Source: Gammaproteobacteria bacterium
GTDB lineage: Bacteria > Pseudomonadota > Gammaproteobacteria > Thiohalomonadales > Thiohalomonadaceae
Direction of reading: 5' to 3'
Assembly (NCBI GenBank): GCA_003252455.1
Contig: QKED01000006.1
Location: forward strand, 1-64,000
Length of the DNA stretch: 64,000 nt
Below are positions 1-64,000 of this stretch, one piece after another. Under the pieces are notes generated by a model that had not been told where the DNA came from, made no database searches, and was given only the letters and a program-made list of their open reading frames with translations. Position 1 is the stretch's first letter. Each line of letters begins with the position of its first letter. The position numbers and the translations under genes were made by a program.

Positions 1-343
1 GCGGCAGCCCCGAGGGCGGCTTCTGCACCAGCTGCTCCAGTGCCGAGCGCCAATACTCCGCCGGGGCCGGATAGGTGATCCGCTCACGGGTCACCGTGCC
101 GCTGCCGATCAGCGCCTCCAGCTCCACCAGCAGCCGCACCGTCTTGCGCCCCTGTAGGCGTTTGCCGGGCTGGGCGAACAGCCCCAGGTATTCCAGCAGC
201 GGCGCGGCTAGGCGGTGGTCAATGGCCAGCGCCGCCGCCAACGCCCGGCGCACATCGCCCTCCTCGGCGAACTCCACCAGCGCGCGCACGCTGCCACACT
301 CCGGGCAGGTGCCCAGCGCGCCGCGCCCGCGCACCTGGCTCAC
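1..343 (-). CDS. Mu-like phage early protein, partial (C-terminus off the left edge)
   Basis: A GTG start at 343 overlaps the stop codon of the DUF551 gene, and the frame stays open to the window edge. The visible ~114 residues begin SQVRGRGALGTCPECGSVRAL, a possible half zinc-ribbon (CPEC), followed by a helical stretch (RRALAAALAIDHRLAAPLLEYLGLF) and a basic region with TVRLLVELEALI. It resembles, from memory, an unnamed conserved protein of the early region of Mu-like phages; I do not know its function. Codon use and tight overlap with its upstream neighbour support a real gene in the leftward early operon. Confidence 0.7.
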   Translation of the reverse strand, partial: MSQVRGRGALGTCPECGSVRALVEFAEEGDVRRALAAALAIDHRLAAPLLEYLGLFAQPGKRLQGRKTVRLLVELEALIGSGTVTRERITYPAPAEYWRSALEQLVQKPPSGLP

Positions 344-636
344 GGCGCCACCTCGGCAGGGAGCGGCGGCAAGCGCATCCAGTGCGTGGCGCGTATCTCC
401 ATGCGCAACGTGGTATCGGTGTAATAGAACTTCCCATCCGCATCGATGTGCCCCAGGTCCATGCACGGTTCGCCATACTCAAACAGCTGAAAGCAGACCA
501 GCACGTCCTCACCCATCTTCGGCAGCGCCCTCCCCACCTCGACCCAACTCGGCGCCAGCGCCACCAGGCGCTCGGCGTCCTCCGCCGTCGCCCGCCCTGT
601 GGCGCAGCGCTGAATGATCTGCCCCAAGCTCAACAT
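340..636 (-). CDS. DUF551-domain phage protein
   Basis: The 98-residue protein contains the DUF551 pattern: a WVEVGRALPKMGEDVLVCFQ segment (W..V...LP..G..VLV.F), a middle glycine-rich turn, and the terminal THWMRLPPLP (THWMPLP). DUF551 proteins are common in phage early or accessory regions; their biochemical role is not known to me. The ATG at 636 follows a GGAGGATG ribosome-binding site and overlaps the end of the upstream gene, while its own stop overlaps the start of the next gene, so it is translationally coupled on both sides. Confidence 0.75.
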   Translation of the reverse strand: MLSLGQIIQRCATGRATAEDAERLVALAPSWVEVGRALPKMGEDVLVCFQLFEYGEPCMDLGHIDADGKFYYTDTTLRMEIRATHWMRLPPLPAEVAP

Positions 637-962
637 GGCTTCATCCTCCTGGAGCGCGGATAACAGTGGTGTCTCAGCTTCTCGATCCAGCGCTGGCCGT
701 GCAGTTCGGCGGCACGCGGCAGCAGCGCCTCCGTGCGCTGCTCAAAGCTGCGGAACACATCCTCGTGCATCGCCTGGGCTTGGCGCGGCAGCAGGGGGGA
801 GTGCCCCCGCTCCAGGTCGATCTGCGCGACCGCCTCGATGATCTCCTCGGGCATCAGCACGAAGGTCTCGAAGCGCACCCCGTAGGTGTGAAACAGATCC
901 CGCTCGATGAACACCGCACCCCAGTAATCGAGGTACTCGTCAGTCAACACACGCCGTCCCAT
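630..962 (-). CDS. Conserved Mu-like phage early protein
   Basis: This 110-residue soluble protein lies directly downstream of the MuB-like gene and begins 1 base after its stop, behind GGAGGTGTG. It starts MGRRVLTDEYLDYWGAVF and includes FETFVLMPEEIIEAV, a predominantly helical, charged sequence with no membrane segment. I do not recognise a named domain. Position suggests an early function (replication-transposition accessory or host takeover), but that is inference from neighbourhood only. Confidence 0.65.
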   Translation of the reverse strand: MGRRVLTDEYLDYWGAVFIERDLFHTYGVRFETFVLMPEEIIEAVAQIDLERGHSPLLPRQAQAMHEDVFRSFEQRTEALLPRAAELHGQRWIEKLRHHCYPRSRRMKPC

Positions 963-963
963 C

Positions 964-1971
964 TCACACCTCCGTCGAACGCTTGAGGCCCATCAACTGT
1001 TGGCCAACTGCCGCCACAAACTCGGCGGTCACCGCGTGGCCCTTGCGCGCGCTGGTCTCCAGCACGTTGCGTAGCAGCTTTTTGAGCACTCGGGTGTTGC
1101 CCGCGCTCATGGCGTAGAACGCCTCCAGCACCTCCGAGGCGGGCGGCTCGCGCCCGGCGAAGGCCCCCTGTACCAGTTGGTCGGCATCCTCCTCCTTGAG
1201 CTTCTTCATCAGCGTCGGCCAGAAGCCCACGCGGCTGGAGATCTGCCCGTGCCGCCCCAGCGGATCCTTCACAATGGGCTCTAGCTTCTCCGTGCCCGCC
1301 AACACCAGCCCGACCCCGGCCAGGTCTGAGAGCCTGCGCGCATACTCCAGCGCCGTATCGGCCAGGTGGTCCGCCTCGTCGATGATCAGCAGCCGGTCAG
1401 AACCGCGCAGGCTCTTGATGAGGGCATAGAGCATCTCCTCGCGGCTGCCGTAGCTGCTGCCCCGGCTCTTGTTCACCGTCGCCCCGGTCAGCACCACCAG
1501 CTCGCGCAACAGGATGTTGGCCGTCATGCCGGGGAACGCCTCCACCAGCAGCGCCGAGCCGTGCGCGTCGCGGTAGCGGCGCAGCGCCGCCGTCTTGCCC
1601 ACGCCGACCCACCCCACCACGATGCCGATATCCGCGTTGCGGTGCGCCTGGGCACAGATGTACTGCACCGTGCGCGCCACGCTAGTCTCCACCCAGGGCA
1701 CGTGCACCCCGTCGGCGCGCTGCGCCTCTCGCTGGATGTAGTCGCTCATCGCCTCGAGGTGCGCGGTGGGCGAGCTGGGGTACTTGCCCCCCAGCACCTG
1801 ACTACAGGTGGTCGCCTTGATCCCCGCCGCCCGGCTCAGCTTCGCCTGGCTGCGCGTGCCGTTCCCGGCGTTCATCCACTCGATGATGCTCACCACCAGA
1901 CGGCGGTCACTCTCGGTGTAGGTGGCCCCGTACTCTCTCGGGGCGGTCAGGTTGGTCGTGCTATCGCTCAT
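964..1971 (-). CDS. MuB-like AAA ATPase, transposition target-DNA activator
   Basis: The 335-residue protein has an N-terminal helix-turn-helix region (about residues 40-65, SQAKLSRAAGIKATTCSQVL), then an AAA core with Walker A GWVGVGKT (about 119-126) and Walker B LLIIDEAD (about 192-199), followed by a C-terminal helical domain. In the Mu system MuB binds DNA non-specifically with ATP, chooses target DNA and stimulates the MuA strand-transfer complex. It follows muA downstream on the same strand (47-base gap), as expected. Length is close to Mu B (312 residues). No disrupting mutations are seen. Confidence 0.92.
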   Translation of the reverse strand: MSDSTTNLTAPREYGATYTESDRRLVVSIIEWMNAGNGTRSQAKLSRAAGIKATTCSQVLGGKYPSSPTAHLEAMSDYIQREAQRADGVHVPWVETSVARTVQYICAQAHRNADIGIVVGWVGVGKTAALRRYRDAHGSALLVEAFPGMTANILLRELVVLTGATVNKSRGSSYGSREEMLYALIKSLRGSDRLLIIDEADHLADTALEYARRLSDLAGVGLVLAGTEKLEPIVKDPLGRHGQISSRVGFWPTLMKKLKEEDADQLVQGAFAGREPPASEVLEAFYAMSAGNTRVLKKLLRNVLETSARKGHAVTAEFVAAVGQQLMGLKRSTEV

Positions 1972-2018
1972 GCTCTATACTCCTGGCTCACGTTGTGTGA
2001 TTGCGTGAATGACGGGGG

Positions 2019-3824
2019 TCACACCCCGTCGCCCCCCAAGGGGCCGAGTGCCAGCTCGGCCCCTTTTTCATGCTCGTCGAATTCATCCGGCCCCAGGGCC
2101 AGCGCGTAGGTGTCGGCCAGCTCGCCCAAGTCCAGGTCGCCCACCAGGTCGAACCCCGCCCCGCTCAGCTCGGCCCCCAGCGCCGCGCCCGGCTCCCCCT
2201 GGAGTGCCTCCACCGCCTGGAGTCGGTCAGCGTGCGTCGTCTCCAGCCCTGCCTGGGCGCGCTTCTCTTCGAGGTGCTTTTGCAGGCGCTTCTGCTGCCC
2301 TTCGAGGCGGGTCTGTTCCATGTCCGCAATCACGGACTCGGGCAGCGCATCGTGGCGCTCCACCTGCATGGCAAAGCAGACAAAGCGCTGGTGAGTGTCG
2401 AACACCCACACCTTGTCCCACGAGAAGAGGTCGTACTCGATGTGCACGCTGGTCTTCTCGTAGGCGCTCAGCTCCGCCGCCTGGAAGGTGCGCCCGCGCA
2501 GCTTCACTCGGCTATGGCTCACCTTGCGCACCTCCTGGATGCGCAGCAGCGCCTCGGCGGGCAGCTCCAGCGGCACGCGCTGGAGCTGCGCCTCCCACAC
2601 CTCGATAGGCGCACGCCCACCGAGGCTCGCCTGGGGTGCCCGGTTATAGGCGTCGATGTAGCGGCCCACCCGCTCCAGCGTCTCCTCGAAGGTGGGCAGC
2701 ACCAGGTCGCCGCGCTTGATCCGCTCCTGCATCCGGCGCAGGCCGTCATCGGTGCGGTCGTGCCCGCAGTAGGTGTTAAAGCTCTTACCCAGCCGCGCCT
2801 CGAAGTGCTTGAAGAACCCCTCCACCAGCCCCTTGCCGCGGGCATTACCCGGCAGGGCAAAGACCGGACGGATGGATAGCCGGGCCAAAAAGCCGGTGCT
2901 CTCGTCGGTCATCATGCGGTTCTTGAACCCTGAGCCTGGGTCGACATGGATCGCCGCCGGGACGTGGTCCGCATTGGCCAGGGCGCGGCTCAGGCTCAGC
3001 AGCGTGTTGAGCCCAGACTCCGCCTGCCACAGGTACCAGCCGGGGATGTAGTGCGAGCGCCAGTCGATCCACGGCGTGAACTCAGGGCGGAACACATTGC
3101 CGCTGCGCGGATGGGCGCAGTACCAGTCACAGGTGTGGCCGTCGCCCTCGTACATGAACCCGACGGGGATCTTGGAGTAGTCCCGCATCACATACGGGCG
3201 GGTGTTCTGGTCGTGGTGGTGCTGACCCATGCGATACCTCGAATAGCGGCCCATCGACTCGGGCAGGGTGTTCAAAAAGGCGCGCACCCGTTGGTTGGTG
3301 GCGCTCTCGTAGCCGTCTTCTCTTAGCCAAAAGCCGATGCTCCCAGCGTCCGGCTTGGACGGCGTGAGCCACATCGCCAGGGCGTACTGCTCCCAGCCGT
3401 ACCACTCGCGCTTGCGCCCGGTGTGGTTGTCCGCCAACCCCTCGGCCCCGCGCCGCGCGTAGTCCGCACACCAGCGCAGCAGCGAGGCGCGCGACGGGCG
3501 GGCATTGCGGCTGTTCTTGCGTGCCAGCGCCTCGGCGGCCTGGTGGATGGCCGGGATCTCGCCCGCCCAGTGCTCCAGCAGCCAGCTCACGGCGGCGTTG
3601 TTGCTCATCGCCTTGAGCGTGGCCAGCGCTTCCACCCGCTTCACCAGCACCTCGCGGTGCGCCGCGCGCACCCGGTTGCCCTTGGGCAGGCTCTCCAGCT
3701 TCGGGCGCTGCTGCTCGGCAAACTGCGCCGCCAGCCACTTGCGCGCCTCGCGGGGCAGATCCAGCTCGGTGCCCAGGTGGGGCATCGGCAGCATGTGGGT
3801 CGGGTTGAGGGCGCTCTGGCTCAT
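2019..3824 (-). CDS. MuA-like DDE transposase
   Basis: The 601-residue protein contains an N-terminal DNA-binding part, an RNase H-fold core and a C-terminal Mu-type domain. The catalytic triad is visible: Asp near residue 227 in FMYEGDGHTCDW, Asp near 294 in AAIHVDPGSGFKN, and Glu near 334 in GKGLVEGFFKHFE. It is somewhat shorter than Mu A (663 residues). The ATG starts 1 base after the upstream gene's stop, behind AGGTG. It should bind the end repeats such as those at 27027-27070 and carry out replicative transposition. The C-terminus (residues ~500-601) is acidic and variable, where the MuB and ClpX contact region lies in Mu. Confidence 0.93.
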   Translation of the reverse strand: MSQSALNPTHMLPMPHLGTELDLPREARKWLAAQFAEQQRPKLESLPKGNRVRAAHREVLVKRVEALATLKAMSNNAAVSWLLEHWAGEIPAIHQAAEALARKNSRNARPSRASLLRWCADYARRGAEGLADNHTGRKREWYGWEQYALAMWLTPSKPDAGSIGFWLREDGYESATNQRVRAFLNTLPESMGRYSRYRMGQHHHDQNTRPYVMRDYSKIPVGFMYEGDGHTCDWYCAHPRSGNVFRPEFTPWIDWRSHYIPGWYLWQAESGLNTLLSLSRALANADHVPAAIHVDPGSGFKNRMMTDESTGFLARLSIRPVFALPGNARGKGLVEGFFKHFEARLGKSFNTYCGHDRTDDGLRRMQERIKRGDLVLPTFEETLERVGRYIDAYNRAPQASLGGRAPIEVWEAQLQRVPLELPAEALLRIQEVRKVSHSRVKLRGRTFQAAELSAYEKTSVHIEYDLFSWDKVWVFDTHQRFVCFAMQVERHDALPESVIADMEQTRLEGQQKRLQKHLEEKRAQAGLETTHADRLQAVEALQGEPGAALGAELSGAGFDLVGDLDLGELADTYALALGPDEFDEHEKGAELALGPLGGDGV

Positions 3825-3825
3825 C

Positions 3826-4866
3826 TCAGCGCACCTGATGGGTAAACAGCAGCCACTTCTCTTGCGCCTCGGCCTGCTCGTCCTGGGTCAGCAGCGGCTG
3901 ATGGGTCGGCTCCGGGCGGTGGCGCGCCTCGGTCTCGTCGAGGATGCGCTGGCGCACCCCCAGCGCGCGCCCGATGAGGCTCTCCAGCGCCACCATCAGC
4001 GGCCCGGTGGCGGCGCGCATCTGGTCGTCGAACTCGCTCGGTTCGTCGCTCAGGTGCTGCCCCTGCATCAGCTCACTAAAGGCCGTATCCAGGCGCGTGA
4101 GCAGCTCCTCACTCGCCAGCCCCACGGCGGCGGACTCGGTGCGCGCCCGGCGCACCTCCAGCGGCAGGGTGCCGCCGTCCCAGCGCCGGGGCGGCTCGCG
4201 CTTGGTCAGCGCCTCCTGCGCCTTGGCCAGCTCGCTGGCGTAGTGGTCGAGCTGCTTCTCCTTCTGCTTAATCACCGTCATCGCCTTGCGGAACTGGGCC
4301 AATGGCAGCTCGATCAGCTCATCCAGCTCCTCGGTGTTGACCATCCGCTCGATGCTCTCCGGCGTGAGCGAGGCGAGGGCCGGTTGCTTGCTGGGGGGAA
4401 GTTGTCCGATCGATCGGACAACTCCCTCGGGCAGGCTCCCGTACATGCGCGCCACCTGCATATCCTCATAGACACGTTGGCGCTTCAGGCCCTGGTCTTG
4501 GATCCAGCCCGTAAAGGAGTTGGCGGGCAGCTCCTTCTGTTTGAGCAGGTAGGCGATCCCACGGCCCACCATGCGCAGGGCCGCGTCGTCGTTGGCGCGG
4601 TTCACCCAGGCATCCAGCTCCGCCCCGGCCAGGGGCTGGCCGTCGCGCATCGGCAGGTAGGCCTCCAGGGGCTTCTCGTCACCGGCGCTCAGCTCGCCCC
4701 CCTCGCTCACCAACAGCGCGTGGCGCAGGGCGCGCTCGGCCAGGGAGAGCAGCGGGTCGTCATCGGTCGGCACCGCAGGCAGCGCCGCCTCGGTGGTGGG
4801 GGGCTCGATAACCTCGGCGTCGGTGACCGGCTCAGGGGGAGTGACGGGCTTCTTTCTGGGGGGCAT
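3826..4866 (-). CDS. Early phage protein, possibly ParB/DUF3102-like DNA-binding
   Basis: The 346-residue protein is the first gene of the transposition block, directly before muA. It has a proline-rich N-terminus (MPPRKKPVTPPEP), a middle helical segment with an HTH-like stretch (SFTGWIQDQGLKRQRVYEDMQVARMYGSLPEGVV, about residues 125-158), a probable coiled coil (KAMTVIKQKEKQLDHYASELAKAQEAL) and a charged C-terminal half. The middle resembles ParB/KorB or DUF3102-type phage proteins, but the similarity is weak. A 22-bp perfect palindrome lies inside its coding sequence (4401-4422). Function unknown; a DNA-binding role is inference. Confidence 0.72.
   Translation of the reverse strand: MPPRKKPVTPPEPVTDAEVIEPPTTEAALPAVPTDDDPLLSLAERALRHALLVSEGGELSAGDEKPLEAYLPMRDGQPLAGAELDAWVNRANDDAALRMVGRGIAYLLKQKELPANSFTGWIQDQGLKRQRVYEDMQVARMYGSLPEGVVRSIGQLPPSKQPALASLTPESIERMVNTEELDELIELPLAQFRKAMTVIKQKEKQLDHYASELAKAQEALTKREPPRRWDGGTLPLEVRRARTESAAVGLASEELLTRLDTAFSELMQGQHLSDEPSEFDDQMRAATGPLMVALESLIGRALGVRQRILDETEARHRPEPTHQPLLTQDEQAEAQEKWLLFTHQVR
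4401..4422. promoter_or_regulatory. 22-bp perfect palindrome inside an early gene
   Basis: The half-site GTTGTCCGATC is followed immediately by its exact reverse complement GATCGGACAAC, giving 11 bp per arm with no central spacer. It lies in the coding sequence of the 346-residue early protein and encodes part of GVVRSIGQLP. This is suited to a dimeric DNA-binding protein or an intragenic control site. The binding partner is unknown. Confidence 0.55.
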
Positions 4867-4867
4867 G

Positions 4868-5197
4868 TCAGTGCACCTGGTCTGGGGTGGGTGTGATCGG
4901 GACCAGGCACGCCTGGTTGGCGATGCGCACCTGGTTGCTCAGCAGGCCTAGGGCGATCCACATCGTGGGGTCGAGACGCATGGGGCTATCCATGGTGCGC
5001 TGGGTGGTGCCCGTGGTTGTGGCTCTATGGGCAGGGTGGTCGCCCTCATTGATGTTGAACGAGGCCAACCAGCCGATGTTGTGCGTCTGGCACACCGCGT
5101 TTACCTGGCGCAGCAGCGGTTCGAGCACCTCGTCATAGACCTGCTCTTTGGTCAGCGGCAGTCCGGTCTCTGCACCTTCATGCGTGGCTTCACTCAT
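4868..5197 (-). CDS. Small phage early protein, function unknown
   Basis: I chose the ATG at 5197 (MSEATHEGAETGL) because AGGAG lies 8 bases upstream; a GTG at 5206 would sit on the ribosome-binding site. The 109-residue soluble protein contains a helical segment VYDEVLEPLLRQVNAVCQTHNIGWLASFNI and a C-terminal MWIALGLLSNQVRIANQA region. No family recognised. Its stop is 1 base before the next gene's start, so it is in the early operon, and a divergent gene starts at 5288. Confidence 0.65.
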   Translation of the reverse strand: MSEATHEGAETGLPLTKEQVYDEVLEPLLRQVNAVCQTHNIGWLASFNINEGDHPAHRATTTGTTQRTMDSPMRLDPTMWIALGLLSNQVRIANQACLVPITPTPDQVH

Positions 5198-5287
5198 CTC
5201 TATCACTCCTACTGTGCAAATTGGCGGGGAACCGCCTCGGTGCTAGGCTGTGGGTTACCAAGCTCACACCAGACCGAGGGGTCCCCC

Positions 5288-5725
5288 ATGAAACGTTGGT
5301 TGTTAAAAATGCAAGCCTGGGTCGGCGCACAGGCGTGGTGGATGACCCTGCTGGGTCTCGCCATCGCCGTGGCTCAGGCCATTGCCCAATGGGGAGAGCT
5401 CTTCGTGTTTGAATTCGGCATCGTCCAATGGTTGGTACTCGCCTTTGCTGTGGGTATCGTCTGGCTCAAAGAGCTGCAAACCCGTGAGTTGATCGCGATG
5501 AACAAACAGCTCACCACGCACCTGCTCGACTGCCACCGCGAGGGGCTCGAGCGCGTCATCGCCGATATGGGCTCGGGCAAGGTCGCGGACCCCCTGCCCA
5601 CCTACGCCCACCTCCAGCGCTACCTCGACAAGCTCAGCGAGCTGCGCGGTGACGACAACGCCGCCTCCGATGAGCTGCTCGCCGGGCTGCACGAGCTGGT
5701 CAAGCGCAACCTGCGCCACCCCTGA
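5288..5725 (+). CDS. Small two-segment membrane protein on the opposite strand (candidate moron)
   Basis: The protein starts MKRWLLKMQAWVGAQAWW and is 145 residues. Two hydrophobic segments (WMTLLGLAIAVAQAIA, about residues 18-34, and IVQWLVLAFAVGIVWL, about 44-60) are followed by a soluble cytoplasmic-type C-terminus with coiled-coil character (LQRYLDKLSELRGDDNAA). GAGG lies about 9 bases before the ATG. It is transcribed against the flanking early genes, which is typical of genes expressed from the prophage; superinfection exclusion or envelope modification is possible but unproven. A weak promoter candidate TTGGCG-17-TAGGCT lies near 5222-5250. Confidence 0.65.
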   Translation: MKRWLLKMQAWVGAQAWWMTLLGLAIAVAQAIAQWGELFVFEFGIVQWLVLAFAVGIVWLKELQTRELIAMNKQLTTHLLDCHREGLERVIADMGSGKVADPLPTYAHLQRYLDKLSELRGDDNAASDELLAGLHELVKRNLRHP

Positions 5726-5729
5726 GCGC

Positions 5730-5963
5730 TCACGAGCGCCAGCTCCAGTGGTCCATTGCCAGCGCCACCGCCTCGGCGCGGCTGTCGGCGCTGCCCACCG
5801 GGGCAAAGGCCCCGTCCCGCACCCACCAGTAGCTCCCCCCTCGCCAGGCCGAGCAGGCCCAAATGCGGTAGCCGCTCTCCCGGTGGCGCCACGCCTCGAT
5901 GTCGCGTGAGGGCGGCGAGGGGATGGGCTCCCAGTCGGGGCCAGGTGGTGGGCGCTGATACAT
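5730..5963 (-). CDS. Small tryptophan-rich phage protein
   Basis: This 77-residue protein (MYQRPPPGPDWEPIPSPPSRDIEAW) is rich in Trp, Arg and Pro and has a compact core with RIWACSAWRGGSYWWVRDGAF. No membrane segment or signal peptide is seen. The start is 1 base downstream of the previous gene's stop on the minus strand. No family recognised; part of the leftward accessory set between ner and the transposition genes. Confidence 0.55.
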   Translation of the reverse strand: MYQRPPPGPDWEPIPSPPSRDIEAWRHRESGYRIWACSAWRGGSYWWVRDGAFAPVGSADSRAEAVALAMDHWSWRS

Positions 5964-5964
5964 C

Positions 5965-6213
5965 TCATCCCAGTTCGCGCAGCTGCTCGGCGAGCGCGTG
6001 GTGGCGTCCCAGCAGGTTCTTGATGCTGGTGCTTGCCCGCTTGCAGTCTGGTGTCGGCATGTTCACCGCAACGGTGTAGTGCCTGAGCAGACTGATGTTG
6101 CAGTTGATGATCGCCTGCTCGGTTTCGAGCTGCGCGCGCCGCTCCTTCATCGTCATGCGGCTGCGTGCCAGCGCATAAGTCCGCTCGATGAGATCCTGTG
6201 ATTGCGTGTCCAT
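5965..6213 (-). CDS. Small helical phage protein
   Basis: The ATG at 6213 (MDTQSQDLIERTYALARSRM) is preceded by AGGAG at a good distance; the frame is open further upstream but without a comparable site. The 82-residue product is helical and charged (MTMKERRAQLETEQAIINCNI) with coiled-coil character. No domain recognised. It sits 8 bases downstream of the next upstream gene, consistent with one early transcript. Confidence 0.6.
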   Translation of the reverse strand: MDTQSQDLIERTYALARSRMTMKERRAQLETEQAIINCNISLLRHYTVAVNMPTPDCKRASTSIKNLLGRHHALAEQLRELG

Positions 6214-6221
6214 CGTGGCTC

Positions 6222-6410
6222 CTACTTCTTCTCTACTTCCAAACCGGCCATGAGCGTGCCGCTGAAGCACCCTCCCTTACGGCCCTTGCGTGTGCGCCAT
6301 CCGCTCGCGCACTTGTCGATGTCGCTGCCGTTGCCGCCACGCTCGCACTCTGAACAGTCGACATAGAGCCGCCCCTTGTCGTCGCGGTTGCTGAACTTCG
6401 CCTTTTTCAT
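6222..6410 (-). CDS. Small cysteine-containing basic phage protein
   Basis: The 62-residue protein (MKKAKFSNRDDKGRLYVDC) has four cysteines (CSEC, DKC, GGC) and many Lys, Arg and Gly residues, suggesting a small metal-binding or nucleic-acid-binding fold. GAGAGG lies just upstream of the ATG. It is in the leftward early gene series. Function unknown. Confidence 0.6.
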   Translation of the reverse strand: MKKAKFSNRDDKGRLYVDCSECERGGNGSDIDKCASGWRTRKGRKGGCFSGTLMAGLEVEKK

Positions 6411-6448
6411 GGTTACCTCTCGTTAACGCTGCGTGATGCAGCCTTTAA

Positions 6449-6907
6449 TCACCCTTCGAGCTTGCGTCGAAGGGCGTTGATATCCCGGCCCAGGCGACCC
6501 TGGGCCACCAGCTTCTGCCCCAGCTCAAGGGCCACTCCATCGCGCGCATCCACCAACTCGAAGCCGAGCGCCTGTACCAGCGCCAGCAGCGGCAGGTGGC
6601 TCTCCAGCGCCTGGCAGAAGGCGGGCAGGTAGCGCATCGGGAACTCGTGGTACTCCTTGCTGGCCGCTGTCCAGGCGTTGAGCTGGCGCAGGGTGATCGG
6701 CTTCTCCAGCTCGGGCAGGGCGAGGTTCATCCGCTCCACTACCCGCTCCCGGCTCAGGCCCCGGCGCTTGCCCTCGCGGATCGCATGGTTCAGCGCCCCG
6801 AGCAGCTCGAAGTGGATGTCCAGGTCCGGCGCCGCCTCGGGCGGCTCGGCCAGTTGCTGGAACAGATCGAGCTGATCGCTGGTAGTTTTTGCCTTGCGTC
6901 TGGCCAC
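6449..6907 (-). CDS. Conserved Mu-like early regulator candidate
   Basis: I place the start at GTG 6907 (ARRKAKTTSDQLDLFQQL) with GGAGG 10 bases upstream; upstream residues in frame look unconstrained. The 152-residue protein contains LDIHFELLGALNHAIREGKRRGLSRERVVERMNLALP followed by ITLRQLNAWTAASKEYHEFPMRYLPAFCQAL, which looks like a conserved phage protein I have seen in Mu-like early regions. The tandem helices around ERVVERM and TLRQLNAW are compatible with DNA binding (CII- or HTH-like). Its exact role is not known to me. Confidence 0.68.
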   Translation of the reverse strand: MARRKAKTTSDQLDLFQQLAEPPEAAPDLDIHFELLGALNHAIREGKRRGLSRERVVERMNLALPELEKPITLRQLNAWTAASKEYHEFPMRYLPAFCQALESHLPLLALVQALGFELVDARDGVALELGQKLVAQGRLGRDINALRRKLEG

Positions 6908-6969
6908 TGACCTCAGGCCTCCATCCGCCCTAGACTGCTCACCACGCAATCACACACAGGAGCGTTGTC

Positions 6970-7380
6970 ATGGGAATCGAGTACATCTGTAGCGGCTGCA
7001 CCCACCTCTTCGAGACGGACCTGGCGCAGCCCGAGCAGTGGCCACTGTTGCGCGATAAGCGCCAGCATCGGCGCTGCCCACGCTGCGGCAGCTTTGCGGT
7101 GCCTGAGCAGCTGTGGCGCCAACACAGCGGCTTCGACGAGGCGCTCTTCTTCATGTTCGCCGGGTGCGAAAACGCCTACGCATGCCACATCGAGGAGCTG
7201 CTCGATGCGCGGTGCGAAGAGGGGCAAGCCATGTCGAAGTGCTTTCATCTCATTCGCCTACAGAACGAAGCATTGCAGGGGCAAGTGGCTCGCCTTGAAA
7301 CAGCACTTGGTCACCTGATTGAGTTAGCGTTACCAGTTCCCCAGCCACAAAAGCCGGATGGGCGTAACGCTGACCATTGA
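6970..7380 (+). CDS. Zinc-ribbon phage protein on the opposite strand
   Basis: The ATG follows AGGAG at about 8 bases. The 136-residue product has two CxxC pairs (CSGC near residue 8 and CPRC near 36), giving a clear zinc-ribbon, then an AGCENAYACH segment and a C-terminal coiled coil (QNEALQGQVARLETALGHL). It runs against the early genes on both sides. Its 3' end overlaps the 3' end of a leftward gene (7250-7588) by 131 bases. Function unknown. Confidence 0.62.
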   Translation: MGIEYICSGCTHLFETDLAQPEQWPLLRDKRQHRRCPRCGSFAVPEQLWRQHSGFDEALFFMFAGCENAYACHIEELLDARCEEGQAMSKCFHLIRLQNEALQGQVARLETALGHLIELALPVPQPQKPDGRNADH

Positions 7381-7588
7381 GAACCACATGGCCATCTCTG
7401 CATCTGCGCGCGTGTACGGCCAGACCTGGGCGATGCCTGCGAGCGTGAACACGCTCGAGCATGGCCAGCACCAAGCGATCACCTTCTGCCCCTGGGCGTA
7501 TCCCATACGCACAACGGGCCACCGTCAGCAGAGCGCGGTTGTGTCGCATGGCATCGGCTAGGTGCAGGAACAGCGCGGGAGGAAACAT
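7250..7588 (-). CDS. Small phage protein, function unknown
   Basis: The ATG at 7588 overlaps the stop of the upstream gene (TGATG) and is preceded by GGAGGTGG, a strong sign of coupled translation. The 112-residue product (MFPPALFLHLADAMRHN) has no recognised domain. It overlaps tail-to-tail with the rightward zinc-ribbon gene, so one of the two could be shortened or non-functional. Confidence 0.5.
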   Translation of the reverse strand: MFPPALFLHLADAMRHNRALLTVARCAYGIRPGAEGDRLVLAMLERVHARRHRPGLAVHARRCRDGHVVLNGQRYAHPAFVAGELVTLTQSGDQVLFQGEPLAPAMLRSVGE

Positions 7589-7842
7589 CACACCACCTCC
7601 ACTTTGAGCGCCTGCTGGCACAGCCAGAGCACGGAACCACGCACGGTGTAGTCGGTGCGGTCGCTCTCCATGTAGAGCCCATAACCGGGCGGTACGAGCG
7701 TGGCCAGGGCGTTGTTCTTCACCGCTATGGCGGAGCGCAGGTGGTTCACCTCGTCACTGAGGCGTGCCAGCTCGCGCCGGAGTGCGGCGTTCTCCATCAG
7801 GGCGTCGGAGAGGCTGGCCTGCTGAAGGTCTTGGGTATCCAT
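7588..7842 (-). CDS. Small coiled-coil phage protein
   Basis: The 84-residue protein starts MDTQDLQQASLSDALM and has a heptad-rich helix (ENAALRRELARLSDEVNHLRSAI, about residues 17-40), then a short globular end with PPGYGLYMESDRTDYTVRGSV. It begins on the last base of ner and ends on the start of the next gene, so the three are translationally coupled. Early regulatory or accessory role is inferred only from position. Confidence 0.62.
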   Translation of the reverse strand: MDTQDLQQASLSDALMENAALRRELARLSDEVNHLRSAIAVKNNALATLVPPGYGLYMESDRTDYTVRGSVLWLCQQALKVEVV

Positions 7843-8084
7843 CAGGCGACCCTCCGCACCGCGCCACGGCGACGGCCGTGGCCACGATGGGCATAGGCGC
7901 CGGGCCAGAGACGATTGAGGGGGATGCCGGTTTTGGCGGCAATAAAGGTGGCGATGTTGTAGGATTTGGCCTGGGAGCGGACCACCTGGGTCACGGCACT
8001 GCGCTGGACCTTCAGGTGGTCGGCCACCTTGGAGGGTGGCCAGTCGGCCTTCACCATCGCGGCGTAGATATCGGCATGGTGCAA
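7842..8084 (-). CDS. ner: Ner/Nlp-like DNA-binding regulator
   Basis: The 80-residue protein matches the Ner/Nlp (SfsB) pattern: HHADIYAAMVKADWPPSKVADHLKVQRSAVTQVV, then NIATFIAAKTGIPLNRLWPGAY, ending with a basic tail. In Mu, Ner represses early transcription and the repressor promoter to hold the lytic switch. Here it is the first leftward gene and is divergent from the cI-type repressor, which is the expected arrangement. The upstream region holds a palindrome that overlaps a candidate -35 element. Confidence 0.85.
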   Translation of the reverse strand: MHHADIYAAMVKADWPPSKVADHLKVQRSAVTQVVRSQAKSYNIATFIAAKTGIPLNRLWPGAYAHRGHGRRRGAVRRVA

Positions 8085-8104
8085 GGGTGTGTTCCTCTGG
8101 TTGT

Positions 8105-8131
8105 GGCGGTCTTGCAGGACCGCCTTTTTAA
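8105..8131 (+). terminator. Hairpin with T-run in the ner/repressor intergenic region
   Basis: GGCGGTC, a six-base loop TTGCAG, and GACCGCC form a 7-bp GC-rich stem followed by TTTTT on the plus strand. It looks like a Rho-independent terminator for rightward transcription; on the minus strand the same hairpin lies in the ner leader. It may separate the repressor promoter from upstream rightward transcripts. Confidence 0.6.
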
Positions 8132-8148
8132 GGTGCAGGATGCTGAAC

Positions 8149-8177
8149 TAATTAAGGCGTGGTGTGAGTATGGTGAA
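8149..8177 (-). promoter_or_regulatory. Candidate early promoter for ner
   Basis: On the minus strand a -35-like TTCACC (8172-8177) is separated by 17 bases from a -10-like TAATTA (8149-8154). The -35 element lies inside the 18-bp palindrome at 8172-8189, so a protein bound there would block the promoter. Prediction from spacing and sequence only. Confidence 0.45.
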
Positions 8178-8189
8178 GCATGCTTCACC
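8172..8189. promoter_or_regulatory. Operator-like 18-bp perfect palindrome in the lysogeny switch
   Basis: GGTGAAGCA is followed directly by its reverse complement TGCTTCACC. It sits between the divergent ner and repressor genes, overlaps the predicted -35 of ner, and lies 11 bases before the chosen repressor start. This is the expected place for an operator bound by the repressor, Ner or both. Confidence 0.65.
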
Positions 8190-8200
8190 TGTCAAGGCGT

Positions 8201-8953
8201 ATGAGTGAAGAAAACATCGCTTCGAGATTGAAATCAGAAAGAGTGAGGCTCGACCTCACCCAGACTGATACGGCCACCATTTGCGGCGCATCTAAGAGAA
8301 GCGTCATTGAATGGGAAAAGAAGACGCCTATCCCTTCTGACAAGCTCGCCAGACTTGCAGGTGCAGGATTCGACACTCACTACATCCTCACGGGTGAAAT
8401 CTCTACTAATGGAGTGAGGGAAGAGGGCAGCAGCCCATACGCCTACACGGCACGGGCCATAGAGAGCCCCATGGTCGACTTCACCGCCTCAGAGCCTGGC
8501 CCTGTCTCAGTGACCATTCAGCGGGGCGGCTATCTGGAGGCGCCCTACTACGACGTGGAGGCGAGTGCCGGTGGCGGCGCCCTGGTGGGCGAGGAGAACC
8601 TGCACGGCCACCTCGCCTTTCGTGCCGAGTGGGTGCGGGAGATGGGGCTCGACATGGCCCGCTGCGCGGCCCTGAGCGTGCGCGGTGACTCCATGGAGCC
8701 GACCCTCGCCGACGGCGACACCATCCTGGTGGACCTCTCCCAGCGCGACGGCGCCGACGGCATCTTCTGCCTGCGGGTGGGTGACACCCTGCTGGTCAAG
8801 CGCGTCCAGCACCGGCTGGATGGCTCGCTCTCGGTGATCTCGGATAACCCCGCCTACTCCCCCGAGCTGCTCCACCCCGGCGAGCAGAGCGCCTTCGAGG
8901 TGCTCGGCGCGGTGGTGTGGGCAGGCAAGACGCTCCGCCGTGGGCGAGGTTGA
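8201..8953 (+). CDS. LexA/cI-type phage repressor (XRE HTH plus S24 peptidase)
   Basis: The N-terminus is an XRE helix-turn-helix (NIASRLKSERVRLDLTQTDTATICGASKRSVIEWEK). The C-terminal half is a LexA-like S24 self-cleaving domain: an Ala-Gly cleavage candidate in VEASAGGGALVGEE, the catalytic Ser in VRGDSMEPTL and the catalytic Lys in LLVKRVQ. It should hold lysogeny and be inactivated by RecA-type induction. I chose the ATG at 8201 (MSEENIAS) because the alternative at 8180 lies inside the operator palindrome. About 250 residues. This differs from the Mu c repressor, which is not S24-type. Confidence 0.9.
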   Translation: MSEENIASRLKSERVRLDLTQTDTATICGASKRSVIEWEKKTPIPSDKLARLAGAGFDTHYILTGEISTNGVREEGSSPYAYTARAIESPMVDFTASEPGPVSVTIQRGGYLEAPYYDVEASAGGGALVGEENLHGHLAFRAEWVREMGLDMARCAALSVRGDSMEPTLADGDTILVDLSQRDGADGIFCLRVGDTLLVKRVQHRLDGSLSVISDNPAYSPELLHPGEQSAFEVLGAVVWAGKTLRRGRG

Positions 8954-8979
8954 TTTACGTAATGGAAAGGAGAACCGGG

Positions 8980-9432
8980 ATGTTGAGAGCAATAGGGATA
9001 GTGGGGGGCGTGCTACTGCTCGCCGTGGCGCAGGCCACGGAGTACCGCACGACGGTACACGGCGATGTGACGATCGAGATGCCGGTCACCGAGTACGTAC
9101 CGGCCCCCATCGATAAAACAGAACTCGTGGCGATGGTGAGCCGGTTGAGGGAGCTCTATGCAGCAGCGATGGGGGTTAGGGGACAGTACCCATACCCGCA
9201 GAGCGTTGAAGGCATTCGTGCCTGTGTCACCAAGTATGGGTACGTGCGCGATGAGGCTCGGAGCATTCGAGAGCAGGCGCTGAAGATCGCGCGGGTGGGT
9301 TATAGAGTGAAGCTCTCGATGGCCGCCGGTGACTTGTTCGCTTGCGCCTATTGTGGCGGCAGCGGCAAGAGCTGCCCTGAAGTACTCCCGGCGCTAGACG
9401 CCGTCGAGGCCATGCTCGCAGAGGAGCCATAG
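8980..9432 (+). CDS. Small exported phage protein, function unknown
   Basis: AAAGGAG lies 7 bases before the ATG at 8980. The 150-residue product begins MLRAIGIVGGVLLLAVAQA, a clear signal peptide with likely cleavage after AQA, then TEYRTTVHGDVTIEMPVTEYVPAP and a helical domain with Cys residues in ACVTKYG, CAYCGG and SCPE. It follows the repressor by 26 bases on the same strand and may be co-expressed in the lysogen. A periplasmic role such as envelope modification is possible; no family recognised. Confidence 0.6.
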   Translation: MLRAIGIVGGVLLLAVAQATEYRTTVHGDVTIEMPVTEYVPAPIDKTELVAMVSRLRELYAAAMGVRGQYPYPQSVEGIRACVTKYGYVRDEARSIREQALKIARVGYRVKLSMAAGDLFACAYCGGSGKSCPEVLPALDAVEAMLAEEP

Positions 9433-9434
9433 CC

Positions 9435-9551
9435 ATGCTAGCCAAGGATGTGCTGAGATTTTACGGCTGGTTATTCTCTTCGTTCTGGAAAGCTATCCGC
9501 CCGCCTGAGGGGCAACCAAAGAGTAGGAAAAGGGGCTGGCGTAGGCGGTAG
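9435..9551 (+). CDS. 38-residue basic small protein
   Basis: The ATG at 9435 lies 8 bases after GAGGAG and 2 bases after the stop of the exported protein. The product (MLAKDVLRFYGWLFSSFW...) has an aromatic amphipathic N-half and a strongly basic end (KSRKRGWRRR). Good ribosome-binding site and operon position support expression; a membrane-active or lysis-related role is speculative. Confidence 0.4.
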   Translation: MLAKDVLRFYGWLFSSFWKAIRPPEGQPKSRKRGWRRR

Positions 9552-9651
9552 CCTGCTTTTTCACCTTGAGCGCCTACGCGCCCCACCAAGGGCCTCGCAC
9601 ACCTCGGGTGCTGCGATGACCCGCAAAAAAATCATTAAACATTCTCAGGGC

Positions 9652-9671
9652 GTTTTAAACGGGTTTTAAAC
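9652..9671. repeat. Tandem GTTTTAAAC repeats one helical turn apart
   Basis: Two exact copies of GTTTTAAAC start at 9652 and 9663, an 11-base period. They lie in the only AT-rich part of the gap 9552-9698, between rightward genes ending at 9551 and leftward genes ending at 9699. Same-face protein binding is possible. Apart from this and a small GAGGGGT-CACT-ACCCCTC hairpin at 9690-9707, I see nothing in this gap. Confidence 0.4.
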
Positions 9672-9698
9672 ACGGTCTGCTTTGGCGTCGAGGGGTCA

Positions 9699-9941
9699 CT
9701 ACCCCTCATCGCCACGGATGATCGCCCTGAGCCCCTCTAGGCGGGTTCTTACCCGGTCGGCCTCTGCCGGGTCTACGGCCTCTTTATCGCGCTGGTCGCG
9801 CGTCATCTGTCGGGCCTTCTCCCAGCCGCGCAGCCAGGCGGCCCGCTTGTCGTCCCGGCGGTAGGGGCAGGTGTCACGCGCCACCCCGCGTAGGGCGTCG
9901 CGCGTGGCCTCCTCCTCGATGTCGGCTAGGGTGAGGGGCAT
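9699..9941 (-). CDS. RMF/CrpP-like small phage protein
   Basis: The product starts MPLTLADIEEEATRDAL and contains RGVARDTCPYRRDDKRAAWLRGWEKAR, which matches the ribosome modulation factor pattern G..A....CPY....R..WL.GW..A; the related CrpP family of Pseudomonas shares it. RMF dimerises 70S ribosomes into inactive 100S particles. The ATG at 9941 is just 5 bases beyond the stop of the Acb2-like gene, with no separate ribosome-binding site, so coupled translation is likely. The C-terminal helix (DPAEADRVRTRLEGLRAII) is extra to the RMF core. Ribosome targeting is inference from the motif. Confidence 0.7.
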   Translation of the reverse strand: MPLTLADIEEEATRDALRGVARDTCPYRRDDKRAAWLRGWEKARQMTRDQRDKEAVDPAEADRVRTRLEGLRAIIRGDEG

Positions 9942-9946
9942 GGCTG

Positions 9947-10171
9947 TCAGAAGGTGGTGGGCTGCGCCACACCACGGATGGTCCACATGAACCCTTGCTG
10001 GAGGTTGGTCTTGCCCAGCGCGATAGCACGCTTGTCGAGCCCCTGCATAGCTTCGAGCTTGGCGATAAAGGCGCCGCACTGTTCGGCCAGGGCCTTACCC
10101 TCGTTCATCAAGTCGATCTCCTCTTGGTTGAGATCGCGATAGCCTTTGATTTGCTGATGTTGGTCTTTCAA
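9947..10171 (-). CDS. Acb2-like anti-CBASS cyclic nucleotide sponge
   Basis: The 74-residue protein contains IKGYRDLNQEEIDLMNEGK near the N-terminus and KTNLQQGFMWTIRGVAQPTTF at the C-terminus, the hallmark ends of the Acb2 family (compare the GYRDL...E...N and QTGFM.L.RAVAQP patterns of Pseudomonas phage Acb2). Acb2 proteins form hexamers that bind cyclic di- and trinucleotides and so block CBASS effector activation. Initiation is at TTG (10171) with AGGAG 7 bases upstream. It is in a four-gene leftward group between the repressor and the late operon. Family call is from remembered motifs, not a search. Confidence 0.78.
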   Translation of the reverse strand: MKDQHQQIKGYRDLNQEEIDLMNEGKALAEQCGAFIAKLEAMQGLDKRAIALGKTNLQQGFMWTIRGVAQPTTF

Positions 10172-10211
10172 GTTGGTGCTCCTATGAGTGCCTGGTTATG
10201 GATACTGGGTG

Positions 10212-10478
10212 TTATATGCCTAGCTCACACAGTCGCCCAATCGGCAGTCCAGTAGCAGCTTCCATTTCGGCATCGGTAAATCCAAGTGCCCGTCCCACAT
10301 CCCACTGACTGGGTTCCGTATCGGATTCCTCGTCATACCACTCGTCTACCAGGTTGTCCCAATGCGGGTCATCGTGATCTACCGCGCGAAAAAAGATTTT
10401 TATTGCATCATCACGGCATATAACATGCCGTTCAACCGGACGCTCGGCGTCGGTGCGGTTTTCTGTATCGGTGCTCAT
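10212..10478 (-). CDS. Acidic small phage protein, function unknown
   Basis: I chose ATG 10478 (MSTDTENRTDAERPVERHV) with AGGTGAT upstream. The 88-residue protein is strongly acidic (VDHDDPHWDNLVDEWYDEESDTEPSQWDVG) and ends in a helical GFTDAEMEAATGLPIGRLCEL segment. Acidic charge and its place beside the Acb2-like gene make a DNA-mimic or other counter-defence role conceivable, but nothing in the sequence proves it. Confidence 0.6.
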   Translation of the reverse strand: MSTDTENRTDAERPVERHVICRDDAIKIFFRAVDHDDPHWDNLVDEWYDEESDTEPSQWDVGRALGFTDAEMEAATGLPIGRLCELGI

Positions 10479-10520
10479 AGCATCTATCACCTGTTGTTCC
10501 GTGCGCCGGTTAACGGCGCG

Positions 10521-10703
10521 TTAGTCGGACGCCAGCTCTAGCGCCCGATTGCGCACCTGGCGGAATGCCATTGCGCGCCCTTGCTCCATCCCCTCATTGA
10601 AGGCGTTGCCACCCGTGTGGCGCTCGGTGGTGGCCGCGTCATCCGCTTGCGCCGCCGCCTCTTCCAGCTCTTGTATCAGTCGCTCCAGTGGTATCGTTTC
10701 CAT
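10521..10703 (-). CDS. Small helical phage protein heading the leftward accessory group
   Basis: The 60-residue protein (METIPLERLIQELEEAAAQADDAA) is almost entirely helical with a possible coiled coil and contains GGNAFNEGMEQGRAMAFRQV, resembling short conserved phage proteins of unknown role. GGAGAG precedes the ATG. It is the first gene of the leftward group 10703-9699 and is divergent from the late operon. Confidence 0.6.
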   Translation of the reverse strand: METIPLERLIQELEEAAAQADDAATTERHTGGNAFNEGMEQGRAMAFRQVRNRALELASD

Positions 10704-10828
10704 CGTTCTCTCCGCTAGTGGTTGACAAACATCGAACAGTGACCGCAGCCTATAAAACCTCCCGCCTAGAGGCGCAGGGGAAACGTTTCCCCTGAGTCGC
10801 TACCCGCGCTTTCCCGCATCCTGTGGGC
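10704..10828. promoter_or_regulatory. Divergent control region with 20-bp perfect palindrome and late promoter elements
   Basis: This region separates the leftward accessory group from the rightward late operon. It has TTGACA at 10722-10727 and TATAAA at 10751-10756; their 23-base spacing is too long for an unaided sigma-70 promoter. Downstream, CAGGGGAAAC and its exact reverse complement form a palindrome at 10775-10794. In Mu the late promoters need the activator C and have poor -35 elements, so an activator-dependent promoter is plausible here. No Mor or C homologue is visible in the window. Confidence 0.5.
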
Positions 10829-11986
10829 ATGAACAAGCGCACCCCTCCATTCGATTTCAAAGGCCTGACCGACTGGGTCCCCGTCTTCCGTGCCGGGCCC
10901 CAGGTCGACAGTCAGGGGCGTAGCCACACCTGGACCACAGCCGACCTCGATTCGATAGTGGCCAACCACGATCCCGATCACCCCGTCCCCCACGTCATCA
11001 CCCACCAAGAGCTGTACAGCCCCTTTGCCTATGGCCGCAGCGCCGAGGTGAAACGCGAGGGCGATCTGCTCTACGTCCGCTCGAAAGACATCGCGCCTGA
11101 GTTCGAGAAGCTCGTGCAAGACGGGCGGCTCTACGAGCGCAGCGTGCGCATCCTCCCGGCCAGCGGCGGCGGCTACAAGCTCGGTCACATCGCCTGGCTA
11201 GGTGCTGAGCCTCCCGCCGTCGAGGGCCTCGCCCCGGTGGAGTTCAGCAAGGGCGGCGAGGTGATGGACTTCAGCCTCGACTGGCGTAGCCCCCGACTGA
11301 TGGCGCGCATGCTGCGGCGCATGCGTGAGTTCCTGATCGAGAAGTTCAGCGCCGAGGATGCCGACCGGGTGATGCCCGAGTGGGAGTTGAGCGAGCTGGA
11401 CGACGCCGCCTCGGAGGCCGAGCGCGAGGCGCTCGACGATGCGCCGAGTTTCTCCAAGCAAAACCCACAAGAGGATGACACGATGCCCGTGAGTAATGAG
11501 GAGCTGGAGCGGATCCAGCGCGAGGCCCGCGAGGCGGCCCAAGCCGAGTTCGCCGCACAGCGTGAGCAGCTCCAGAAAGAACTCGACCAAGAGCGTGCCA
11601 CGGCGCGCCGTACCGAGTACCAATCCTCGGTGAATGCCGCCATCGACGCCGGTCGCCTCACCCCGGCGCAGGCCGAAGGGGCGGTGGACTTCATGGCCGC
11701 CATCGACCGTGGCGAGGCCGCCTCATTCGACTTCAGCGTCGGCGAGGTGAAAAAGAGCACCACCCCGAGCGCGTGGTTCCGTGACTTCATGGCCGCGCTG
11801 CCGGTGCAGGTGGATATGGGTCGCCACGACGACGACGCGGCGGGCCCGCTCAACACCGAGGATGCAGGCGCCATCGCCAACGCCGCCCTGGAGTACCAAG
11901 CCGCGAAGGCACAGCAGGGCATCACCGTGCGTATGTCCGATGCGGTCGCCCACGTCACCAAGCATGCCGCCAAGCCCGGCGCCTAA
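10829..11986 (+). CDS. Mu gpI-like head maturation protease and scaffold
   Basis: The 385-residue product begins MNKRTPPFDFKGLTDWVPVFRAG and has the phage I-like protease domain (about residues 1-160; HTWTTADLDSIVANH, PHVITHQEL, LYERSVRILPA). A long charged helical scaffold region follows (EELERIQREAREAAQAEFAAQREQLQKELDQE). In Mu the protease cleaves scaffold during prohead maturation. Start ATG 10829 was preferred to a GTG two codons upstream. It heads the late operon; the usual terminase, portal and gp30-type genes that precede it in Mu are missing. Confidence 0.88.
   Translation: MNKRTPPFDFKGLTDWVPVFRAGPQVDSQGRSHTWTTADLDSIVANHDPDHPVPHVITHQELYSPFAYGRSAEVKREGDLLYVRSKDIAPEFEKLVQDGRLYERSVRILPASGGGYKLGHIAWLGAEPPAVEGLAPVEFSKGGEVMDFSLDWRSPRLMARMLRRMREFLIEKFSAEDADRVMPEWELSELDDAASEAEREALDDAPSFSKQNPQEDDTMPVSNEELERIQREAREAAQAEFAAQREQLQKELDQERATARRTEYQSSVNAAIDAGRLTPAQAEGAVDFMAAIDRGEAASFDFSVGEVKKSTTPSAWFRDFMAALPVQVDMGRHDDDAAGPLNTEDAGAIANAALEYQAAKAQQGITVRMSDAVAHVTKHAAKPGA
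11483..11986 (+). CDS. Internal in-frame scaffold product (Mu Z-like)
   Basis: Inside the protease gene an ATG at 11483 (MPVSNEELERIQREAREA) has GAGGA 7 bases upstream, placed exactly at the junction of protease and scaffold domains. Mu makes its scaffold protein Z from an in-frame internal start of gene I, and this site would give the same arrangement: a separate 167-residue scaffold, in excess over the protease fusion. The ribosome-binding site and domain boundary are seen; production of the short protein is inference. Confidence 0.6.
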   Translation: MPVSNEELERIQREAREAAQAEFAAQREQLQKELDQERATARRTEYQSSVNAAIDAGRLTPAQAEGAVDFMAAIDRGEAASFDFSVGEVKKSTTPSAWFRDFMAALPVQVDMGRHDDDAAGPLNTEDAGAIANAALEYQAAKAQQGITVRMSDAVAHVTKHAAKPGA

Positions 11987-11997
11987 AAGGAGGTCTC

Positions 11998-12576
11998 GTG
12001 AATCACCCGACTCTGACCAAGAATTTCATCGCCGAGGGTGCCGTCGCCGCCCGGCGCTTCATCGTCCACGGCAGCGCCGACGGCCAGGTGGCGCAGGCCT
12101 CCGGTGTGAGCGGCGCCATTGTCGGCGTCTCCGATGAGCTGGGCGCCGCCGATACCGAGCGCCTCGATGCCCATCTGGCCGGTGTGCCCGAGGTGGAGTA
12201 CGGCGCCACCATCACCCGTGGCCAGCGCCTGACCGCCGATGCGGACGGCAAGGCGATCCCCGCCGTCGAGCAGACCGCTCAGGCGGTGGTGGCGGGTGGT
12301 GCGGCGGGTGACTTCACCGTCACCGGTCTGCTCACCACCGACACCCTGGTCTCGGTGCAGCTGTTCGCCGGTGCCGGGACCGATGTCACCGACATCGCCA
12401 ACCTGACCGCCGAGTTCTCCATCACGGCTGCCGCCACTATCAGCAACACCGGCGGTACCGCCAGTACCAGCGGCAAGCTGCTGGTCACCTATCAGCGCGT
12501 GCCGCGCATCGCCGGTCAGGCGATGGTCAGCGGCGTGGCAGGCGACATCGGCGCCGTGCTGCTCGGCGCCCACTAA
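11998..12576 (+). CDS. DUF2190-like capsid decoration protein
   Basis: The GTG start follows AAGGAGG. The 192-residue product has the capsid-cement pattern: NFIAEGAVAARRFIVHGSADGQVAQAS, AIVGVSDELGA, VEYGATITRGQRLTADADGKAIPA and a C-terminal VSGVAGDIGAVLL. DUF2190 proteins stabilise capsids. The central Thr/Ala-rich stretch (TVTGLLTTDTLVSVQ...TAAATISNTGG) is an added beta-rich insertion. It lies between scaffold and major capsid gene as in other Mu-like phages. Confidence 0.82.
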   Translation: MNHPTLTKNFIAEGAVAARRFIVHGSADGQVAQASGVSGAIVGVSDELGAADTERLDAHLAGVPEVEYGATITRGQRLTADADGKAIPAVEQTAQAVVAGGAAGDFTVTGLLTTDTLVSVQLFAGAGTDVTDIANLTAEFSITAAATISNTGGTASTSGKLLVTYQRVPRIAGQAMVSGVAGDIGAVLLGAH

Positions 12577-12596
12577 CACCTCGAGGAGTTTGCCCC

Positions 12597-13523
12597 ATGC
12601 CCGCCCCGTTTCCGATCCATCCCCATTACACGGCGATTGCCATCGCCTACAAGAACAGCCGCCTGATCGCCGACCAGGTACTCCCCTACGTGCCGGTGGG
12701 CAAAGAGGAGTTCCGCTGGACGAAGTACGACCTGGCCGAGGGCTTTACCGTCCCCGACACCAAGGTGGGGCGTCGCTCCGCTCCCAACGAGGTCACCTTC
12801 AGCGCCACCGAGGAGAGCGGCAAGACCGAGGACTACGGTCTCGATGATCCGATCCCCCAGGCCGACATCGACAACGCCCCCGACGGCTACGACCCGGTAG
12901 GCCGCGCCACCGAGCAGCTGACCGACATCATCCTGCTCGACCGTGAGGTGCGTGTGGCGAACCTCGTGTTCGGTGCCGCCAACTACGCCACCGCCAACAA
13001 GGTGACCCTGAGTGGTACCGACCAGTTCAGCGACTTCACCAACAGCTCGCCCATCGACTTAATCACCGAGAAGCTCGACAGCATGATCATGCGTGGCAAC
13101 AAGATGGTGATCGGTCGTCCGGCCTTCTCCATGCTCGCGCGCCACCCGGACATCCTCAAGGCGATGCACGGCACCAGCGGCGACAAGGGTATCGCCACCC
13201 GTCAGTTCATCGCCGAGCTGTTCGAGCTGGACGAGGTGATCGTCGGCGAGGCCAACGTCAACACGGCGCGCAAGGGGCAGACGCCGGTCCTCAACCGCGC
13301 CTGGGGTAAGCACATCAGCCTCATCTACTCCAACCCCATGGCCGACAACCGCAACGGCACCACCTTCGGCTACACCGCCCGCTTCGGCACCCGTATCTCC
13401 GGGTCCATCCCGGACAAGAACATCGGTCTGCGCGGTGGTCAGCGCCTGCGTGTGGGCGAGAGCGTGCAAGAGATCATCGCCGCCGCCGACCTCGGTTTCC
13501 TCATCCAGGACGCCGTGGCGTAA
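12597..13523 (+). CDS. Major capsid protein
   Basis: The 308-residue protein starts MPAPFPIHPHYTAIAIAYKN and contains DQVLPYVPVGKEEFRWTKYD, EVRVANLVFGAANY, KMVIGRPAFSMLARHPDI and GKHISLIYSNP, typical of the gpE-like HK97-fold coat proteins of Mu-related and other phages. GAGGAG precedes the ATG. It forms the icosahedral head; length fits the family. No disrupting changes seen. Confidence 0.86.
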   Translation: MPAPFPIHPHYTAIAIAYKNSRLIADQVLPYVPVGKEEFRWTKYDLAEGFTVPDTKVGRRSAPNEVTFSATEESGKTEDYGLDDPIPQADIDNAPDGYDPVGRATEQLTDIILLDREVRVANLVFGAANYATANKVTLSGTDQFSDFTNSSPIDLITEKLDSMIMRGNKMVIGRPAFSMLARHPDILKAMHGTSGDKGIATRQFIAELFELDEVIVGEANVNTARKGQTPVLNRAWGKHISLIYSNPMADNRNGTTFGYTARFGTRISGSIPDKNIGLRGGQRLRVGESVQEIIAAADLGFLIQDAVA

Positions 13524-13532
13524 GGGGGCGAG

Positions 13533-13901
13533 ATGAGCGATAAGCGCGAATACACCGTGTTGAGCCCGCTGCGCCGTAACGGCAAGGACTACCAGCCCGG
13601 CGAGTCCGTCGAGCTGGAGCCCGACACCGCGAGCACCTTGCGCCTCGTGGCAATCAAGGTGGTGAAGGTCAAGCCCGCAGCGGTGGTGCCGATTAAAACC
13701 CCTGAGACGCCGCCGAAGTCTGAGCAGAAGCCCGAGGGTGATGCCCTGCGCGCGGCCATCCGTGAGGCAGCCGCCAGCCTCGATAAGGCCGACAAGGCTT
13801 TGTGGATGGCCGACGGCAAGACGCCCCAGGTCACCGCCATCGAGGCGGTGCTCGGTTACGGCATCACCGCTGCCGAGCGTGATGAGGTTTTGAAGGGATG
13901 A
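13533..13901 (+). CDS. Mu gp35-like protein
   Basis: The 122-residue protein begins MSDKREYTVLSPLRRNGKDYQPGESVELEP, a beta-rich N-terminal fold, then a Pro/Lys linker (PAAVVPIKTPETPPKSEQKP) and a C-terminal HeH/LEM-like helical segment (GKTPQVTAIEAVLGYGITAAERDEVL). This matches the Mu gp35 family found between capsid and gp36 genes. Its role in head completion is not firmly known. The stop overlaps the start of the next gene by 4 bases (ATGA). Confidence 0.75.
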   Translation: MSDKREYTVLSPLRRNGKDYQPGESVELEPDTASTLRLVAIKVVKVKPAAVVPIKTPETPPKSEQKPEGDALRAAIREAAASLDKADKALWMADGKTPQVTAIEAVLGYGITAAERDEVLKG

Positions 13902-14386
13902 TCTACGCCACCGCCACCGGGATGTTGGACTTCGGCGCCATCGAGCTGTCGCAGCTCGTGGCGCAGGAGAACGCCAGCGTGACCGGTGCTCTGCTCATCC
14001 GCACCATCGAGGGCGGTGATCGCTCGGCCTATACGGCAGACGAGATTGCCGCCGCCGATGAGGCGGTGGCGCTGCTCAACCGCGTGTTGGAGCGTGCCAG
14101 CCGGGTGATCGACAGTTACCTGACTCAGCGTTACACCCTGCCGCTGTCCACTGCACTGGTGTCCAGCTCCGGCTTACCCCAGGTGTGCATGGACATCGCC
14201 CGCTTCTTGCTCGCCAACGACACCCCGACCGACACCATCACGCAGCGCTACGACCGCGCCCTGCGCATGCTGCGTGATCTCGCCGATGGGCGCTCCAGCC
14301 TCGGCGAGGAGGACCGCAGCACCGTCACCAGTGGCCGCGTGGTGCTGCGTACTGGCATCAGCGGCCACGACTGGGACGCCTACTGA
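13898..14386 (+). CDS. Mu gp36-like (DUF1320) head-tail protein
   Basis: The 162-residue product shows the DUF1320 signature: MIYATATGMLDFGAIELSQL, AVALLNRVLERASRVIDSYL, YTLPLSTALV and VCMDIARFLLAND, with YDRALRMLRDLADGRSSLG. Mu gp36 is thought to act at the neck/head-tail connector. It overlaps both neighbours by a few bases, so it is tightly coupled in the late operon. Confidence 0.83.
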   Translation: MIYATATGMLDFGAIELSQLVAQENASVTGALLIRTIEGGDRSAYTADEIAAADEAVALLNRVLERASRVIDSYLTQRYTLPLSTALVSSSGLPQVCMDIARFLLANDTPTDTITQRYDRALRMLRDLADGRSSLGEEDRSTVTSGRVVLRTGISGHDWDAY

Positions 14387-15567
14387 TGGATGCCCTGAGC
14401 GAGCTGGAGCAAGAGCTGCTGACGGCGATTGAGGCCAGCACGCTGGCCTCGCGCACGCGCCACGTCGGGCTGCTGCCCGACCTGACGCCAGAGACGCTCA
14501 AACAGCTGCGCACCGTCTCCCCTGCAATTTACTTGGCCCTGAGCCAGGTCGAGCCGGATGGTGACCGCTGGACGGTCTCCTTCGAGCTGCTGCTGGTCAC
14601 CAGCAACGCCAGAGGCGTCGAGGCCATCCGTCACGGCGACCGAGACACCATCGGCATCTACCAGCTGATCGCCGGGCTGCTCTCGGTGCTGCGCGCCACG
14701 CCTGGGTTTACTCCAGGTCGCGCTCGCTACGACCGCAGCCCCGTGTGGATCGCCCTCGGCCTGGCCGTTGCGGCGCTGCCGGTCACCACGGCCATCCAGG
14801 CGCCGGGGGAGATTGACGAGGCGGACCTGGCTGACTTCCTAGTCTTCCAGGCAGAGCACACCCTCGGCGACATCGATAGCCCAGAAGCAACCGATCTGGT
14901 CGCTCTCCATCAGACAGAAGCGGCGGACTACCCGTTTGTACTGATACGCCTGAGCGTGACCTCTCTGGCTGAGGGCGTCGATATCCCCGATGCGGGCCTG
15001 CCGGTACCCATCTGGCCGGACCTGTCTGCCAATGAGTGGGATGCCACACAGGGAGGAGGCGCGCGGACGCCATCACTCTACGACGCACCACCGAGGGTGT
15101 TGTATGACGTCGACGACTACCACAATCTCGCGCCCCGCTTCTCTCACGGTCAGACTGATGTGGCGATCACGTTTGTCTATGCGTTCGACACCTCTGGAGA
15201 CATATTTAAGTCTTCGTTCATTGGCGACCCATACATCCAATGTCAAATAAGTGTATCCCCCACCACTATCTCTCTGCGTATTGAGACCGTCTCAGGGCGC
15301 GTGACGATCAGCCACCCCTACGCACAAAGCGGATTCTCTGTGATGACAGTGTGGGTCCGTCAAACTGCGATAGAGCTGTGGATTGATGGTGAGCGCCAGA
15401 TGCAACAGATCCGATCATCTGTGGGTATTCGAGCGGATGTTGGGATCTCCAGCATGCAGATAGGTAACGGATCCGCACTACAGCATTTCGAGCTGCGTGA
15501 GAACGTGGTGGACACGGCACAGATCTCACAGTGGCATGCCGCCCTCGCCGACGAGTATCAGTTATGA
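14386..15567 (+). CDS. Mu gp37-like (DUF1834) protein fused to a C-terminal LamG-like domain
   Basis: The first ~210 residues fit DUF1834/Mu gp37 (LEQELLTAIEASTLASRTRHV, WTVSFELLLVTSNARG, GIYQLIAGLLSVL). The family is normally about that long. Residues ~215-393 add a beta-sandwich: RVLYDVDDYHNLAPRF, DVAITFVYAFDTSGDIFKSSF, VMTVWVRQTAIELWIDGERQMQ, VGISSMQIGNGS, as in concanavalin/LamG domains. Base composition in 15110-15560 is visibly less GC-rich than its neighbours, suggesting later acquisition. A carbohydrate- or surface-binding appendage on the tail is inferred. Confidence 0.78.
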   Translation: MDALSELEQELLTAIEASTLASRTRHVGLLPDLTPETLKQLRTVSPAIYLALSQVEPDGDRWTVSFELLLVTSNARGVEAIRHGDRDTIGIYQLIAGLLSVLRATPGFTPGRARYDRSPVWIALGLAVAALPVTTAIQAPGEIDEADLADFLVFQAEHTLGDIDSPEATDLVALHQTEAADYPFVLIRLSVTSLAEGVDIPDAGLPVPIWPDLSANEWDATQGGGARTPSLYDAPPRVLYDVDDYHNLAPRFSHGQTDVAITFVYAFDTSGDIFKSSFIGDPYIQCQISVSPTTISLRIETVSGRVTISHPYAQSGFSVMTVWVRQTAIELWIDGERQMQQIRSSVGIRADVGISSMQIGNGSALQHFELRENVVDTAQISQWHAALADEYQL

Positions 15568-15938
15568 GCGCGCTGATCGTGATCATCCCAGCCGCGCACC
15601 GTGCGCGAGGGAACGCGATTGCCAGAGCACTTGACATCGATGATGGGTCGCGCACGTTTGACGATGGCGTGCGTCTCGCAGCGCCGACTGGTGACCTATA
15701 TCTGGCGGCCCACGTGCAATCACCGAGCGCGCATCTGGTCGATCTGTTCGAGGCCCTCACGCCAGCGCTGCTGCACCGATTCGTGCGCGCTGAATATGCC
15801 CGGCGCTGGCCACATGCGGTTGTCCCCTCCACCACGGACTGCGAGCTATTCCTGGCCGACTCCATCATCGAGTACGGCACGCCTTGGAGCGAGCTGCTCG
15901 CCGCCCATTCACTGACACGAATCAACGAGGAGCTGTAG
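15564..15938 (+). CDS. Unknown protein inserted between gp37 and gp38 homologues
   Basis: The ATG overlaps the stop of the LamG fusion (ATGA). The 124-residue product (MSALIVIIPAAHRARGNAIARAL) has no recognised domain; it contains DLYLAAHVQSPSAHLVDLFEAL and RRWPHAVVPSTTDCELFLADS. Mu has no gene at this position, so it probably arrived with the LamG-like domain and may help fold or attach it. That link is inference from position. Confidence 0.62.
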   Translation: MSALIVIIPAAHRARGNAIARALDIDDGSRTFDDGVRLAAPTGDLYLAAHVQSPSAHLVDLFEALTPALLHRFVRAEYARRWPHAVVPSTTDCELFLADSIIEYGTPWSELLAAHSLTRINEEL

Positions 15939-16112
15939 ATGTACGTGAAACCAGGCCCAGGAGTGTGTTTTGTGCGCTACCCGGACAAGCCACATACCAC
16001 TCTACCAGACGAAGGCGCAGAGGTGCCGCGCAGCACTTACTGGCTGCGCCGCCTCGCCGACGGCTCTGTGGTGGCCGCCAAGGCCCCGCGCAAGTCCACC
16101 ACTAAGGAGTAA
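15939..16112 (+). CDS. Mu gp38-like (DUF2635) protein
   Basis: The 57-residue product begins MYVKPGPGVCFVRYPDKP and contains LPDEGAEVPRSTYWLRRLADGSVV, a close fit to the DUF2635/Mu gp38 pattern (KP..G..V.DP......EGAEVP...YW.RRL.DGDV). It is placed directly before the tail sheath gene as in Mu. GAGGAG lies about 8 bases before the ATG. Role unknown; small tail-associated protein. Confidence 0.82.
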   Translation: MYVKPGPGVCFVRYPDKPHTTLPDEGAEVPRSTYWLRRLADGSVVAAKAPRKSTTKE

Positions 16113-16118
16113 GCCAAG

Positions 16119-17576
16119 ATGACGCTGCCCTTCAACTCACTGCCCGCGCAGCTGCGCCTGCCTGGCGTTTTTCTGGAGTTCGACAACTCCCTGGCGGCAC
16201 AGGCCGAGCAGAGCTTCCGCGTGCTGGTCATCGGTCAGCGCCTCTCTACCGGCTCCGTGGCCGAGGGGGTGCCGACTCGGGTCACCAACGAAAGCCAGGC
16301 CGAGGCCTATTTCGGGCGCGGTTCGATGCTCGCCGAGATGCTCAAGCGCATGAAAGGCGTCGACCGCTACACCGAGACCTGGGCGATTGCGCTCGATGAG
16401 AACGGGGCGGGTAGCGCTGCCGCTGCGACCATCAGTGTGACCGGTACCGCCACTGAGGCGGGTACGCTCAATCTCTACCTGGCCGGGTACCGTATCCAGG
16501 CCGCTGTAAGCGCTGGTGATACCGGCGCTGAGGTGGCCGCCGCCCTGGCCGCCGCCTTTGCCGACCTACACCCGGCCAGCGCTGCGGTGAATGGCACCAC
16601 CGACACCCAGGTCGACCTGACCGCCCGCTGGAAGGGCGAGACCGGCAACGACCTGGACCTGCGCCTGAACTACTACGACGAGTCCACCCCAGCGGGGCTG
16701 ACCGTCACCCTGGGCAGCTTTAGCGGCGGCGCCAGCAACCCAGATGTGGCGACCGCTATCGCCGCGATGGGCGACACCTGGTGGAACTGGGTGGTGATGC
16801 CCTACACCGACGCCGCCAACCTCACCGCCCTGGAGGCGGAACTGAATACCCGCTGGGGGCCGATGGTGCAGAAAGGGGCGCGTGCGTTCGCTGCGTACCG
16901 TGGCGCCCATGCGGCCACCGGCACCTTCGGCGGTACGCGCAACTCGCCACACCTGACCGTGATGGGTACCAACCTCGTCCCCGAGCCGCCCTATCTGTGG
17001 GCGGCAGTGAACGCCATCCGCGCCGCTGGTGCCCTGGCGCTTGACCCGGCCCGCCCGCTCCAGACTCTGGAGCTGTCGGGGCTCAAAGCGCCCTCGATGG
17101 GCGTGGCTTGGACCGACGACGAGCGCAACCTGCTGCTCTATGACGGCATCGCTACCTACCGCGCCACGGCGGATGGGCGCGTGGTCATTGAGCGGCAGAT
17201 CACCACCTACCAGACCAACGCGGCGGGGGTGGACGACATCAGCTACCTCGACATCAACCGCCCCGAGACCCTGGAGCGGGTGCGCTACGCACAGCGCACC
17301 CGCGTGGCGTTGCGCTTCCCGCGCCACAAGCTCAGCGCCACCGGCGGCAACTTCGGCGCCGGTCAGCCCATCGTCACCGCCGACCTGCTCAAGGGTGAGC
17401 TGCTCGGGCTCTACCAGGAGCTCATCGAGCTGGGCTGGGTCGACGACTACGAGGGCTACGCCGCCTCCATCGTCGTCGAGGTGGATACCGCTAACGGTCG
17501 CATCAGCTGGAAGGACGAGCCGCGCCTAATGGGTCAGGCCCGCACCTTCGCAGGTCTTGTGCAGTTCCGCATCTAA
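16119..17576 (+). CDS. Contractile tail sheath protein (Mu gpL-like)
   Basis: The 485-residue protein has the sheath pattern of Mu L: RLPGVFLEFDNSLA, QSFRVLVIGQRLSTGSVAEGVP, AEAYFGRGSMLAEMLKRM, WWNWVVMPYTDAANL, and the C-terminal ERVRYAQRTRVALRFPRHKL. It contracts to drive the tube through the envelope. Length fits (Mu L is 495). Start at ATG 16119 six bases past gp38 with AAGGAG upstream. Confidence 0.92.
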   Translation: MTLPFNSLPAQLRLPGVFLEFDNSLAAQAEQSFRVLVIGQRLSTGSVAEGVPTRVTNESQAEAYFGRGSMLAEMLKRMKGVDRYTETWAIALDENGAGSAAAATISVTGTATEAGTLNLYLAGYRIQAAVSAGDTGAEVAAALAAAFADLHPASAAVNGTTDTQVDLTARWKGETGNDLDLRLNYYDESTPAGLTVTLGSFSGGASNPDVATAIAAMGDTWWNWVVMPYTDAANLTALEAELNTRWGPMVQKGARAFAAYRGAHAATGTFGGTRNSPHLTVMGTNLVPEPPYLWAAVNAIRAAGALALDPARPLQTLELSGLKAPSMGVAWTDDERNLLLYDGIATYRATADGRVVIERQITTYQTNAAGVDDISYLDINRPETLERVRYAQRTRVALRFPRHKLSATGGNFGAGQPIVTADLLKGELLGLYQELIELGWVDDYEGYAASIVVEVDTANGRISWKDEPRLMGQARTFAGLVQFRI

Positions 17577-17591
17577 TCGAGGAGAGAGAGT

Positions 17592-17951
17592 ATGTCCAAG
17601 CACCTGACAGGACGTGCAGACATCTATGCCGACGGCGTAAAGCAGGCGATGGAGGACGGCGCCAGCCTCAACCCTGGGGGCTACACCCGCGAGCACGAGC
17701 GCCACGGCGACCAGACCTACTTCACCAAGACCGGTGCGGTGCCGATGGTCAAGGGCAACCTCCTGCACACCGCCGACACTGACCTGCTGGCGATTGCCGC
17801 CATGGAGAACGTCACCATCCAGTTCCAAACCGACAACGGTCCCAAGTACCTGCTGCGCGGCTGCTCGACCACGGCGCCGCCGGAGCTGGACGCCAAGAGC
17901 GGTAAGGCCCCCGTGGAGTGGGCCTGCGACAGCTGCGTAAAGGTGATCTGA
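17592..17951 (+). CDS. Tail tube protein (Mu gpM-like)
   Basis: The 119-residue protein follows the sheath gene as in all Mu-like tails. It shows the tube fold pattern LTGRADIYADGVKQAMEDGASLNPGGYTREHERHGDQTYF and KGNLLHTADTDLLAIAAMENVTIQFQTDNGPKYLLRGCSTTAPPEL. GGAGAGAGAG precedes the ATG. It polymerises inside the sheath to form the DNA conduit. The stop overlaps the next start (TGATG). Confidence 0.9.
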   Translation: MSKHLTGRADIYADGVKQAMEDGASLNPGGYTREHERHGDQTYFTKTGAVPMVKGNLLHTADTDLLAIAAMENVTIQFQTDNGPKYLLRGCSTTAPPELDAKSGKAPVEWACDSCVKVI

Positions 17952-18340
17952 TGGCGCGCGAAACCGTACAGCTCATCGACGGCTATCCCGTCGGTGCCGA
18001 GCACCTGAAGAGCGCCGTGCTCCAGACCATCACCACACAGATGCTCATCGAGGCGCAGGCCGAGAGCGAGCGCGTGGTGGCCACGCCCGACGGCTACCAG
18101 TTGGTGGAGAGCCCGACGCTGATGGCCATCCATGTGCTACGCCGCCAGGTGGTCAAGTTTGGCGAGGGTGCCGAGGCCGTCTCAGGACCCATCGAGATGG
18201 CCGACTTCATCAAGCTGAGCCCCGCCGACCACGACCTGCTGCGCGAGGCCGCCGAGCGCCTCGATGTGGCCGAGACTGCACGCATCGCGGCGGAGCTGAA
18301 GCTCTGGGGGCGAGCTGAGGGCGAGGGCGCGGCTTCTTGA
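17951..18340 (+). CDS. Tail assembly chaperone, short form (Mu gp41-like)
   Basis: The 129-residue protein begins MARETVQLIDGYPVGAEHLKSAV and contains SPTLMAIHVLRRQVVKFGEGAE and EMADFIKLSPADHDLL, typical of tail assembly chaperones located between tube and tape measure genes. These coat the tape measure protein during tail assembly. The start overlaps the tube stop by one base. Near its 3' end, in frame, is the slippery run at 18305-18313 that yields the extended form. Confidence 0.88.
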   Translation: MARETVQLIDGYPVGAEHLKSAVLQTITTQMLIEAQAESERVVATPDGYQLVESPTLMAIHVLRRQVVKFGEGAEAVSGPIEMADFIKLSPADHDLLREAAERLDVAETARIAAELKLWGRAEGEGAAS

Positions 18341-18461
18341 GACGCTGACCCTCGCCATGGGCTCACGCCTGCACTGGAGTGAGGCGGAGCTGCATGCCAT
18401 GCCCGTACCGCGCCTGCTGCGGCACTTCAAGACCCTGACCGACTGGAACACCGCCGAATGA
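17951..18461 (+). CDS. Tail chaperone long form made by -2 frameshifting (gp41-gp42-like)
   Basis: At codons TGG GGG CGA (18305-18313) the sequence holds the GGGGGCGA run known from the Mu -2 frameshift. Slipping two bases back pairs GGG with GGG and continues GGC GAG CTG, giving GGELRARARLLETLTLAM and then GSRLHWSEAELHAMPVPRLLRHFKTLTDWNTAE, ending at TGA 18459-18461. This extension has the short P2 GpE/gp42-type pattern (HWSEAELHAM). The extension frame has no good start of its own and its stop overlaps the tape measure ATG. Confidence 0.72.
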
Positions 18462-20221
18462 CCGACCTGCGCCTACAGATGCTGGTGAATATGGGGGGCA
18501 ACCTGGAACAGGGAGCCCAGCGCAACGCGCGCGCCATGCAGCGGATGAGTGAGCAGGGGCGGCGCCATCTGCGGGCGCTGCGTGGGGCGGCGGGGTTGGC
18601 CGACCGTGGTCTGAATGCGCTGGGCAACCGTTACACCGCGCTTATCACTGGGGGTGGTGCGGTGGCCGCCGCCCGTGGGGTGGTGGCGCTGGAGGCGCGC
18701 CTGGAGCGTCTCGGGGTGCAGGCGGGGATCTCGTCTGAGAGGGTGCGGGAGATGCAGGCGGCCATCTACGATGCCGCGCAGTCCCCCGACATCCGCGTCG
18801 ACCCTTCGCAGATCCTAGAGGCCATCGAGAGCATCGTGGAAAAGACCGGTGATCTCACGTTCGCCGAGGGGAACATCCGCAACATCGGTCTGGCCATCCG
18901 TGCGACCAGCTCGGAGGGTGGCGCGATTGGCGAGCTGTTCGGCGAGTTTCAAAAGCTCGGCGGCTTCGACCCTAAAGGAGTGCTGAAGGCCCTTGAGGTG
19001 CTCAACGAACAAGGCAAGTCGGGCGCCTTCACACTGGCCAATCTCGCCGCCCTTGGACCTCGCACCATTACCGCCTATGCGCGCGCGGTCAAAGGAGGCC
19101 GCGAGTCGGTGCAGATGCTCACTGAGCTTGGCACGCTCCAGCAGATCATCCGCATGGGCGTGGGCGACCCCGCCGCAGCGGCCACCGTCGTCGAGCGCGT
19201 CCTCGCCGAGCTTCAGGATGTGCAGAAAATCCGCATGCTCCAGGGGATGGGGATTCAGGTCTTCGACCCGAATCAGCCCGGTGCTGAGGTGATGCGCGAT
19301 GTAAATCAGATCCTCCTCGATGTGCTCGACAAGACCAAGGGGCGTGGCACCATCATGGGTCGCATCTTCGGCGATGAGGCGATCCGGGCCTTCAACGCGC
19401 TGAACGCCGACCGTGTGCGCCAATTCATGAGCGTGACTGGCGATGGCAACCAGGTGATCGCCGACGCCGCGCGTAACGCCTCCACCGCCGACGCCGCGTT
19501 AACCAGCCTTTACACCGCCTTCAAACGCTTTGCCGACAGTGAGCTGACAGCTCCGATCCAGTCGTTGGCCGATGCGGTCAACAGCCTCGATGCAACTCAG
19601 CTGCAAGAGATGGGCGAGAAAGCTAAGCAAGCCGCGCTACTGCTCGGTGGAGCCTACGTAGTGAGCAAGGTCGGTAAGACGGTCGCGCGCGGCGTGGGCG
19701 CCCTGCGCGGTGGTGCTGGGGCCGCAGGTGCGGCGGGTGCTATTGCAGGTGGTGTGCAGCCGGTCTTCGTCGTCAACATGCCCGGTGGTATGCCAGGTAT
19801 AGACATCGGCAACGGGAGAAATCCGGGCCAGCGCCCGCGCGTAGCGAAGTGGAAAGTGGCTGCGGCATTCCTCGGCAGTAGCCCTGTGAGCGAATTGGGT
19901 ATGTATGGCGCCGCTGGTGTTGCCACCTCCGCTGCAGCCGTCGCTGCCGCTGGTGCGGCCGGCTATGCAGCAGGGACCGCGCTCTATGACAACGTGCTGG
20001 AGGGCACGGATTTCGCCGATAGCCTCGGGCGCGGTATCGCGCGTGGCTTGGCCTTTTTCGGTAATGATGAGGCCAAGGCGACACTTGAGAGTGAGCGCCA
20101 GCGCGGTGAGGTGACCGTGCGCATCGAGGCGGAGCCAGGTACCCGCGTCGTGGATACTCGCGCCAAGGGCACCTACATGGATCTGGATGTAGCGCGCGGA
20201 TTGCGCCTAGGGGCACTCTGA
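18458..20221 (+). CDS. Tail tape measure protein
   Basis: The 587-residue protein starts MTDLRLQMLVNMGGNLEQGAQRNARAMQRM and has long helical stretches, hydrophobic segments (YTALITGGGAVAAARGVVAL; AAGVATSAAAVAAAGAAGYAAGTAL) and the tape-measure core SPDIRVDPSQILEAIESI...EGGAIGELFGEFQKLG. It sets tail length and is ejected with DNA. It is the longest gene of the tail block and follows the chaperone pair with ATGA overlap. A glycine/alanine-rich stretch (GGAGAAGAAGAIAGG) is notable. Confidence 0.9.
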   Translation: MTDLRLQMLVNMGGNLEQGAQRNARAMQRMSEQGRRHLRALRGAAGLADRGLNALGNRYTALITGGGAVAAARGVVALEARLERLGVQAGISSERVREMQAAIYDAAQSPDIRVDPSQILEAIESIVEKTGDLTFAEGNIRNIGLAIRATSSEGGAIGELFGEFQKLGGFDPKGVLKALEVLNEQGKSGAFTLANLAALGPRTITAYARAVKGGRESVQMLTELGTLQQIIRMGVGDPAAAATVVERVLAELQDVQKIRMLQGMGIQVFDPNQPGAEVMRDVNQILLDVLDKTKGRGTIMGRIFGDEAIRAFNALNADRVRQFMSVTGDGNQVIADAARNASTADAALTSLYTAFKRFADSELTAPIQSLADAVNSLDATQLQEMGEKAKQAALLLGGAYVVSKVGKTVARGVGALRGGAGAAGAAGAIAGGVQPVFVVNMPGGMPGIDIGNGRNPGQRPRVAKWKVAAAFLGSSPVSELGMYGAAGVATSAAAVAAAGAAGYAAGTALYDNVLEGTDFADSLGRGIARGLAFFGNDEAKATLESERQRGEVTVRIEAEPGTRVVDTRAKGTYMDLDVARGLRLGAL

Positions 20222-21420
20222 TGGAAGCCTGGGAGAAGACGCTACAGGGCCAATCTGTCGATGGCCGCATGCTGCGCGGGTCGTTTCGAGGCGTACCGTT
20301 TGTAGTACCTGAGAGCCGGGGCACTTTCGGGCGCCGCACACAGCTACATGAGTACCCAGAGCGTGATCGACCGTGGGTCGAAGATCTCGGTAAAGCGGCG
20401 CGTAAGTTCACCGTGCAGGTGTTCATTGACCGCACCCTGGATGCCGACTACACCAACGCCCGCGATGCCCTGATTGCGGCCCTTGAGGCGCCAGGCCCCG
20501 GCACGCTGATTCACCCCTGGTACGGCACAATGCGCGTCTCCCTCGTCGAGCCCGGCGAGGTTGAGGAGAGCACCCGTTCGGGTGGGCGCGCCACCTTCAA
20601 TCTGACGTTCATCGAGTCTGGCGAGCTGCGCTTCCCGACCAGCGCCGCCGCTACTGCGCAGGTGGTGCAGCAGGCCACAGAAGTGGCGACTGCCGCCGTC
20701 GCCGATGACATGGTTGCGCGCTGGGCATACGACGCGGTGCCCGCCTCACACCAGGTGCGCCTGGCCGACGATCTCTATGCGACCCTATCCGCACTGGAGC
20801 TAGAGGTGGCCGGGGCCGTCGATGCGGTGGCCGCCGCCATCCGTACCCCCGCCGAGATGGCCGGAGCGCTGGTCGATAGCGCCCGCGCGGTGATCGCCGC
20901 CGCTGGTGAGCCGCTGCGCGCAGCGGGCATCTACGCCGTGCTGTTCAACGCCTCCGCCCCGGCACTGGTCACGCCGACCAGTGCTAATAGGCTGCTGACG
21001 GCGCAGAGCCAGGACGCACTACGCCAGACCCTGCGCCGCACCCTCTTCATCGAGCTGGCCAGCACCAGCGCGAGCGCCACCTGGGCGACGCGCGATGATG
21101 CACTCGGTCAGCTCGACACACTGGCAGGGTGGGCCGATGCACTGATGGAGCACACCCAGCCCGACGGCACGCCAATCGACGACACGGTCTATCAGGCTCT
21201 GTCGGCGCTGCGCGTGGCCATCAGTCAGGACCTGCGCACCCGTGGCGCCCGCCTGCCTGAGCTGCGCGAGCACACCCTATCGGCCACGCTCCCGGCGCTG
21301 GTGGTGGCGCACGCGCTTTACGGTGATGCTACCCGCGCCGATGAGCTGATCGCTCGTAACGGCGTGCGCCACCCCGGCGCCGTGCCCGGTGGTATCCCCC
21401 TGGAGGTGCTCAGTGAGTGA
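20221..21420 (+). CDS. DNA circularisation protein (Mu gpN-like)
   Basis: The 399-residue protein has the DNA_circ_N pattern at its N-terminus: LRGSFRGVPFVVPESRGTFGRRTQLHEYPERD, VEDLGKAARKFTVQVFI, YTNARDALIAALEAPGPGTLIHPWYG, GRATFNLTFIESGE. In Mu gpN is injected and circularises the infecting genome; it is also a tail-associated hub component. Overlaps both neighbours. Confidence 0.88.
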   Translation: MEAWEKTLQGQSVDGRMLRGSFRGVPFVVPESRGTFGRRTQLHEYPERDRPWVEDLGKAARKFTVQVFIDRTLDADYTNARDALIAALEAPGPGTLIHPWYGTMRVSLVEPGEVEESTRSGGRATFNLTFIESGELRFPTSAAATAQVVQQATEVATAAVADDMVARWAYDAVPASHQVRLADDLYATLSALELEVAGAVDAVAAAIRTPAEMAGALVDSARAVIAAAGEPLRAAGIYAVLFNASAPALVTPTSANRLLTAQSQDALRQTLRRTLFIELASTSASATWATRDDALGQLDTLAGWADALMEHTQPDGTPIDDTVYQALSALRVAISQDLRTRGARLPELREHTLSATLPALVVAHALYGDATRADELIARNGVRHPGAVPGGIPLEVLSE

Positions 21421-22423
21421 GTTGCAGCTGCTCATCGGTGGGCGCGTCTACGCGGGGTGGGAAAGTGTCTCCGTCACCCGTGGGATGGAGGCGCTTGCAA
21501 GCGCGTTCCGCCTCGGTGTGAGCGACCGCCGCCGCCTCACTCTGGGTGACGCCTGCCAGGTCTATATCGGTGATGACCTGATCATGACTGGGTATCTCGA
21601 TGAGTACGGGCTGGACTACGATGCCAAACAGCGTGAGCGCACCTGGTCGGGTCGCTCACGAGTGGCAGACCTGGTTGACTGCTCCCTACCCGAGAGCGTG
21701 GGCTACTCGCTACAGACGCGCAGTCTGACGTTCTATCAGCTCGCTCAGCAGTTGGCACTACCGTTCGGCATCGATGTGCAATCGACGCTGGAGCATGCGC
21801 CCATCGACTTCCTGACCATCGACCCAGGTCAGACCGTGCATACCCTGCTGGAGCTGTACGCCCGCGCTGAGGCGGCCATGTTGCTCGACACTCCCGGTGG
21901 TGGCCTGCTCATCACCCGCGCAGGCACACGTCGTGCGCCGACTGCTTTGGTGCGTGGCGAGAACATCCTCTCCTGCCAGGGGTCGCGGTCCATTCGTGGC
22001 CGTTTCTCTCATTACTATGTGCTCGGCCAGCAGCCTCAGGGCGATCTGATGGACGTGCGCGACGCTGCCCAGGTCGTCGGGCGTGCGACCGACGCCAACA
22101 TGCGCTACCGACCTACAACGGTGCTAGCCGATACCGTCTTTGACCCGGCGCAGATCCAGCGCCGCGCCGAGTGGCAGGCCAATATCGACTACGGTCAGTC
22201 CGAGTCATGGACCTATACCGTCAGTGGCTGGCACCACACATCCGGGCTGTGGGAGCACAACACCCGCGTGCCGGTCTACGACGACGAGGCCGGGTTTGAG
22301 GGTGACGAGCTGATGATCAGTCAGGTCGAGTACCTCCTGGACGGTGATGGCCGTCGAGCAGCGATCACCGTACGCCCGCCCGAGGCGTTCGACCTGGTGC
22401 CTATCCCGGTAGGTGCGCGGTGA
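21413..22423 (+). CDS. Baseplate hub protein (Mu gpP-like)
   Basis: The GTG start at 21413 (SELQLLIGGRVYAGWESVSVTRGMEALASAF) overlaps the previous stop by 8 bases. The 336-residue product has the T4 gp27/VgrG-N-like hub features (QVYIGDDLIMTGYLDEY, RTWSGRSRVADLVDCSLP, MRYRPTTVLAD, ISQVEYLLDGDGRRAAITV). It forms the central hub onto which the gp45-like spike docks. Confidence 0.87.
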   Translation: MSELQLLIGGRVYAGWESVSVTRGMEALASAFRLGVSDRRRLTLGDACQVYIGDDLIMTGYLDEYGLDYDAKQRERTWSGRSRVADLVDCSLPESVGYSLQTRSLTFYQLAQQLALPFGIDVQSTLEHAPIDFLTIDPGQTVHTLLELYARAEAAMLLDTPGGGLLITRAGTRRAPTALVRGENILSCQGSRSIRGRFSHYYVLGQQPQGDLMDVRDAAQVVGRATDANMRYRPTTVLADTVFDPAQIQRRAEWQANIDYGQSESWTYTVSGWHHTSGLWEHNTRVPVYDDEAGFEGDELMISQVEYLLDGDGRRAAITVRPPEAFDLVPIPVGAR

Positions 22424-23010
22424 GCGTGCAGGCCGTTGTACGTCTACTGGCCCCGCTGCGCCGCCGGGTGGCGCTGCTGCTGGGTCGTGCCTATGTGCGG
22501 CTCTCTGATCCGTCAGGGTCGGTGCAGCGTCTCCAGCTGGCCACCCTCGGCGCCGAGGCGCTGGATGGGGTCGAGCACATCGAGGCGTATGGGTTCACCA
22601 GTCGCGCGCCCGGTGGCGCTGAGGCGATTATTGCCAGCCTCGGTGGCGACCGCGCCCATACCGTGTGCCTGGTGGTCGGTGGCCGCGCCTACCGTCTGCG
22701 CGATCTGGCCGAGGGCGAAGTGGCCATCAGCGACGACGAGGGCCGCGTGGTCTGGCTGCGCCGCGACGGCATCCTGGTCGACGCCTCTGACGCTGTGACC
22801 GTGCGCGCCCCTGGCATCCTGCTCGATGGTGATGTGCAGATCACCGGTGCGCTGCAGGTCGATGGTGCGACCGCCGTGGCCGGGGCGCTTTCGTCCGCGA
22901 CATCCATCGCCGACCCGTCCGGCTCCATGCAGTCCCTGCGTGGGATCTACAACGGCCACGGCCACACCTACGACGGCAGCACCACCAGCACGCCGAACCA
23001 GGAGATGTGA
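22420..23010 (+). CDS. Baseplate spike, central puncturing protein (Mu gp45-like)
   Basis: The 196-residue protein fits the Mu gp45 family: an N-terminal OB-fold part (YVRLSDPSGSVQRLQLATLGAEALDGVEHIEAYGF), then beta-repeats (DAVTVRAPGILLDGDVQITGALQVDGATAVAGAL) and a tip with GIYNGHGHTYDG. The HxH tip motif binds iron in related spikes and sharpens the apex that pierces the outer membrane. Overlaps the hub gene by 4 bases. Confidence 0.9.
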   Translation: MSVQAVVRLLAPLRRRVALLLGRAYVRLSDPSGSVQRLQLATLGAEALDGVEHIEAYGFTSRAPGGAEAIIASLGGDRAHTVCLVVGGRAYRLRDLAEGEVAISDDEGRVVWLRRDGILVDASDAVTVRAPGILLDGDVQITGALQVDGATAVAGALSSATSIADPSGSMQSLRGIYNGHGHTYDGSTTSTPNQEM

Positions 23011-23441
23011 TGGACCTCTCGCTGGATAACCTGTGCGACCTGTCGCTGACAAACGCTGATCTGACGACAGACAGCGGTCTACGTGCCGCTGTGATGGTCA
23101 GCCTGTTCACCGACCGCCGTGCCGAGAACGACGATGCAGACCCCTTCCAGGGAGACCGCCGTGGCTGGTGGGCAGATACCTACGCCGACCAGGCAGGTGA
23201 CCTGATCGGCTCGCGCTTGTGGCTACTGGCCCGCGCCAAGCGCACACCGGACACACTGCGCCGAGTCACCGAGGCGGCAGAGTCGTGCCTGGCGTGGCTC
23301 GTGGAGGATGGCGCGGCGACCTCTGTTGCAGTCGATGCGCAGTGGTCGGACTCCGGCGCCTGCGAGTACCGCGTCGAGATCCTGCTCAGCGACGGGCGCC
23401 GATGGGCGGATGTGTTCGATTACCCGTTGGAGGGCCTGTAA
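23010..23441 (+). CDS. Baseplate wedge protein (Mu gp46-like)
   Basis: The 143-residue protein has the gp46 pattern: ADLTTDSGLRAAVMVSLFTDRRAENDD, RRGWWADTYADQAGDLIGSRLWLLARAKRT, CLAWLVEDGAATSVAV and EYRVEILLSDGRRW. Such GPW/gp25-like proteins form the baseplate wedge. ATG at 23010 overlaps the spike stop by one base; the next gene starts directly after its stop. Confidence 0.87.
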   Translation: MDLSLDNLCDLSLTNADLTTDSGLRAAVMVSLFTDRRAENDDADPFQGDRRGWWADTYADQAGDLIGSRLWLLARAKRTPDTLRRVTEAAESCLAWLVEDGAATSVAVDAQWSDSGACEYRVEILLSDGRRWADVFDYPLEGL

Positions 23442-24512
23442 ATGCCGTTTAATCGCCCATCACTCCCCGATCTCATTGCACGTATCCAGGCCGACATCGA
23501 GGCGCGCATCGCTGGCGCCGCACCCTCACTGCGCCGCTCAGTCCTGGGCGTGATCGCCCGCGCACTGGCGGGCGTTACTCATGGGCTGCATGGACATCTG
23601 GATTGGGTCTCGCGCCAGATTCTCCCTGACACAGCGGAGCACGACTACCTGATCCGCCACGCAGCGTGGCGTGGAATCACACCACTCCCCGCGGCGGCGG
23701 CAGTAGGGCAGGCGCAGGCGCTTGGAGTCGATGGCAGCGTGATCCCCGTCGGCACGCTCTACCTGCGTGCCGACGGCCTGCGCTACCTCACCACGTCAGA
23801 GGCGACCGTCGCCGGAGGGAGCGCTACGCTCACTCTCCAGGCAGAGACCGCCGGTCAGGCGTCAAACACAGGCCCTGGTCTCAGCCTGACGGCTGTGTCC
23901 GCCGTCCCAGGGGTGCAGAGCCGTGTCACTCTCATCGGAGATGGACTGACAGGAGGTGCCGACGCCGAGGAGACCGAGGCGCTTCGTGCCCGCCTGCGTC
24001 AACGCGTCCAGTCCCCGGCGCGAGGTGGCCATGATGATGACTATGTGGCGTGGGCCCTTGAGGTCCCAGGTGTCACTCGGGCATGGGCGTACCGGCTGTG
24101 GACCGGGGCCGGTACAGTCGGCATTTTTGTGATGCGTGACTTGGACGACTCCCCCATCCCAGATAGTGCCGAGGTGGCTGCTGTGCAGGCACACATCGAC
24201 ACCCTGCGCCCGGCCACTGCTGCGCCGACTGTCTATGCCCCCATCGCGGCGCCAGTGGATATGACCATCCAGCTAGAGCCCAATACCACCGCTGTGCAAT
24301 CCGCCGTGCTTGCCGAACTGGCGGACCTGCTCGCACGCGACGCTGAACCCGAGGATGGTACTGGGAGTGGGACTATTCCATTGAGCCGCATCCGCGAAGC
24401 CATAAGCTCAGCTGATGGCGAGAGTGACCACGCGGTCTCGCTGTCCACCGACGTGACTGTCGCAAAAGGCGAGATTGCCACCCTCGGCACCGTGACCTGG
24501 GGCGCCCTCTGA
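23442..24512 (+). CDS. Baseplate protein J-like (Mu gp47)
   Basis: The 356-residue protein shows the baseplate J family pattern: LPDLIARIQADIEARI, YLIRHAAWRGITPLPAAAAVGQ, ADGLRYLTTSEATV, GQASNTGPG, RLRQRVQSPARGGHDDDYVAWALEVPGVTRAWAYRLWTGAGTVGIFVM and a C-terminal repeat with GTIPLSRIREAI. It is a major wedge component joining spike, wedge and fibres. Confidence 0.92.
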   Translation: MPFNRPSLPDLIARIQADIEARIAGAAPSLRRSVLGVIARALAGVTHGLHGHLDWVSRQILPDTAEHDYLIRHAAWRGITPLPAAAAVGQAQALGVDGSVIPVGTLYLRADGLRYLTTSEATVAGGSATLTLQAETAGQASNTGPGLSLTAVSAVPGVQSRVTLIGDGLTGGADAEETEALRARLRQRVQSPARGGHDDDYVAWALEVPGVTRAWAYRLWTGAGTVGIFVMRDLDDSPIPDSAEVAAVQAHIDTLRPATAAPTVYAPIAAPVDMTIQLEPNTTAVQSAVLAELADLLARDAEPEDGTGSGTIPLSRIREAISSADGESDHAVSLSTDVTVAKGEIATLGTVTWGAL

Positions 24513-26032
24513 TGCAAGCGCCTGACTACCTACAGATGCTCGTGGCGCTGCTCCCGAGCGGGCCTCTGTGGGCACGTTTTACCGCACCTGGAACGCTGGC
24601 GTACCGGCTACTGGACTCTCTGTCTGAGGAATTCGCGCGCATCGACGCGCGTGCCCGCGCTCTGGTCGATGAGTGCGACCCGCTGACGACCGTTGAGCTG
24701 TTGAGCGATTGGGAGCAGTTTGCGGGACTCCCAGACGCCTGTGTCGCGTCTGAGCAGACCAGTGAGCAGCGGCATTCCGCTCTGGTCTCCAGGTTGAATG
24801 GTGAGACCATCCCAACGCCTACGAATATCATCGCCGCCGCTAATGCAGCAGGGTACGACATCGAGCTGACTGAGTACCGGCCCCATCATGTCGACGACGA
24901 TGTGATGGTCCCGCTCTATACCAACCCATGGGCCCATGCGCTGGGCATACGAGGTCCGCGCACAGCGGTCGAGTACGCGACCGTGGCCGACCACTGTCTA
25001 GTGCCTCTCGCGTCGTGGGGGGTGGAGGCGCTGGAGTGTGCTGTCGACCAAGTGCTACACGCGCACATGGCGCCGATCTATCGGTATGGGTGGGATTGGG
25101 ATGGGGCGTGGTTCGAGGTGTCAGCACCAACTGGCAGATGGTACGACATGGCATGGTCACCTGAGCTGGGTCTCTTCGTGGCCGTCGGATACACCGTGTC
25201 CGGTGGCGGTAACCTTGTCGCCACATCACCGGATGGTGAAGTGTGGACGGTACAGTCAGCGCCGGTTGGCGATTGGTCTGGCGTGGCCTGGTCCCCCGAG
25301 GTTTGTCTATTTGTCGCCATAGGATACAGTTATCTCGACTACCCGGTCGTCATGACCAGCCCTGACGGGGAGACCTGGACTGCTCACAGTGCGCCTCCCG
25401 GCGGCTGGTCTCACCTGATCTGGGTGGCGGATCTTGGACTCTTCCTTGCCACTGGATATGCCGATCCAGAATACACCGCTATGACCAGCCCTGACGGGGA
25501 GACCTGGACTGGCGTCTACAGCGAGACCGATCTCGATGGCGGACTCTGCTGGAACCCGGATAGAGGCGAGCTGCTGGCGCTGGATTACATCGGCACACAC
25601 GTATATATCAGCCGCGACACGAGATCTTGGACGTCAGTCGGGACGATTGGTGCGCCCGGGTATGTGAACGTCCTCTACCACGCCGCAGCACAGCTCTACG
25701 TCGCGTTCAGCCTGACGCAGCAACCCCAGCCAGCCAATGGCGCCGTCTGGACCAGCCCGGACGGGCAGGTCTGGTCGCCCTGCTCAACCCCAGACGGCGC
25801 GTGGGCGGATGGCATCTACGTCGACGCGTTCGGCGAGGTCGTCCTGGTCGGCTACGGCGGCGCCATTCGCTCGTTCGATACCGTGACGTGGGAGTCCGTG
25901 ACTGCCGGGTTGCCAGATCTCTCCCCCGACCGCTGGAGCTGCATCGGCTGGTCTCCTGAATTGCGCCGTCTCGCCGCACTCTCCGACGCACTCGGCGGCA
26001 CTGCCGCTGTCCTCTCTACAACAGCCACATGA
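24512..26032 (+). CDS. Mu gp48-like (DUF2313) baseplate protein fused to a beta-propeller
   Basis: Residues 1 to ~195 fit DUF2313/Mu gp48 (YLQMLVALLPSGPLWARF, LLDSLSEEFARIDARARALVDECDP, WEQFAGLPDAC). The family normally stops near there. Residues ~195-506 add about seven repeats of ~43 residues such as WSPELGLFVAVGY...TSPDGEVWT, GVAWSPEVCLFVAIGY...TSPDGETWT and WSPELRRLAALSD; the strand WFEVSAPTG before the first full repeat could close the last blade. This is the BNR/kelch-like propeller seen in sialidases and adhesins, here probably a receptor- or glycan-binding unit. No Asp-box catalytic set was recognised. Confidence 0.82.
   Translation: MQAPDYLQMLVALLPSGPLWARFTAPGTLAYRLLDSLSEEFARIDARARALVDECDPLTTVELLSDWEQFAGLPDACVASEQTSEQRHSALVSRLNGETIPTPTNIIAAANAAGYDIELTEYRPHHVDDDVMVPLYTNPWAHALGIRGPRTAVEYATVADHCLVPLASWGVEALECAVDQVLHAHMAPIYRYGWDWDGAWFEVSAPTGRWYDMAWSPELGLFVAVGYTVSGGGNLVATSPDGEVWTVQSAPVGDWSGVAWSPEVCLFVAIGYSYLDYPVVMTSPDGETWTAHSAPPGGWSHLIWVADLGLFLATGYADPEYTAMTSPDGETWTGVYSETDLDGGLCWNPDRGELLALDYIGTHVYISRDTRSWTSVGTIGAPGYVNVLYHAAAQLYVAFSLTQQPQPANGAVWTSPDGQVWSPCSTPDGAWADGIYVDAFGEVVLVGYGGAIRSFDTVTWESVTAGLPDLSPDRWSCIGWSPELRRLAALSDALGGTAAVLSTTAT
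25352..25511 (+). repeat. 31-bp exact direct repeat within the propeller coding region
   Basis: The segment beginning ATGACCAGCCCTGACGG (25352-25382) recurs exactly at 25481-25511, 129 bases or 43 codons later, encoding MTSPDGETWT in two adjacent blades. Such identity at the DNA level points to recent blade duplication or recombination. Confidence 0.75.
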
Positions 26033-26039
26033 GGCCGAA

Positions 26040-27020
26040 ATGAAACGCCAATACTACTCCAGCACCAGCGAAACCCCTCCGTCCCCTCCCTCTGCGCCAG
26101 CCACCGGCTATCCCACTTATGGTAGCCCTAGCGGGGGCGTAGCCCCCACTACCCCAGGCCCGCATTGGTTCCACATGATCACCGAGGAGCTCCAAACAGT
26201 CATCGAGGTCAGTGGCCAGACGCCTGACGCTGCAAACCTCGACCAGCTCCTTGAAGCGATCAAGCGCTCAGGCGCTGCGCACGTCACGAGCACCACCGCC
26301 TCTAGCACCACGCTCAATCTATCGAATACCGGAATGGTTTTGGTGAATGCGAGCAGCGGTAACATCACCGTGCACCTGCCCGCTGCATCCGACCTGGCCC
26401 ACGCCGAGTACCAGCTCGTTCGCACCGACAGCAGCGCCAATACCGTCACCATCGCGGCCGACGGCTCGGACAGCGTCGAGGGCCTGTCTTCCCGCTCACT
26501 CCCTATCGGCGCCCGCTTCACGCTGGTCTCTGATGGCGTATCTGCATGGCGCTGGCCTCACTCCGACCCTACCCCGGCTGGCGTGGTCGCCTATAGCGCT
26601 GCACTCAACGTACCCGATGGTTGGCTGGAGTGTAATGGCGGCGACATCCTGCGCAGCGCCTACCCACGTCTGTTTGCAGCCATCGGAACCCACTATGGTG
26701 TAGGGGATGGCACGACTACGTTCGGATTGCCAGATTTACGTGGTGAATTCATCCGTGCGCTTGATTCAGGTCGACTAATCGACCCTGAACCCGCTCGCGA
26801 GCTAGGCAGTGCGCAGACCGATGCGTTTGGTGCGCATAATCATATGAGCGGTTTTGTCGGGACGTATCGTGGGAACTCAACCGGGGTCTCCGGCGGTCTC
26901 ATCAAGGTGGGTACGACTGATCTGACGATTACCTCGGTATCACCAGATAGCTTCCCAGATGCTGGCGGCTCCGAGACCCGCCCCCGCAACGTCGCGTTAA
27001 TGGCGATTATCCGGTTCTAG
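26040..27020 (+). CDS. Tail fibre with C-terminal collar domain
   Basis: The 326-residue protein has a Pro/Ser-rich N-terminus (SSTSETPPSPPSAPATGYP), a stretch HWFHMITEELQTVIEVSGQTPD common in prophage fibres, and a C-terminal phage-collar domain: GVVAYSAALNVPDGWLECNGGDILRSAYPRLFAAIG, GLPDLRGEFIRALDSGR, FGAHNHMSG, and SETRPRNVALMAIIRF. It is the last phage gene. No fibre assembly chaperone or invertible fibre segment follows it before the phage end. Confidence 0.85.
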   Translation: MKRQYYSSTSETPPSPPSAPATGYPTYGSPSGGVAPTTPGPHWFHMITEELQTVIEVSGQTPDAANLDQLLEAIKRSGAAHVTSTTASSTTLNLSNTGMVLVNASSGNITVHLPAASDLAHAEYQLVRTDSSANTVTIAADGSDSVEGLSSRSLPIGARFTLVSDGVSAWRWPHSDPTPAGVVAYSAALNVPDGWLECNGGDILRSAYPRLFAAIGTHYGVGDGTTTFGLPDLRGEFIRALDSGRLIDPEPARELGSAQTDAFGAHNHMSGFVGTYRGNSTGVSGGLIKVGTTDLTITSVSPDSFPDAGGSETRPRNVALMAIIRF

Positions 27021-27026
27021 AACTGG

Positions 27027-27083
27027 TCGCCGCAGTTTCGCAAACCAATCGCCGCAGTTTCGCAAACCAATCGCCGCGCTACA
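27027..27083. repeat. Right prophage end: tandem 22-bp transposase-type repeats and terminus
   Basis: Two exact 22-bp copies (27027-27048 and 27049-27070) read, on the minus strand, TTGGTTTGCGAAACTGCGGC plus GA, followed by a partial third copy TCGCCGC to 27077. The TGCGAAA core matches the C-GAAA part of the 22-bp Mu end-site consensus. The phage probably ends at ...CGCTACA (27083), giving a TG...CA-type terminus. The repeats lie 6 bases after the fibre stop and directly before the interrupted host gene. Confidence 0.8.
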
Positions 27084-28152
27084 CCTGCTGCAAGGGGGGC
27101 CACCGGTGCACCAGGAGGTACCGGAGCTCGCCCACTTCGACATCACCTCACTGGTGAAGGATGACCAGGGACGCCCCATCGGCCTGGTCTTTGCCAGTTT
27201 CAGTCTGGAGCTGGTCCGGGCACGGCTGCAGTTGCTGCACCGTGACAACGCCTATCTGCAGGTGACCGGGCCGCGCGGGGAGCTGATCGCCGAGTATGGC
27301 CAAACGCCGAGCGCACACACCGAGTGGTTGGTGCAGCTGATGAACATCCCCAACAGCGACTGGACCCTGCGTCTGAGCCGCCCCGAGGTGAGTCTCAGTC
27401 CACTGCTGATGGGCACGGTACTCGCTTCCATCGCCCTCTTCGCCCTGCTCGGCCTGCTCCTCACCACCTTCGCCCTGCGCCTCGGGCGCATCATCTCCGA
27501 TGACGTCGTCGGCCTGCACGAGTCGATCCGTCTCATGCGCGATGACAATGAGGTGCGCACCCGTCTCCAACCGCAGCTAGAGGAGACAGGGGCGATCATG
27601 CACAACATCTGCGACCTGCTCGACGAGGTGGACGAGTACCAGCAGCGCCTGGCCATGAGCAGCATCACCGACGAGCTGACCGGTCTGCTCAACCGCCGTG
27701 GCTTCATGCAGCGCGCCGCGCAGGCGCAGGAGCTGGGGGCGCGCGGTGTCCCCCACTCGCTGCTGCTGCTCGACCTGGATAACTTCAAGCGCTGTAACGA
27801 TACCTATGGACACGGTCATGGTGACCAGGTGCTGCAGGCCTTCGCCAAGGCGCTGCTGCGGCGCGCGCGGCGCACCGACGTGATCGCGCGCATCGGTGGG
27901 GACGAGTTCGCGGTGATCCTCGCCTCCGATTCCGGTATCGCCCTGCAGAGTTGGTTCAACGACGTGGTGCAGGCGTTTCGCTCACAGCAGTTGGCGATGC
28001 CCAACAACACCGGCATGGTCAACCTCTGTGGTTGCAGTGCGGGGGCGGTGGAGTTGGGGATCGGGCAGAGTCTGGATGACCTCTTCCTGCTCGCCGACGC
28101 GCGCCTCTATCGCGCCAAGTCGAGCGGCCGAGGTGGCCTCATCGAGGAGTGA
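27084..28152 (+). pseudogene. 3' remnant of a membrane diguanylate cyclase, cut by the prophage
   Basis: The frame runs upstream without a start into the phage end (LLQGGPPVHQEVPELAHFDI), so the N-terminus has been separated. What remains is the end of a periplasmic sensor domain, a membrane segment (LLMGTVLASIALFALLGLLLTTFAL), a signalling helix and a full GGDEF domain: SITDELTGLLNRRGFMQRA, LLDLDNFKRCNDTYGHGHGDQVL, RIGGDEFAV, with an I-site RRTD five residues before GGDEF. A GTG at 27106 behind AAGGGGGG could still start a shortened protein, so residual cyclase activity is possible. Confidence 0.82.
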
Positions 28153-28155
28153 GCC

Positions 28156-30723
28156 TCAGCCCACGACCGGGAGCCTGGCCCCGCTCTGCACCAGGGTGAC
28201 GAAGGCCTCTTGGGGCATCGGTCGGGCGTAGTAGAAGCCCTGATAGCGGCGACAACCGGCGTTGTAGAGGGCGTCACGCTGCGCGGCCAGCTCCACCCCC
28301 TCGGCCACGACCTTCATCCCCAGGCTGTGGGCCATGTCGATGATGGCGCGCCCGAGCGCCAGGTCGCGCTCGCTGATGTGGATGTCACGCACGAAGGCGC
28401 GGTCGATCTTCAGTACCTGTAGCCGGAAGCGCTTCAGGTAGCTGAGAGAGGAGTAGCCGGTGCCGAAGTCGTCCAGCGCGAGGCCGACACCGAGGGCGTG
28501 CAGTTGGTTGAGCTGGCGCAGGGTGGTGAGGGCGTCGTCGATGAGTAGGCTCTCGGTCAGCTCCACGAGCAGCAGCTCGGGACGGCAGCCCCCCTGCTCG
28601 ATGGCCTGTTGTACCTTGCTGGCGAAGTCCTCGGCGTGGAACTGGCGCGGCGAGATGTTGAACGAGAGCAGGCGCGGGGTGCCGCCCTCTTGCAGGCGGC
28701 GGCTCAGGGCGCACACCTCGCGCATCACCCTGTCGCTCAGCTCGATGATGAGGCCGGTCTCCTCCGCCAGGGGGATGAAGTCGGCGGGCGGTAGCATACC
28801 GAGGGTGGGGTGCTCCCAGCGCAGCAGTACCTCGCCGCCATAGAGGGTGCCGTCGGCCTCCACCAGGGGCTGCACGTAGAGTTGGAACTGCCACTCATCG
28901 AGCGCGGTGAGCATCGCCACCTCCAGGCTCAGGTGACGCTGGGTGGTGGCGTTCATCTCCGGGTTGTAGAGCTGATAGGCGTTGCGCCCCAGCTCTTTGG
29001 CCCGGTACATGGCGGTGTCGGCGTTCTTCATCAGGGCGCCGTAGTCGTCGCCATCGTCGGGATAGAGGCTCACGCCGACGCTGGCGGTGATGGCCATCTC
29101 CTGCCCCTCGATGGTGAAGGGACGACGCAGCTGCTCGGTGATGTGGCGTGCCAGGTGCATCGCCTGATCACTCCCCTCCAGATTGCTGATCACCGCGACG
29201 AACTCGTCGCCACCGAGGCGTGCCAGGGTGTCGTCCTCCTCCAGGCAGAGCTGGATTTGTCGACTGGCGTGCAGCAGCACCTGGTCGCCCATGGCGTGGC
29301 CGAGGCTGTCGTTGATGCGTTTGAAGCGGTCGAGGTCGATGAACACCACCGCCAGCTTGCCCTTGGCGCGATGGGCGTGGGCCAGCGCCATGTTGAGACG
29401 GTCGTTGAACAGGCGGCGGTTGGGTAGGCCGGTGAGCGGGTCGTAGTAGGCGAGGTGCTTGATCTGCTCCTCGTTCTGCTTGAGTTCGGTGATGTCGCGA
29501 AACAGCGCGGCGTAGTGGGTCAGCTCGCCGTTCTCGTCGGTGATGGTGGTGATGGTGAGCAGCTCGGGGTAGATCTCGCCGTTCTTGCGCCGGTTCCACA
29601 CCTCACCGTGCCAGTGGCCCTGGTGCAGCAGCGCCTCCCACATCTTGCGATAGAAGTTCTGGTCGTGGCGCCCGGAGCTGAGCACCGTGGGGCTCTTGCC
29701 GATCACCTCGTCGGCGTCGTAGCCGGTGAGGATGGTGAAGGCAGGATTGACCGATTCGATGCGCCCGCTGGGGTCGGTGATCATCACCCCTTCGAGGGAG
29801 TTGGCGATGACCCGCTCGGCCAGGCGCAGGTTGCGTGCGGAGATCTTCAGCGCCTTCTCACGGTCCTCCAGGGCACTCTTGAGCTCGTCGATGTAGAGCT
29901 GCTCGACGCCGGTGAGGATGTCGCTCAGACCGATGAGGCCGATGAGGATGCCGTTCGGGTCGAGTACGCCCACGTGGCGTACGCCGCGCTCCTGAAGGAG
30001 GACGCGGGTGCGGTAGAGGCTGGTGTCGGAGTTGACGCAGAGCAGCGGGCGGCTGACGTGGTCGGCGATGCGTGCATGGGTCTGGCGGCGCGCCACCAGG
30101 CGGACCACGTCGCGCTCGGTGAGGATGCCGTACTCGCCGCCGAAGTCGCACACCACGGCGCTGCGGCCCAGCTCGCGCATCTCCACCACCGCCTCGCCGA
30201 TGGAGCCGTTGGGGTCGGTGAAGAGGGGGGGCTGGCCGATCACCGTGTCGATGCTGCGCAGGCGCAGGTAGTACTCCAGCCCCTGGTTCATCACCACGTC
30301 GGTCTGAGTGAGGACGCCGAGCGGACGGTGGTGGTCGTCGGCGACCAGATAGTGGCGCACACGGTCGCGACCAAAGCGCTGTGCCACCTCGTCGAGGCGG
30401 TCCTCGGGGCGGACGGTCTTCACCGGGGTACTCATCACCCGTGCCACCGGCTGGTTGAAGCCATCGGGGTTGGTGAGGTCGATGCGCAGGGCGTCGCGCT
30501 CGGTCCAGATGCCCACCACCTGGCCCAGGTCCATCACCAGGATGGAGCTGCAGACGGAACGGCTCATCATCTCCGCCGCCTCGCTCACCGGGGTCTCGGG
30601 TGGGCAGTGGAGGATCTGCGCTTGCATGACATCGGCGACCGTGGCCGGGGCGAGGTGGCGTGACTGTCCCTCGTCCAGCAGGCGCAATCGAAGCAGGCCG
30701 CTTTCGATGTCGGTGATACTCAA
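28156..30723 (-). CDS. Four CBS domains, PAS, GGDEF and EAL: c-di-GMP turnover protein
   Basis: The 855-residue soluble protein has four CBS repeats (about residues 25-280; for example VADVMQAQILHCPPETPVSEAAEMM and HVGVLDPNGILIGLIGLSDIL), a PAS domain (about 300-420, with FTILTGYDADEVIGKSPTVLSSGRHD), a GGDEF domain with intact RLGGDEFVA but no RxxD I-site, and an EAL domain with GGEVLLRWEHP, NISPRQFH, LLVELTES, LDDFGTGYSSLSYLK and VVAEGVE. CBS domains suggest adenine-nucleotide sensing. Start is TTG 30723 with GGAG 9 bases upstream. It is convergent with the cut cyclase gene. Confidence 0.9.
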   Translation of the reverse strand: MSITDIESGLLRLRLLDEGQSRHLAPATVADVMQAQILHCPPETPVSEAAEMMSRSVCSSILVMDLGQVVGIWTERDALRIDLTNPDGFNQPVARVMSTPVKTVRPEDRLDEVAQRFGRDRVRHYLVADDHHRPLGVLTQTDVVMNQGLEYYLRLRSIDTVIGQPPLFTDPNGSIGEAVVEMRELGRSAVVCDFGGEYGILTERDVVRLVARRQTHARIADHVSRPLLCVNSDTSLYRTRVLLQERGVRHVGVLDPNGILIGLIGLSDILTGVEQLYIDELKSALEDREKALKISARNLRLAERVIANSLEGVMITDPSGRIESVNPAFTILTGYDADEVIGKSPTVLSSGRHDQNFYRKMWEALLHQGHWHGEVWNRRKNGEIYPELLTITTITDENGELTHYAALFRDITELKQNEEQIKHLAYYDPLTGLPNRRLFNDRLNMALAHAHRAKGKLAVVFIDLDRFKRINDSLGHAMGDQVLLHASRQIQLCLEEDDTLARLGGDEFVAVISNLEGSDQAMHLARHITEQLRRPFTIEGQEMAITASVGVSLYPDDGDDYGALMKNADTAMYRAKELGRNAYQLYNPEMNATTQRHLSLEVAMLTALDEWQFQLYVQPLVEADGTLYGGEVLLRWEHPTLGMLPPADFIPLAEETGLIIELSDRVMREVCALSRRLQEGGTPRLLSFNISPRQFHAEDFASKVQQAIEQGGCRPELLLVELTESLLIDDALTTLRQLNQLHALGVGLALDDFGTGYSSLSYLKRFRLQVLKIDRAFVRDIHISERDLALGRAIIDMAHSLGMKVVAEGVELAAQRDALYNAGCRRYQGFYYARPMPQEAFVTLVQSGARLPVVG

Positions 30724-30788
30724 AACACTACTCCAAGTGGGGTTAAACGCTTAATTTTCGCACGCTTTTGTCCCCTATGACAGTCTGC

Positions 30789-31622
30789 TTACATCAGGCT
30801 CTCTTCGACCACCACCCGGGGACGTGCGGTATCCACCACCGCCACGGCGGCCTCCTGCGCGCCCCAGCCCTCTGCCAGGGCCGCGCCGTCGGCCAGCCCC
30901 ATCAGCCACCCCCCCTGGTCGGTCGCACACACCACGCCATCCTCCTGCAGTCCCGGCAGTGGTGGGGTGTAGAGACCGACCGAACTGGAGCCTGCACTGG
31001 CCTGCCAACGGGCCTGGGCCACGTGGCAGCCGCACTCCGAGGCACGGGCACGGGCGGCGAGGGTGTTGGTGCAGGTCGCCGCTGGCTGCGTCTCGGCGCA
31101 GGGGTTGAGCAGCAGCCAGGCCCCGGCCTCGCAGCAGGCGCGCGCCAGCCCGGGCTGGCGGATATCCTCGCCGACTAGGATCGCCAGACGCCCGAGCTCG
31201 GTGTCGATGCATTTGAGACTCTCGCCCGCCTCGAATCCGGCGCCGTTCTGAGCGGCGTCGAGCAGGAGTTGGTCCTGTATCGCCAGCGCGCCGTTGGGCG
31301 CGAAGAGGTGGATGCGGTGGCGGAAACGCCCGCCCTGTACCTCCACCGGCAGGCCGGGGGCGACGATGTAACGCAGATGTGCCCGGGCCGCCTCGCGCAG
31401 GCGGCTGATGAAGGGGTCGAGAAGTGCCGCCACGGTGGCGTGCTGGGTGGCGGTGGCGACGCCGGTCATGCCGCCCCAGGCGGGGAAGAGCAGTAGCTGC
31501 GCGTCGTGAGAGACCGCGTCCAGCACCGCCTGGTCCACGGCGTTGAGCCACTCACCCACATCGTGGTGGGGCAGGGGTGGGAGGTGGGCGATGGCCAGCA
31601 GGATCGGGTGTGTCGGGTGCAT
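30789..31622 (-). CDS. Nitrilase-superfamily homologue lacking the catalytic triad
   Basis: The 277-residue protein has the CN-hydrolase framework: LLLFPAWGGMTG, RHRIHLFAPNGALAIQDQLLL, and GRLAILVGEDIRQPGLARACCEAGAWLLLNPC. In active members these carry Glu (FPE), Lys (KxHL) and Cys (ICYD); here they are Ala, Asp/Gln and Gly. All three catalytic residues are therefore missing, so this looks like a pseudoenzyme, perhaps a binding or regulatory protein. ATG 31622 was chosen (MHPTHPILLAIAHL) after GAGGGA. It is divergent from lolA. Confidence 0.8.
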   Translation of the reverse strand: MHPTHPILLAIAHLPPLPHHDVGEWLNAVDQAVLDAVSHDAQLLLFPAWGGMTGVATATQHATVAALLDPFISRLREAARAHLRYIVAPGLPVEVQGGRFRHRIHLFAPNGALAIQDQLLLDAAQNGAGFEAGESLKCIDTELGRLAILVGEDIRQPGLARACCEAGAWLLLNPCAETQPAATCTNTLAARARASECGCHVAQARWQASAGSSSVGLYTPPLPGLQEDGVVCATDQGGWLMGLADGAALAEGWGAQEAAVAVVDTARPRVVVEESLM

Positions 31623-31785
31623 AAAAGGGTCCCTCGGGGTGGACGATGAGCGTCTCAGTATCCGGGCTCGGTCGGCGTGGGGCAATCCCCGTGGTGCGTG
31701 GAACGCCGCCGCCAGATCCCTGTCTCAGCTGCAAAATATCCCCCTGGCGGCGCGTGATGCCCCCCGGGCCGGTCGACACAGGGGG

Positions 31786-31791
31786 TATAAT
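31786..31791 (+). promoter_or_regulatory. Candidate -10 element upstream of lolA
   Basis: A perfect TATAAT in the context GGGTATAATCGAACGC lies 27 bases before the lolA start. No good -35 is visible at 16-18 bases. The same GGTATAATCGA context recurs upstream of galU (45671), which supports both as promoters. Confidence 0.5.
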
Positions 31792-31818
31792 CGAACGCTA
31801 CGACCAAGAGGGCCCTCT

Positions 31819-32448
31819 ATGCACCGCCTCCTTTCACTTCTGCTGCTGCTCCTCATCGCCCTGCCCGCCAGGGCCGAACCCGGCGTGGGGGAGACGCGGC
31901 TCCAGCACTTCCTCGACGGGCTCGATGGGTTGCAAGCCCACTTCATCCAGCACCTCATCGACCACGAACGCAAGGTGATCGAGGAGAGCGAAGGGCTCCT
32001 GGAGGTCTCGCGCCCGGGCCGCTTCCGCCTCGAATACACCTCACCCTACCACCAACTCTACATCGCCGATGGTAAAAAGGTGTGGATGTACGAAGAGGAG
32101 CTGGCCCAGGCCACGGTGCGTGACCAAGATGCGACCCTGGCCAACACCCCCGCCGAGCTCTTGAGCAACCCCCGCCCCCTGCGCGAGCAGTTCCGCATCG
32201 AGGAGAAGGGCGAGCACGAGGGGCTGGTGTGGATCGAGCTGCGCCCGCTCGGCAGCGAGGGGGAGGGCGGCTTCGACTACATCCGCCTGGCCATGGAGGG
32301 GGCGACCCTGCGCGCCATGGAGATGGTCGACGGCCTCGGTCAGACCACCCGGCTCTACTTCAAGGAGATGCAGCGCAATCCGCCCCTCATCCCACAGCGC
32401 TTTCAGTTCACCCCGCCCGACGGGGTCGACGTGATCGGGCGCGACTGA
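31819..32448 (+). CDS. lolA: Outer-membrane lipoprotein carrier protein LolA
   Basis: The 209-residue product has a signal peptide (MHRLLSLLLLLLIALPARA) and the LolA fold pattern: LQAHFIQHLIDHERKVIEESEGLLEVSRPGRFRLEYTSPYHQLYIADGKKVWMYEEELAQATVR, then TPAELLSNPR and GLGQTTRLYFKEMQRNPPLIPQRFQFTPPDGVDVI. LolA ferries lipoproteins across the periplasm from LolCDE to LolB. It is followed 18 bases later by rarA, the conserved gammaproteobacterial order. Confidence 0.95.
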   Translation: MHRLLSLLLLLLIALPARAEPGVGETRLQHFLDGLDGLQAHFIQHLIDHERKVIEESEGLLEVSRPGRFRLEYTSPYHQLYIADGKKVWMYEEELAQATVRDQDATLANTPAELLSNPRPLREQFRIEEKGEHEGLVWIELRPLGSEGEGGFDYIRLAMEGATLRAMEMVDGLGQTTRLYFKEMQRNPPLIPQRFQFTPPDGVDVIGRD

Positions 32449-32466
32449 GCCACATCGAGCCCGCCC

Positions 32467-33789
32467 ATGAGTGACTCCCCCCTGCGTCCCCTGGCCGACC
32501 GCATGCGCCCGCGCACCCTGCAGGAGTACGTGGGGCAGCGCCACCTGCTCGCCGAGGGCAAGCCATTGGCGCGTGCCTTCGCCTCTGGCCAGCTCCACTC
32601 CATGCTCTTCTGGGGCCCCCCTGGCACGGGCAAGACCACGCTGGCACGCATGCTCGCTGGCCACGCCAACGCCCATTTCCTGGCTATTTCGGCGGTACTC
32701 TCGGGGGTCAAGGAGATCCGTGCGGCGGTGGAGGAGGCGCGCCAGGTGCGCGATGCGCAGGGGCGTGCCACCCTGCTCTTCGTCGACGAGGTGCACCGCT
32801 TCAACAAGTCGCAGCAGGACGCCTTCCTGCCGCACATCGAGGACGGCACCCTCACCTTTATCGGCGCCACCACGGAAAACCCCTCCTTCGAGCTCAACAA
32901 CGCGCTGCTCTCGCGCGCGCGCGTCTATCTGCTCAAATCGCTCGGTGAGGAGGAGGTGCGCCAGGTGCTCGACCAGGCGTTGGCCGACGTAGAGCGCGGC
33001 CTGGGGCTGCGCCCCCTGGTCATGGAGCCGGCGCTGCGCGACCAACTCGCACGGGCCGCCGATGGTGATGCCCGGCGTGCCCTCAACCTGTTGGAGATCG
33101 CCGCCGACCTGGCCGAGCCAGAGGGGGAGAGCGAGCGCATTAGTGAGGCGACCCTGCAGGCGGTGCTGAGCGAGGGGACGCGGCGCTTCGACAAGGGGGG
33201 CGATGCCTTCTACGACCAGATCTCCGCACTACACAAATCGGTGCGTGGCTCGGCCCCCGACGCGGCGCTCTACTGGTTCGCACGCATGATCGACGGTGGT
33301 GCAGACCCGCTCTACGTGGCGCGTCGCGTGGTGCGCATGGCGAGTGAGGATATCGGCAATGCCGACCCCCGCGCGCTGCAGCTGGCACTCAACGCCTGGG
33401 ACGTGCAGGAGCGTCTCGGCTCGCCCGAGGGGGAGTTGGCCATCGCCCAGGCGATCGCCTACCTCGCCTGCGCGCCCAAGAGCAACGCCGTCTATATGGC
33501 CTGGAAGGCGGCCCTGGCCGAGGCCAAGGGGCAGGGCTCGCTGGAGGTGCCGGTGCACCTGCGCAACGCCCCGACCAAGTTGATGAAGGCGCTGGGCTAC
33601 GGCCACGACTACCGCTATGCCCACGACGAGCCCGAGGCCTACGCGGCGGGCGAGACCTACTTCCCCGAGGCGCTCGGTGAGCGCCGCTACTACCAGCCGG
33701 TACCTCGTGGTCTGGAGCTGAAGATCGGTGAAAAGCTCGCCCATCTGGCCGATCTGGACCGCCGCGCACGGCGTGAACCCAAGGGTTGA
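32467..33789 (+). CDS. rarA: Replication-associated recombination protein A (RarA/MgsA)
   Basis: The 440-residue AAA+ protein has Walker A (GPPGTGKTT, about residues 50-58), Walker B/sensor ([42 protein letters not shown]), the arginine-finger segment [11 protein letters not shown] and the RarA C-terminal tetramerisation domain ([50 protein letters not shown]-type end). It acts at stalled replication forks. Likely co-transcribed with lolA. Confidence 0.95.
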
Positions 33790-34011
33790 GGTCGCGGTAG
33801 GCCGAGCGTGCCACGGGCTATTCAGCACCGACTCAGGCACCTTTTGCTGTAATCGCCCCGGCGCGACCCTATCTCCCACCCTGTGGGGCTGGCCTGCACG
33901 CCACGCGTAACGCACATATGGGTTTGCTTTCGGTCCGTAATGGCCTCAGTATTGCATACCCCAACTGGCCGGGTCGCCCACCGATCCCCCAATCCAGCAC
34001 ACTGTCGAGCC

Positions 34012-35181
34012 ATGGTAGACGAGCAAAACAGGCCGAGTGTCCTCGTCGTAGACGACTCACCGGAGAACATCGACATCCTCAAGGCGCTGCTCAGCAGCGA
34101 GTACAAGGTGCGCGCCGCGAACCGAGGCCTGCGCGCCTTGGAGCTGGCCCAGGGCCCCAACCCCCCGGACCTGATCCTGCTCGATGTGACCATGCCCGAT
34201 CTCAACGGCTATGAGGTGTGCAGTCGGCTCAAGGCGGACCCCAGGAGCGCCGCCATCCCGGTGATCTTCGTCACCGCGAGGCGCGAGGTGAGCGATGAGG
34301 CACGCGGCTTCGAGAGTGGCGCGGTCGATTTTATCTCCAAGCCGATCCGCCCCCCGGTGGTGCTGGCGCGGGTGCGCACCCACCTGCGCCTGCGTCAGAT
34401 CCAGACCGAGTTGGAGGCGCAGAAGTCGGCGCTTGAGGAGGCGGCGCGCCTGCGTGACGACGTGGAGCGCATCACCCGCCACGACCTCAAGGGACCGCTC
34501 AACAACATCATCGCCGTGCCACGCTATCTGGTCACCGCCTACGACTTCACCCCGGTCGACCGCGAACTGCTACTCGGCGTGGAGCGCTCCGGGCATAAGA
34601 TGCTCAACCTCATCAACCGCTCCCTCGACCTCTACAAGATGGAGACCGGCACCTACACCTTCATCCCCCAGGCCTTCGACCTGGTACCGGTGCTCCTCAG
34701 CACCCTGGAGGAGCTGGCCCTCTCGCCCCTGCTCGACAAGCGGCGCTGGCGTCTGCTGCTCGACGGGGCCCCCTGGCGGGCAGGGATGGAGTTCTGGGTG
34801 ATGGGCGAGGAGATGCTCTGCTACCCGATGTTCTCCAACCTGCTGCTGAACGCCTTCGAGGCGAGCCCGCAGGGGGGGGAGGTGGTGTTGGCGCTGCAGA
34901 ATCAGGGCACGGAGGTGAGCGTCAGTATCACCAATCCAGGGGCGGTGCCCGAGGCGCTCAAGGCGGTGCTGTTCGATAAATATGTCACCAGCGGCAAGAG
35001 CAGTGGCACCGGGCTCGGCGCCTACTCCGCCAAGCTCTGCGCCGAGACCCAGCGAGGCAGTATCGCCGTGACCACCCCGGGCGGCAGTCACACCTGCATC
35101 GAGGTGCGCCTGCCCAAGACCGCGACCATCACCCTGGAGGAGCTGCAGGCGCAGTTCGCCCCCAGCCCTCGCGAGGCCTAG
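34012..35181 (+). CDS. Response regulator-histidine kinase hybrid (REC-HisKA-HATPase)
   Basis: The 389-residue soluble protein starts MVDEQNRPSVLVVDDSPENIDIL. A receiver domain (about 1-125; phospho-Asp in LILLDVTMPDLNG, Lys in ISKPI) is followed by a coiled coil (LRLRQIQTELEAQKSALEEAARL), an H-box (RITRHDLKGPLNNII), an N-box (FSNLLLNAFEASPQGGEV) and a G-box (GKSSGTGLGAYSAKL). No sensor or membrane segment is present, so input probably arrives by phosphotransfer onto the receiver, perhaps from the larger kinase 27 bases downstream. Confidence 0.87.
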   Translation: MVDEQNRPSVLVVDDSPENIDILKALLSSEYKVRAANRGLRALELAQGPNPPDLILLDVTMPDLNGYEVCSRLKADPRSAAIPVIFVTARREVSDEARGFESGAVDFISKPIRPPVVLARVRTHLRLRQIQTELEAQKSALEEAARLRDDVERITRHDLKGPLNNIIAVPRYLVTAYDFTPVDRELLLGVERSGHKMLNLINRSLDLYKMETGTYTFIPQAFDLVPVLLSTLEELALSPLLDKRRWRLLLDGAPWRAGMEFWVMGEEMLCYPMFSNLLLNAFEASPQGGEVVLALQNQGTEVSVSITNPGAVPEALKAVLFDKYVTSGKSSGTGLGAYSAKLCAETQRGSIAVTTPGGSHTCIEVRLPKTATITLEELQAQFAPSPREA

Positions 35182-35208
35182 GGTGGGCGCAGTGACGGGG
35201 CGTCGCTG

Positions 35209-38200
35209 ATGTCCGCTTCATCGCGCTGGGCCTGGCCTGCGCAGTCCCTTCGGCGCCTGTGGCGGCGGCTGCAGGGGGGGCTCCCGCTGGGGCGCCTGGT
35301 GCTGCTCTTTCCCCTCATCGCGCTCCCCGTCGCCGCACTGGTCGCCACCCTGGTGATGCAGGGCTACCGCGCGAGCATGGAGGCGAAGGGGCAGCGTCGC
35401 CTGGCCGAGACCAGCGAGCGCTTCGGTCTGGAGGTGATCCTCGCCACCACCCACGGGCGTGCCATGGGGGCCGCCGAGCTGCTCGGTCTGGCCGATGTGA
35501 CGATCAAGCAGAGCGCCCTCGGCCAGCGGGGCGCAGATGACCCCGAGAGTCTCCAGGTACTGCGTACCGTGACGGAGCAGTTCGACGCGAATAGCGCGTT
35601 GGTGCTCGATCGCCAGGGGCGGGTGACGGCCTACTACGACCGCGAGGGGCGCCCGGGCTCGGGGCGCATCCTCGCCTACCGCCCCTACTTCCAGCGTGCC
35701 CTGCTCGGTAACGCCAACATCTATGCCGCCGTGGGGGTCTACTCCAACCAGCGTGGGCTGTTTCAAGCCGTGCCGATCCATATCGAGAGTCGCCGCGACT
35801 CCGAGGTGGTCGGCGTGCTGGTGCTGAAGATGGGCCTGGACCTGGTCGACCGCCTGCTCGCCGCACGGGACGCACCGGCCCTGCTCCTGAGCCCCGAGGG
35901 GGTGGTCTTCGCGGCTAATGACCCGCAGTGGCTCTTTGCCACCACGCCCCAGGCCGACCAGATGCTGCAGGAGGCGATCCAGCGTGAGCGCTACGGCAAG
36001 CTGGCGCTGCAGGAGGGGTTTCGTCCGCTCCCCTTCGTGCCCCTGGCCGATGGCTTCGAGTGGCAAGGTGAGCGCTATGCGGTGAGCGAGGTGCCCATCG
36101 AGTGGCACGACAGCCACGGGCCCTGGCGCCTGTTGCTGAGCGAGCCGCGCAGCCACTGGCTGAGTCGGCCCGACCAGCTCTCCCTCGGTGGTACCACCTT
36201 CATCGCCGTGTTCCTCACCCTGAGCAGCCTGTTGGCCCTCTGGTGGGTGGCCAAAGGGCGCTCGCGGGCACGCGAGCTGGCCGAACAGGTGGAGCAGGGC
36301 GCGCGCGAGCTGCGCGCCAACACCTTACGCCTGCGTGAGCGCGAGGCCTACTTCTACGCCATCTTCGACCACGCCGCCGTGGGCATACTGGCGGTCGACC
36401 CGGCGGGTTGGGTGCTCCAGGCCAACACCTCGTTCTGCGTGCTGCTCGGGCGCCCGCTGGAGGCGATCATCGGTACCCAGGTGAGTCAGCTCTTCGAGTG
36501 CCGCGAGGCCGAGACCCAGGCGCTGCTGACGCGCCTGCGCGCCGCCGGGGAGAGGACCCAGCGCCTGGAGATGGTGCTGCGCCGCACCGGGGGGGCGCCG
36601 CACATCACGGATTGTCGTTGGGTACCGGTACGCGGAGAGGATGGGGGATTGCAGTCGGTGGTGGTCTCGCTCACCGACATCAGCGAGGAGCGTGCGGTGG
36701 CGCAGGCGCTTCGCCAGGCGAAGGAGATGGCCGAGGCGGCGACCCAGGCCAAGTCGGACTTTCTCGCCAATATGTCGCACGAGATCCGCACGCCGATGAA
36801 CGCCATCATCGGCATGTCGCATCTGGTGCTGCAGACGCAACTGACGCACAAGCAGCGTCACTATCTCGACAAGGTACAGCTCGCTGCCCGCTCCCTGCTC
36901 AGCATCATCAACGACATCCTCGATTTCTCCAAGATCGAGGCGGGCCATCTGAGCATGGAGGCGATCGAGTTCAATCTGGAAGATGTACTCAGCCACTTTG
37001 CCAGCCTCATCGGTATGCGTGCCGAGGAGCAGGGGGTGGAGCTGCTCATCGACCGCGCCCCGGACCTACCCACGGCGCTCATTGGTGACCCGACGCGCCT
37101 TGGTCAGGTGCTGATCAACCTCGGCAACAACGCGGTGAAGTTCACCGCCAAGGGTGAGGTGGTGGTCTCTATCGCCGTCGCCGAGCGTCAGGGGGATAGC
37201 CTCTTGCTGCGCTTTGGCGTGCGCGACAGCGGTATCGGCATCAGTGAGGAGCAGCAGCAGCGGCTGTTTCGCTCCTTCTCGCAGGCCGACAGCTCGACCA
37301 GCCGCAAATACGGGGGGACCGGCCTCGGCCTCGCCATCAGCAAGCGCCTGGTGGAGCAGATGGGGGGGGCGATCGGCCTGCAGAGTACCCCTGGCGTGGG
37401 CAGCCTGTTCCACTTCACCGTACGCCTGAGGGCGCAGGCCGAACAGCCCGACTACCGGAGCGTGCGCCCCGCCGAGCTCGACGGCCTGCGCGTGCTGGTG
37501 GTGGACGATAATCGTGAGGCGCGGGAGATCCTCGAAACGCTCTGCCGTACCCTCGGCTTCAACCCCACGGGTGTGGCCACGGGTGACGCGGCACTGGCGG
37601 CACTTGCGCAGGCAGAGGTCGAGGGCGATCCCTATCGCGTGGTCTATATGGACTGGATGATGCCGGGGCAGGACGGCATCGAGACGGCACGCGCCCTGGC
37701 GCAACAGTCGCTCACCCTTCTGCCGGCGGTGGTGCTGGTCTCTGCCTACGGCAAGGAGGAGGCGCTGGAGTCGGGGCTCGCCGAGGTGGCCGCCGACCAC
37801 CTGCTCAAGCCGGTCTGCCCCTCCAGCCTGCTCGATACCACCCTCAATGTGCTGGGCTGGCATGTCGCGCAGCACAGACGCAAAGGGGGCTATGAGCAGG
37901 AGACGCTGGAGGCGGCAGGGCGCTTGGCCGGGGCGCACCTCCTGCTCGTCGAGGATAACGAGATCAACCGCGAGCTGGCCACCGAGCTGCTCACCCAGCA
38001 TGGCATCCTGGTGAGTGTGGCGCATAACGGCAAGGAGGCGCTGCAGCGCCTGGCGCAGCAGCGTTTCGATGCTGTGCTGATGGATTGCCAGATGCCGGTG
38101 ATGGATGGTTACGCAGCGACCCGTGAGATACGCCGCCAACCGGCGCTGCACGACCTGCCGGTGATCGCCATGACCGCCAACGCCATGGTCGGTGACCGTG

Positions 38201-38976
38201 AACGGGTGCTGGCGGTGGGTATGAACGACCATATCGCCAAGCCCATCGACCTGCACGAACTCTTCACTACCCTGGCGCGCTGGGTCACCCCGAGCGCTGT
38301 GGCGCCAGGGGTCGCGGTGCAGGGGCCAGGTGCAACAGTGGCGCAGGAGGAGGTGAGCGGGGATGCACTCCCGCCTATCCCCGGGCTCGACACTGAGGCA
38401 GGGCTCGCTACCGCCCAGGGCAATCGGGCCCTCTATCGGCGTCTGCTCGGTAAGTTCCTCGTCCATTACGGCGATTTCGTCGCCCAATTTCAGGCGGCAC
38501 GTGCGGCCTTAGACGCACCGGCGGCGGAGCGTCTGGTCCACACCCTCAAGGGGGTGGCGGGGAATCTGGGCGCCTTCGGCCTACAGGCGGCGGCACAGGC
38601 GCTGGAGCATGCCCTGCGCCACGGCGGTGGGGAGGCGGTGGCGCTCCAGCGGCTCTCGGCGCAGCTCGACCCCCTGATCGATGCCCTGGTCAGACTCGCC
38701 CCGGACGCTGGGCCTGACGCAACGAACGCAACGGGGCAGGCCGATGTGGCTGCCGGGTCACTGGCGCAGCTCATCCGTGTCACCGCACGGCAGTTGGCCG
38801 AGGGGGACACGGAGGCCGAGGCCGGGGTGGCACGCCTCGCCGCGCAACTGCACGGGGGTGTGGCCGCGACGACCATGGCCCGCGTGGTCGCCCTGGTCGA
38901 GGCGTACGACTACGAGGCGGCCGCTGAGGTGCTCGTACAGCTCGACCATACGCCGGATGCGGGGGGGGAGGGTTGA
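35209..38976 (+). CDS. BarA-like hybrid sensor kinase (sensor-PAS-HisKA-HATPase-REC-REC-HPt)
   Basis: The 1255-residue protein has a first membrane segment (LVLLFPLIALPVAALVATLVM), a periplasmic dCache-like sensor domain (about 55-325), a second membrane segment (TFIAVFLTLSSLLALWWVA), PAS (about 380-500), HisKA with MSHEIRTPMNAIIGM (His near 524), HATPase (NLGNNAVKFTAKGEV, GGTGLGLAISKRLV), two receivers (VYMDWMMPGQDG near 814, VLMDCQMPVMDG near 958) and a C-terminal HPt (LVHTLKGVAGNLGAFG, near 1110). All phosphorelay residues are intact. Together with the upstream hybrid it sits between rarA and crcB. Confidence 0.92.
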   Translation: MSASSRWAWPAQSLRRLWRRLQGGLPLGRLVLLFPLIALPVAALVATLVMQGYRASMEAKGQRRLAETSERFGLEVILATTHGRAMGAAELLGLADVTIKQSALGQRGADDPESLQVLRTVTEQFDANSALVLDRQGRVTAYYDREGRPGSGRILAYRPYFQRALLGNANIYAAVGVYSNQRGLFQAVPIHIESRRDSEVVGVLVLKMGLDLVDRLLAARDAPALLLSPEGVVFAANDPQWLFATTPQADQMLQEAIQRERYGKLALQEGFRPLPFVPLADGFEWQGERYAVSEVPIEWHDSHGPWRLLLSEPRSHWLSRPDQLSLGGTTFIAVFLTLSSLLALWWVAKGRSRARELAEQVEQGARELRANTLRLREREAYFYAIFDHAAVGILAVDPAGWVLQANTSFCVLLGRPLEAIIGTQVSQLFECREAETQALLTRLRAAGERTQRLEMVLRRTGGAPHITDCRWVPVRGEDGGLQSVVVSLTDISEERAVAQALRQAKEMAEAATQAKSDFLANMSHEIRTPMNAIIGMSHLVLQTQLTHKQRHYLDKVQLAARSLLSIINDILDFSKIEAGHLSMEAIEFNLEDVLSHFASLIGMRAEEQGVELLIDRAPDLPTALIGDPTRLGQVLINLGNNAVKFTAKGEVVVSIAVAERQGDSLLLRFGVRDSGIGISEEQQQRLFRSFSQADSSTSRKYGGTGLGLAISKRLVEQMGGAIGLQSTPGVGSLFHFTVRLRAQAEQPDYRSVRPAELDGLRVLVVDDNREAREILETLCRTLGFNPTGVATGDAALAALAQAEVEGDPYRVVYMDWMMPGQDGIETARALAQQSLTLLPAVVLVSAYGKEEALESGLAEVAADHLLKPVCPSSLLDTTLNVLGWHVAQHRRKGGYEQETLEAAGRLAGAHLLLVEDNEINRELATELLTQHGILVSVAHNGKEALQRLAQQRFDAVLMDCQMPVMDGYAATREIRRQPALHDLPVIAMTANAMVGDRERVLAVGMNDHIAKPIDLHELFTTLARWVTPSAVAPGVAVQGPGATVAQEEVSGDALPPIPGLDTEAGLATAQGNRALYRRLLGKFLVHYGDFVAQFQAARAALDAPAAERLVHTLKGVAGNLGAFGLQAAAQALEHALRHGGGEAVALQRLSAQLDPLIDALVRLAPDAGPDATNATGQADVAAGSLAQLIRVTARQLAEGDTEAEAGVARLAAQLHGGVAATTMARVVALVEAYDYEAAAEVLVQLDHTPDAGGEG

Positions 38977-39074
38977 GCGCATGGCGCTTGTCGCCTGTAC
39001 ATTGCGCCACGATCTGGGTTTACTAACTGCCCCGGCGCCGACGCGGCGCCCTCGACGTGAGAGATGGAGTCCCT

Positions 39075-39449
39075 ATGCAGCAGATCATCGCCATCGCCGC
39101 CGGTGGTGCCCTCGGCGCACTGATGCGCTTTTGGGTCTCCAGCGCCGTCTATGCCTGGCTCGGGCGCGGTTTCCCTTGGGGCACCCTGAGCGTCAACCTG
39201 CTCGGCTCCTATGTCATCGGCTTCAGCTACATCCTCTTCATCGAGCGTCTGGCCGAGAGTCCTACCTGGCGCGCGGCCATCGTGGTTGGTTTCCTCGGCG
39301 CCTTTACCACCTTTTCGACCTTCTCTCTGGAGACCTGGACCGCCATCGAGGAGGGGCAGTTGGCCAAGGCCGCTGCCAATGTGGTGACGAGCGTCCTGCT
39401 CTGCCTTTTTGCCACCTGGCTCGGTATCGTCACCGCACGTCAGCTCTAA
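39075..39449 (+). CDS. crcB: Fluoride channel CrcB/Fluc
   Basis: The 124-residue protein has four membrane helices and the Fluc signatures GGALGALMRFW, GTLSVNLLGSYVIGF and GFLGAFTTFSTFSLE, including the Phe-box and the NLLG asparagine. It forms a dual-topology dimer that exports fluoride. ATG 39075 (MQQIIAIAAGG) was preferred to a start six codons upstream. A DUF190 gene follows 24 bases downstream. Confidence 0.95.
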   Translation: MQQIIAIAAGGALGALMRFWVSSAVYAWLGRGFPWGTLSVNLLGSYVIGFSYILFIERLAESPTWRAAIVVGFLGAFTTFSTFSLETWTAIEEGQLAKAAANVVTSVLLCLFATWLGIVTARQL

Positions 39450-39473
39450 ACCCCCGCCACACAGGAGTACACC

Positions 39474-39779
39474 ATGCAAACCACCGAAGTGACCTTCGTG
39501 CGCATCTACCTCTCCGAGGGGAGTCAGCAATTGGAGAATCTGGTCAAGCGCCTGCATGACTGGGAGAAACTGCGCGGCCTGACCGTGTTTCGCGGTATCG
39601 CCGGCTATGGAGACAGTGGCGAGGTGCATCTGGCCAAGCTGGTCGACCTCTCCCTCGACCTGCCGGTGGTGGTGGAGTTCTTCGACACCCCGGCGCGTGT
39701 CGCCACGGTACTGGAGCATCTCGGGGACTCGATCAAGCCCGGTCACCTGGTGAGCTGGAGCGCCCAGGTGAACGACTGA
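39474..39779 (+). CDS. DUF190 family protein
   Basis: The 101-residue protein contains VRIYLSEGSQQLENLVKRLHDWEKLRGLTVFRGIAGYGDSGEVHLAKLVDLSLDLPVVVEFFDTPARVATVLEHL, a clear DUF190 match with the ferredoxin-like fold of PII-type proteins. DUF190 genes often stand next to crcB, and a regulatory role in fluoride or divalent-ion response has been suggested, without firm proof that I know. Strong AGGAG before the ATG. Confidence 0.9.
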   Translation: MQTTEVTFVRIYLSEGSQQLENLVKRLHDWEKLRGLTVFRGIAGYGDSGEVHLAKLVDLSLDLPVVVEFFDTPARVATVLEHLGDSIKPGHLVSWSAQVND

Positions 39780-39793
39780 GCCGGGGTCCCGGG

Positions 39794-40504
39794 TCACTGC
39801 CCGTTGGCCGGGGCCTTGAGCTTGTAGAGGATGTAATCGAGGTTACTGCGCGAGAGCTTCTGGCGCACGTTGTCCATCTGTCGGCGCTCGCTGAGCGGTC
39901 CTACCTGGACGCGGTACCAGGTTTCCCCCGAGGGCAGCTCCACCGGCACCGCCTGGGCGTTGACCCCGAGCAGGGCCAGCTCGGCGCGGCGTGCATCGGC
40001 CTCCTTGGCCTCGCGAAAAGAGCCCACCTGGAGCAGATACTGCCCCAGGGGCAGCGCTGCCCCGCTGGCGTCGGTGGGCGGACGCGGTGCCCCCACGTTG
40101 GGTTTAGCCACCTTCATGTGTGGCAGGATCTCGAAGAATTCATACTCCACCGGCGGTGCCTCGGGGCTCTCCGCCTTGGGGGTCGCGGTTGGGGCCGTGG
40201 CCGCGGTGGCGGTCGAGGTGGCCTTACCCTTGGGCCCGGTCGCCACCGGCGCTTGGACCGGCACACTCACCGGTGTGGTGGTCGGTGTCCCCTGCTTGAG
40301 CCCTTCGAGGGTGTGCAGGCCGAAGGCGAGGAGACCGACGCCGAGGCCGGTGGCCAGGGCCAAGAGGATCAGGCGGCGGTTGGCCACCTTGGCCGCGCGA
40401 CCACCCCGACCCTTGGTCGTCCCCCCCGGCTTACTGCGCGACCCGCCCGACTTGGGTGGTGCACCCCTCTTTTTGGCGTAGTCGCTGCGCAGGCCGCGAC
40501 TCAC
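39794..40504 (-). CDS. SPOR-domain (FtsN-like) membrane protein
   Basis: The 236-residue protein begins at GTG 40504, overlapping the argS stop. It has a basic cytoplasmic N-terminus ([17 protein letters not shown]), one membrane segment ([20 protein letters not shown]), a Pro/Thr/Ala-rich linker and a C-terminal SPOR domain ([73 protein letters not shown]). SPOR domains bind denuded septal peptidoglycan; FtsN-like proteins activate division. The argS-SPOR order is common in gammaproteobacteria. Confidence 0.9.
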
Positions 40505-42261
40505 ATGCTCTCCGGGGCTGTCACCCCGAGCAGGCCCAGGCCGTTGGCGATGACGATGCGCACGGCACCGATGAGGGCGAGACGCGCGTTGCGCACGGCG
40601 GCATCCTCGACCAGGAACTGGTGCGCGTTGTAGTAGGTGTGTAGTTCGCGGGCCAGGTCGCCCAGGTAGTGGGCGACCTGATGCGGTTCGTGCGCCAGTG
40701 CACCGCCCTCCACCACCTCGGGGTAGCGTGCCAAGGTGGTGAGCAGGGCCTGCTCGTGCTCCTCGGTGAGACGCTCCAGGCTGGCTAGGCCGTCGTCGAG
40801 CTGGTAGCCGATGCCCTTCTCGCCGAGCTGGCGCATCACCGAGCAGATACGCGCGTGGGCGTACTGAATGTAGTAGACCGGGTTGTCGTTGGACTGGGAT
40901 TTGGCCAGGTCGAGGTCGAAGTCCATGTGCTGTTCGCACTTGCGCATGACGTAGAAGAAGCGCGCGGCGTCGTTGCCCACCTCCTCGCGCAGCTCGCGCA
41001 GGGTGACGAACTCACCGGAGCGGGTCGACATCTGCGCCTTCTCGCCGCCCCGGTAGAGGATGGCGAATTGCACCAGCAACACATCGAGCTTGCTGGCGTC
41101 GTCGCCTAGGGCGGTGAGGGCCGCCTTGACGCGCGGCACATAGCCGTGGTGGTCGGCGCCCCAGACGTCGATGACGCGGTCGAAACCGCGCTCCAGCTTC
41201 TCCATGTGGTAGGCGATATCGGAGGCGAAGTAGGTCTTTACCCCGTTCTCGCGCACCACCACGCGGTCCTTCTCGTCGCCGAAGTCGGTGGAGCGGAACC
41301 ACCAGGCGCCTTCGTTCTCGTAGAGGTGGCCGGAGGCCTTGAGTCGCTCGATGGTCTGGTCCACCTTGCCGGAGCGCACCAGACCACGCTCGGAGTACCA
41401 CTCCTGGTAGGTGACGCCGAACTGACCGAGGTCGGCACGGATGTCGTCGAGGATCACGTTGAGGGCCTTGTCGAAGAAGACCAGATAGCCCTCTTCGCCG
41501 AGCAGTGACTTGGCCTTGGCGATGAGCGCGTCGATATGCAGCTCCTTGTCGCCGCCCGCAGGGGCGTCGAGCGGGATGGCGTCGAACACCTCGGCCACAG
41601 ACTTGCGATAGCTCCCGGCATGGGCGCGGTGTAGGTCGGCGGCGATGTCCCAGATGTAGTCGCCCTTGTAGCCGTTGCTCGGGAAGCTCAGCTCCTCACC
41701 GCACAGCTCCAGGTAGCGCAGCCACACCGAGGTGCCGAGGATGTCCATCTGCCGCCCCGCGTCATTGACGTAGTACTCGCGGTGCACATTGAAGCCGACC
41801 GCGGCGAGCAGGTCGGCCACGGTGGCGCCGTAGGCGGCCCCACGTCCATGGCCCACGTGCAGCGGGCCCGTGGGGTTGGCGGAGACGAACTCCACCTGCA
41901 CCCGTTTGCCGCCACCGATCATGGAGCGCCCATAGCCCTCACCGGCGGCGTGGACCTGTGCCACCACCTGCTGGGCGGCACCGGCGGCCATAAAGAAGTT
42001 GATGAAGCCGGGCCCGGCGATCTCTACCTTCTCGACCAGGGCGGAGGGCCCCAGTGCGGCCACCAGCTCCTCGGCCAGCTCTCGCGGCTTGCGTCCGGCA
42101 CCCTTGGCGAGCATCAGTGCGACGTTGCAGGCGAAGTCGCCGTGGCGCTTGTCGCGGGTACGCTCGATCTGCACAGAGGTCGGTCGCTCGCAGGTGAGGC
42201 GCTCAGCCTGCTGGAGCTGGGAGAGGGCGGAGAGGATCAGTTCCTGGATGTGCTGTTTCAT
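40501..42261 (-). CDS. argS: Arginyl-tRNA synthetase
   Basis: The 586-residue class I synthetase has the N-terminal Add-1 domain ([27 protein letters not shown]), the HIGH-type motif [10 protein letters not shown], the AREVYVNDAG-like segment [15 protein letters not shown], a KMSK-equivalent [14 protein letters not shown], and the anticodon-binding domain ([18 protein letters not shown] to the C-terminus). It charges tRNA-Arg. The stop overlaps the SPOR gene start. Confidence 0.96.
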
Positions 42262-42593
42262 CGCTTGACCGTGTGGAGAGTTGGCTGTGGGCGGGCACGC
42301 TGGGGTAGCGCTGTGAACCGCGCATTATCCCATGGGGGAGGGGAGTTGCAAGGGGCGCTACGATGCGGGTGTCGAGCGGATACCTTTGTCGTGTGGCAAT
42401 GATGTGAGATGAACGCCAATCACGCCAGGGCGAGCGTGGCGTTCTCACGCAGCGCTTAGGTGCCGAGGTGGCATAGGGCGTGCAAGGATGAGGGTGTGTA
42501 AAGAGTGAGGCAAATCGACTGTTACGGGCGTTGCCAGGGCACTGTGCAGGAGACACCCCATGTCCGATGGCATGCCCGCGCGAGTAAAGGCCC
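42262..42593. promoter_or_regulatory. Intergenic region with argS promoter
   Basis: On the minus strand TTGCAA (42346-42351), a 16-base spacer and GATAAT (42324-42329) form a good sigma-70 promoter about 60 bases upstream of argS. The rest of the gap between the PilZ gene and argS shows no convincing gene; a short hairpin CGCCA...TGGCG lies near 42424-42441. Confidence 0.55.
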
Positions 42594-42965
42594 CTAACGC
42601 CCGGGTGACGGCTTGAAGCGACTCTGCCAGCGCGTGAGGTCGGCGAGACCCTGGTCGAGCCAGATGCCGAGGCGATAGCGCCCCGGGGCGATGGGCCTGC
42701 ACCAGCGTACGACGCCACGCAGGAGTAAGGCATCATGATGGTGCGCCTCGTTGACCAACATCTCGACCTGGCAAGAGGCGGGTATCGCGGTGGTCATTTC
42801 GATCTGCAGCCCTTCTCGGGAGATGTCGCTGGCGCGTGCGCTATAAGGGTGGAGGCAGAGTTCGGAGGGACCCTCCTCGACCGCCAGTTGGATATAGAGG
42901 TGGGCCTGAAGGCGCTGCTCGCTACGCCGTTCGGTCTGTTCGGTGGAGGGGGGATTAATATCCAA
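42594..42965 (-). CDS. PilZ-domain c-di-GMP receptor protein
   Basis: The 123-residue protein has the two PilZ c-di-GMP-binding motifs: RRSEQR (RxxxR type, about residues 13-18) and DISREG (D/NxSxxG, about 47-52), followed by VEMLVNEAHHHDALLLRGVVRWCRPIAPGRYRLGIWLDQG. It is a single-domain receptor that changes partner activity when c-di-GMP binds. The start appears to be TTG (42965), as no better in-frame codon exists near. It links with the GGDEF/EAL genes in this window. Confidence 0.85.
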   Translation of the reverse strand: MDINPPSTEQTERRSEQRLQAHLYIQLAVEEGPSELCLHPYSARASDISREGLQIEMTTAIPASCQVEMLVNEAHHHDALLLRGVVRWCRPIAPGRYRLGIWLDQGLADLTRWQSRFKPSPGR

Positions 42966-43125
42966 GCGATCGCTCGTAGTAAGGGGTTTGATTACAGCTT
43001 AGCAACACCATAGGGTCTAGGATTGTTGAAATCCTCTAAGGAGTGCCCAAATACCACGATTATTGATAATTAATGCGCATCAATATTAGAAAAAGAATGC
43101 GTATTTGCTTATGAAAGGAGTTGTC

Positions 43126-43323
43126 ATGTCACCCTTGATCACTTTCATCTGTATGGTCCTCGGTGGTCTCATTGCCACAGCGGGGGTCGTGCTCCTCTCC
43201 GTGCGCAGTGCGGGGACCATCGACGAGCTGGAGGCCCCGCCGGCCGCCCCCCATTGGCGCGCCTTTGCGCTGGTACTGGCCGGCTGTGGGCTCTTCTTTT
43301 TCGCCGTACTGCTGGGTAAATAG
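43126..43323 (+). CDS. Small two-helix membrane protein
   Basis: AAAGGAG lies 6 bases before ATG 43126. The 65-residue product has two membrane helices (LITFICMVLGGLIATAGVVLLSV and AFALVLAGCGLFFFAVLLGK) joined by a short acidic loop. No family recognised. The AT-rich region upstream (43014-43125) holds a small AGGATT-GTTGA-AATCCT hairpin and contrasts with the GC-rich surroundings, as expected for a promoter. Confidence 0.68.
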   Translation: MSPLITFICMVLGGLIATAGVVLLSVRSAGTIDELEAPPAAPHWRAFALVLAGCGLFFFAVLLGK

Positions 43324-43325
43324 GC

Positions 43326-43817
43326 CTACCCCTCGTCGCGCATCGCCTCGTTCTGCTCCAAGTGGTCCTCGGTCATGGGTTGGCCGAGGGGGTCGACCGG
43401 GGTCCAACGCATGTCGTTCTCCAACCGATAGCTACCGATAAAGCGGTGCGGCGGGGTGCCGCCCCACTCGTCGACTCCGACCATGAAGAACTGCAGGTCG
43501 CCGTTATGGCGCCGATAGAGGTGGTAGATGCGCCCGGGTAGGCGATGAAAGGTGCAGCGGGCGCGGTGCAGGCGCTGGTTGCGCCGGGTCTCGGTGAGGA
43601 TCTGTTGCGCTTGGTTCTGCAGGGTCTGGATCTGTGCGGCAATAAGGCGCAGGCGTGCATTGCTGGAGAGGTCGAGCAGGTTGTCGGCGGCCGCGATCTC
43701 GCGGGCCAAGTCGACCAATTCGGTGGCCGGGGCGAGGCGGCTCGCCGGATAGGGTGTGGTGGCGCTGGAGCCGGTGTGGTTCTCGCCCTGGTAGCGTGGC
43801 GACTCGATCTCACTCAT
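43326..43817 (-). CDS. DUF2452 family protein
   Basis: The ATG at 43817 follows AGGAGA. The 163-residue product has an N-terminal helical part (ELVDLAREIAAADNLLDLSSNARLRLIAAQIQTLQNQAQQIL) and the typical DUF2452 end: FHRLPGRIYHLYRRHNGDLQFFMVGVDEWGGTPPHRFIGSYRLENDMRWTPVD. The family is conserved and soluble; function unknown. It is convergent with the small membrane protein gene, 2 bases apart. Confidence 0.8.
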   Translation of the reverse strand: MSEIESPRYQGENHTGSSATTPYPASRLAPATELVDLAREIAAADNLLDLSSNARLRLIAAQIQTLQNQAQQILTETRRNQRLHRARCTFHRLPGRIYHLYRRHNGDLQFFMVGVDEWGGTPPHRFIGSYRLENDMRWTPVDPLGQPMTEDHLEQNEAMRDEG

Positions 43818-43973
43818 GGTCTCTCCTGGTCGGGCAGGGCGCACGCTGGCGCCGCTCGGGAGGGGATAACAACCCCAGATGGGGCGATTGTGGGCTGATT
43901 TTTAGTGATTTTCACCTATTTCAGCCCCTGTGTCCTTGCAGTAAGATGGCCGTAACGAGCATAGAGGTATCGC

Positions 43974-44654
43974 ATGGGGCAGACAATCAGCTATCGCATC
44001 CAGATGGAGGGGGGGCGCGAGCACCGCTTTGAGGTCAGCGGCCCCGACCAGGATCTCGAAGTGCCCGATGACCCACCGACCTGGGCCAAGCTGGATGTGG
44101 AGCGTTGTGACCGCTGCCCCCTGCGCGTCGAAGAGCACCCTTACTGCCCCGCGGCGATCGCCTGCCAGCGCATCGCCAACGCCTTCGCCGAGGACCTCTC
44201 CATTGCCCGCGTCGACGTGACGGTGGAGACCGAAGAGCGTCAGTACTTCAAGAATGTCGACCTGCAGACCTGCCTGCGCTCGCTCTATGGGCTGTTGATG
44301 GCCAACTGCGGCTGCCCTGTCCTCGCACGCATGCGCCCCATGGCCCGTTTTCACCTCCCCTTTGCCACCCTGGAGGAGACGATGGTGCGCGTGGTCGGCA
44401 CCTACCTGACCAAACAGTATCTGCGTATGCGCGCGGGTGAACCCTCGCCGGACTGGGAGTTGACCGAGCTGGCGCAGCTGTACCAGGAGCTGGAGTCGGT
44501 CAACCGCCAGCTCATGCGCCGGATGCGCCATGCCTCGCATGAGGATGCCAACATCAACGCCTTACAGACCTTCGTCTCGTTCAGCTTCTTGGCCAATCTC
44601 GGTTTTGAAGAGATGCTCAGGCCCGTGGCGCCGATCATCGTCGAGGGTTTCTAG
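43974..44654 (+). CDS. Conserved cysteine-containing protein (DUF6901-like)
   Basis: The 226-residue protein has an N-terminal beta domain (TISYRIQMEGGREHRFEV), a cysteine cluster (ERCDRCPLRVEEHPYCPAAIACQ) and a conserved helical region (DLQTCLRSLYGLLMANCGCPVLARMRPMARFHLPFATLEETMVRVVGTYLTKQYL). This pattern is familiar from a conserved gammaproteobacterial family of unknown role. The Cys cluster could bind metal. It is divergent from the DUF2452 gene. Confidence 0.72.
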   Translation: MGQTISYRIQMEGGREHRFEVSGPDQDLEVPDDPPTWAKLDVERCDRCPLRVEEHPYCPAAIACQRIANAFAEDLSIARVDVTVETEERQYFKNVDLQTCLRSLYGLLMANCGCPVLARMRPMARFHLPFATLEETMVRVVGTYLTKQYLRMRAGEPSPDWELTELAQLYQELESVNRQLMRRMRHASHEDANINALQTFVSFSFLANLGFEEMLRPVAPIIVEGF

Positions 44655-44675
44655 CCCGTCCCCTTCTTCTCGTTG

Positions 44676-45575
44676 TTACTCTCGCCAGCTCGCCAGTGCC
44701 TCTCGGTAGAGTACCGGGTCGGCGCGGGTGGCCCCGCGCTGGGTACAGATGCGCCGGGCGAAGGTGTCGGCCCGGCTCAGGATGCGCTCCCCGTCCCAAC
44801 CGTGCAGGATGCCGTAGATGGCCACGGCACTGAAGGCGTCGCCAGCGCCCACGGTGTCGACCACCCGCGCCAGTGGTTCTCTATTCAGGCGCAGGGTGTG
44901 ACCGCCTTCGACGAACAGCGCGCCATGCGCGCCTCGCGTTACCAGTAAGTGCTCGACCCCGGTCTGCTCAACCAATCGCTCGATCCCCGCCTGCAGCGAA
45001 CGATCCTCATCGAGACCACTCAGGGCACGTAGCTCTTCCTCGTTAACCTTGAGCCAATCGGCGCCACGGCAGAGGGTGAGTGCACTGTCGACATCCCACC
45101 AAGGGGGGCGCAGGTTGATGTCGACGAAGCGTGGTCGTGGCAGGTGTTCGGTGAGTCGCTCGATGAGGGCGCGCCCGCTCTGGCTGCGGGCGATGAGGCT
45201 ACCGTGGTAGAAGAGGGAGGGTGGTGACGTGGCGATGAGCTGTAGTACCGGTTGCAGTTCGATGGCGTCGTAGGCCTGATCGGCGACGATGGTGTAGCTG
45301 GGCTCGCCCTCGACGAGGGTGATATCGACGCGTCCCGTGGGCCGAACCGGGTCGCGCTGTAGTCCACAGGTCGATATCCGCCATGCCTCACAGGCCTGGA
45401 TGACCTGCTCACCCAGGGGGTCCGCACCGATGCGGCTGAGCATCAGGGGACGCAGGCCCAGGCCCGCGAGGTGCCAAGCGACATTGAAGGGTGCCCCGCC
45501 AAGCACCGGCGTCTCACCCGGGAAGCGATCGAAGAGGACCTCACCGAGGATGAGTGGTGCTGGGTTGACCGACAT
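44676..45575 (-). CDS. PfkB family sugar kinase (fructokinase-like)
   Basis: The 299-residue protein has PfkB signature 1 (LGGAPFNVAWHLAGLGLRPLMLSRIGADPLG), the sugar-binding region and signature 2 (VVDTVGAGDAFSAVAIYG) with catalytic Asp in GAGD. It phosphorylates a sugar, most like fructokinase or ribokinase; substrate cannot be read with certainty. ATG 45575 (MSVNPAPLILGEVLFD) was chosen because upstream sequence in frame is unconserved and contains the galU promoter region. Confidence 0.88.
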   Translation of the reverse strand: MSVNPAPLILGEVLFDRFPGETPVLGGAPFNVAWHLAGLGLRPLMLSRIGADPLGEQVIQACEAWRISTCGLQRDPVRPTGRVDITLVEGEPSYTIVADQAYDAIELQPVLQLIATSPPSLFYHGSLIARSQSGRALIERLTEHLPRPRFVDINLRPPWWDVDSALTLCRGADWLKVNEEELRALSGLDEDRSLQAGIERLVEQTGVEHLLVTRGAHGALFVEGGHTLRLNREPLARVVDTVGAGDAFSAVAIYGILHGWDGERILSRADTFARRICTQRGATRADPVLYREALASWRE

Positions 45576-45890
45576 GCGTTGGCACCTGCTTTGTTGGGTG
45601 TGCGATACAAATGGCCGAGATAAGTCACATTTCAAGCGGGATTGGTCCGTGCGTCCGCCCGCGCCACTGGGTATAATCGACGCGCATAAGCTACGGATTG
45701 CAGAACCAAAATCATTGATTTCACCCAAAAATGCAATAAAGCATGGGTAACCTCGGCGAACATGCCCGGATCTTGCTTCATCTGAAGCGCCCACAGAGGG
45801 CGCTGGGCCTGTCACCGGTTGTGTGCACGGCACCTGTCATGCCTACCACCGCACGTCAACATCTTACTGAACACCACCTTTAGCACCACC
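45576..45890. promoter_or_regulatory. Divergent promoter region and galU leader
   Basis: TATAAT at 45672-45677 in the context GGTATAATCGACGCG matches the element upstream of lolA and faces galU. The ~210-base leader includes a hairpin AGCGCCC-ACAGA-GGGCGCT (45786-45804). A 46-codon open frame at 45742 has no support as a gene. No JUMPstart element typical of polysaccharide operons was seen. Confidence 0.5.
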
Positions 45891-46790
45891 ATGAGTATCA
45901 TCACTAAAGCTGTTTTTCCTGTTGCCGGCCTGGGCACGCGCTTTCTTCCCGCGACTAAAGCCAACCCCAAAGAGATGCTCCCCGTCGTCGATAAGCCGCT
46001 GATTCAGTATGCGGTCGACGAGGCCGTTCGTGCCGGGATCAAGGAGCTGATCTTCGTCACCAGCTCTAGCAAGCGTGCCATCGAGGACCATTTCGACAAG
46101 AACTACGAGCTGGAGCGAGAACTGGAGCGCAAGGGGAAGGATGACCTCCTCAAGCTGCTACGTGACGTGGTCCCGCCCGACGTCACCTGCATCTATATCC
46201 GTCAGGCCGAGGCCCTCGGCCTCGGTCATGCCATCCTCTGCGCACGCAGCGTGGTGGGCAACGACCCCTTCGCCGTGCTGCTCGCCGATGACTTGATCGA
46301 TGGCGAGCGCGGCGGCTGTCTGGCGCAGATGGTCGAGCAGTTTCAGCGTCTGCAGGCGAGTATCCTCGGCGTGGAGCAGGTACCAATCGAGGACACCTCC
46401 TCGTATGGCATCGTCGAACTGGCCGGGTACGATGGTCGCCTGGCCCGAGTGCAGGGGATTGTCGAGAAGCCCAAGGCCGAGGATGCCCCCTCCGACATGG
46501 CCGTGGTCGGGCGCTACATCCTCTCCCCCGAGATCTTCTCCATCCTCGCCGAGGTGCAGCCCGGTAAGGGCGGAGAGATCCAGCTCACCGACGGCATCGC
46601 CAAACTCATGGAGAAGCGCGCGGTCTACAGCTATGAGTTCGATGGTCGGCGTTACGACTGTGGGAGCAAGATCGGTTATCTCCAGGCTACCGTCGATTAC
46701 GCCCTGAAGCACAGTGAACTCGGCGAGGAGTTCGAGGCCTTCCTCAAAGGCAAGCTTTGTCGTCTCCAGGGCGACGACCAAGACACCTAG
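45891..46790 (+). CDS. galU: UTP-glucose-1-phosphate uridylyltransferase
   Basis: The 299-residue protein has the GalU signatures [77 protein letters not shown] and [14 protein letters not shown]. It makes UDP-glucose for exopolysaccharide and lipopolysaccharide. ATG 45891 is the conserved start. It heads the polysaccharide block; the priming transferase follows 23 bases downstream. Confidence 0.95.
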
Positions 46791-46813
46791 ATAGTCACAC
46801 GGCAGCTCATTCG

Positions 46814-48229
46814 ATGAAGCACTTCTCTCACGTGGTCAGACCCTATCGAGACTCCCTTGGCTCATTTTTCCGTATTGCGGACATCTCGCTCCTTGCTTTG
46901 AGCCTCTACTTTGGCGTCTTGGTATTTCAGGTGGAGTGGGGGGCGAACTTCATCCTGGTGACGGTGGTCGCTGTGGCCCTCTACGCCACCTATGCCGAGA
47001 TTGCAGGCCTCTATCAGACTTGGCGCATCTACCGAATCTCTCAGGAGGCAGGGCGCATTCTATTGGTGTGGATCTTCGTCGTCTCGACACTCCTGCTGCT
47101 CGGTTACGCGACTAAGAGCTCTGCGCACTTCTCACGGCGTGTCATCCTGAGTTGGATGGTGGCCACCCCGGGTGTGTTGGTGCTCTTCCACCTCTTTATG
47201 CGCTCGCTCTTAGTCGAACTCCGCCGACGTGGGCGCAACGTACGTCGTGCGGTGATCATTGGCGACGAGTTGATGTGTAATAAGCTCGCACACGCCTTTG
47301 AGACCGATACCTCCTACGGTATCCAGGTCAGGGGGTTTTATCTTGCCGAGGGTGAGGAGCGCGCCAAGCAGCCGATAGATGACCCGATCCCGTATCTGGG
47401 TGGAGAGAGTGAGTTGCTGCGCGCCTTACGTGAGGGCGAGATAGCTGCGGACGTGGTCTTCATCACCTTCCGTATGCGTGATGAGGAGGAGGTGAAGCGG
47501 CTGATAGCCGAGTTTGCCGACTCGACCATCTCTGTCTATGTAGTCCCCGACATCTTCGTCTTCGACCTGCTCCATTCGCGCTGGTCCGTGGTCAATAACC
47601 TACCGATTATCTCGGTCTACGAGACCCCCTTCTTCGGTGTCGACGGTTGGATGAAGCGCTTGGAGGATATCTTGCTCTCTTCGCTGATCCTCATGCTCAT
47701 CGCGGTGCCCATGTTGGCCATAGCCATTGGGGTGAAGCTCACCTCACGTGGACCGGTCATCTTCAAGCAGCGGCGCTACGGCCTGAATGGTGAGGAGATC
47801 ATCGTCTGGAAGTTCCGCAGCATGACCACTTGCGACGATGGCGACAAGGTTCAACAGGCGCGCAAGGGTGATGCCCGCATCACCCCCTTGGGCGCCTTTT
47901 TGCGCAAGACCTCACTCGATGAACTTCCACAGTTCATTAATGTCCTTCAGGGGCGGATGTCCATTGTGGGCCCTAGACCACATGCCGTGGCCCACAATGA
48001 GGAGTATCGTAAAAAGATTTACGGCTACATGCTGCGTCACAAAGTACGTCCCGGCATCACGGGTTGGGCCCAGGTCAATGGTTGGCGTGGTGAGACCGAT
48101 ACGCTGCAAAAGATGGAAAAGCGTATCGAATTCGATCTCGAGTACATTCGTAAGTGGACCCTGTGGCTCGATATCCGCATCATTCTGCTCACAGTAGTCA
48201 AGGGCTTCGTGGGTGAGAACGCCTACTAA
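46814..48229 (+). CDS. Undecaprenyl-phosphate glucose phosphotransferase (WcaJ/EpsE type)
   Basis: The 471-residue membrane protein has four N-terminal helices (about residues 20-150), a CoA-binding-like domain (RRAVIIGDELMCNKLAHAF) and a C-terminal bacterial sugar transferase domain (LTSRGPVIFKQRRYGLNGEEIIVWKFRSMTT, KTSLDELPQFINVLQGRMSIVGPRPHA, RHKVRPGITGWAQVNGWRGETDT). It loads the first sugar phosphate on the lipid carrier for exopolysaccharide. ATG 46814 chosen. Confidence 0.93.
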   Translation: MKHFSHVVRPYRDSLGSFFRIADISLLALSLYFGVLVFQVEWGANFILVTVVAVALYATYAEIAGLYQTWRIYRISQEAGRILLVWIFVVSTLLLLGYATKSSAHFSRRVILSWMVATPGVLVLFHLFMRSLLVELRRRGRNVRRAVIIGDELMCNKLAHAFETDTSYGIQVRGFYLAEGEERAKQPIDDPIPYLGGESELLRALREGEIAADVVFITFRMRDEEEVKRLIAEFADSTISVYVVPDIFVFDLLHSRWSVVNNLPIISVYETPFFGVDGWMKRLEDILLSSLILMLIAVPMLAIAIGVKLTSRGPVIFKQRRYGLNGEEIIVWKFRSMTTCDDGDKVQQARKGDARITPLGAFLRKTSLDELPQFINVLQGRMSIVGPRPHAVAHNEEYRKKIYGYMLRHKVRPGITGWAQVNGWRGETDTLQKMEKRIEFDLEYIRKWTLWLDIRIILLTVVKGFVGENAY

Positions 48230-48284
48230 GTAGTAATAACCGTCGTTGCTCTATGCCCGTGGTTGACAGGAACATACATCTCAA

Positions 48285-49568
48285 ATGACCGCCCCTGCTC
48301 TGCTCAGTCTCTATGTGATATCGGTCTTCATTCCGGCCGAGTTCCGGGTGATGCTTGGGACGGTCGCCCTCGATCCCTACAAAATCGTCCTGATCATCTC
48401 CATGGGCGTCGTCTTCGCCACACGACTGGTCCAGCACAAACGGCTATTCGATAAATACGACTATCTGATCTTTTGTGTCATCGTGGTTGTGATTGCGTCC
48501 ATGACGAAGAACCATGGGCTGGATAACTCAATTCAATATTCCGGTGTATTTGCGCTGGAGAGTTTTGGCGTTTTCTACCTGACGAGAACGGTCATTGATC
48601 GCTACGACCGAATGGTGCGTTATTACCGCCTCTATGCGATCTGTCTACTCGTTATATTTTTGCCGGCACTGTACGAATTTATCACTGAGACGCGTCTGAT
48701 CCACATCATCGCGCAGGCCATTACCGGTGTGCCTATCCTCGGTGAAGATGCCTACGACGGCTCCTATGTACGCCATGGTATGGCTCGTGTATACGCCGTG
48801 TTCAGTCACCCCATCTTGTATGGCACGGTCGGTGCCGTTGCAGTGCCACTGTTGGTCTATTTTCGTGACCGGGCCTCGGCGATCGATCGCCCGTTCTACA
48901 CGATTCTTGTCCTCTGCTTGATGGGTACGGTGGTTATTTCCATCTCATCCGCCCCCTACCTTGCGCTGATTATCCAATACGCGTTGTTCCTTCTCTACCT
49001 GGTGGGCAAGCAGAACAAACGCATCGTCACCATCCTGCTCGGGGTGGTGTTGTCGATGTATGTATTCGTCCAGCTCGGCTCCAATCGAGGCTTTCTCTCC
49101 ATCTTCCTGAGTTTCGCTACTTTCAATTCCGGTACGGCCTATACCCGAGTCATCATCTGGACGTACGGTATTATGAATATCGAGCAGAACCCTATCTTTG
49201 GTATCGGGCTGAGGAACTGGATACGCCCCCCTTGGTTATCGGGTGGCTCGGTGGATGCCTACTGGTTGATGATGACCATGCGGCATGGCGTTTTGTACAT
49301 CGTCTTCATCGCCTCCTGGCTCCTTCTTATCGTTCGCGATCTGCTGCGCTCGGTTAAAGTCCTGCCCCAGTACAAGACTCTCGCGTTAGTCTGGCTGCTT
49401 TCGATCTACTCGTTCCTCGTGATCGGCATTACGGTGCACCTCTTCGATAAGGTTCAGAGCGTTTTCTTTTTCTTCTGCGGCTCGATAATCTGGATCATCA
49501 AACTCGCAGATGCTGAGCGCCAGCGTCAGGCGGCGTCACATGCGCTTGACAATAAAGCACGAGGGTGA
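48285..49568 (+). CDS. O-antigen ligase/polymerase-like membrane protein
   Basis: The 427-residue protein has ten or more predicted membrane helices and a central extracytoplasmic loop with NSGTAYTRVIIWTYGIMNIEQNPIFGIGLRNW, the Wzy/WaaL-type pattern (R...W......NPIFGIG). It probably polymerises or ligates the repeat units primed by the upstream transferase. Composition is less GC-rich than neighbours, usual for polysaccharide genes. It is the last rightward gene here. Confidence 0.8.
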   Translation: MTAPALLSLYVISVFIPAEFRVMLGTVALDPYKIVLIISMGVVFATRLVQHKRLFDKYDYLIFCVIVVVIASMTKNHGLDNSIQYSGVFALESFGVFYLTRTVIDRYDRMVRYYRLYAICLLVIFLPALYEFITETRLIHIIAQAITGVPILGEDAYDGSYVRHGMARVYAVFSHPILYGTVGAVAVPLLVYFRDRASAIDRPFYTILVLCLMGTVVISISSAPYLALIIQYALFLLYLVGKQNKRIVTILLGVVLSMYVFVQLGSNRGFLSIFLSFATFNSGTAYTRVIIWTYGIMNIEQNPIFGIGLRNWIRPPWLSGGSVDAYWLMMTMRHGVLYIVFIASWLLLIVRDLLRSVKVLPQYKTLALVWLLSIYSFLVIGITVHLFDKVQSVFFFFCGSIIWIIKLADAERQRQAASHALDNKARG

Positions 49569-49913
49569 GGTACTGAAGCGACCCTCGAACGGGCTAAGGT
49601 CCGCTTACGAGGTCGCCAATTGATGTCGCGCCGTAGGCGCACAGCGGCACCAGATGCCACACCGGTCCCGGTAAAGCTCAGTAAGCCCTGCAAGCGTGCG
49701 GGCAGGCACTGACTCGGCGGCACCTCCTCCTTAGTGGCGCGACGCGTCCATGCCGTACGAGCAGTCCCACGCCCATGCCACTGATGGGCGCTGGGCTACT
49801 CGTCGCGGGTCGGGTGGTTCGGCGCCGTCGAGCAATCTCCACCTCCTGCCCGATACCCCCTTCGCGACGCCGACGCCATCGGCACATTGCCCTTCACTCC
49901 AGGGCCGCGAGCT
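49569..49913. other. Convergent intergenic region without a recognised gene
   Basis: The gap separates the rightward polysaccharide genes from the leftward giant-protein locus. It holds two small hairpins, GCGCC-GTA-GGCGC (49628-49640) and GCCCAT-7 bases-ATGGGC (49771-49789), neither followed by a T-run. No open frame with a plausible start and codon use was seen. Confidence 0.5.
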
Positions 49914-52900
49914 TTAGGGCTCTATAGCGAGTTCGTCAAAGTAGAAGCCCTGTGCCTCCAGCGAATTGTTGGCCCGAAAGGCCAGTCGTAGCTGTAGGCG
50001 TGTCACGCCGATGTAGGCGTCCAGGGGGAGGGCGGTCTGTTGGTACCCCGTATTGACGAAGGCCCAGGCGGGGTTGCCGAGAGCATCGGTGCCGTCATAG
50101 GGGGTTTGGACCGGGGTGACGCCGAGCCATGTGCCGCTGACGGGGTCGAGGACCTCCAGTCGCGTGCCATCGCCCGAACCCCAGCTGTTGGCCCAGATCT
50201 GGAGCGTCACCACCGGCGCGGTGGCACTCCTTAGGTCGATAGGGGGGAGATAGAGATACTCCCGCGCGTTGGCGAAGTAGTTCCCACTCAGTTGGGTCGC
50301 CCAGGCCTGGGTGCCGCTGTAGGCGATGGCGGGGCCGTTGGTCGGCGTGCCGTGGGCCCAGAGTGTGCCCGCAGGCCAGAGGCCGGCACCGACTGGGCCG
50401 AGGCTGCGCAGGCCGCCATCATCGGCCTCGAAGTCGAACAGGGTGGCGAGGGTGACCGCGGTGGTATCACTACGGTAGGCCGGGTTGAGGGGCGCGGGGT
50501 CGCTACTGTCCGGGTCGCCATCGCCATCGGTGTCGGCCACGAAGGGGTCGGTGCCGAGGGCCGTATACTCCTGGATCACACCGGTTGCCCCGTCAACATC
50601 CGCATCGTCGCCCTCGTCGTCGAGGCGCAGCAGGTCGATGTAGGCACCGGCAGCCTCCAGTGAACTGTTGGAGCGGAACATCAGGCGCGTCTGTACCCCG
50701 CTCTGCCCGGCGTACGCCTTCAGGGTGACGGCGCCTAGGGCGTAGTGGCCACGATAGCCCTGGAAGGCCCAGGCGCTGTTACCCGCCGCGTCGCTACCAT
50801 CGTACGTGGCGATACTCGCGGGTAATCCGAGCCAGTTACCGCTGAGCGTGTCGTACACCTCGAACCGTGTGCCATCACCACCGCCCCAGGCATTGGCCCA
50901 GATCCGTAGACTGAGGGTCGGGTCGCCCAGATTGCTCAGGTCGAGTGGCGGCAGATAGAGCGCCTCGATGGCACTGGCGAAGTAGTTGCCGCCGAGATTG
51001 GTGGCCCACACCCGTTCACCCTGATAGGCGGCCACGGCACTCGGGACCCCGTACTGCCAGAGGGCCCCGAGGCTCCAGATGCCGTCCCAACTGCGACCGA
51101 GGCTGCGTAGGCCGCCGTCGTCGTTCTCGAAGTCGAGTTGGCTGCCGGCGACGAGCGCCGTGGCGGTGGGGTAGACCGCCGGGTTGAGCGGGGCATTGTC
51201 GCTACCGTCGGGGCTGCCGTCCGCATCCGTGTCGTTGTTGAAGGGGTCGCTACCCAGGGTGAGGTATTCAGTGATGACGCCGCTGCTGCCGTCACCGTCC
51301 GGGTCGTTGTTCTCCTCGTCGATGTGTAGCTCGTCCAGGTAGACCCCAGCCCCCTCCAGGGAGCTGTTGCTGTAGTAGGTGAGGCGTAACTGCAGGTCGG
51401 ATTGGCCCGTGAGGCCGACCAGCGAGAGGGCCCCGAGCACGTAGTTGGTCTGATACCCCTGGAAGGCCCAACCGCTGTTGCCGACCCCATCGGTGCCGTC
51501 GTAGGCGGCGATCTCCGCATCGAGTCCGATCCATGCCTGCTGGGCATCGTCGTAATACTCGAAACGGGCCGCGTCGCCACCACCCCAGGCATTGGCCCAG
51601 AGGCGCACAGAGAGGGTCGGGGCCAGACTGGTGCCGAGGTCGAGCAGTGGCAGATAGAGCGCCTCGCGGGCGTCACTGAAGTAGTTACCGGTAAGGTTAG
51701 TGGCCCAGACCTGAGTGCCGTCATAGGCCGATACTGGGCCACTGGTAGGGGTACCGTGCTGCCACAGGGTGGGGGCGGCCCAGATACCGCCCCAAGCACG
51801 CCCCAGGCTGCGCAGCCCCCCGTCATCGGCCTCGAAGTCGAGCCGACTGCCGGATGTGAGATGGGCGGCACCGGGATAGGCCGCCGGGTTGAGCGGCCAG
51901 GGGTCGACCCGATCCTGGCTGCCGTCGCCGTCGCTGTCGGCGACGAAGGGGTCGGTGGCGAGGGTGTCGAATTCGGTGATGACACCGGGTTGGCCATCGC
52001 CATCGGGGTCGCCCCCCTCGTCGTCGAGGCGCAGTTCGTCGAGGTAGAACCCCGCCCCCTCCAGGCTGCTGTTGCTGGTGAAGTTGAGGCGTACCTGGAG
52101 TGCGCCCGCGCCGACGTAATCGGCCAGGGAGAGGGCCGCCAATACATAACCACCGTGGTAGCCCTGGAAGGCCCATCCGGCTTGGCCCAAGGCGTTACTG
52201 CCATCATAGGCGGCGATGGTCGCGGGGAGCGCCAGCCAGGTCGATGTGTCGGTGTCGAACACCTCCACCGAGGTGGCATCGCCACCCCCCCAGGCGTTGG
52301 CCCAGAGGCGCAGGGAGAGGGTCGGGTTGCTTGCCGTGGTCAGATCGAGGGGCGGCAGGTAGAGCGCCTCGCGTGCGTTGGCGAAGTAGTTACCGGTAAG
52401 GTTCGTGGCCCAGACCTGGCTCCCCGAGAAGGCCTTCGCCGGGCCACTGGTCGGGGTACCGTGGGCCCATAGGCTGGGGCGGGCCCAAATCCCACCCCAG
52501 TCGCGTCCGAGGCTGCGTAGCCCGCCATCGCCAGTCTCGAAGTCGAACACCCCGTGCGTTACGCTGTGCGCGGCGGCACCTGGGTAGTGTGCGGGGTTGA
52601 GAGGTAGGGGATCGTTGCCGTCCAGACTGCCGTCGCCATCGCTATCCGCCAAGATCGGCGACGTACCGGCTTGGTGGAACTCACTGAGTACACCGGGCAG
52701 CCCGTCGCTGTCGATGTCTTGCGTCTCGTCGTTGAGGCGCAGATCATCGAAGTAGAAACCGGCGGCGTTGAGACTGCTGTTGCTACGAAACACCAGGCGC
52801 ACTAATACCGCTCGGCCTGCGAACGGGGCGAGGGAGGCGGCGGCGTAAACGTAGCTGCCGTGGTAGCTCTGTGCGGCCCAGGCGGCACTGCCCACCGCGT

Positions 52901-55900
52901 CGCTACCATCGTAGGGGGCGATCTCGGCAGGTAGGCTCTGCCACTGGCCAGTGGTGCTATCGAAGGCCTCCAGGTGGGTGGCGTCGCCGCCGCCCCAGGC
53001 CGTGGCCCAGAGGTTGAGGCTCAGGGTCGGGGCCGCGGCGGTAGTGAGGTCGAGTGGCGGTAGGTAGAGGTATTCGGTCTGGCTCGCCCCGTAGTCGCCA
53101 CTCAGATTGGTCGCCCAGACCTGGGTGCCGCTGTGTGCTGCGCCCGGGCCACTGCTGGGGACACCGTGTTGCCACAGCGTGCCTGGGCTCCAGAGTCCGC
53201 CGTCGTCGGCCTCGAAGTCGAGCAGCAGGCCGGGTGTCACACTGGCGCCGAGGGGGGAGCTGCTGGGGTCGAGCGGATCGCTGCCGTAGGTGACCTCCAG
53301 GCCGTCATCGAGCAGGTCACCGTCGGTGTCGAGCTGTACTGGATTGGTGAGGTAGCGCGTCAGCTCATCGGCATCACTCAGGCCATCTCCGTCGCTCTCC
53401 TCCGTGCCACTGCCCCAGTTGAGGGTGAATCCGTCCGCTACCAGGGTCAGGGGCAGGCCGTAGCCGGGCATGGCCCCGACCATGGTCACCTCGCTGGCGC
53501 CTATACCCTGTAGGTAGAGGCCGCCGTCGCGCGGCAGGGTCTCGAAGCGCAGGTTGGCGAGGGTGGCTGTGACGCCTTCGAGGTGCAGCGTGAGCTGGGT
53601 GCTACTCGGGTCTTGGCGGGTAAAGGTGATGTTGTCGAGCTGGGTGATACCGTGGGTTTCGAGCGACACGCTGGCGAAGGTCGCGCTGCTGAGCACAACC
53701 CCCTGGCTGATGAGGTGGCGCGGCGTCGCGCTATCGAGTGTGAGACTCTGTAGTGGGCTTTGCAGCGTGCCGTTCAAGGTCAGATCGCTGGCGAGGGTGA
53801 GGAGACCATCGTTCTCCACGCCTAGCGTGCCGAGGGTGCTGGGGCTGGCGAGCGCCAGGTCGAGGGTCTGGGCCGTACGCCCGATGAGTCGGGTGGTGTG
53901 CGCCGCACGGCCGCTGATGTCCGCTGCACCGAGGGCGGTGAGGTCGCCAGTGAGCCGCAGCTCACCCGCATTCAAGGTGTGGCTACCCCCGAGGAGGGTC
54001 AGACTCCCTTCGACCAAGAGCAGGGTCTCGGCCTCAAGCATCTGTAGGCCGCAAGCGCCGCTGGGGTCACCGAGTTGCAGGTTCCCCGCGACGGTGAGGC
54101 TGCTGCCGCCGCGCACGCGTAGCTCACCTCCGAGGCAGCTGAGGTCGCCTGTAACCCCCCCTTGTGCCGTGGCACCGCTGTCGAAGATGAGCGCAGGGAG
54201 CTGGCCACTCAGACTGACATCCCCATCGAGGTGTACACCCGGTGTGGTGTCGCCCAGGGTGAGGCTGCCATCGACCATCAGGCTACCCGTGATAGTGAGG
54301 TCGGCGTTGAGTTGCAGGGTGGCGTCGGCGGCGACGAACAGCCCCTGTAGCGTAGCGGCCTGACCGAGGGTCGGGGGATAGGGTGTGCCTGGCGGGATGG
54401 TAACGGTCTCGTGCGTGCCGGGCACGCTGCCACCACTCCAGTTGAGCGCACTCGCCCAGTCGCTGGATTGCGTACCGAGCCAGGTGGCGGGTGGCGCTTC
54501 TACGACCTGCAGATTGAGGGTGAAGGTGACGCCGCTTTGCGCGTCGCTACGATCGGCCACTGTCACCGTGAAGCTGTCGCTGCCGAGCACGCCACTCGGT
54601 GCCGTGTAGGTGAGTTGCTTGCCGTCTTGGGCGAGGTCGGCGCCAAGGGGGGTGGTGGTCGGTACACCGATGAGGTAGAGGGTGTCGCCCTGGTCCGGGT
54701 CGCTCACCCACGCGGTGAGGTCTGGTAAGACCAGAGGGCGGCCGGCGTAGGCGCTCAGGTCGAGGTCGGCGCTGGCGCCAGTCGCAAGCTGTGGGGCATC
54801 GTTTACGCCGGTCAGGGTGATGGTGACGGTGGCACTGTCGCTGATGGCATTGACCGGGTCATAGACCGTGTAGGTAAAGCGATCGGTCGCTGTCTGCCCC
54901 TCGCCGAGGTAGTCGAAGGCACCGTTAGGCAGGTAGTCGAAGCGCAGATAGGCGGGGCCATCGCTCAGGTCACGCAGCAGGCCGAGGGTCGCTTGGGTGT
55001 CCACGGCGCTCAGCTCCAAACTCCCGCTCGGGCTCTCGTCGTTGGCGAGGAAGTCGAGGCGGGTGAGGGGGGTGAGGGCGTCGGTGGTGTAGCTGTCGTT
55101 AGCGGCGATGCCGGCGACCACCTGGATGGTGACCGAACCCGTGGTCGTGGCACTGCCATCAGTGACGATGTAGTAGAAACCGTCGGTCCCCTCGAAGCCG
55201 TGCGGTGGCTGATAGGTAAAGCCGTCATCGCCTACGCGCGTCACCACGCCCCCCTGGGCCGAGCGGCTCTGCATGGCGCTGATGCTGAGGGCGTCGCCAT
55301 CGGCGTCACTGTCGTTGTTCAGCAACCCGCTGGCGTTCAGCAGGCTGTCGCTACGTGTGGTGAAACTCTCGGAGATGACCACCGGGGCATCGTTGCGTGC
55401 GGCCAGGGTGAGGGTCACTTGGGCGCTGGGGTAACCCTCACGCGCGACACCGTCGGTGACGCTGTAACTGAAACTGTCTTCGCCCTGGTACTCCGCTGGG
55501 GGGGTGTAGTCCACCGTGCCGTCGCTATTGAGGCTGAGTTGGCCGCCAGCAGTGGTCGTGGTGGGGAGGTACTGGAAGCTGAGTGGCAGGCCGATAGGCG
55601 AGTAGTCGTTGGCGAGGAGGGCCATGGCCAGGATGGGGGTGTCTTCGCTGCCGCTGTAGCGGTCGTCGCGGGTGATCGGCGCGGGGACCTCGGCGACACC
55701 GACACTCACCTCGGCGACGGCCTCGGCACCCCAGCGATCGCGTGCGGAGAAGCTGAATGCGTCACTCCCGAGGTAGCCCTGGGCGCCTTGGTAGTAGAGG
55801 CTCTGGCCATCGAACCAGGCGGTACCGTGGCTCGGGGCCTGGGTGAGGGCGTAACTCAGGGTGGCGGTGTCGCCCAGATCGGGGTCGCTGGCGGCGTTGA

Positions 55901-56732
55901 AGGATAGGTGCGTGGGTTGCTCGCGATAGGCGCTCAGGGTCAGGCCTGTGTCGAGCTGTGGTGGGCGGTTCCTGTGCACGAAGAGTGGAAAGCCTGCGTT
56001 ACTCGGCTCCGCCCCCTCGGCGGCGTCGCCGATGCCGTCACCGTCACTGTCGCTATCCGCGCTATTGGGGATGCCGTCGAGGTCGATGTCGGCGAGTTGG
56101 GTGCCGTCTCCGGCGGGATAGAAGAGCTGCTCGTAGTCGTTGCACAGACCATCGCCGTCGTCGTCACCGCTGCACTGAGTGTCGCTGGCGAGCAACGGGA
56201 TCCGTGGGTCTATGTCTACCTGTAGGTCGAGGGCGAGGCGCGGCGAGTTGGCACCGAGTTCATCGCGGCTGAGGCTGGCGCGCTGGCGAAACAGGCGGTA
56301 CCCCTCTCGGGTGTAGGCGCTTACGGTGAAGGTGACGGTGACGCTGTTGGGGACGGTGAGGTGCGTGGTTTCACCTTCGAGCAGGAGCTGACTCTGCCCT
56401 TCGAAGCGCATGCGGGTGAAACGCCCCTCGTTATAGTCTTGGTTGATCTGCTCGGTGCCAAAGCCGCCCGCCTCGACCAGCAACGCCAGATAGGCGAGGT
56501 TGGGGTGGTTGGCGAAGGCCTCGGCCTGGGCCTCGCGGATCAGCGCGGCGAGGAGTCGCTGACGCTCCGAAGGCGGTGCGGCGCGTGTGACGAGGCCTTG
56601 CGTGCCCGGGCTGGCGACATTCAGGGTCACTGTGGTGCGGTCGTTTGGGGCGTTCAGGCCGCAGGCGCCGAGGCCCAGGGCGAGCAAGAGGGCGCCGAGG
56701 TGGCGCAGAGGGGCGGTGTGTCGCAGCGGCAT
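49914..56732 (-). CDS. Giant repeat lipoprotein (cadherin-like, beta-helix-like, MAM-like and TSP3 repeats)
   Basis: The 2272-residue protein has a lipobox (LLLALGLGACG, Cys24; no Asp at +2, so outer membrane expected). Then: calcium-binding TSP3-type segments (DDDGDGLCNDYEQ, DSDSDGDGIGDAAEG), about four cadherin/VCBS-like domains (about residues 230-740; for example DGTVDYTPPAEYQGEDSFSYSVTDG), a repetitive beta-rich region (about 750-1130; ATLQLNADLTITGSLMVDGSLTLG), and five MAM-like units with TSP3 linkers (about 1165-2272). It is likely a calcium-stabilised surface adhesin or matrix protein. It follows the FecR gene by 16 bases with GAGG upstream. Confidence 0.85.
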   Translation of the reverse strand: MPLRHTAPLRHLGALLLALGLGACGLNAPNDRTTVTLNVASPGTQGLVTRAAPPSERQRLLAALIREAQAEAFANHPNLAYLALLVEAGGFGTEQINQDYNEGRFTRMRFEGQSQLLLEGETTHLTVPNSVTVTFTVSAYTREGYRLFRQRASLSRDELGANSPRLALDLQVDIDPRIPLLASDTQCSGDDDGDGLCNDYEQLFYPAGDGTQLADIDLDGIPNSADSDSDGDGIGDAAEGAEPSNAGFPLFVHRNRPPQLDTGLTLSAYREQPTHLSFNAASDPDLGDTATLSYALTQAPSHGTAWFDGQSLYYQGAQGYLGSDAFSFSARDRWGAEAVAEVSVGVAEVPAPITRDDRYSGSEDTPILAMALLANDYSPIGLPLSFQYLPTTTTAGGQLSLNSDGTVDYTPPAEYQGEDSFSYSVTDGVAREGYPSAQVTLTLAARNDAPVVISESFTTRSDSLLNASGLLNNDSDADGDALSISAMQSRSAQGGVVTRVGDDGFTYQPPHGFEGTDGFYYIVTDGSATTTGSVTIQVVAGIAANDSYTTDALTPLTRLDFLANDESPSGSLELSAVDTQATLGLLRDLSDGPAYLRFDYLPNGAFDYLGEGQTATDRFTYTVYDPVNAISDSATVTITLTGVNDAPQLATGASADLDLSAYAGRPLVLPDLTAWVSDPDQGDTLYLIGVPTTTPLGADLAQDGKQLTYTAPSGVLGSDSFTVTVADRSDAQSGVTFTLNLQVVEAPPATWLGTQSSDWASALNWSGGSVPGTHETVTIPPGTPYPPTLGQAATLQGLFVAADATLQLNADLTITGSLMVDGSLTLGDTTPGVHLDGDVSLSGQLPALIFDSGATAQGGVTGDLSCLGGELRVRGGSSLTVAGNLQLGDPSGACGLQMLEAETLLLVEGSLTLLGGSHTLNAGELRLTGDLTALGAADISGRAAHTTRLIGRTAQTLDLALASPSTLGTLGVENDGLLTLASDLTLNGTLQSPLQSLTLDSATPRHLISQGVVLSSATFASVSLETHGITQLDNITFTRQDPSSTQLTLHLEGVTATLANLRFETLPRDGGLYLQGIGASEVTMVGAMPGYGLPLTLVADGFTLNWGSGTEESDGDGLSDADELTRYLTNPVQLDTDGDLLDDGLEVTYGSDPLDPSSSPLGASVTPGLLLDFEADDGGLWSPGTLWQHGVPSSGPGAAHSGTQVWATNLSGDYGASQTEYLYLPPLDLTTAAAPTLSLNLWATAWGGGDATHLEAFDSTTGQWQSLPAEIAPYDGSDAVGSAAWAAQSYHGSYVYAAASLAPFAGRAVLVRLVFRSNSSLNAAGFYFDDLRLNDETQDIDSDGLPGVLSEFHQAGTSPILADSDGDGSLDGNDPLPLNPAHYPGAAAHSVTHGVFDFETGDGGLRSLGRDWGGIWARPSLWAHGTPTSGPAKAFSGSQVWATNLTGNYFANAREALYLPPLDLTTASNPTLSLRLWANAWGGGDATSVEVFDTDTSTWLALPATIAAYDGSNALGQAGWAFQGYHGGYVLAALSLADYVGAGALQVRLNFTSNSSLEGAGFYLDELRLDDEGGDPDGDGQPGVITEFDTLATDPFVADSDGDGSQDRVDPWPLNPAAYPGAAHLTSGSRLDFEADDGGLRSLGRAWGGIWAAPTLWQHGTPTSGPVSAYDGTQVWATNLTGNYFSDAREALYLPLLDLGTSLAPTLSVRLWANAWGGGDAARFEYYDDAQQAWIGLDAEIAAYDGTDGVGNSGWAFQGYQTNYVLGALSLVGLTGQSDLQLRLTYYSNSSLEGAGVYLDELHIDEENNDPDGDGSSGVITEYLTLGSDPFNNDTDADGSPDGSDNAPLNPAVYPTATALVAGSQLDFENDDGGLRSLGRSWDGIWSLGALWQYGVPSAVAAYQGERVWATNLGGNYFASAIEALYLPPLDLSNLGDPTLSLRIWANAWGGGDGTRFEVYDTLSGNWLGLPASIATYDGSDAAGNSAWAFQGYRGHYALGAVTLKAYAGQSGVQTRLMFRSNSSLEAAGAYIDLLRLDDEGDDADVDGATGVIQEYTALGTDPFVADTDGDGDPDSSDPAPLNPAYRSDTTAVTLATLFDFEADDGGLRSLGPVGAGLWPAGTLWAHGTPTNGPAIAYSGTQAWATQLSGNYFANAREYLYLPPIDLRSATAPVVTLQIWANSWGSGDGTRLEVLDPVSGTWLGVTPVQTPYDGTDALGNPAWAFVNTGYQQTALPLDAYIGVTRLQLRLAFRANNSLEAQGFYFDELAIEP
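49917..53240 (-). repeat. Five tandem ~700-bp repeats coding MAM-like plus TSP3 units
   Basis: Units begin near 53235, 52560, 51845, 51140 and 50440. Each encodes FDFEADDGGL...LW.HG.P..GP..A..G..VWATNLSGNYF..A.E.LYLPPLDL....PTLSLRLWANAWGGGD....E.YD....W..L....YDG......WAFQGY....LGALSL....LQ.RL.F.SNSSLE.AG.Y.DEL.LD.E, then a D-rich TDPF.ADSDGDG..D..DP.PLNP linker. Stretches such as GAAGTAGTTACCGGTAAGGT (near 51680 and 52383) are identical, so copies exchange or duplicated recently. Confidence 0.85.
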
Positions 56733-56748
56733 AGTCTCGACCTCGGGT

Positions 56749-57636
56749 TCAGGGGGTCGGCAGGTGGATGTCGATAGGGAGTTCGACGCTCCCCTCGGGG
56801 GCCTGGGGCAGTTCGGGCATGGGCAGGCCGCTACTCGGCTGGAGGGTCAGCGTGGTCGGCATGCTCGGGGTGACCAGCGGCACTGGTGGCGGTAGCAGTT
56901 GTGCTGGTGACGGCGGCGGCGGGGTCTCGCCGCCCGCACGGTCGAATGGGCCCCCGGGCGTGGTCGGGACGGGGAGGGCACCGCTGCCGGGTACCGATTG
57001 TGGTGTGGGGCGCTCGATGCCGAGGGCGGCGAGCTGGGCGGCCAGGTCTGTGCCCGGGTCGATGGGGCGCGCTGGTTGTGGCGCGGCGCCAGGACGTACG
57101 AGGCTGAAGAAGTTGGGGCGTAACGCCACGGGCGGGTGGCCCTGACCATCGCCAAAGGTCACCAGCCCCTCGAAGGTACGCGCTGCCGAGGTGGCGGGCT
57201 GTGTACCGTGGGCGGGTATGTGCAGCACCTCGTGGTCTGTACCGCGTACCTCGGTGAGCGCCACGCTGGTTCGGATGCGATAGCCCTCGCTGCCCTGCAG
57301 GCGTCGCCCGACCACGGAGCGCAGACGGCCTGTGTCGAGGCTGATCTCGGTATCTGCACCGTCGACCCCTTTGAGGTGCTCGACGCGCATGCGCGAGTCG
57401 GGGCCGAGCTTGGCCAGCGAGTCGTCACGCAGCAGTAGCTTGAGATGGCTGCCGGGGCCGGTGAGGAGGCTCTCACCCATGGCCACTGGCATGCGTGCCT
57501 GCAGTGCGACGCGGCTGCCGTCGCTGCGTTCCAGTTCGGCGCTACCGACCAGGGCGGCGATGCGCCCTACCGTCTCCACGGCGTGGGCCAAACCCGGCAG
57601 TAGAAGCGCGAGGAGGAGGAGTGGACGTAGGCTCAT
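56749..57636 (-). CDS. FecR-domain exported protein
   Basis: The 295-residue protein has a signal peptide (MSLRPLLLLALLLPGLAHA) and a FecR domain: GRIAALVGSAELERSDGSRVALQARMPVAMGESLLTGPGSHLKLLLRDDSLAKLGPDSRMRVEHL, then TGRLRSVVGRRLQGSEGYRIRTSVALTEVRGTDHEV. The C-terminal third is Pro-rich and probably unstructured. FecR domains act in periplasmic or surface signalling and assembly. The ATG overlaps the TPR-barrel gene stop (ATGA) and a GAGGTGG site precedes it. Confidence 0.87.
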   Translation of the reverse strand: MSLRPLLLLALLLPGLAHAVETVGRIAALVGSAELERSDGSRVALQARMPVAMGESLLTGPGSHLKLLLRDDSLAKLGPDSRMRVEHLKGVDGADTEISLDTGRLRSVVGRRLQGSEGYRIRTSVALTEVRGTDHEVLHIPAHGTQPATSAARTFEGLVTFGDGQGHPPVALRPNFFSLVRPGAAPQPARPIDPGTDLAAQLAALGIERPTPQSVPGSGALPVPTTPGGPFDRAGGETPPPPSPAQLLPPPVPLVTPSMPTTLTLQPSSGLPMPELPQAPEGSVELPIDIHLPTP

Positions 57637-59177
57637 GGCTGCCACCTCAGGGAGAGTTTGACTAGGTCGCGGTCGTATTCGTAGGCGGCCAGATTGGAGG
57701 GGTGGGCCACGTGGCTCAGGTCGGCCTGCAGGGTCAGGTCGTGGCGCAGTGCCCGACGCAGGCGCAGACTGGTGATGATCTGTTCGTCCTGGCGCCCCTG
57801 CACACCGTCGGCGTAATCCCTGAACTGGTAGTCGAGGGCCAGCCCCACCTCGGCGAGGCGAAACTGCTGCTGCAGTTGCGCCGCGAGGCCGTGTCCCTGA
57901 TTGCTGTATTCGGCGTCGTCGGCCTGTTCACGGACGAGGCGTGTGCCGAGGGTCCAGTGGCCTCGATGGCTGAGCTGGCCGAGTAGGCTGTATTCGAGGG
58001 CGATGCGCCGTTGGTCGAGCGGCGCATAGGCGTCGTCCGCATACCGGCTGCCACCCAGGTCGAGGCGTAGGAGTGAGCGGGTGGTGGTGTTGTGAGCGGC
58101 GAAGAGAAAGGGGGTGAGTGACTGCTCCTGTGAGAAGGCCGACCCACCGAGCGAGGTGTGGGTCAGATGTAGGCCGAGCCCCCAACCACCACTGAGCCTA
58201 CCGACGCGCAGCGGCTGCATCAGCTCCGCGCCGAGGGTGTGGCGCACCAGATCGTAGTCGTTGAGCGTCTGTTGGGCACTGGCATAGAGGCGGTAGTCGA
58301 GGGTGAGACGTCGCTCGGGGGTGTCGAGCGCGGTGTGGACGATCTCGCCCTCCAACACCACACGCCTGTCGGCCTGGTCGCTGATGCCGTTGGGCAATGG
58401 GGCATCGTTGGCCAGCAGGGCCACGTTGCTGTCTTGGGCCAGCCCCAGGCTCAAGGCATAGTGGGGCGCGCGCGGACGCTCACCGCCGCCGAGGCGCACC
58501 TGCAGGTCGCGCATCGCCCCCTGGTAGACGCTCTCGGGGTAGTCGCGCAGTCCCTGTTCGAGCAGGGCGAGTGCCGCGTCCCGCTCGCCCAGCTCGGCGT
58601 ACAGCTCCGCCCCCTGATAGAGGGCGGGGGGGGCGTACTCGTCACTCTGGCTACGCGCGTCGGCCAGTGCGGCCAAGGCGGCTCGGCGTTGCCCGGCGTG
58701 GCGCAGTGCGAGGGCCAATTGGTAGTGGTTGGCCGCGTCGGCGGGGTCGCGCTGTACCGCGCTGCGCAGCTGTGTGATCGCCGCCTCGGTGTGCCCCTGT
58801 TTTAGCAACACCAACCCCAGTTCACGTGGTTGGGCGGGATTGTCACTCCCGGCGCCCTCCAGGGCCCGTTGCGCCTCGGGGTAACGACCCAGACGTGAGA
58901 GGGTGACACCGCGGTAAAAGCGGCTTACCCGATCCTCGCCGTCGTCGGCCAGGGCGGCGTCGAGCAGGTCGAGTGCCTCGGCGTACTCACCCACCTCCAG
59001 GGCCATCAATGCCGCGCTGCGACGCACCTCGGAGAGGGGCGAGGCGAGGAGGGTCATGGGTGCCAAGAGCAGCAGAAGTGTGTAGCGGCGGAGTGAGGAG
59101 CCGGTTGACCCTGTCGGTCTGCACCGTGGACGTGGCACGGTTGTGGTGGGCTCGGTGTGCGTAGGGGCTGAAGACAT
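57633..59177 (-). CDS. TPR plus outer-membrane beta-barrel protein (Slam-like architecture)
   Basis: After a signal segment (YTLLLLLAPMTLLASP) come TPR repeats (about residues 45-235: GEYAEALDLLDAAL, RVSRFYRGVTLSRLGRYPEAQRAL, ANHYQLALALRHAGQRRAALAAL, GERDAALALLEQGL) and then a ~290-residue beta-barrel with alternating strands (YALSLGLAQDSNVALLAND, LTLDYRLYASAQQTL, SLLRLDLGGSRYADDAY, IALEYSLLGQLSHRGHWTLGTRLV) ending in a terminal aromatic strand (DLVKLSLRWQP). This is the layout of Slam (DUF560) exporters of surface lipoproteins. The start is uncertain; ATG 59177 is the most likely. Between the two giant genes. Confidence 0.72.
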   Translation of the reverse strand: MSSAPTHTEPTTTVPRPRCRPTGSTGSSLRRYTLLLLLAPMTLLASPLSEVRRSAALMALEVGEYAEALDLLDAALADDGEDRVSRFYRGVTLSRLGRYPEAQRALEGAGSDNPAQPRELGLVLLKQGHTEAAITQLRSAVQRDPADAANHYQLALALRHAGQRRAALAALADARSQSDEYAPPALYQGAELYAELGERDAALALLEQGLRDYPESVYQGAMRDLQVRLGGGERPRAPHYALSLGLAQDSNVALLANDAPLPNGISDQADRRVVLEGEIVHTALDTPERRLTLDYRLYASAQQTLNDYDLVRHTLGAELMQPLRVGRLSGGWGLGLHLTHTSLGGSAFSQEQSLTPFLFAAHNTTTRSLLRLDLGGSRYADDAYAPLDQRRIALEYSLLGQLSHRGHWTLGTRLVREQADDAEYSNQGHGLAAQLQQQFRLAEVGLALDYQFRDYADGVQGRQDEQIITSLRLRRALRHDLTLQADLSHVAHPSNLAAYEYDRDLVKLSLRWQP

Positions 59178-59209
59178 AGGCGATCCCGTAGGCGGTGGGG
59201 CGGTCGCCA

Positions 59210-59255
59210 ACCCGCCCTGATTTGGGCGGGTGTCGACCTCTCAACCCCTACTATA
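59210..59255 (-). promoter_or_regulatory. Hairpin and weak promoter between giant gene and TPR-barrel gene
   Basis: An 8-bp stem ACCCGCCC-TGATTT-GGGCGGGT (59210-59231) lies in the gap after the upstream giant gene; no T-run follows, so it is not a classic terminator. TATAGT on the minus strand (59250-59255) is a weak -10 candidate. The hairpin may lower read-through so that the exporter genes are set separately from the giant. Confidence 0.4.
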
Positions 59256-59278
59256 GCCGAATCGCCACTTACGAAACG

Positions 59279-62200
59279 CTACCACTTCAGTAGTATCGGG
59301 TAGTCGGCGTGGGAGTAGCCGTCGATCACCACGTAGAGGCTCGCCTCCGCCGGGCTGATGGCCGAGGTGGTGAAGGTGGCCACGTAGGTGCCGTTGCCGT
59401 TGTCCTGCACCGCACCAAGCAGGCCGAGGGCGGGGGTGCGGATTAGTTTGACGTCGTGGCCGGGGCCGACCGGGTTGCCGTCGGCGTCTCGCGGGATGAA
59501 GACGATCTCGGTGCTGCTGCTCATGCTCAGATCAGCATCCCGGGCGAAGAGGGCACTATGCCTCGGGTCGGTCAGCACATAGGCGCCATCGTGGTGGTAG
59601 CCGCGGTCGAGGGCGTCGCTCTGGGCGGTATCCGGTTTGCCATCGAGGTCGGTGGTGGCGACCGATAGCTCGGTCAGGTAGCTCGGGAGTTGCGTGGTCG
59701 AACCGCTGTCGATGGCTGGGTTGGCCACCGAGTTGTCCAGATACCAGAAGGTGGTGAACAGGTTGCCGCCCTCGGCCACCAGGTCATTGCTACCGGAGAG
59801 GCTGCCATCCGCGGTGATGTTGTAGTCGCTGGTGAGGCTGGCCTCGACGAGGTAGACGTCGTCGCCCGCGTTGCTGCTGCCATCGCCATCGTCGTTGCCG
59901 AAGATGATGTTGTCACTGAAGACGCTACCGTTGTCCATCATTATGGTGACGCCACCACCCAAGCCGACCATGCCGCCGAGGTTGTCGGCGATGGTGTTGC
60001 CAAGGAATTTGGCGTTGGAGAGGGTGGAGTAGATGCCACCGGCACTACTCGCCTTGTTTTCGATCACCAAGTTGTTGCTGAACAGCGGCGTGGTATCGAT
60101 GTTGTAGAGCGCGATACCGCCCGCTGCACCCTCGGGGTTGGTGTTGCCGCGGATCAGGTTGTGGTCGAAGCGACCGCCGTCGGCCAGGGCATCGATGATC
60201 AGGCCCGTGCCGTTGTGATTGACCGCGTTGAAGAGCACGCTGACCGATTTGCTCGGACTACCGGTGAAGTAGGCGCCGGCATTGAGGTTGTGGTGCAGGG
60301 TGCTGTCGCGCAGGGTCACGGCGCCGCTGTCGACCTTCATGCCGTAGGTGTAACCACTCACGTCGAAACCGCTCAGGGTCGGTTGTGCCGAGGCGCCAAG
60401 GATGTGGATGCCTTGGCTGGCTGCCGTCTGTGTGCCACCGGCGATGAGATTCTGGCCGCTGAACACCGGTGCCACGCTGGCGGCGGTCAGCCCCTCGATG
60501 TAGAGGCCGGTCTCGGCGTCGGACAGGTTGAGCGTCAGGTTACTCACCAGCGGGTTTGCCGCATTGGTGGAACCAGCGACCATCATCCCCGACCAGCAGT
60601 TGTCGACCGCCAGGTCGTTAATGGTCGGTGAGCTGCCGAGGATGTAGAGCCCCCCGACGCAGTGGCGGATGCGGCTATAGCTCATCTGGCCGCTGGAGCC
60701 GTCGGCGAACTGCACCACGCTCCAATCCTCGACGGCGGGGAGGGTGGCTCCACCGTCATCGTTACTGTCGCCAGCGATGGTGTCGTCCTTGATTGAAGTG
60801 AAGAGCACCTCGCCTGCGGCGTAACTGGCCCCATTGACATTGAGCGTCCCGCCACTCTCGACGCTGAGACCGACGCTGGCGTCGAACTTGGCGACGACAC
60901 CGGCCTCGATGGTCAGGGTCTTATAGACCGTCACGTCGCTATAGATGCGGTAGGGGGAGCCGCTCAGGCTCCACACGGTCGTGGCATCGATCTGCGCATT
61001 GCCGTAGGCGCTGCCCACATCCGTACCCGGGGGGTAGTCGCTCCCCTTGAGCGGGTCGGTGGAGGCGCTGATCTCATGGTTGTCGGGGTAGGTGTCGCCG
61101 TCCGAGTCGACATCGAAGGGATCGGTACCGTAGGTCTGGTACTCGGCCAGGATGCCGACGATACCGTCACCGTCGAGGTCGTAGCCCTCCTCATCCAGAC
61201 GTAAATTGTCGATGAAGGCGCCACTCTCCTCGCCACTGCCATCGCTGTGGAAGGTGAGACGCAGGGCCACAGGGCTGTCGGGGATGAGGGCGTCGAGGTA
61301 GGCGACCATCAACGTATAGCTGCCACTGTCACTGAACACACTGGACCAGACCGGCTCGCCATCGGCTAAACCGTTATAGCCGGGTAGCGCAGGGTTGAGT
61401 GCGATCCAGAGGCCGAGCCCCTGGTCGAAGTACTCCAGGTTGGTGCCGTCGTTGCTGTCGGCGGTCCTGCTCCAGAGCCTCAGGGATAGGGTCGGGTGGC
61501 TGCTGCCGGAGAGATCGAGTGGCGGTAGATAGAGCGACGCAGTGGTCTGTGGGCTGTAGTTAGAGTAGGGGTCAGTGGCCCAGATGTAACTGCCACTCCA
61601 GGCCGTACCAGGCCCGGTCTCGGCATAGCCGTACTGCCACAACAGGTTGCCACGGCCCCAGAGGGCGAGCCCGGGTTGGCTGACGAAGGAGGCCAGCCCA
61701 CCGCTGCCAGACTCCAGATCCTCGAACCAGCCCATGCCCTGGGCACTACCGGGGAAGTCCGCCGGGTTGAGCGGTGAACTCCCGCTGCCGAGTTCACTGC
61801 CGTCCGAGTAGCCGTCGCCGTCGGTGTCGTAATAAAACGGGTCGGTGCCGTAGGTCTGGTACTCGTTGAGCAGACCGGGGAGGCCATCTTCGTCCGGGTC
61901 CGTATCCTCCTCGTTGAGGCGGACCTCGTCGATATAGGCCCCGCTCGCGCCGCCGCTGGCATCGCTGCGCAGGGTGTAGCGTAGCTTGAGCGGGCCACCG
62001 CGGAAGTCGCTCAGGTCGATCATCACCAGGCCGTAGGTCGAGCCCGAACCCACATTGCCCCAGGCGTGGTCGCCGTTGAGCAGGGTTTGACTGTACTCGG
62101 TAACGGTCGGGGTGAGCCCCAGCCAGCGCTCACTCATCGGCTCGTAGTACTCCATCAGCAGGCCGTCGTTGGCGTCGGCCACCGCGTTCCACAATCGGAA

Positions 62201-64000
62201 CGAGAGGATCGGCTGGGTGGTGCCGGTGAGGTCGAGCGGCGGCAGGTAGAGCGACTCGTCGGTGTTCTCGGCATAGGTGCTGTAGCCCGGCAGGGCCCAG
62301 GCCAGCCCCTCACCACTGTAGTCGCGTCCCGGTATCCCGTCGTAGGGCCAGGTGAGGTACCACTGGGTCTGGTAGGCGCTCCAGATTGCGCCGTCGGTGA
62401 GGTGGTAGAAGGGGGCCAGCACGCCGATGTAGTCGTCGAAGGTGAGTCGGGTGCCGATGGTGAGCGTGGTGGTGCCCGTCTCGGCCGGGTTGATCGGTGA
62501 GGTACCGGCGTTCAACTCATCGCCGTCATTGACCCCGTCCTCGTCCGTATCGGTCTTGAACGGGTCGGTGTGGTAGGTGGTGAACTCGGCCAGGGTGCCG
62601 CTCAGGCCGTCATCGTCTGCGTCGTAGGCCTCCTGCCAGAGGGCGAGGTTGTCCAGGTAGAAGCCGTTGCTGGTCGATTCGGCGTCGGTGCGCAGCATCA
62701 GGCGCAGTTGCACCTGTTGGTCGACGAAGCCGCTGAGGTCGAGCAGCATCAGGCTGTAGAGGCTGTTGTAGCCCTGCCTGACCCAAGCCGCGCCCTCGGC
62801 GCTGTTGCCGTCGTAGGGGGTCCCGATGGGGGTGACGGTGACCCAACCCTGGGTCGCGGGATCGAAGCGTTGCAGGGTTACGCCATCGCCCAGTTGCATG
62901 TTGCTCCAGATGCGCATGGAGAGCACCGCGTCGCTGACAGCGGTAAGGTCGATCAGCGGTAGATAGAGCCCCTCTTCACGGTTGTTGCCGTAGTTGCCAT
63001 AGATGCCGGTACCCCAGGCGTAGCCGCTCTGGTGCCCACCCCAGGGGGCAATGTCGCTGATGCTGCCCCAGGCCCAGTCGTCGCCTTGGGTACGCCAGAT
63101 GGCGCGGCCGTTCGGGTGGGTGAAGGGGATCAGTGTGCCAGGGCCATCCTCGAAGTACTCGACGGTGTTGATGCTCATGGCGAGTTGCACGTTGTCGGCG
63201 GGGTTGAGTGGATTGCCTCCACTCAGAACCTCCATGCCGTCGGAGGTCTCGTCGCCGTCACTGTCGTAGGCGTAGGGGTCGGTGCCGTAGGTGGTGTACT
63301 CGGCGATGATCCCGCTGAGGCCGTCGTCGTCGGCATCGCTCGCCTCCTCGTCGAGACGCAGCTCGTCGATGTAGGCACCGGGGCCGTTGATGTCGGCATT
63401 GCTGCGGTAGACCAGGCGCAGTTGCACAGTGCTCTTGGGCAGGGCGCTGAGGTCCACCAGCACGAGGCTGTAGGCGTCGGCATAGCCGACCTGGCCCCAG
63501 CCACCCCCACTCCCGACCGGGAGACTGTCGTAGCCGGTCACACTCGGGGTGAGTGTCTCCCACTGCTGCGTGTCGGGGTTGTGATACTCCAGGGTCAGGC
63601 CGTCGTTGCTGTCGCCTAGATTGTCGGCCCAGAGGCGGAAACTGAAGACCGGGGCGATGCTGCCGGTCAGGTCGAGCAGCGGCAGATAGAGTTCGGCGGT
63701 GGCGTTGTTACTGTAGTTGGCGTCGATGGAGGTGGCCCAGACGTTACTGCCGAGGTGGGCGCGCATCGGGCCATTGTAGACGTTGCCGTATTCCCAGGTG
63801 TTGCCGTTGGTATAGAGGCCCCCGGCGGTGGTATCCAAGTCGAGGTACATACCAATGCCCTGCACCGGACCGGTCGGGGTATCCGTGGCGTCGAGCGGGT
63901 CGCTCGATACCACCACCTCGTCTCGGTCGCCGAAGCCGTCGTTGTCGGTGTCGGGGTTGAGCGGGTCGGTGCCGTATATGGCCAACTCGTCGTTGTCGGA
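59279..64000 (-). CDS. Second giant repeat surface protein, partial (N-terminus off the right edge)
   Basis: The frame is open to the window edge; about 1573 residues are visible. It has TSP3-type segments (GTDPLNPDTDNDGFGDRDE), four MAM-like units homologous to those of the lipoprotein (for example LYLPLLDLTGSIAPVFSFRLWADN, LYLPPLDLTGTTQPILSFRLWN, with linkers AEYTTYGTDPYAYDSDGDETSDGME), a parallel beta-helix region (about 61000-59700; NLTLNLSDAETGLYIEG, RFDHNLIRGNTNPEGAAGGIALYNI, SNNLVIENKASSAGGIYS) and a C-terminal invasin-type Ig-like domain (DADGNPVGPGHDVKLIR...GNGTYVATFTTSAISPAEASLYVVIDG). No cell-wall or barrel anchor is seen at the C-terminus. Confidence 0.82.
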   Translation of the reverse strand, partial: SDNDELAIYGTDPLNPDTDNDGFGDRDEVVVSSDPLDATDTPTGPVQGIGMYLDLDTTAGGLYTNGNTWEYGNVYNGPMRAHLGSNVWATSIDANYSNNATAELYLPLLDLTGSIAPVFSFRLWADNLGDSNDGLTLEYHNPDTQQWETLTPSVTGYDSLPVGSGGGWGQVGYADAYSLVLVDLSALPKSTVQLRLVYRSNADINGPGAYIDELRLDEEASDADDDGLSGIIAEYTTYGTDPYAYDSDGDETSDGMEVLSGGNPLNPADNVQLAMSINTVEYFEDGPGTLIPFTHPNGRAIWRTQGDDWAWGSISDIAPWGGHQSGYAWGTGIYGNYGNNREEGLYLPLIDLTAVSDAVLSMRIWSNMQLGDGVTLQRFDPATQGWVTVTPIGTPYDGNSAEGAAWVRQGYNSLYSLMLLDLSGFVDQQVQLRLMLRTDAESTSNGFYLDNLALWQEAYDADDDGLSGTLAEFTTYHTDPFKTDTDEDGVNDGDELNAGTSPINPAETGTTTLTIGTRLTFDDYIGVLAPFYHLTDGAIWSAYQTQWYLTWPYDGIPGRDYSGEGLAWALPGYSTYAENTDESLYLPPLDLTGTTQPILSFRLWNAVADANDGLLMEYYEPMSERWLGLTPTVTEYSQTLLNGDHAWGNVGSGSTYGLVMIDLSDFRGGPLKLRYTLRSDASGGASGAYIDEVRLNEEDTDPDEDGLPGLLNEYQTYGTDPFYYDTDGDGYSDGSELGSGSSPLNPADFPGSAQGMGWFEDLESGSGGLASFVSQPGLALWGRGNLLWQYGYAETGPGTAWSGSYIWATDPYSNYSPQTTASLYLPPLDLSGSSHPTLSLRLWSRTADSNDGTNLEYFDQGLGLWIALNPALPGYNGLADGEPVWSSVFSDSGSYTLMVAYLDALIPDSPVALRLTFHSDGSGEESGAFIDNLRLDEEGYDLDGDGIVGILAEYQTYGTDPFDVDSDGDTYPDNHEISASTDPLKGSDYPPGTDVGSAYGNAQIDATTVWSLSGSPYRIYSDVTVYKTLTIEAGVVAKFDASVGLSVESGGTLNVNGASYAAGEVLFTSIKDDTIAGDSNDDGGATLPAVEDWSVVQFADGSSGQMSYSRIRHCVGGLYILGSSPTINDLAVDNCWSGMMVAGSTNAANPLVSNLTLNLSDAETGLYIEGLTAASVAPVFSGQNLIAGGTQTAASQGIHILGASAQPTLSGFDVSGYTYGMKVDSGAVTLRDSTLHHNLNAGAYFTGSPSKSVSVLFNAVNHNGTGLIIDALADGGRFDHNLIRGNTNPEGAAGGIALYNIDTTPLFSNNLVIENKASSAGGIYSTLSNAKFLGNTIADNLGGMVGLGGGVTIMMDNGSVFSDNIIFGNDDGDGSSNAGDDVYLVEASLTSDYNITADGSLSGSNDLVAEGGNLFTTFWYLDNSVANPAIDSGSTTQLPSYLTELSVATTDLDGKPDTAQSDALDRGYHHDGAYVLTDPRHSALFARDADLSMSSSTEIVFIPRDADGNPVGPGHDVKLIRTPALGLLGAVQDNGNGTYVATFTTSAISPAEASLYVVIDGYSHADYPILLKW

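Follow-up and report, generated by a model that had tools for sequence, protein, structure and literature searches.

In the baseplate of bacteriophage Mu, one copy of the wedge protein gp48 (BW3) is present in each of six wedges, and gp48 residues 133-155 form a fiber-docking loop that anchors the fiber (PMC11915804). Mu-like gp48 proteins (PF10076, also DUF2313 or YmfQ) are normally ~195-260 aa long and end right after this domain. Separately, phiKZ gp131C (4GBF) is a seven-bladed beta-propeller located at the baseplate periphery, for which receptor binding has been proposed, as yet unconfirmed, and the baseplate receptor-binding protein of phi11, Gp45, contains a five-bladed propeller with a cavity that could hold GlcNAc (PMC4901313). 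Here we describe a Mu-like prophage gp48 that has an additional 314 residues beyond its domain, predicted to form a seven-bladed propeller. It is encoded within a 64,000-nucleotide stretch of DNA (the window; contig QKED01000006.1, positions 1 to 64,000) from a Gammaproteobacteria bacterium (assembly GCA_003252455.1).

The gp48 gene (24512-26032; 506 aa) follows gp47 (Baseplate_J, 23442-24512), with the gp48 start codon overlapping the gp47 stop codon (TGATG), and adjoins a tail-collar fiber gene (26040-27020; 326 aa); gp48, the features within it, and the fiber gene are all on the forward strand. This gp46-gp47-gp48-fiber order is that of Mu-like phages, as is the character of the N-terminal 192 residues (24512-25087): residues 10-185 match Pfam PF10076 (Phage_Mu_Gp48; 65.3 bits, cut-off 37.4), residues 4-193 match PHROG 203 ('baseplate wedge subunit'; E=1e-42), and the domain matches the Mu gp48 structure 9ki1 ('Baseplate protein gp48'; E=1e-8) and is mostly helical in an AlphaFold2 model. 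These matches bear out the suggestion of a first-pass annotation, made from the DNA alone, that the domain is a normal DUF2313 domain. By alignment to the Mu fiber-docking loop, the putative docking stretch is at about residues 149-172 (24956-25027). Although the protein does not end at the domain (~200 aa), such an ending is usual for gp48 and not strictly defining; the extension is an added domain, and DUF2313 membership of the N-terminal domain therefore stands.

We note two other features of the window. Directly after the fiber stop codon are two tandem copies of CGCCGCAGTTTCGCAAACCAA with 22-bp spacing (27028-27070); this sequence is absent from the rest of the window (expected 0), and the pair may be transposase-binding end repeats at the right end of the Mu-like prophage. 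Also, positions 14386-15567 code for a 393-aa Gp37-like protein (Mu tail terminator region; PF08873, 21.9 bits, below cut-off), the C-terminal ~190 aa of which have no family match and by eye resemble a LamG/concanavalin-type domain; it is probably the 'LamG fusion' mentioned in the first-pass annotation.

Searches of Pfam, PHROGs, NCBIfam, and PDB sequences gave no significant match to the C-terminal part of gp48 (residues 191-506; 25082-26032). In the AlphaFold2 model (m346ca14563b0, built from a 51-sequence alignment; mean pLDDT 86, pTM 0.65), this part has 28 strands arranged as seven four-stranded blades in a closed ring with a 1+3 'velcro' closure. The model thus supports the earlier proposal of a propeller, with ring closure and seven blades as the prediction; the orientation of the propeller and the DUF2313 domain relative to each other is uncertain at this pTM. 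The propeller proper spans residues 199-503 (25106-26020), and the interval of 25080-26032 first assigned to it needs trimming at its start, with 25080-25105 still belonging to the gp48 domain. There is no linker between the two domains, and the propeller starts ~27 residues past the putative docking stretch. The opening strands of successive blades begin at residues 209, 255, 298, 345, 385, 430, and 474, a mean spacing of 44 that agrees well with the seven ~43-residue repeats originally noted, and both of the motifs described then (WSPELGLFVAVGY and TSPDGETWT) are present in the propeller. Blades 1 to 3 correspond to residues 209-249 (25136-25258), 255-292 (25274-25387), and 298-335 (25403-25516); blades 4 to 6, at residues 345-378 (25544-25645), 385-424 (25664-25783), and 430-463 (25799-25900), are degenerate in sequence, and a blade HMM places five of the seven blades above threshold. 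Blade 7 (residues 474-502; 25931-26017) has three strands and is predicted from the model and strand order to be completed by a closing strand at residues 200-204 (25109-25123), which is in register with the propeller relatives.

Foldseek matches the model to seven-bladed propellers with a probability of 1.00. Among PDB entries the best match is YCF48 (E=7e-12, TMt 0.74), followed by many WD40 and other propellers, and among viral models the matches include phage proteins with chaperone auto-processing domains, DUF6242 proteins, a tail fiber, and a cyanophage 'baseplate wedge initiator'. The whole propeller aligns in register with eight viral relatives, to which it is 34-37% identical, and such a full-length alignment shows that the repeat does not arise by chance. 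The 31-bp exact repeat reported for two blades is indeed present, in the Asp-box segments of blade 2 (25352-25382) and blade 3 (25481-25511); given the same peptide, the probability that two independent copies would have all codons in common is ~9e-4. A Pfam F5_F8_type_C match (E=0.03) and ANAPC4_WD40 matches on relatives were judged to be repeat noise.

A fused gene of this type could be inert or artefactual, either a decaying prophage gene or two genes lacking the stop codon between them, and both its prophage location and the sequence degeneracy of blades 4-6 would be compatible with that. But another Mu-like prophage of this assembly (contig C87, 131753-133261; loci L005 and L038) encodes the same gp48-propeller fusion; the two copies are 69% identical overall, each with an unbroken frame and seven blades, and because the second copy has the same fusion, a missing stop or misassembly can be rejected. 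Moreover, codon comparison of the two copies indicates that blades 1-6 are under purifying selection (dN/dS ~0.14-0.17), and the surrounding prophage retains transposition, head, sheath, tube, hub, spike, baseplate, and fiber genes. We therefore regard an inert or artefactual fusion as highly improbable.

Comparison of the two prophages at the DNA level reveals a single block of 77% identity, at 24911-26773 in the window, with only short patchy matches elsewhere. This block runs from the last part of DUF2313 through the propeller into the fiber gene, most of which it covers. Protein identities vary greatly along the two genes: residues 1-133 of gp48 are 38% identical, residues 134-192 (including the putative docking stretch) 68%, blades 1-2 73%, blades 3-6 96%, and blade 7 54%, with the fibers mostly at 69-88% and falling to 35-41% near the tip (the last ~80 aa). 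At silent sites the departure is sharper still, with dS of 0.14 in blades 3-6 versus 1.3-2.2 elsewhere in the gp48 gene. The maximal low-divergence segment (25310-25873; 94% identity) has a score of 394, compared with no more than 95 in 2000 shuffles. Plain codivergence of the two prophages does not account for these dS values, which point instead to a recent exchange of blades 3-6; there appears to have been recent gene conversion within the propeller, with the tract in common with the second prophage at 25400-25873. The raised protein identity in the remainder of the 77% block fits an older shared cassette, although silent sites outside of blades 3-6 are saturated, and stronger constraint could account for part of it. 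Thus, the variation between the prophage copies is one of sequence exchange, not of altered blade number. It is possible, if somewhat doubtful, that the docking region, propeller, and fiber constitute a movable recognition cassette, and that prophages in the same genome re-sort blades 3-6 by conversion while keeping seven blades. If so, a baseplate receptor head would be reshuffled with its ring closure intact. The prophage pair, with its visible exchange tract, provides a natural test of how such heads evolve.

Propellers on gp48 are rare. None is present in 24 DUF2313 proteins encoded in other genomes (same order, class, and phylum), all of which end 1-31 aa past the domain, and among 80 DUF2313 loci on viral contigs, a propeller is found only in the two copies from the source genome (both of which are carried by IMG/VR contigs) and in none of the other 78, in surveys that sampled nearer relatives rather than the whole family. 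The absence from ordinary gp48 proteins implied by the first-pass annotation thus holds for these homologues. The broad DUF2313 alignment offers no conserved stretch for scanning, and two single-protein scans yielded few loci. In 73 of the viral relatives the extension past the domain is 27 aa or shorter; at one locus (L226) it reaches 113 aa, and the related loci L157, L159, and L160 have gp48 extended by at least 225-407 aa. (L224, in which the DUF2313 match stops early, was left out of this judgement.) The extension in L159, a 601-aa DUF2313 protein (L159:2492-4297), matches a GTA-type head spike fiber domain (NCBIfam GTA_spike_fiber; 113 bits). Among named phages, those of Bordetella are nearest, and gp48 of PY223 is 195 aa with no extension. 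The gp48-propeller fusion is not reported in titles or abstracts of the DUF2313 papers listed by a literature search.

Relatives of the propeller itself are, by contrast with its presence on gp48, widespread on phage tail proteins, and the window gp48 is a new arrangement of known parts. A total of 314 stretches of viral contigs encode such relatives, and among the 77 new loci examined from these, DUF2313 is present on none of the propeller proteins (0/77). Their N-terminal parts include DUF2793 and PHROG tail-fiber, tail, and minor-tail families, and related propellers are also situated inside a phrog_376 tail protein. At two loci (L097 and L098) the gene for a propeller protein lies not far downstream of a gp47-gp48 pair; L098 has two tandem tail-fiber-like genes (3188-5059 and ~5060-6927), each with a C-terminal seven-bladed propeller. 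The blade HMM identifies 65 runs of exactly seven blades in the viral relatives; most of the shorter runs are truncated where contigs end, and doubled sets make up some of the longer ones, from which we conclude that blade number is essentially fixed. The suggestion that blade number may vary, raised initially because of the 31-bp repeat, therefore does not hold, either for these relatives or for the two seven-bladed prophage copies. In four relatives (L099, L080, L085, and L116) there are two propeller sets per chain (14 or 15 blades, or a pair of seven-blade runs). A related propeller with a near-perfect ~41-44-aa repeat is also found in another genome of the same class (L008; G001:C153), in a 537-aa protein with an N terminus without a known family.

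Asp-box-like turns in the propeller raise the question as to whether it is a glycan-cutting enzyme, such as a sialidase or other Asp-box hydrolase, which would make gp48 a depolymerase. One relative is weakly similar to GH33 sialidases (E=1e-4), and a GH74 xyloglucanase is among the Foldseek matches. However, sialidases are six-bladed and the propeller here has seven blades and falls outside of GH33, it has just eight arginines and no enzyme family match in Pfam or NCBIfam, and the similarity is confined to repeat motifs common to any Asp-box propeller. An enzymatic role is thus very unlikely.

The best-supported reading, and in our view a probable one, is that the gp48 propeller acts in close-range receptor binding or adhesion. 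Its relatives are on tail fibers and other tail proteins, and at other loci a spike-fiber domain occupies the same end of gp48, a convergent use of this terminus; together with the phi11 and phiKZ precedents, these make plausible the receptor-binding head that the first-pass annotation proposed, a role reached by analogy. To the observed fusion, predicted fold, rarity, and conversion tract we would add, by inference, ligand binding and a two-step role in infection. The gp48 C terminus would have gained a complete closed propeller from a widespread phage tail-appendage module. With one gp48 in each of the six wedges of Mu, six propellers per virion are expected beside six fiber anchors, presumably displayed at the surface if the analogy with Mu holds. 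The neighboring short collar fiber would make first contact with the cell, and the ring of six propellers would then bind, at short distance, a sugar or protein on the cell surface, a grip that could hold the baseplate flat and help to trigger contraction, with the docking region, propeller, and fiber acting as one exchangeable recognition unit. The C terminus of gp48/BW3, the simplest wedge protein of contractile tails, would then offer a further attachment site for a recognition domain, in addition to the fiber.

A different role, in which the propeller serves the baseplate structurally by bracing the fiber-docking site or adjacent wedges and makes no host contact, seems unlikely, albeit with several observations in its favor. 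The absence of a linker after the gp48 domain, ~27 residues past the putative docking stretch, would suit a brace, and a docking partner would also be compatible with the block of raised identity common to the docking region, propeller, and fiber. YCF48, whose fold is the closest among solved ones, serves in photosystem assembly and binds peptide, not a sugar receptor. Furthermore, the occurrence of similar propellers inside other virion proteins, such as the phrog_376 tail protein, means that the fold alone is not proof of receptor binding. Nonetheless, most gp48 proteins function without a propeller, and the relatives are on many unrelated tail proteins including the L098 tail fibers, for which a portable head is a better fit than a brace.

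The window gp48 can be compared with several described appendages. The gp48 of L159 and its relatives L157 and L160 has a large C-terminal appendage as here, but in other phages and with an unrelated domain. phiKZ gp131 similarly has a C-terminal seven-bladed propeller, although in another type of phage; it is not among the Foldseek matches listed for the window propeller, and to our knowledge its anchor protein is not of the DUF2313 type. In phi11 Gp45 an N-terminal strand closes the last blade, as in the window propeller, but its five blades are within a trimeric stem-platform-tower protein, unlike gp48 (PMC4901313). A further likeness is to the Asp-box-like module of viral tail proteins, which has the same repeat (W..V.WSPEL.LFVAV...MTSPDG..WT), seven blades, a full-length alignment with the window propeller, and a weak likeness to DUF6242. 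This common but poorly annotated module is now tied to a specific position within a baseplate of solved structure: in 77 of 77 loci it is on tail fibers or other tail proteins, whereas in the window it is on DUF2313.
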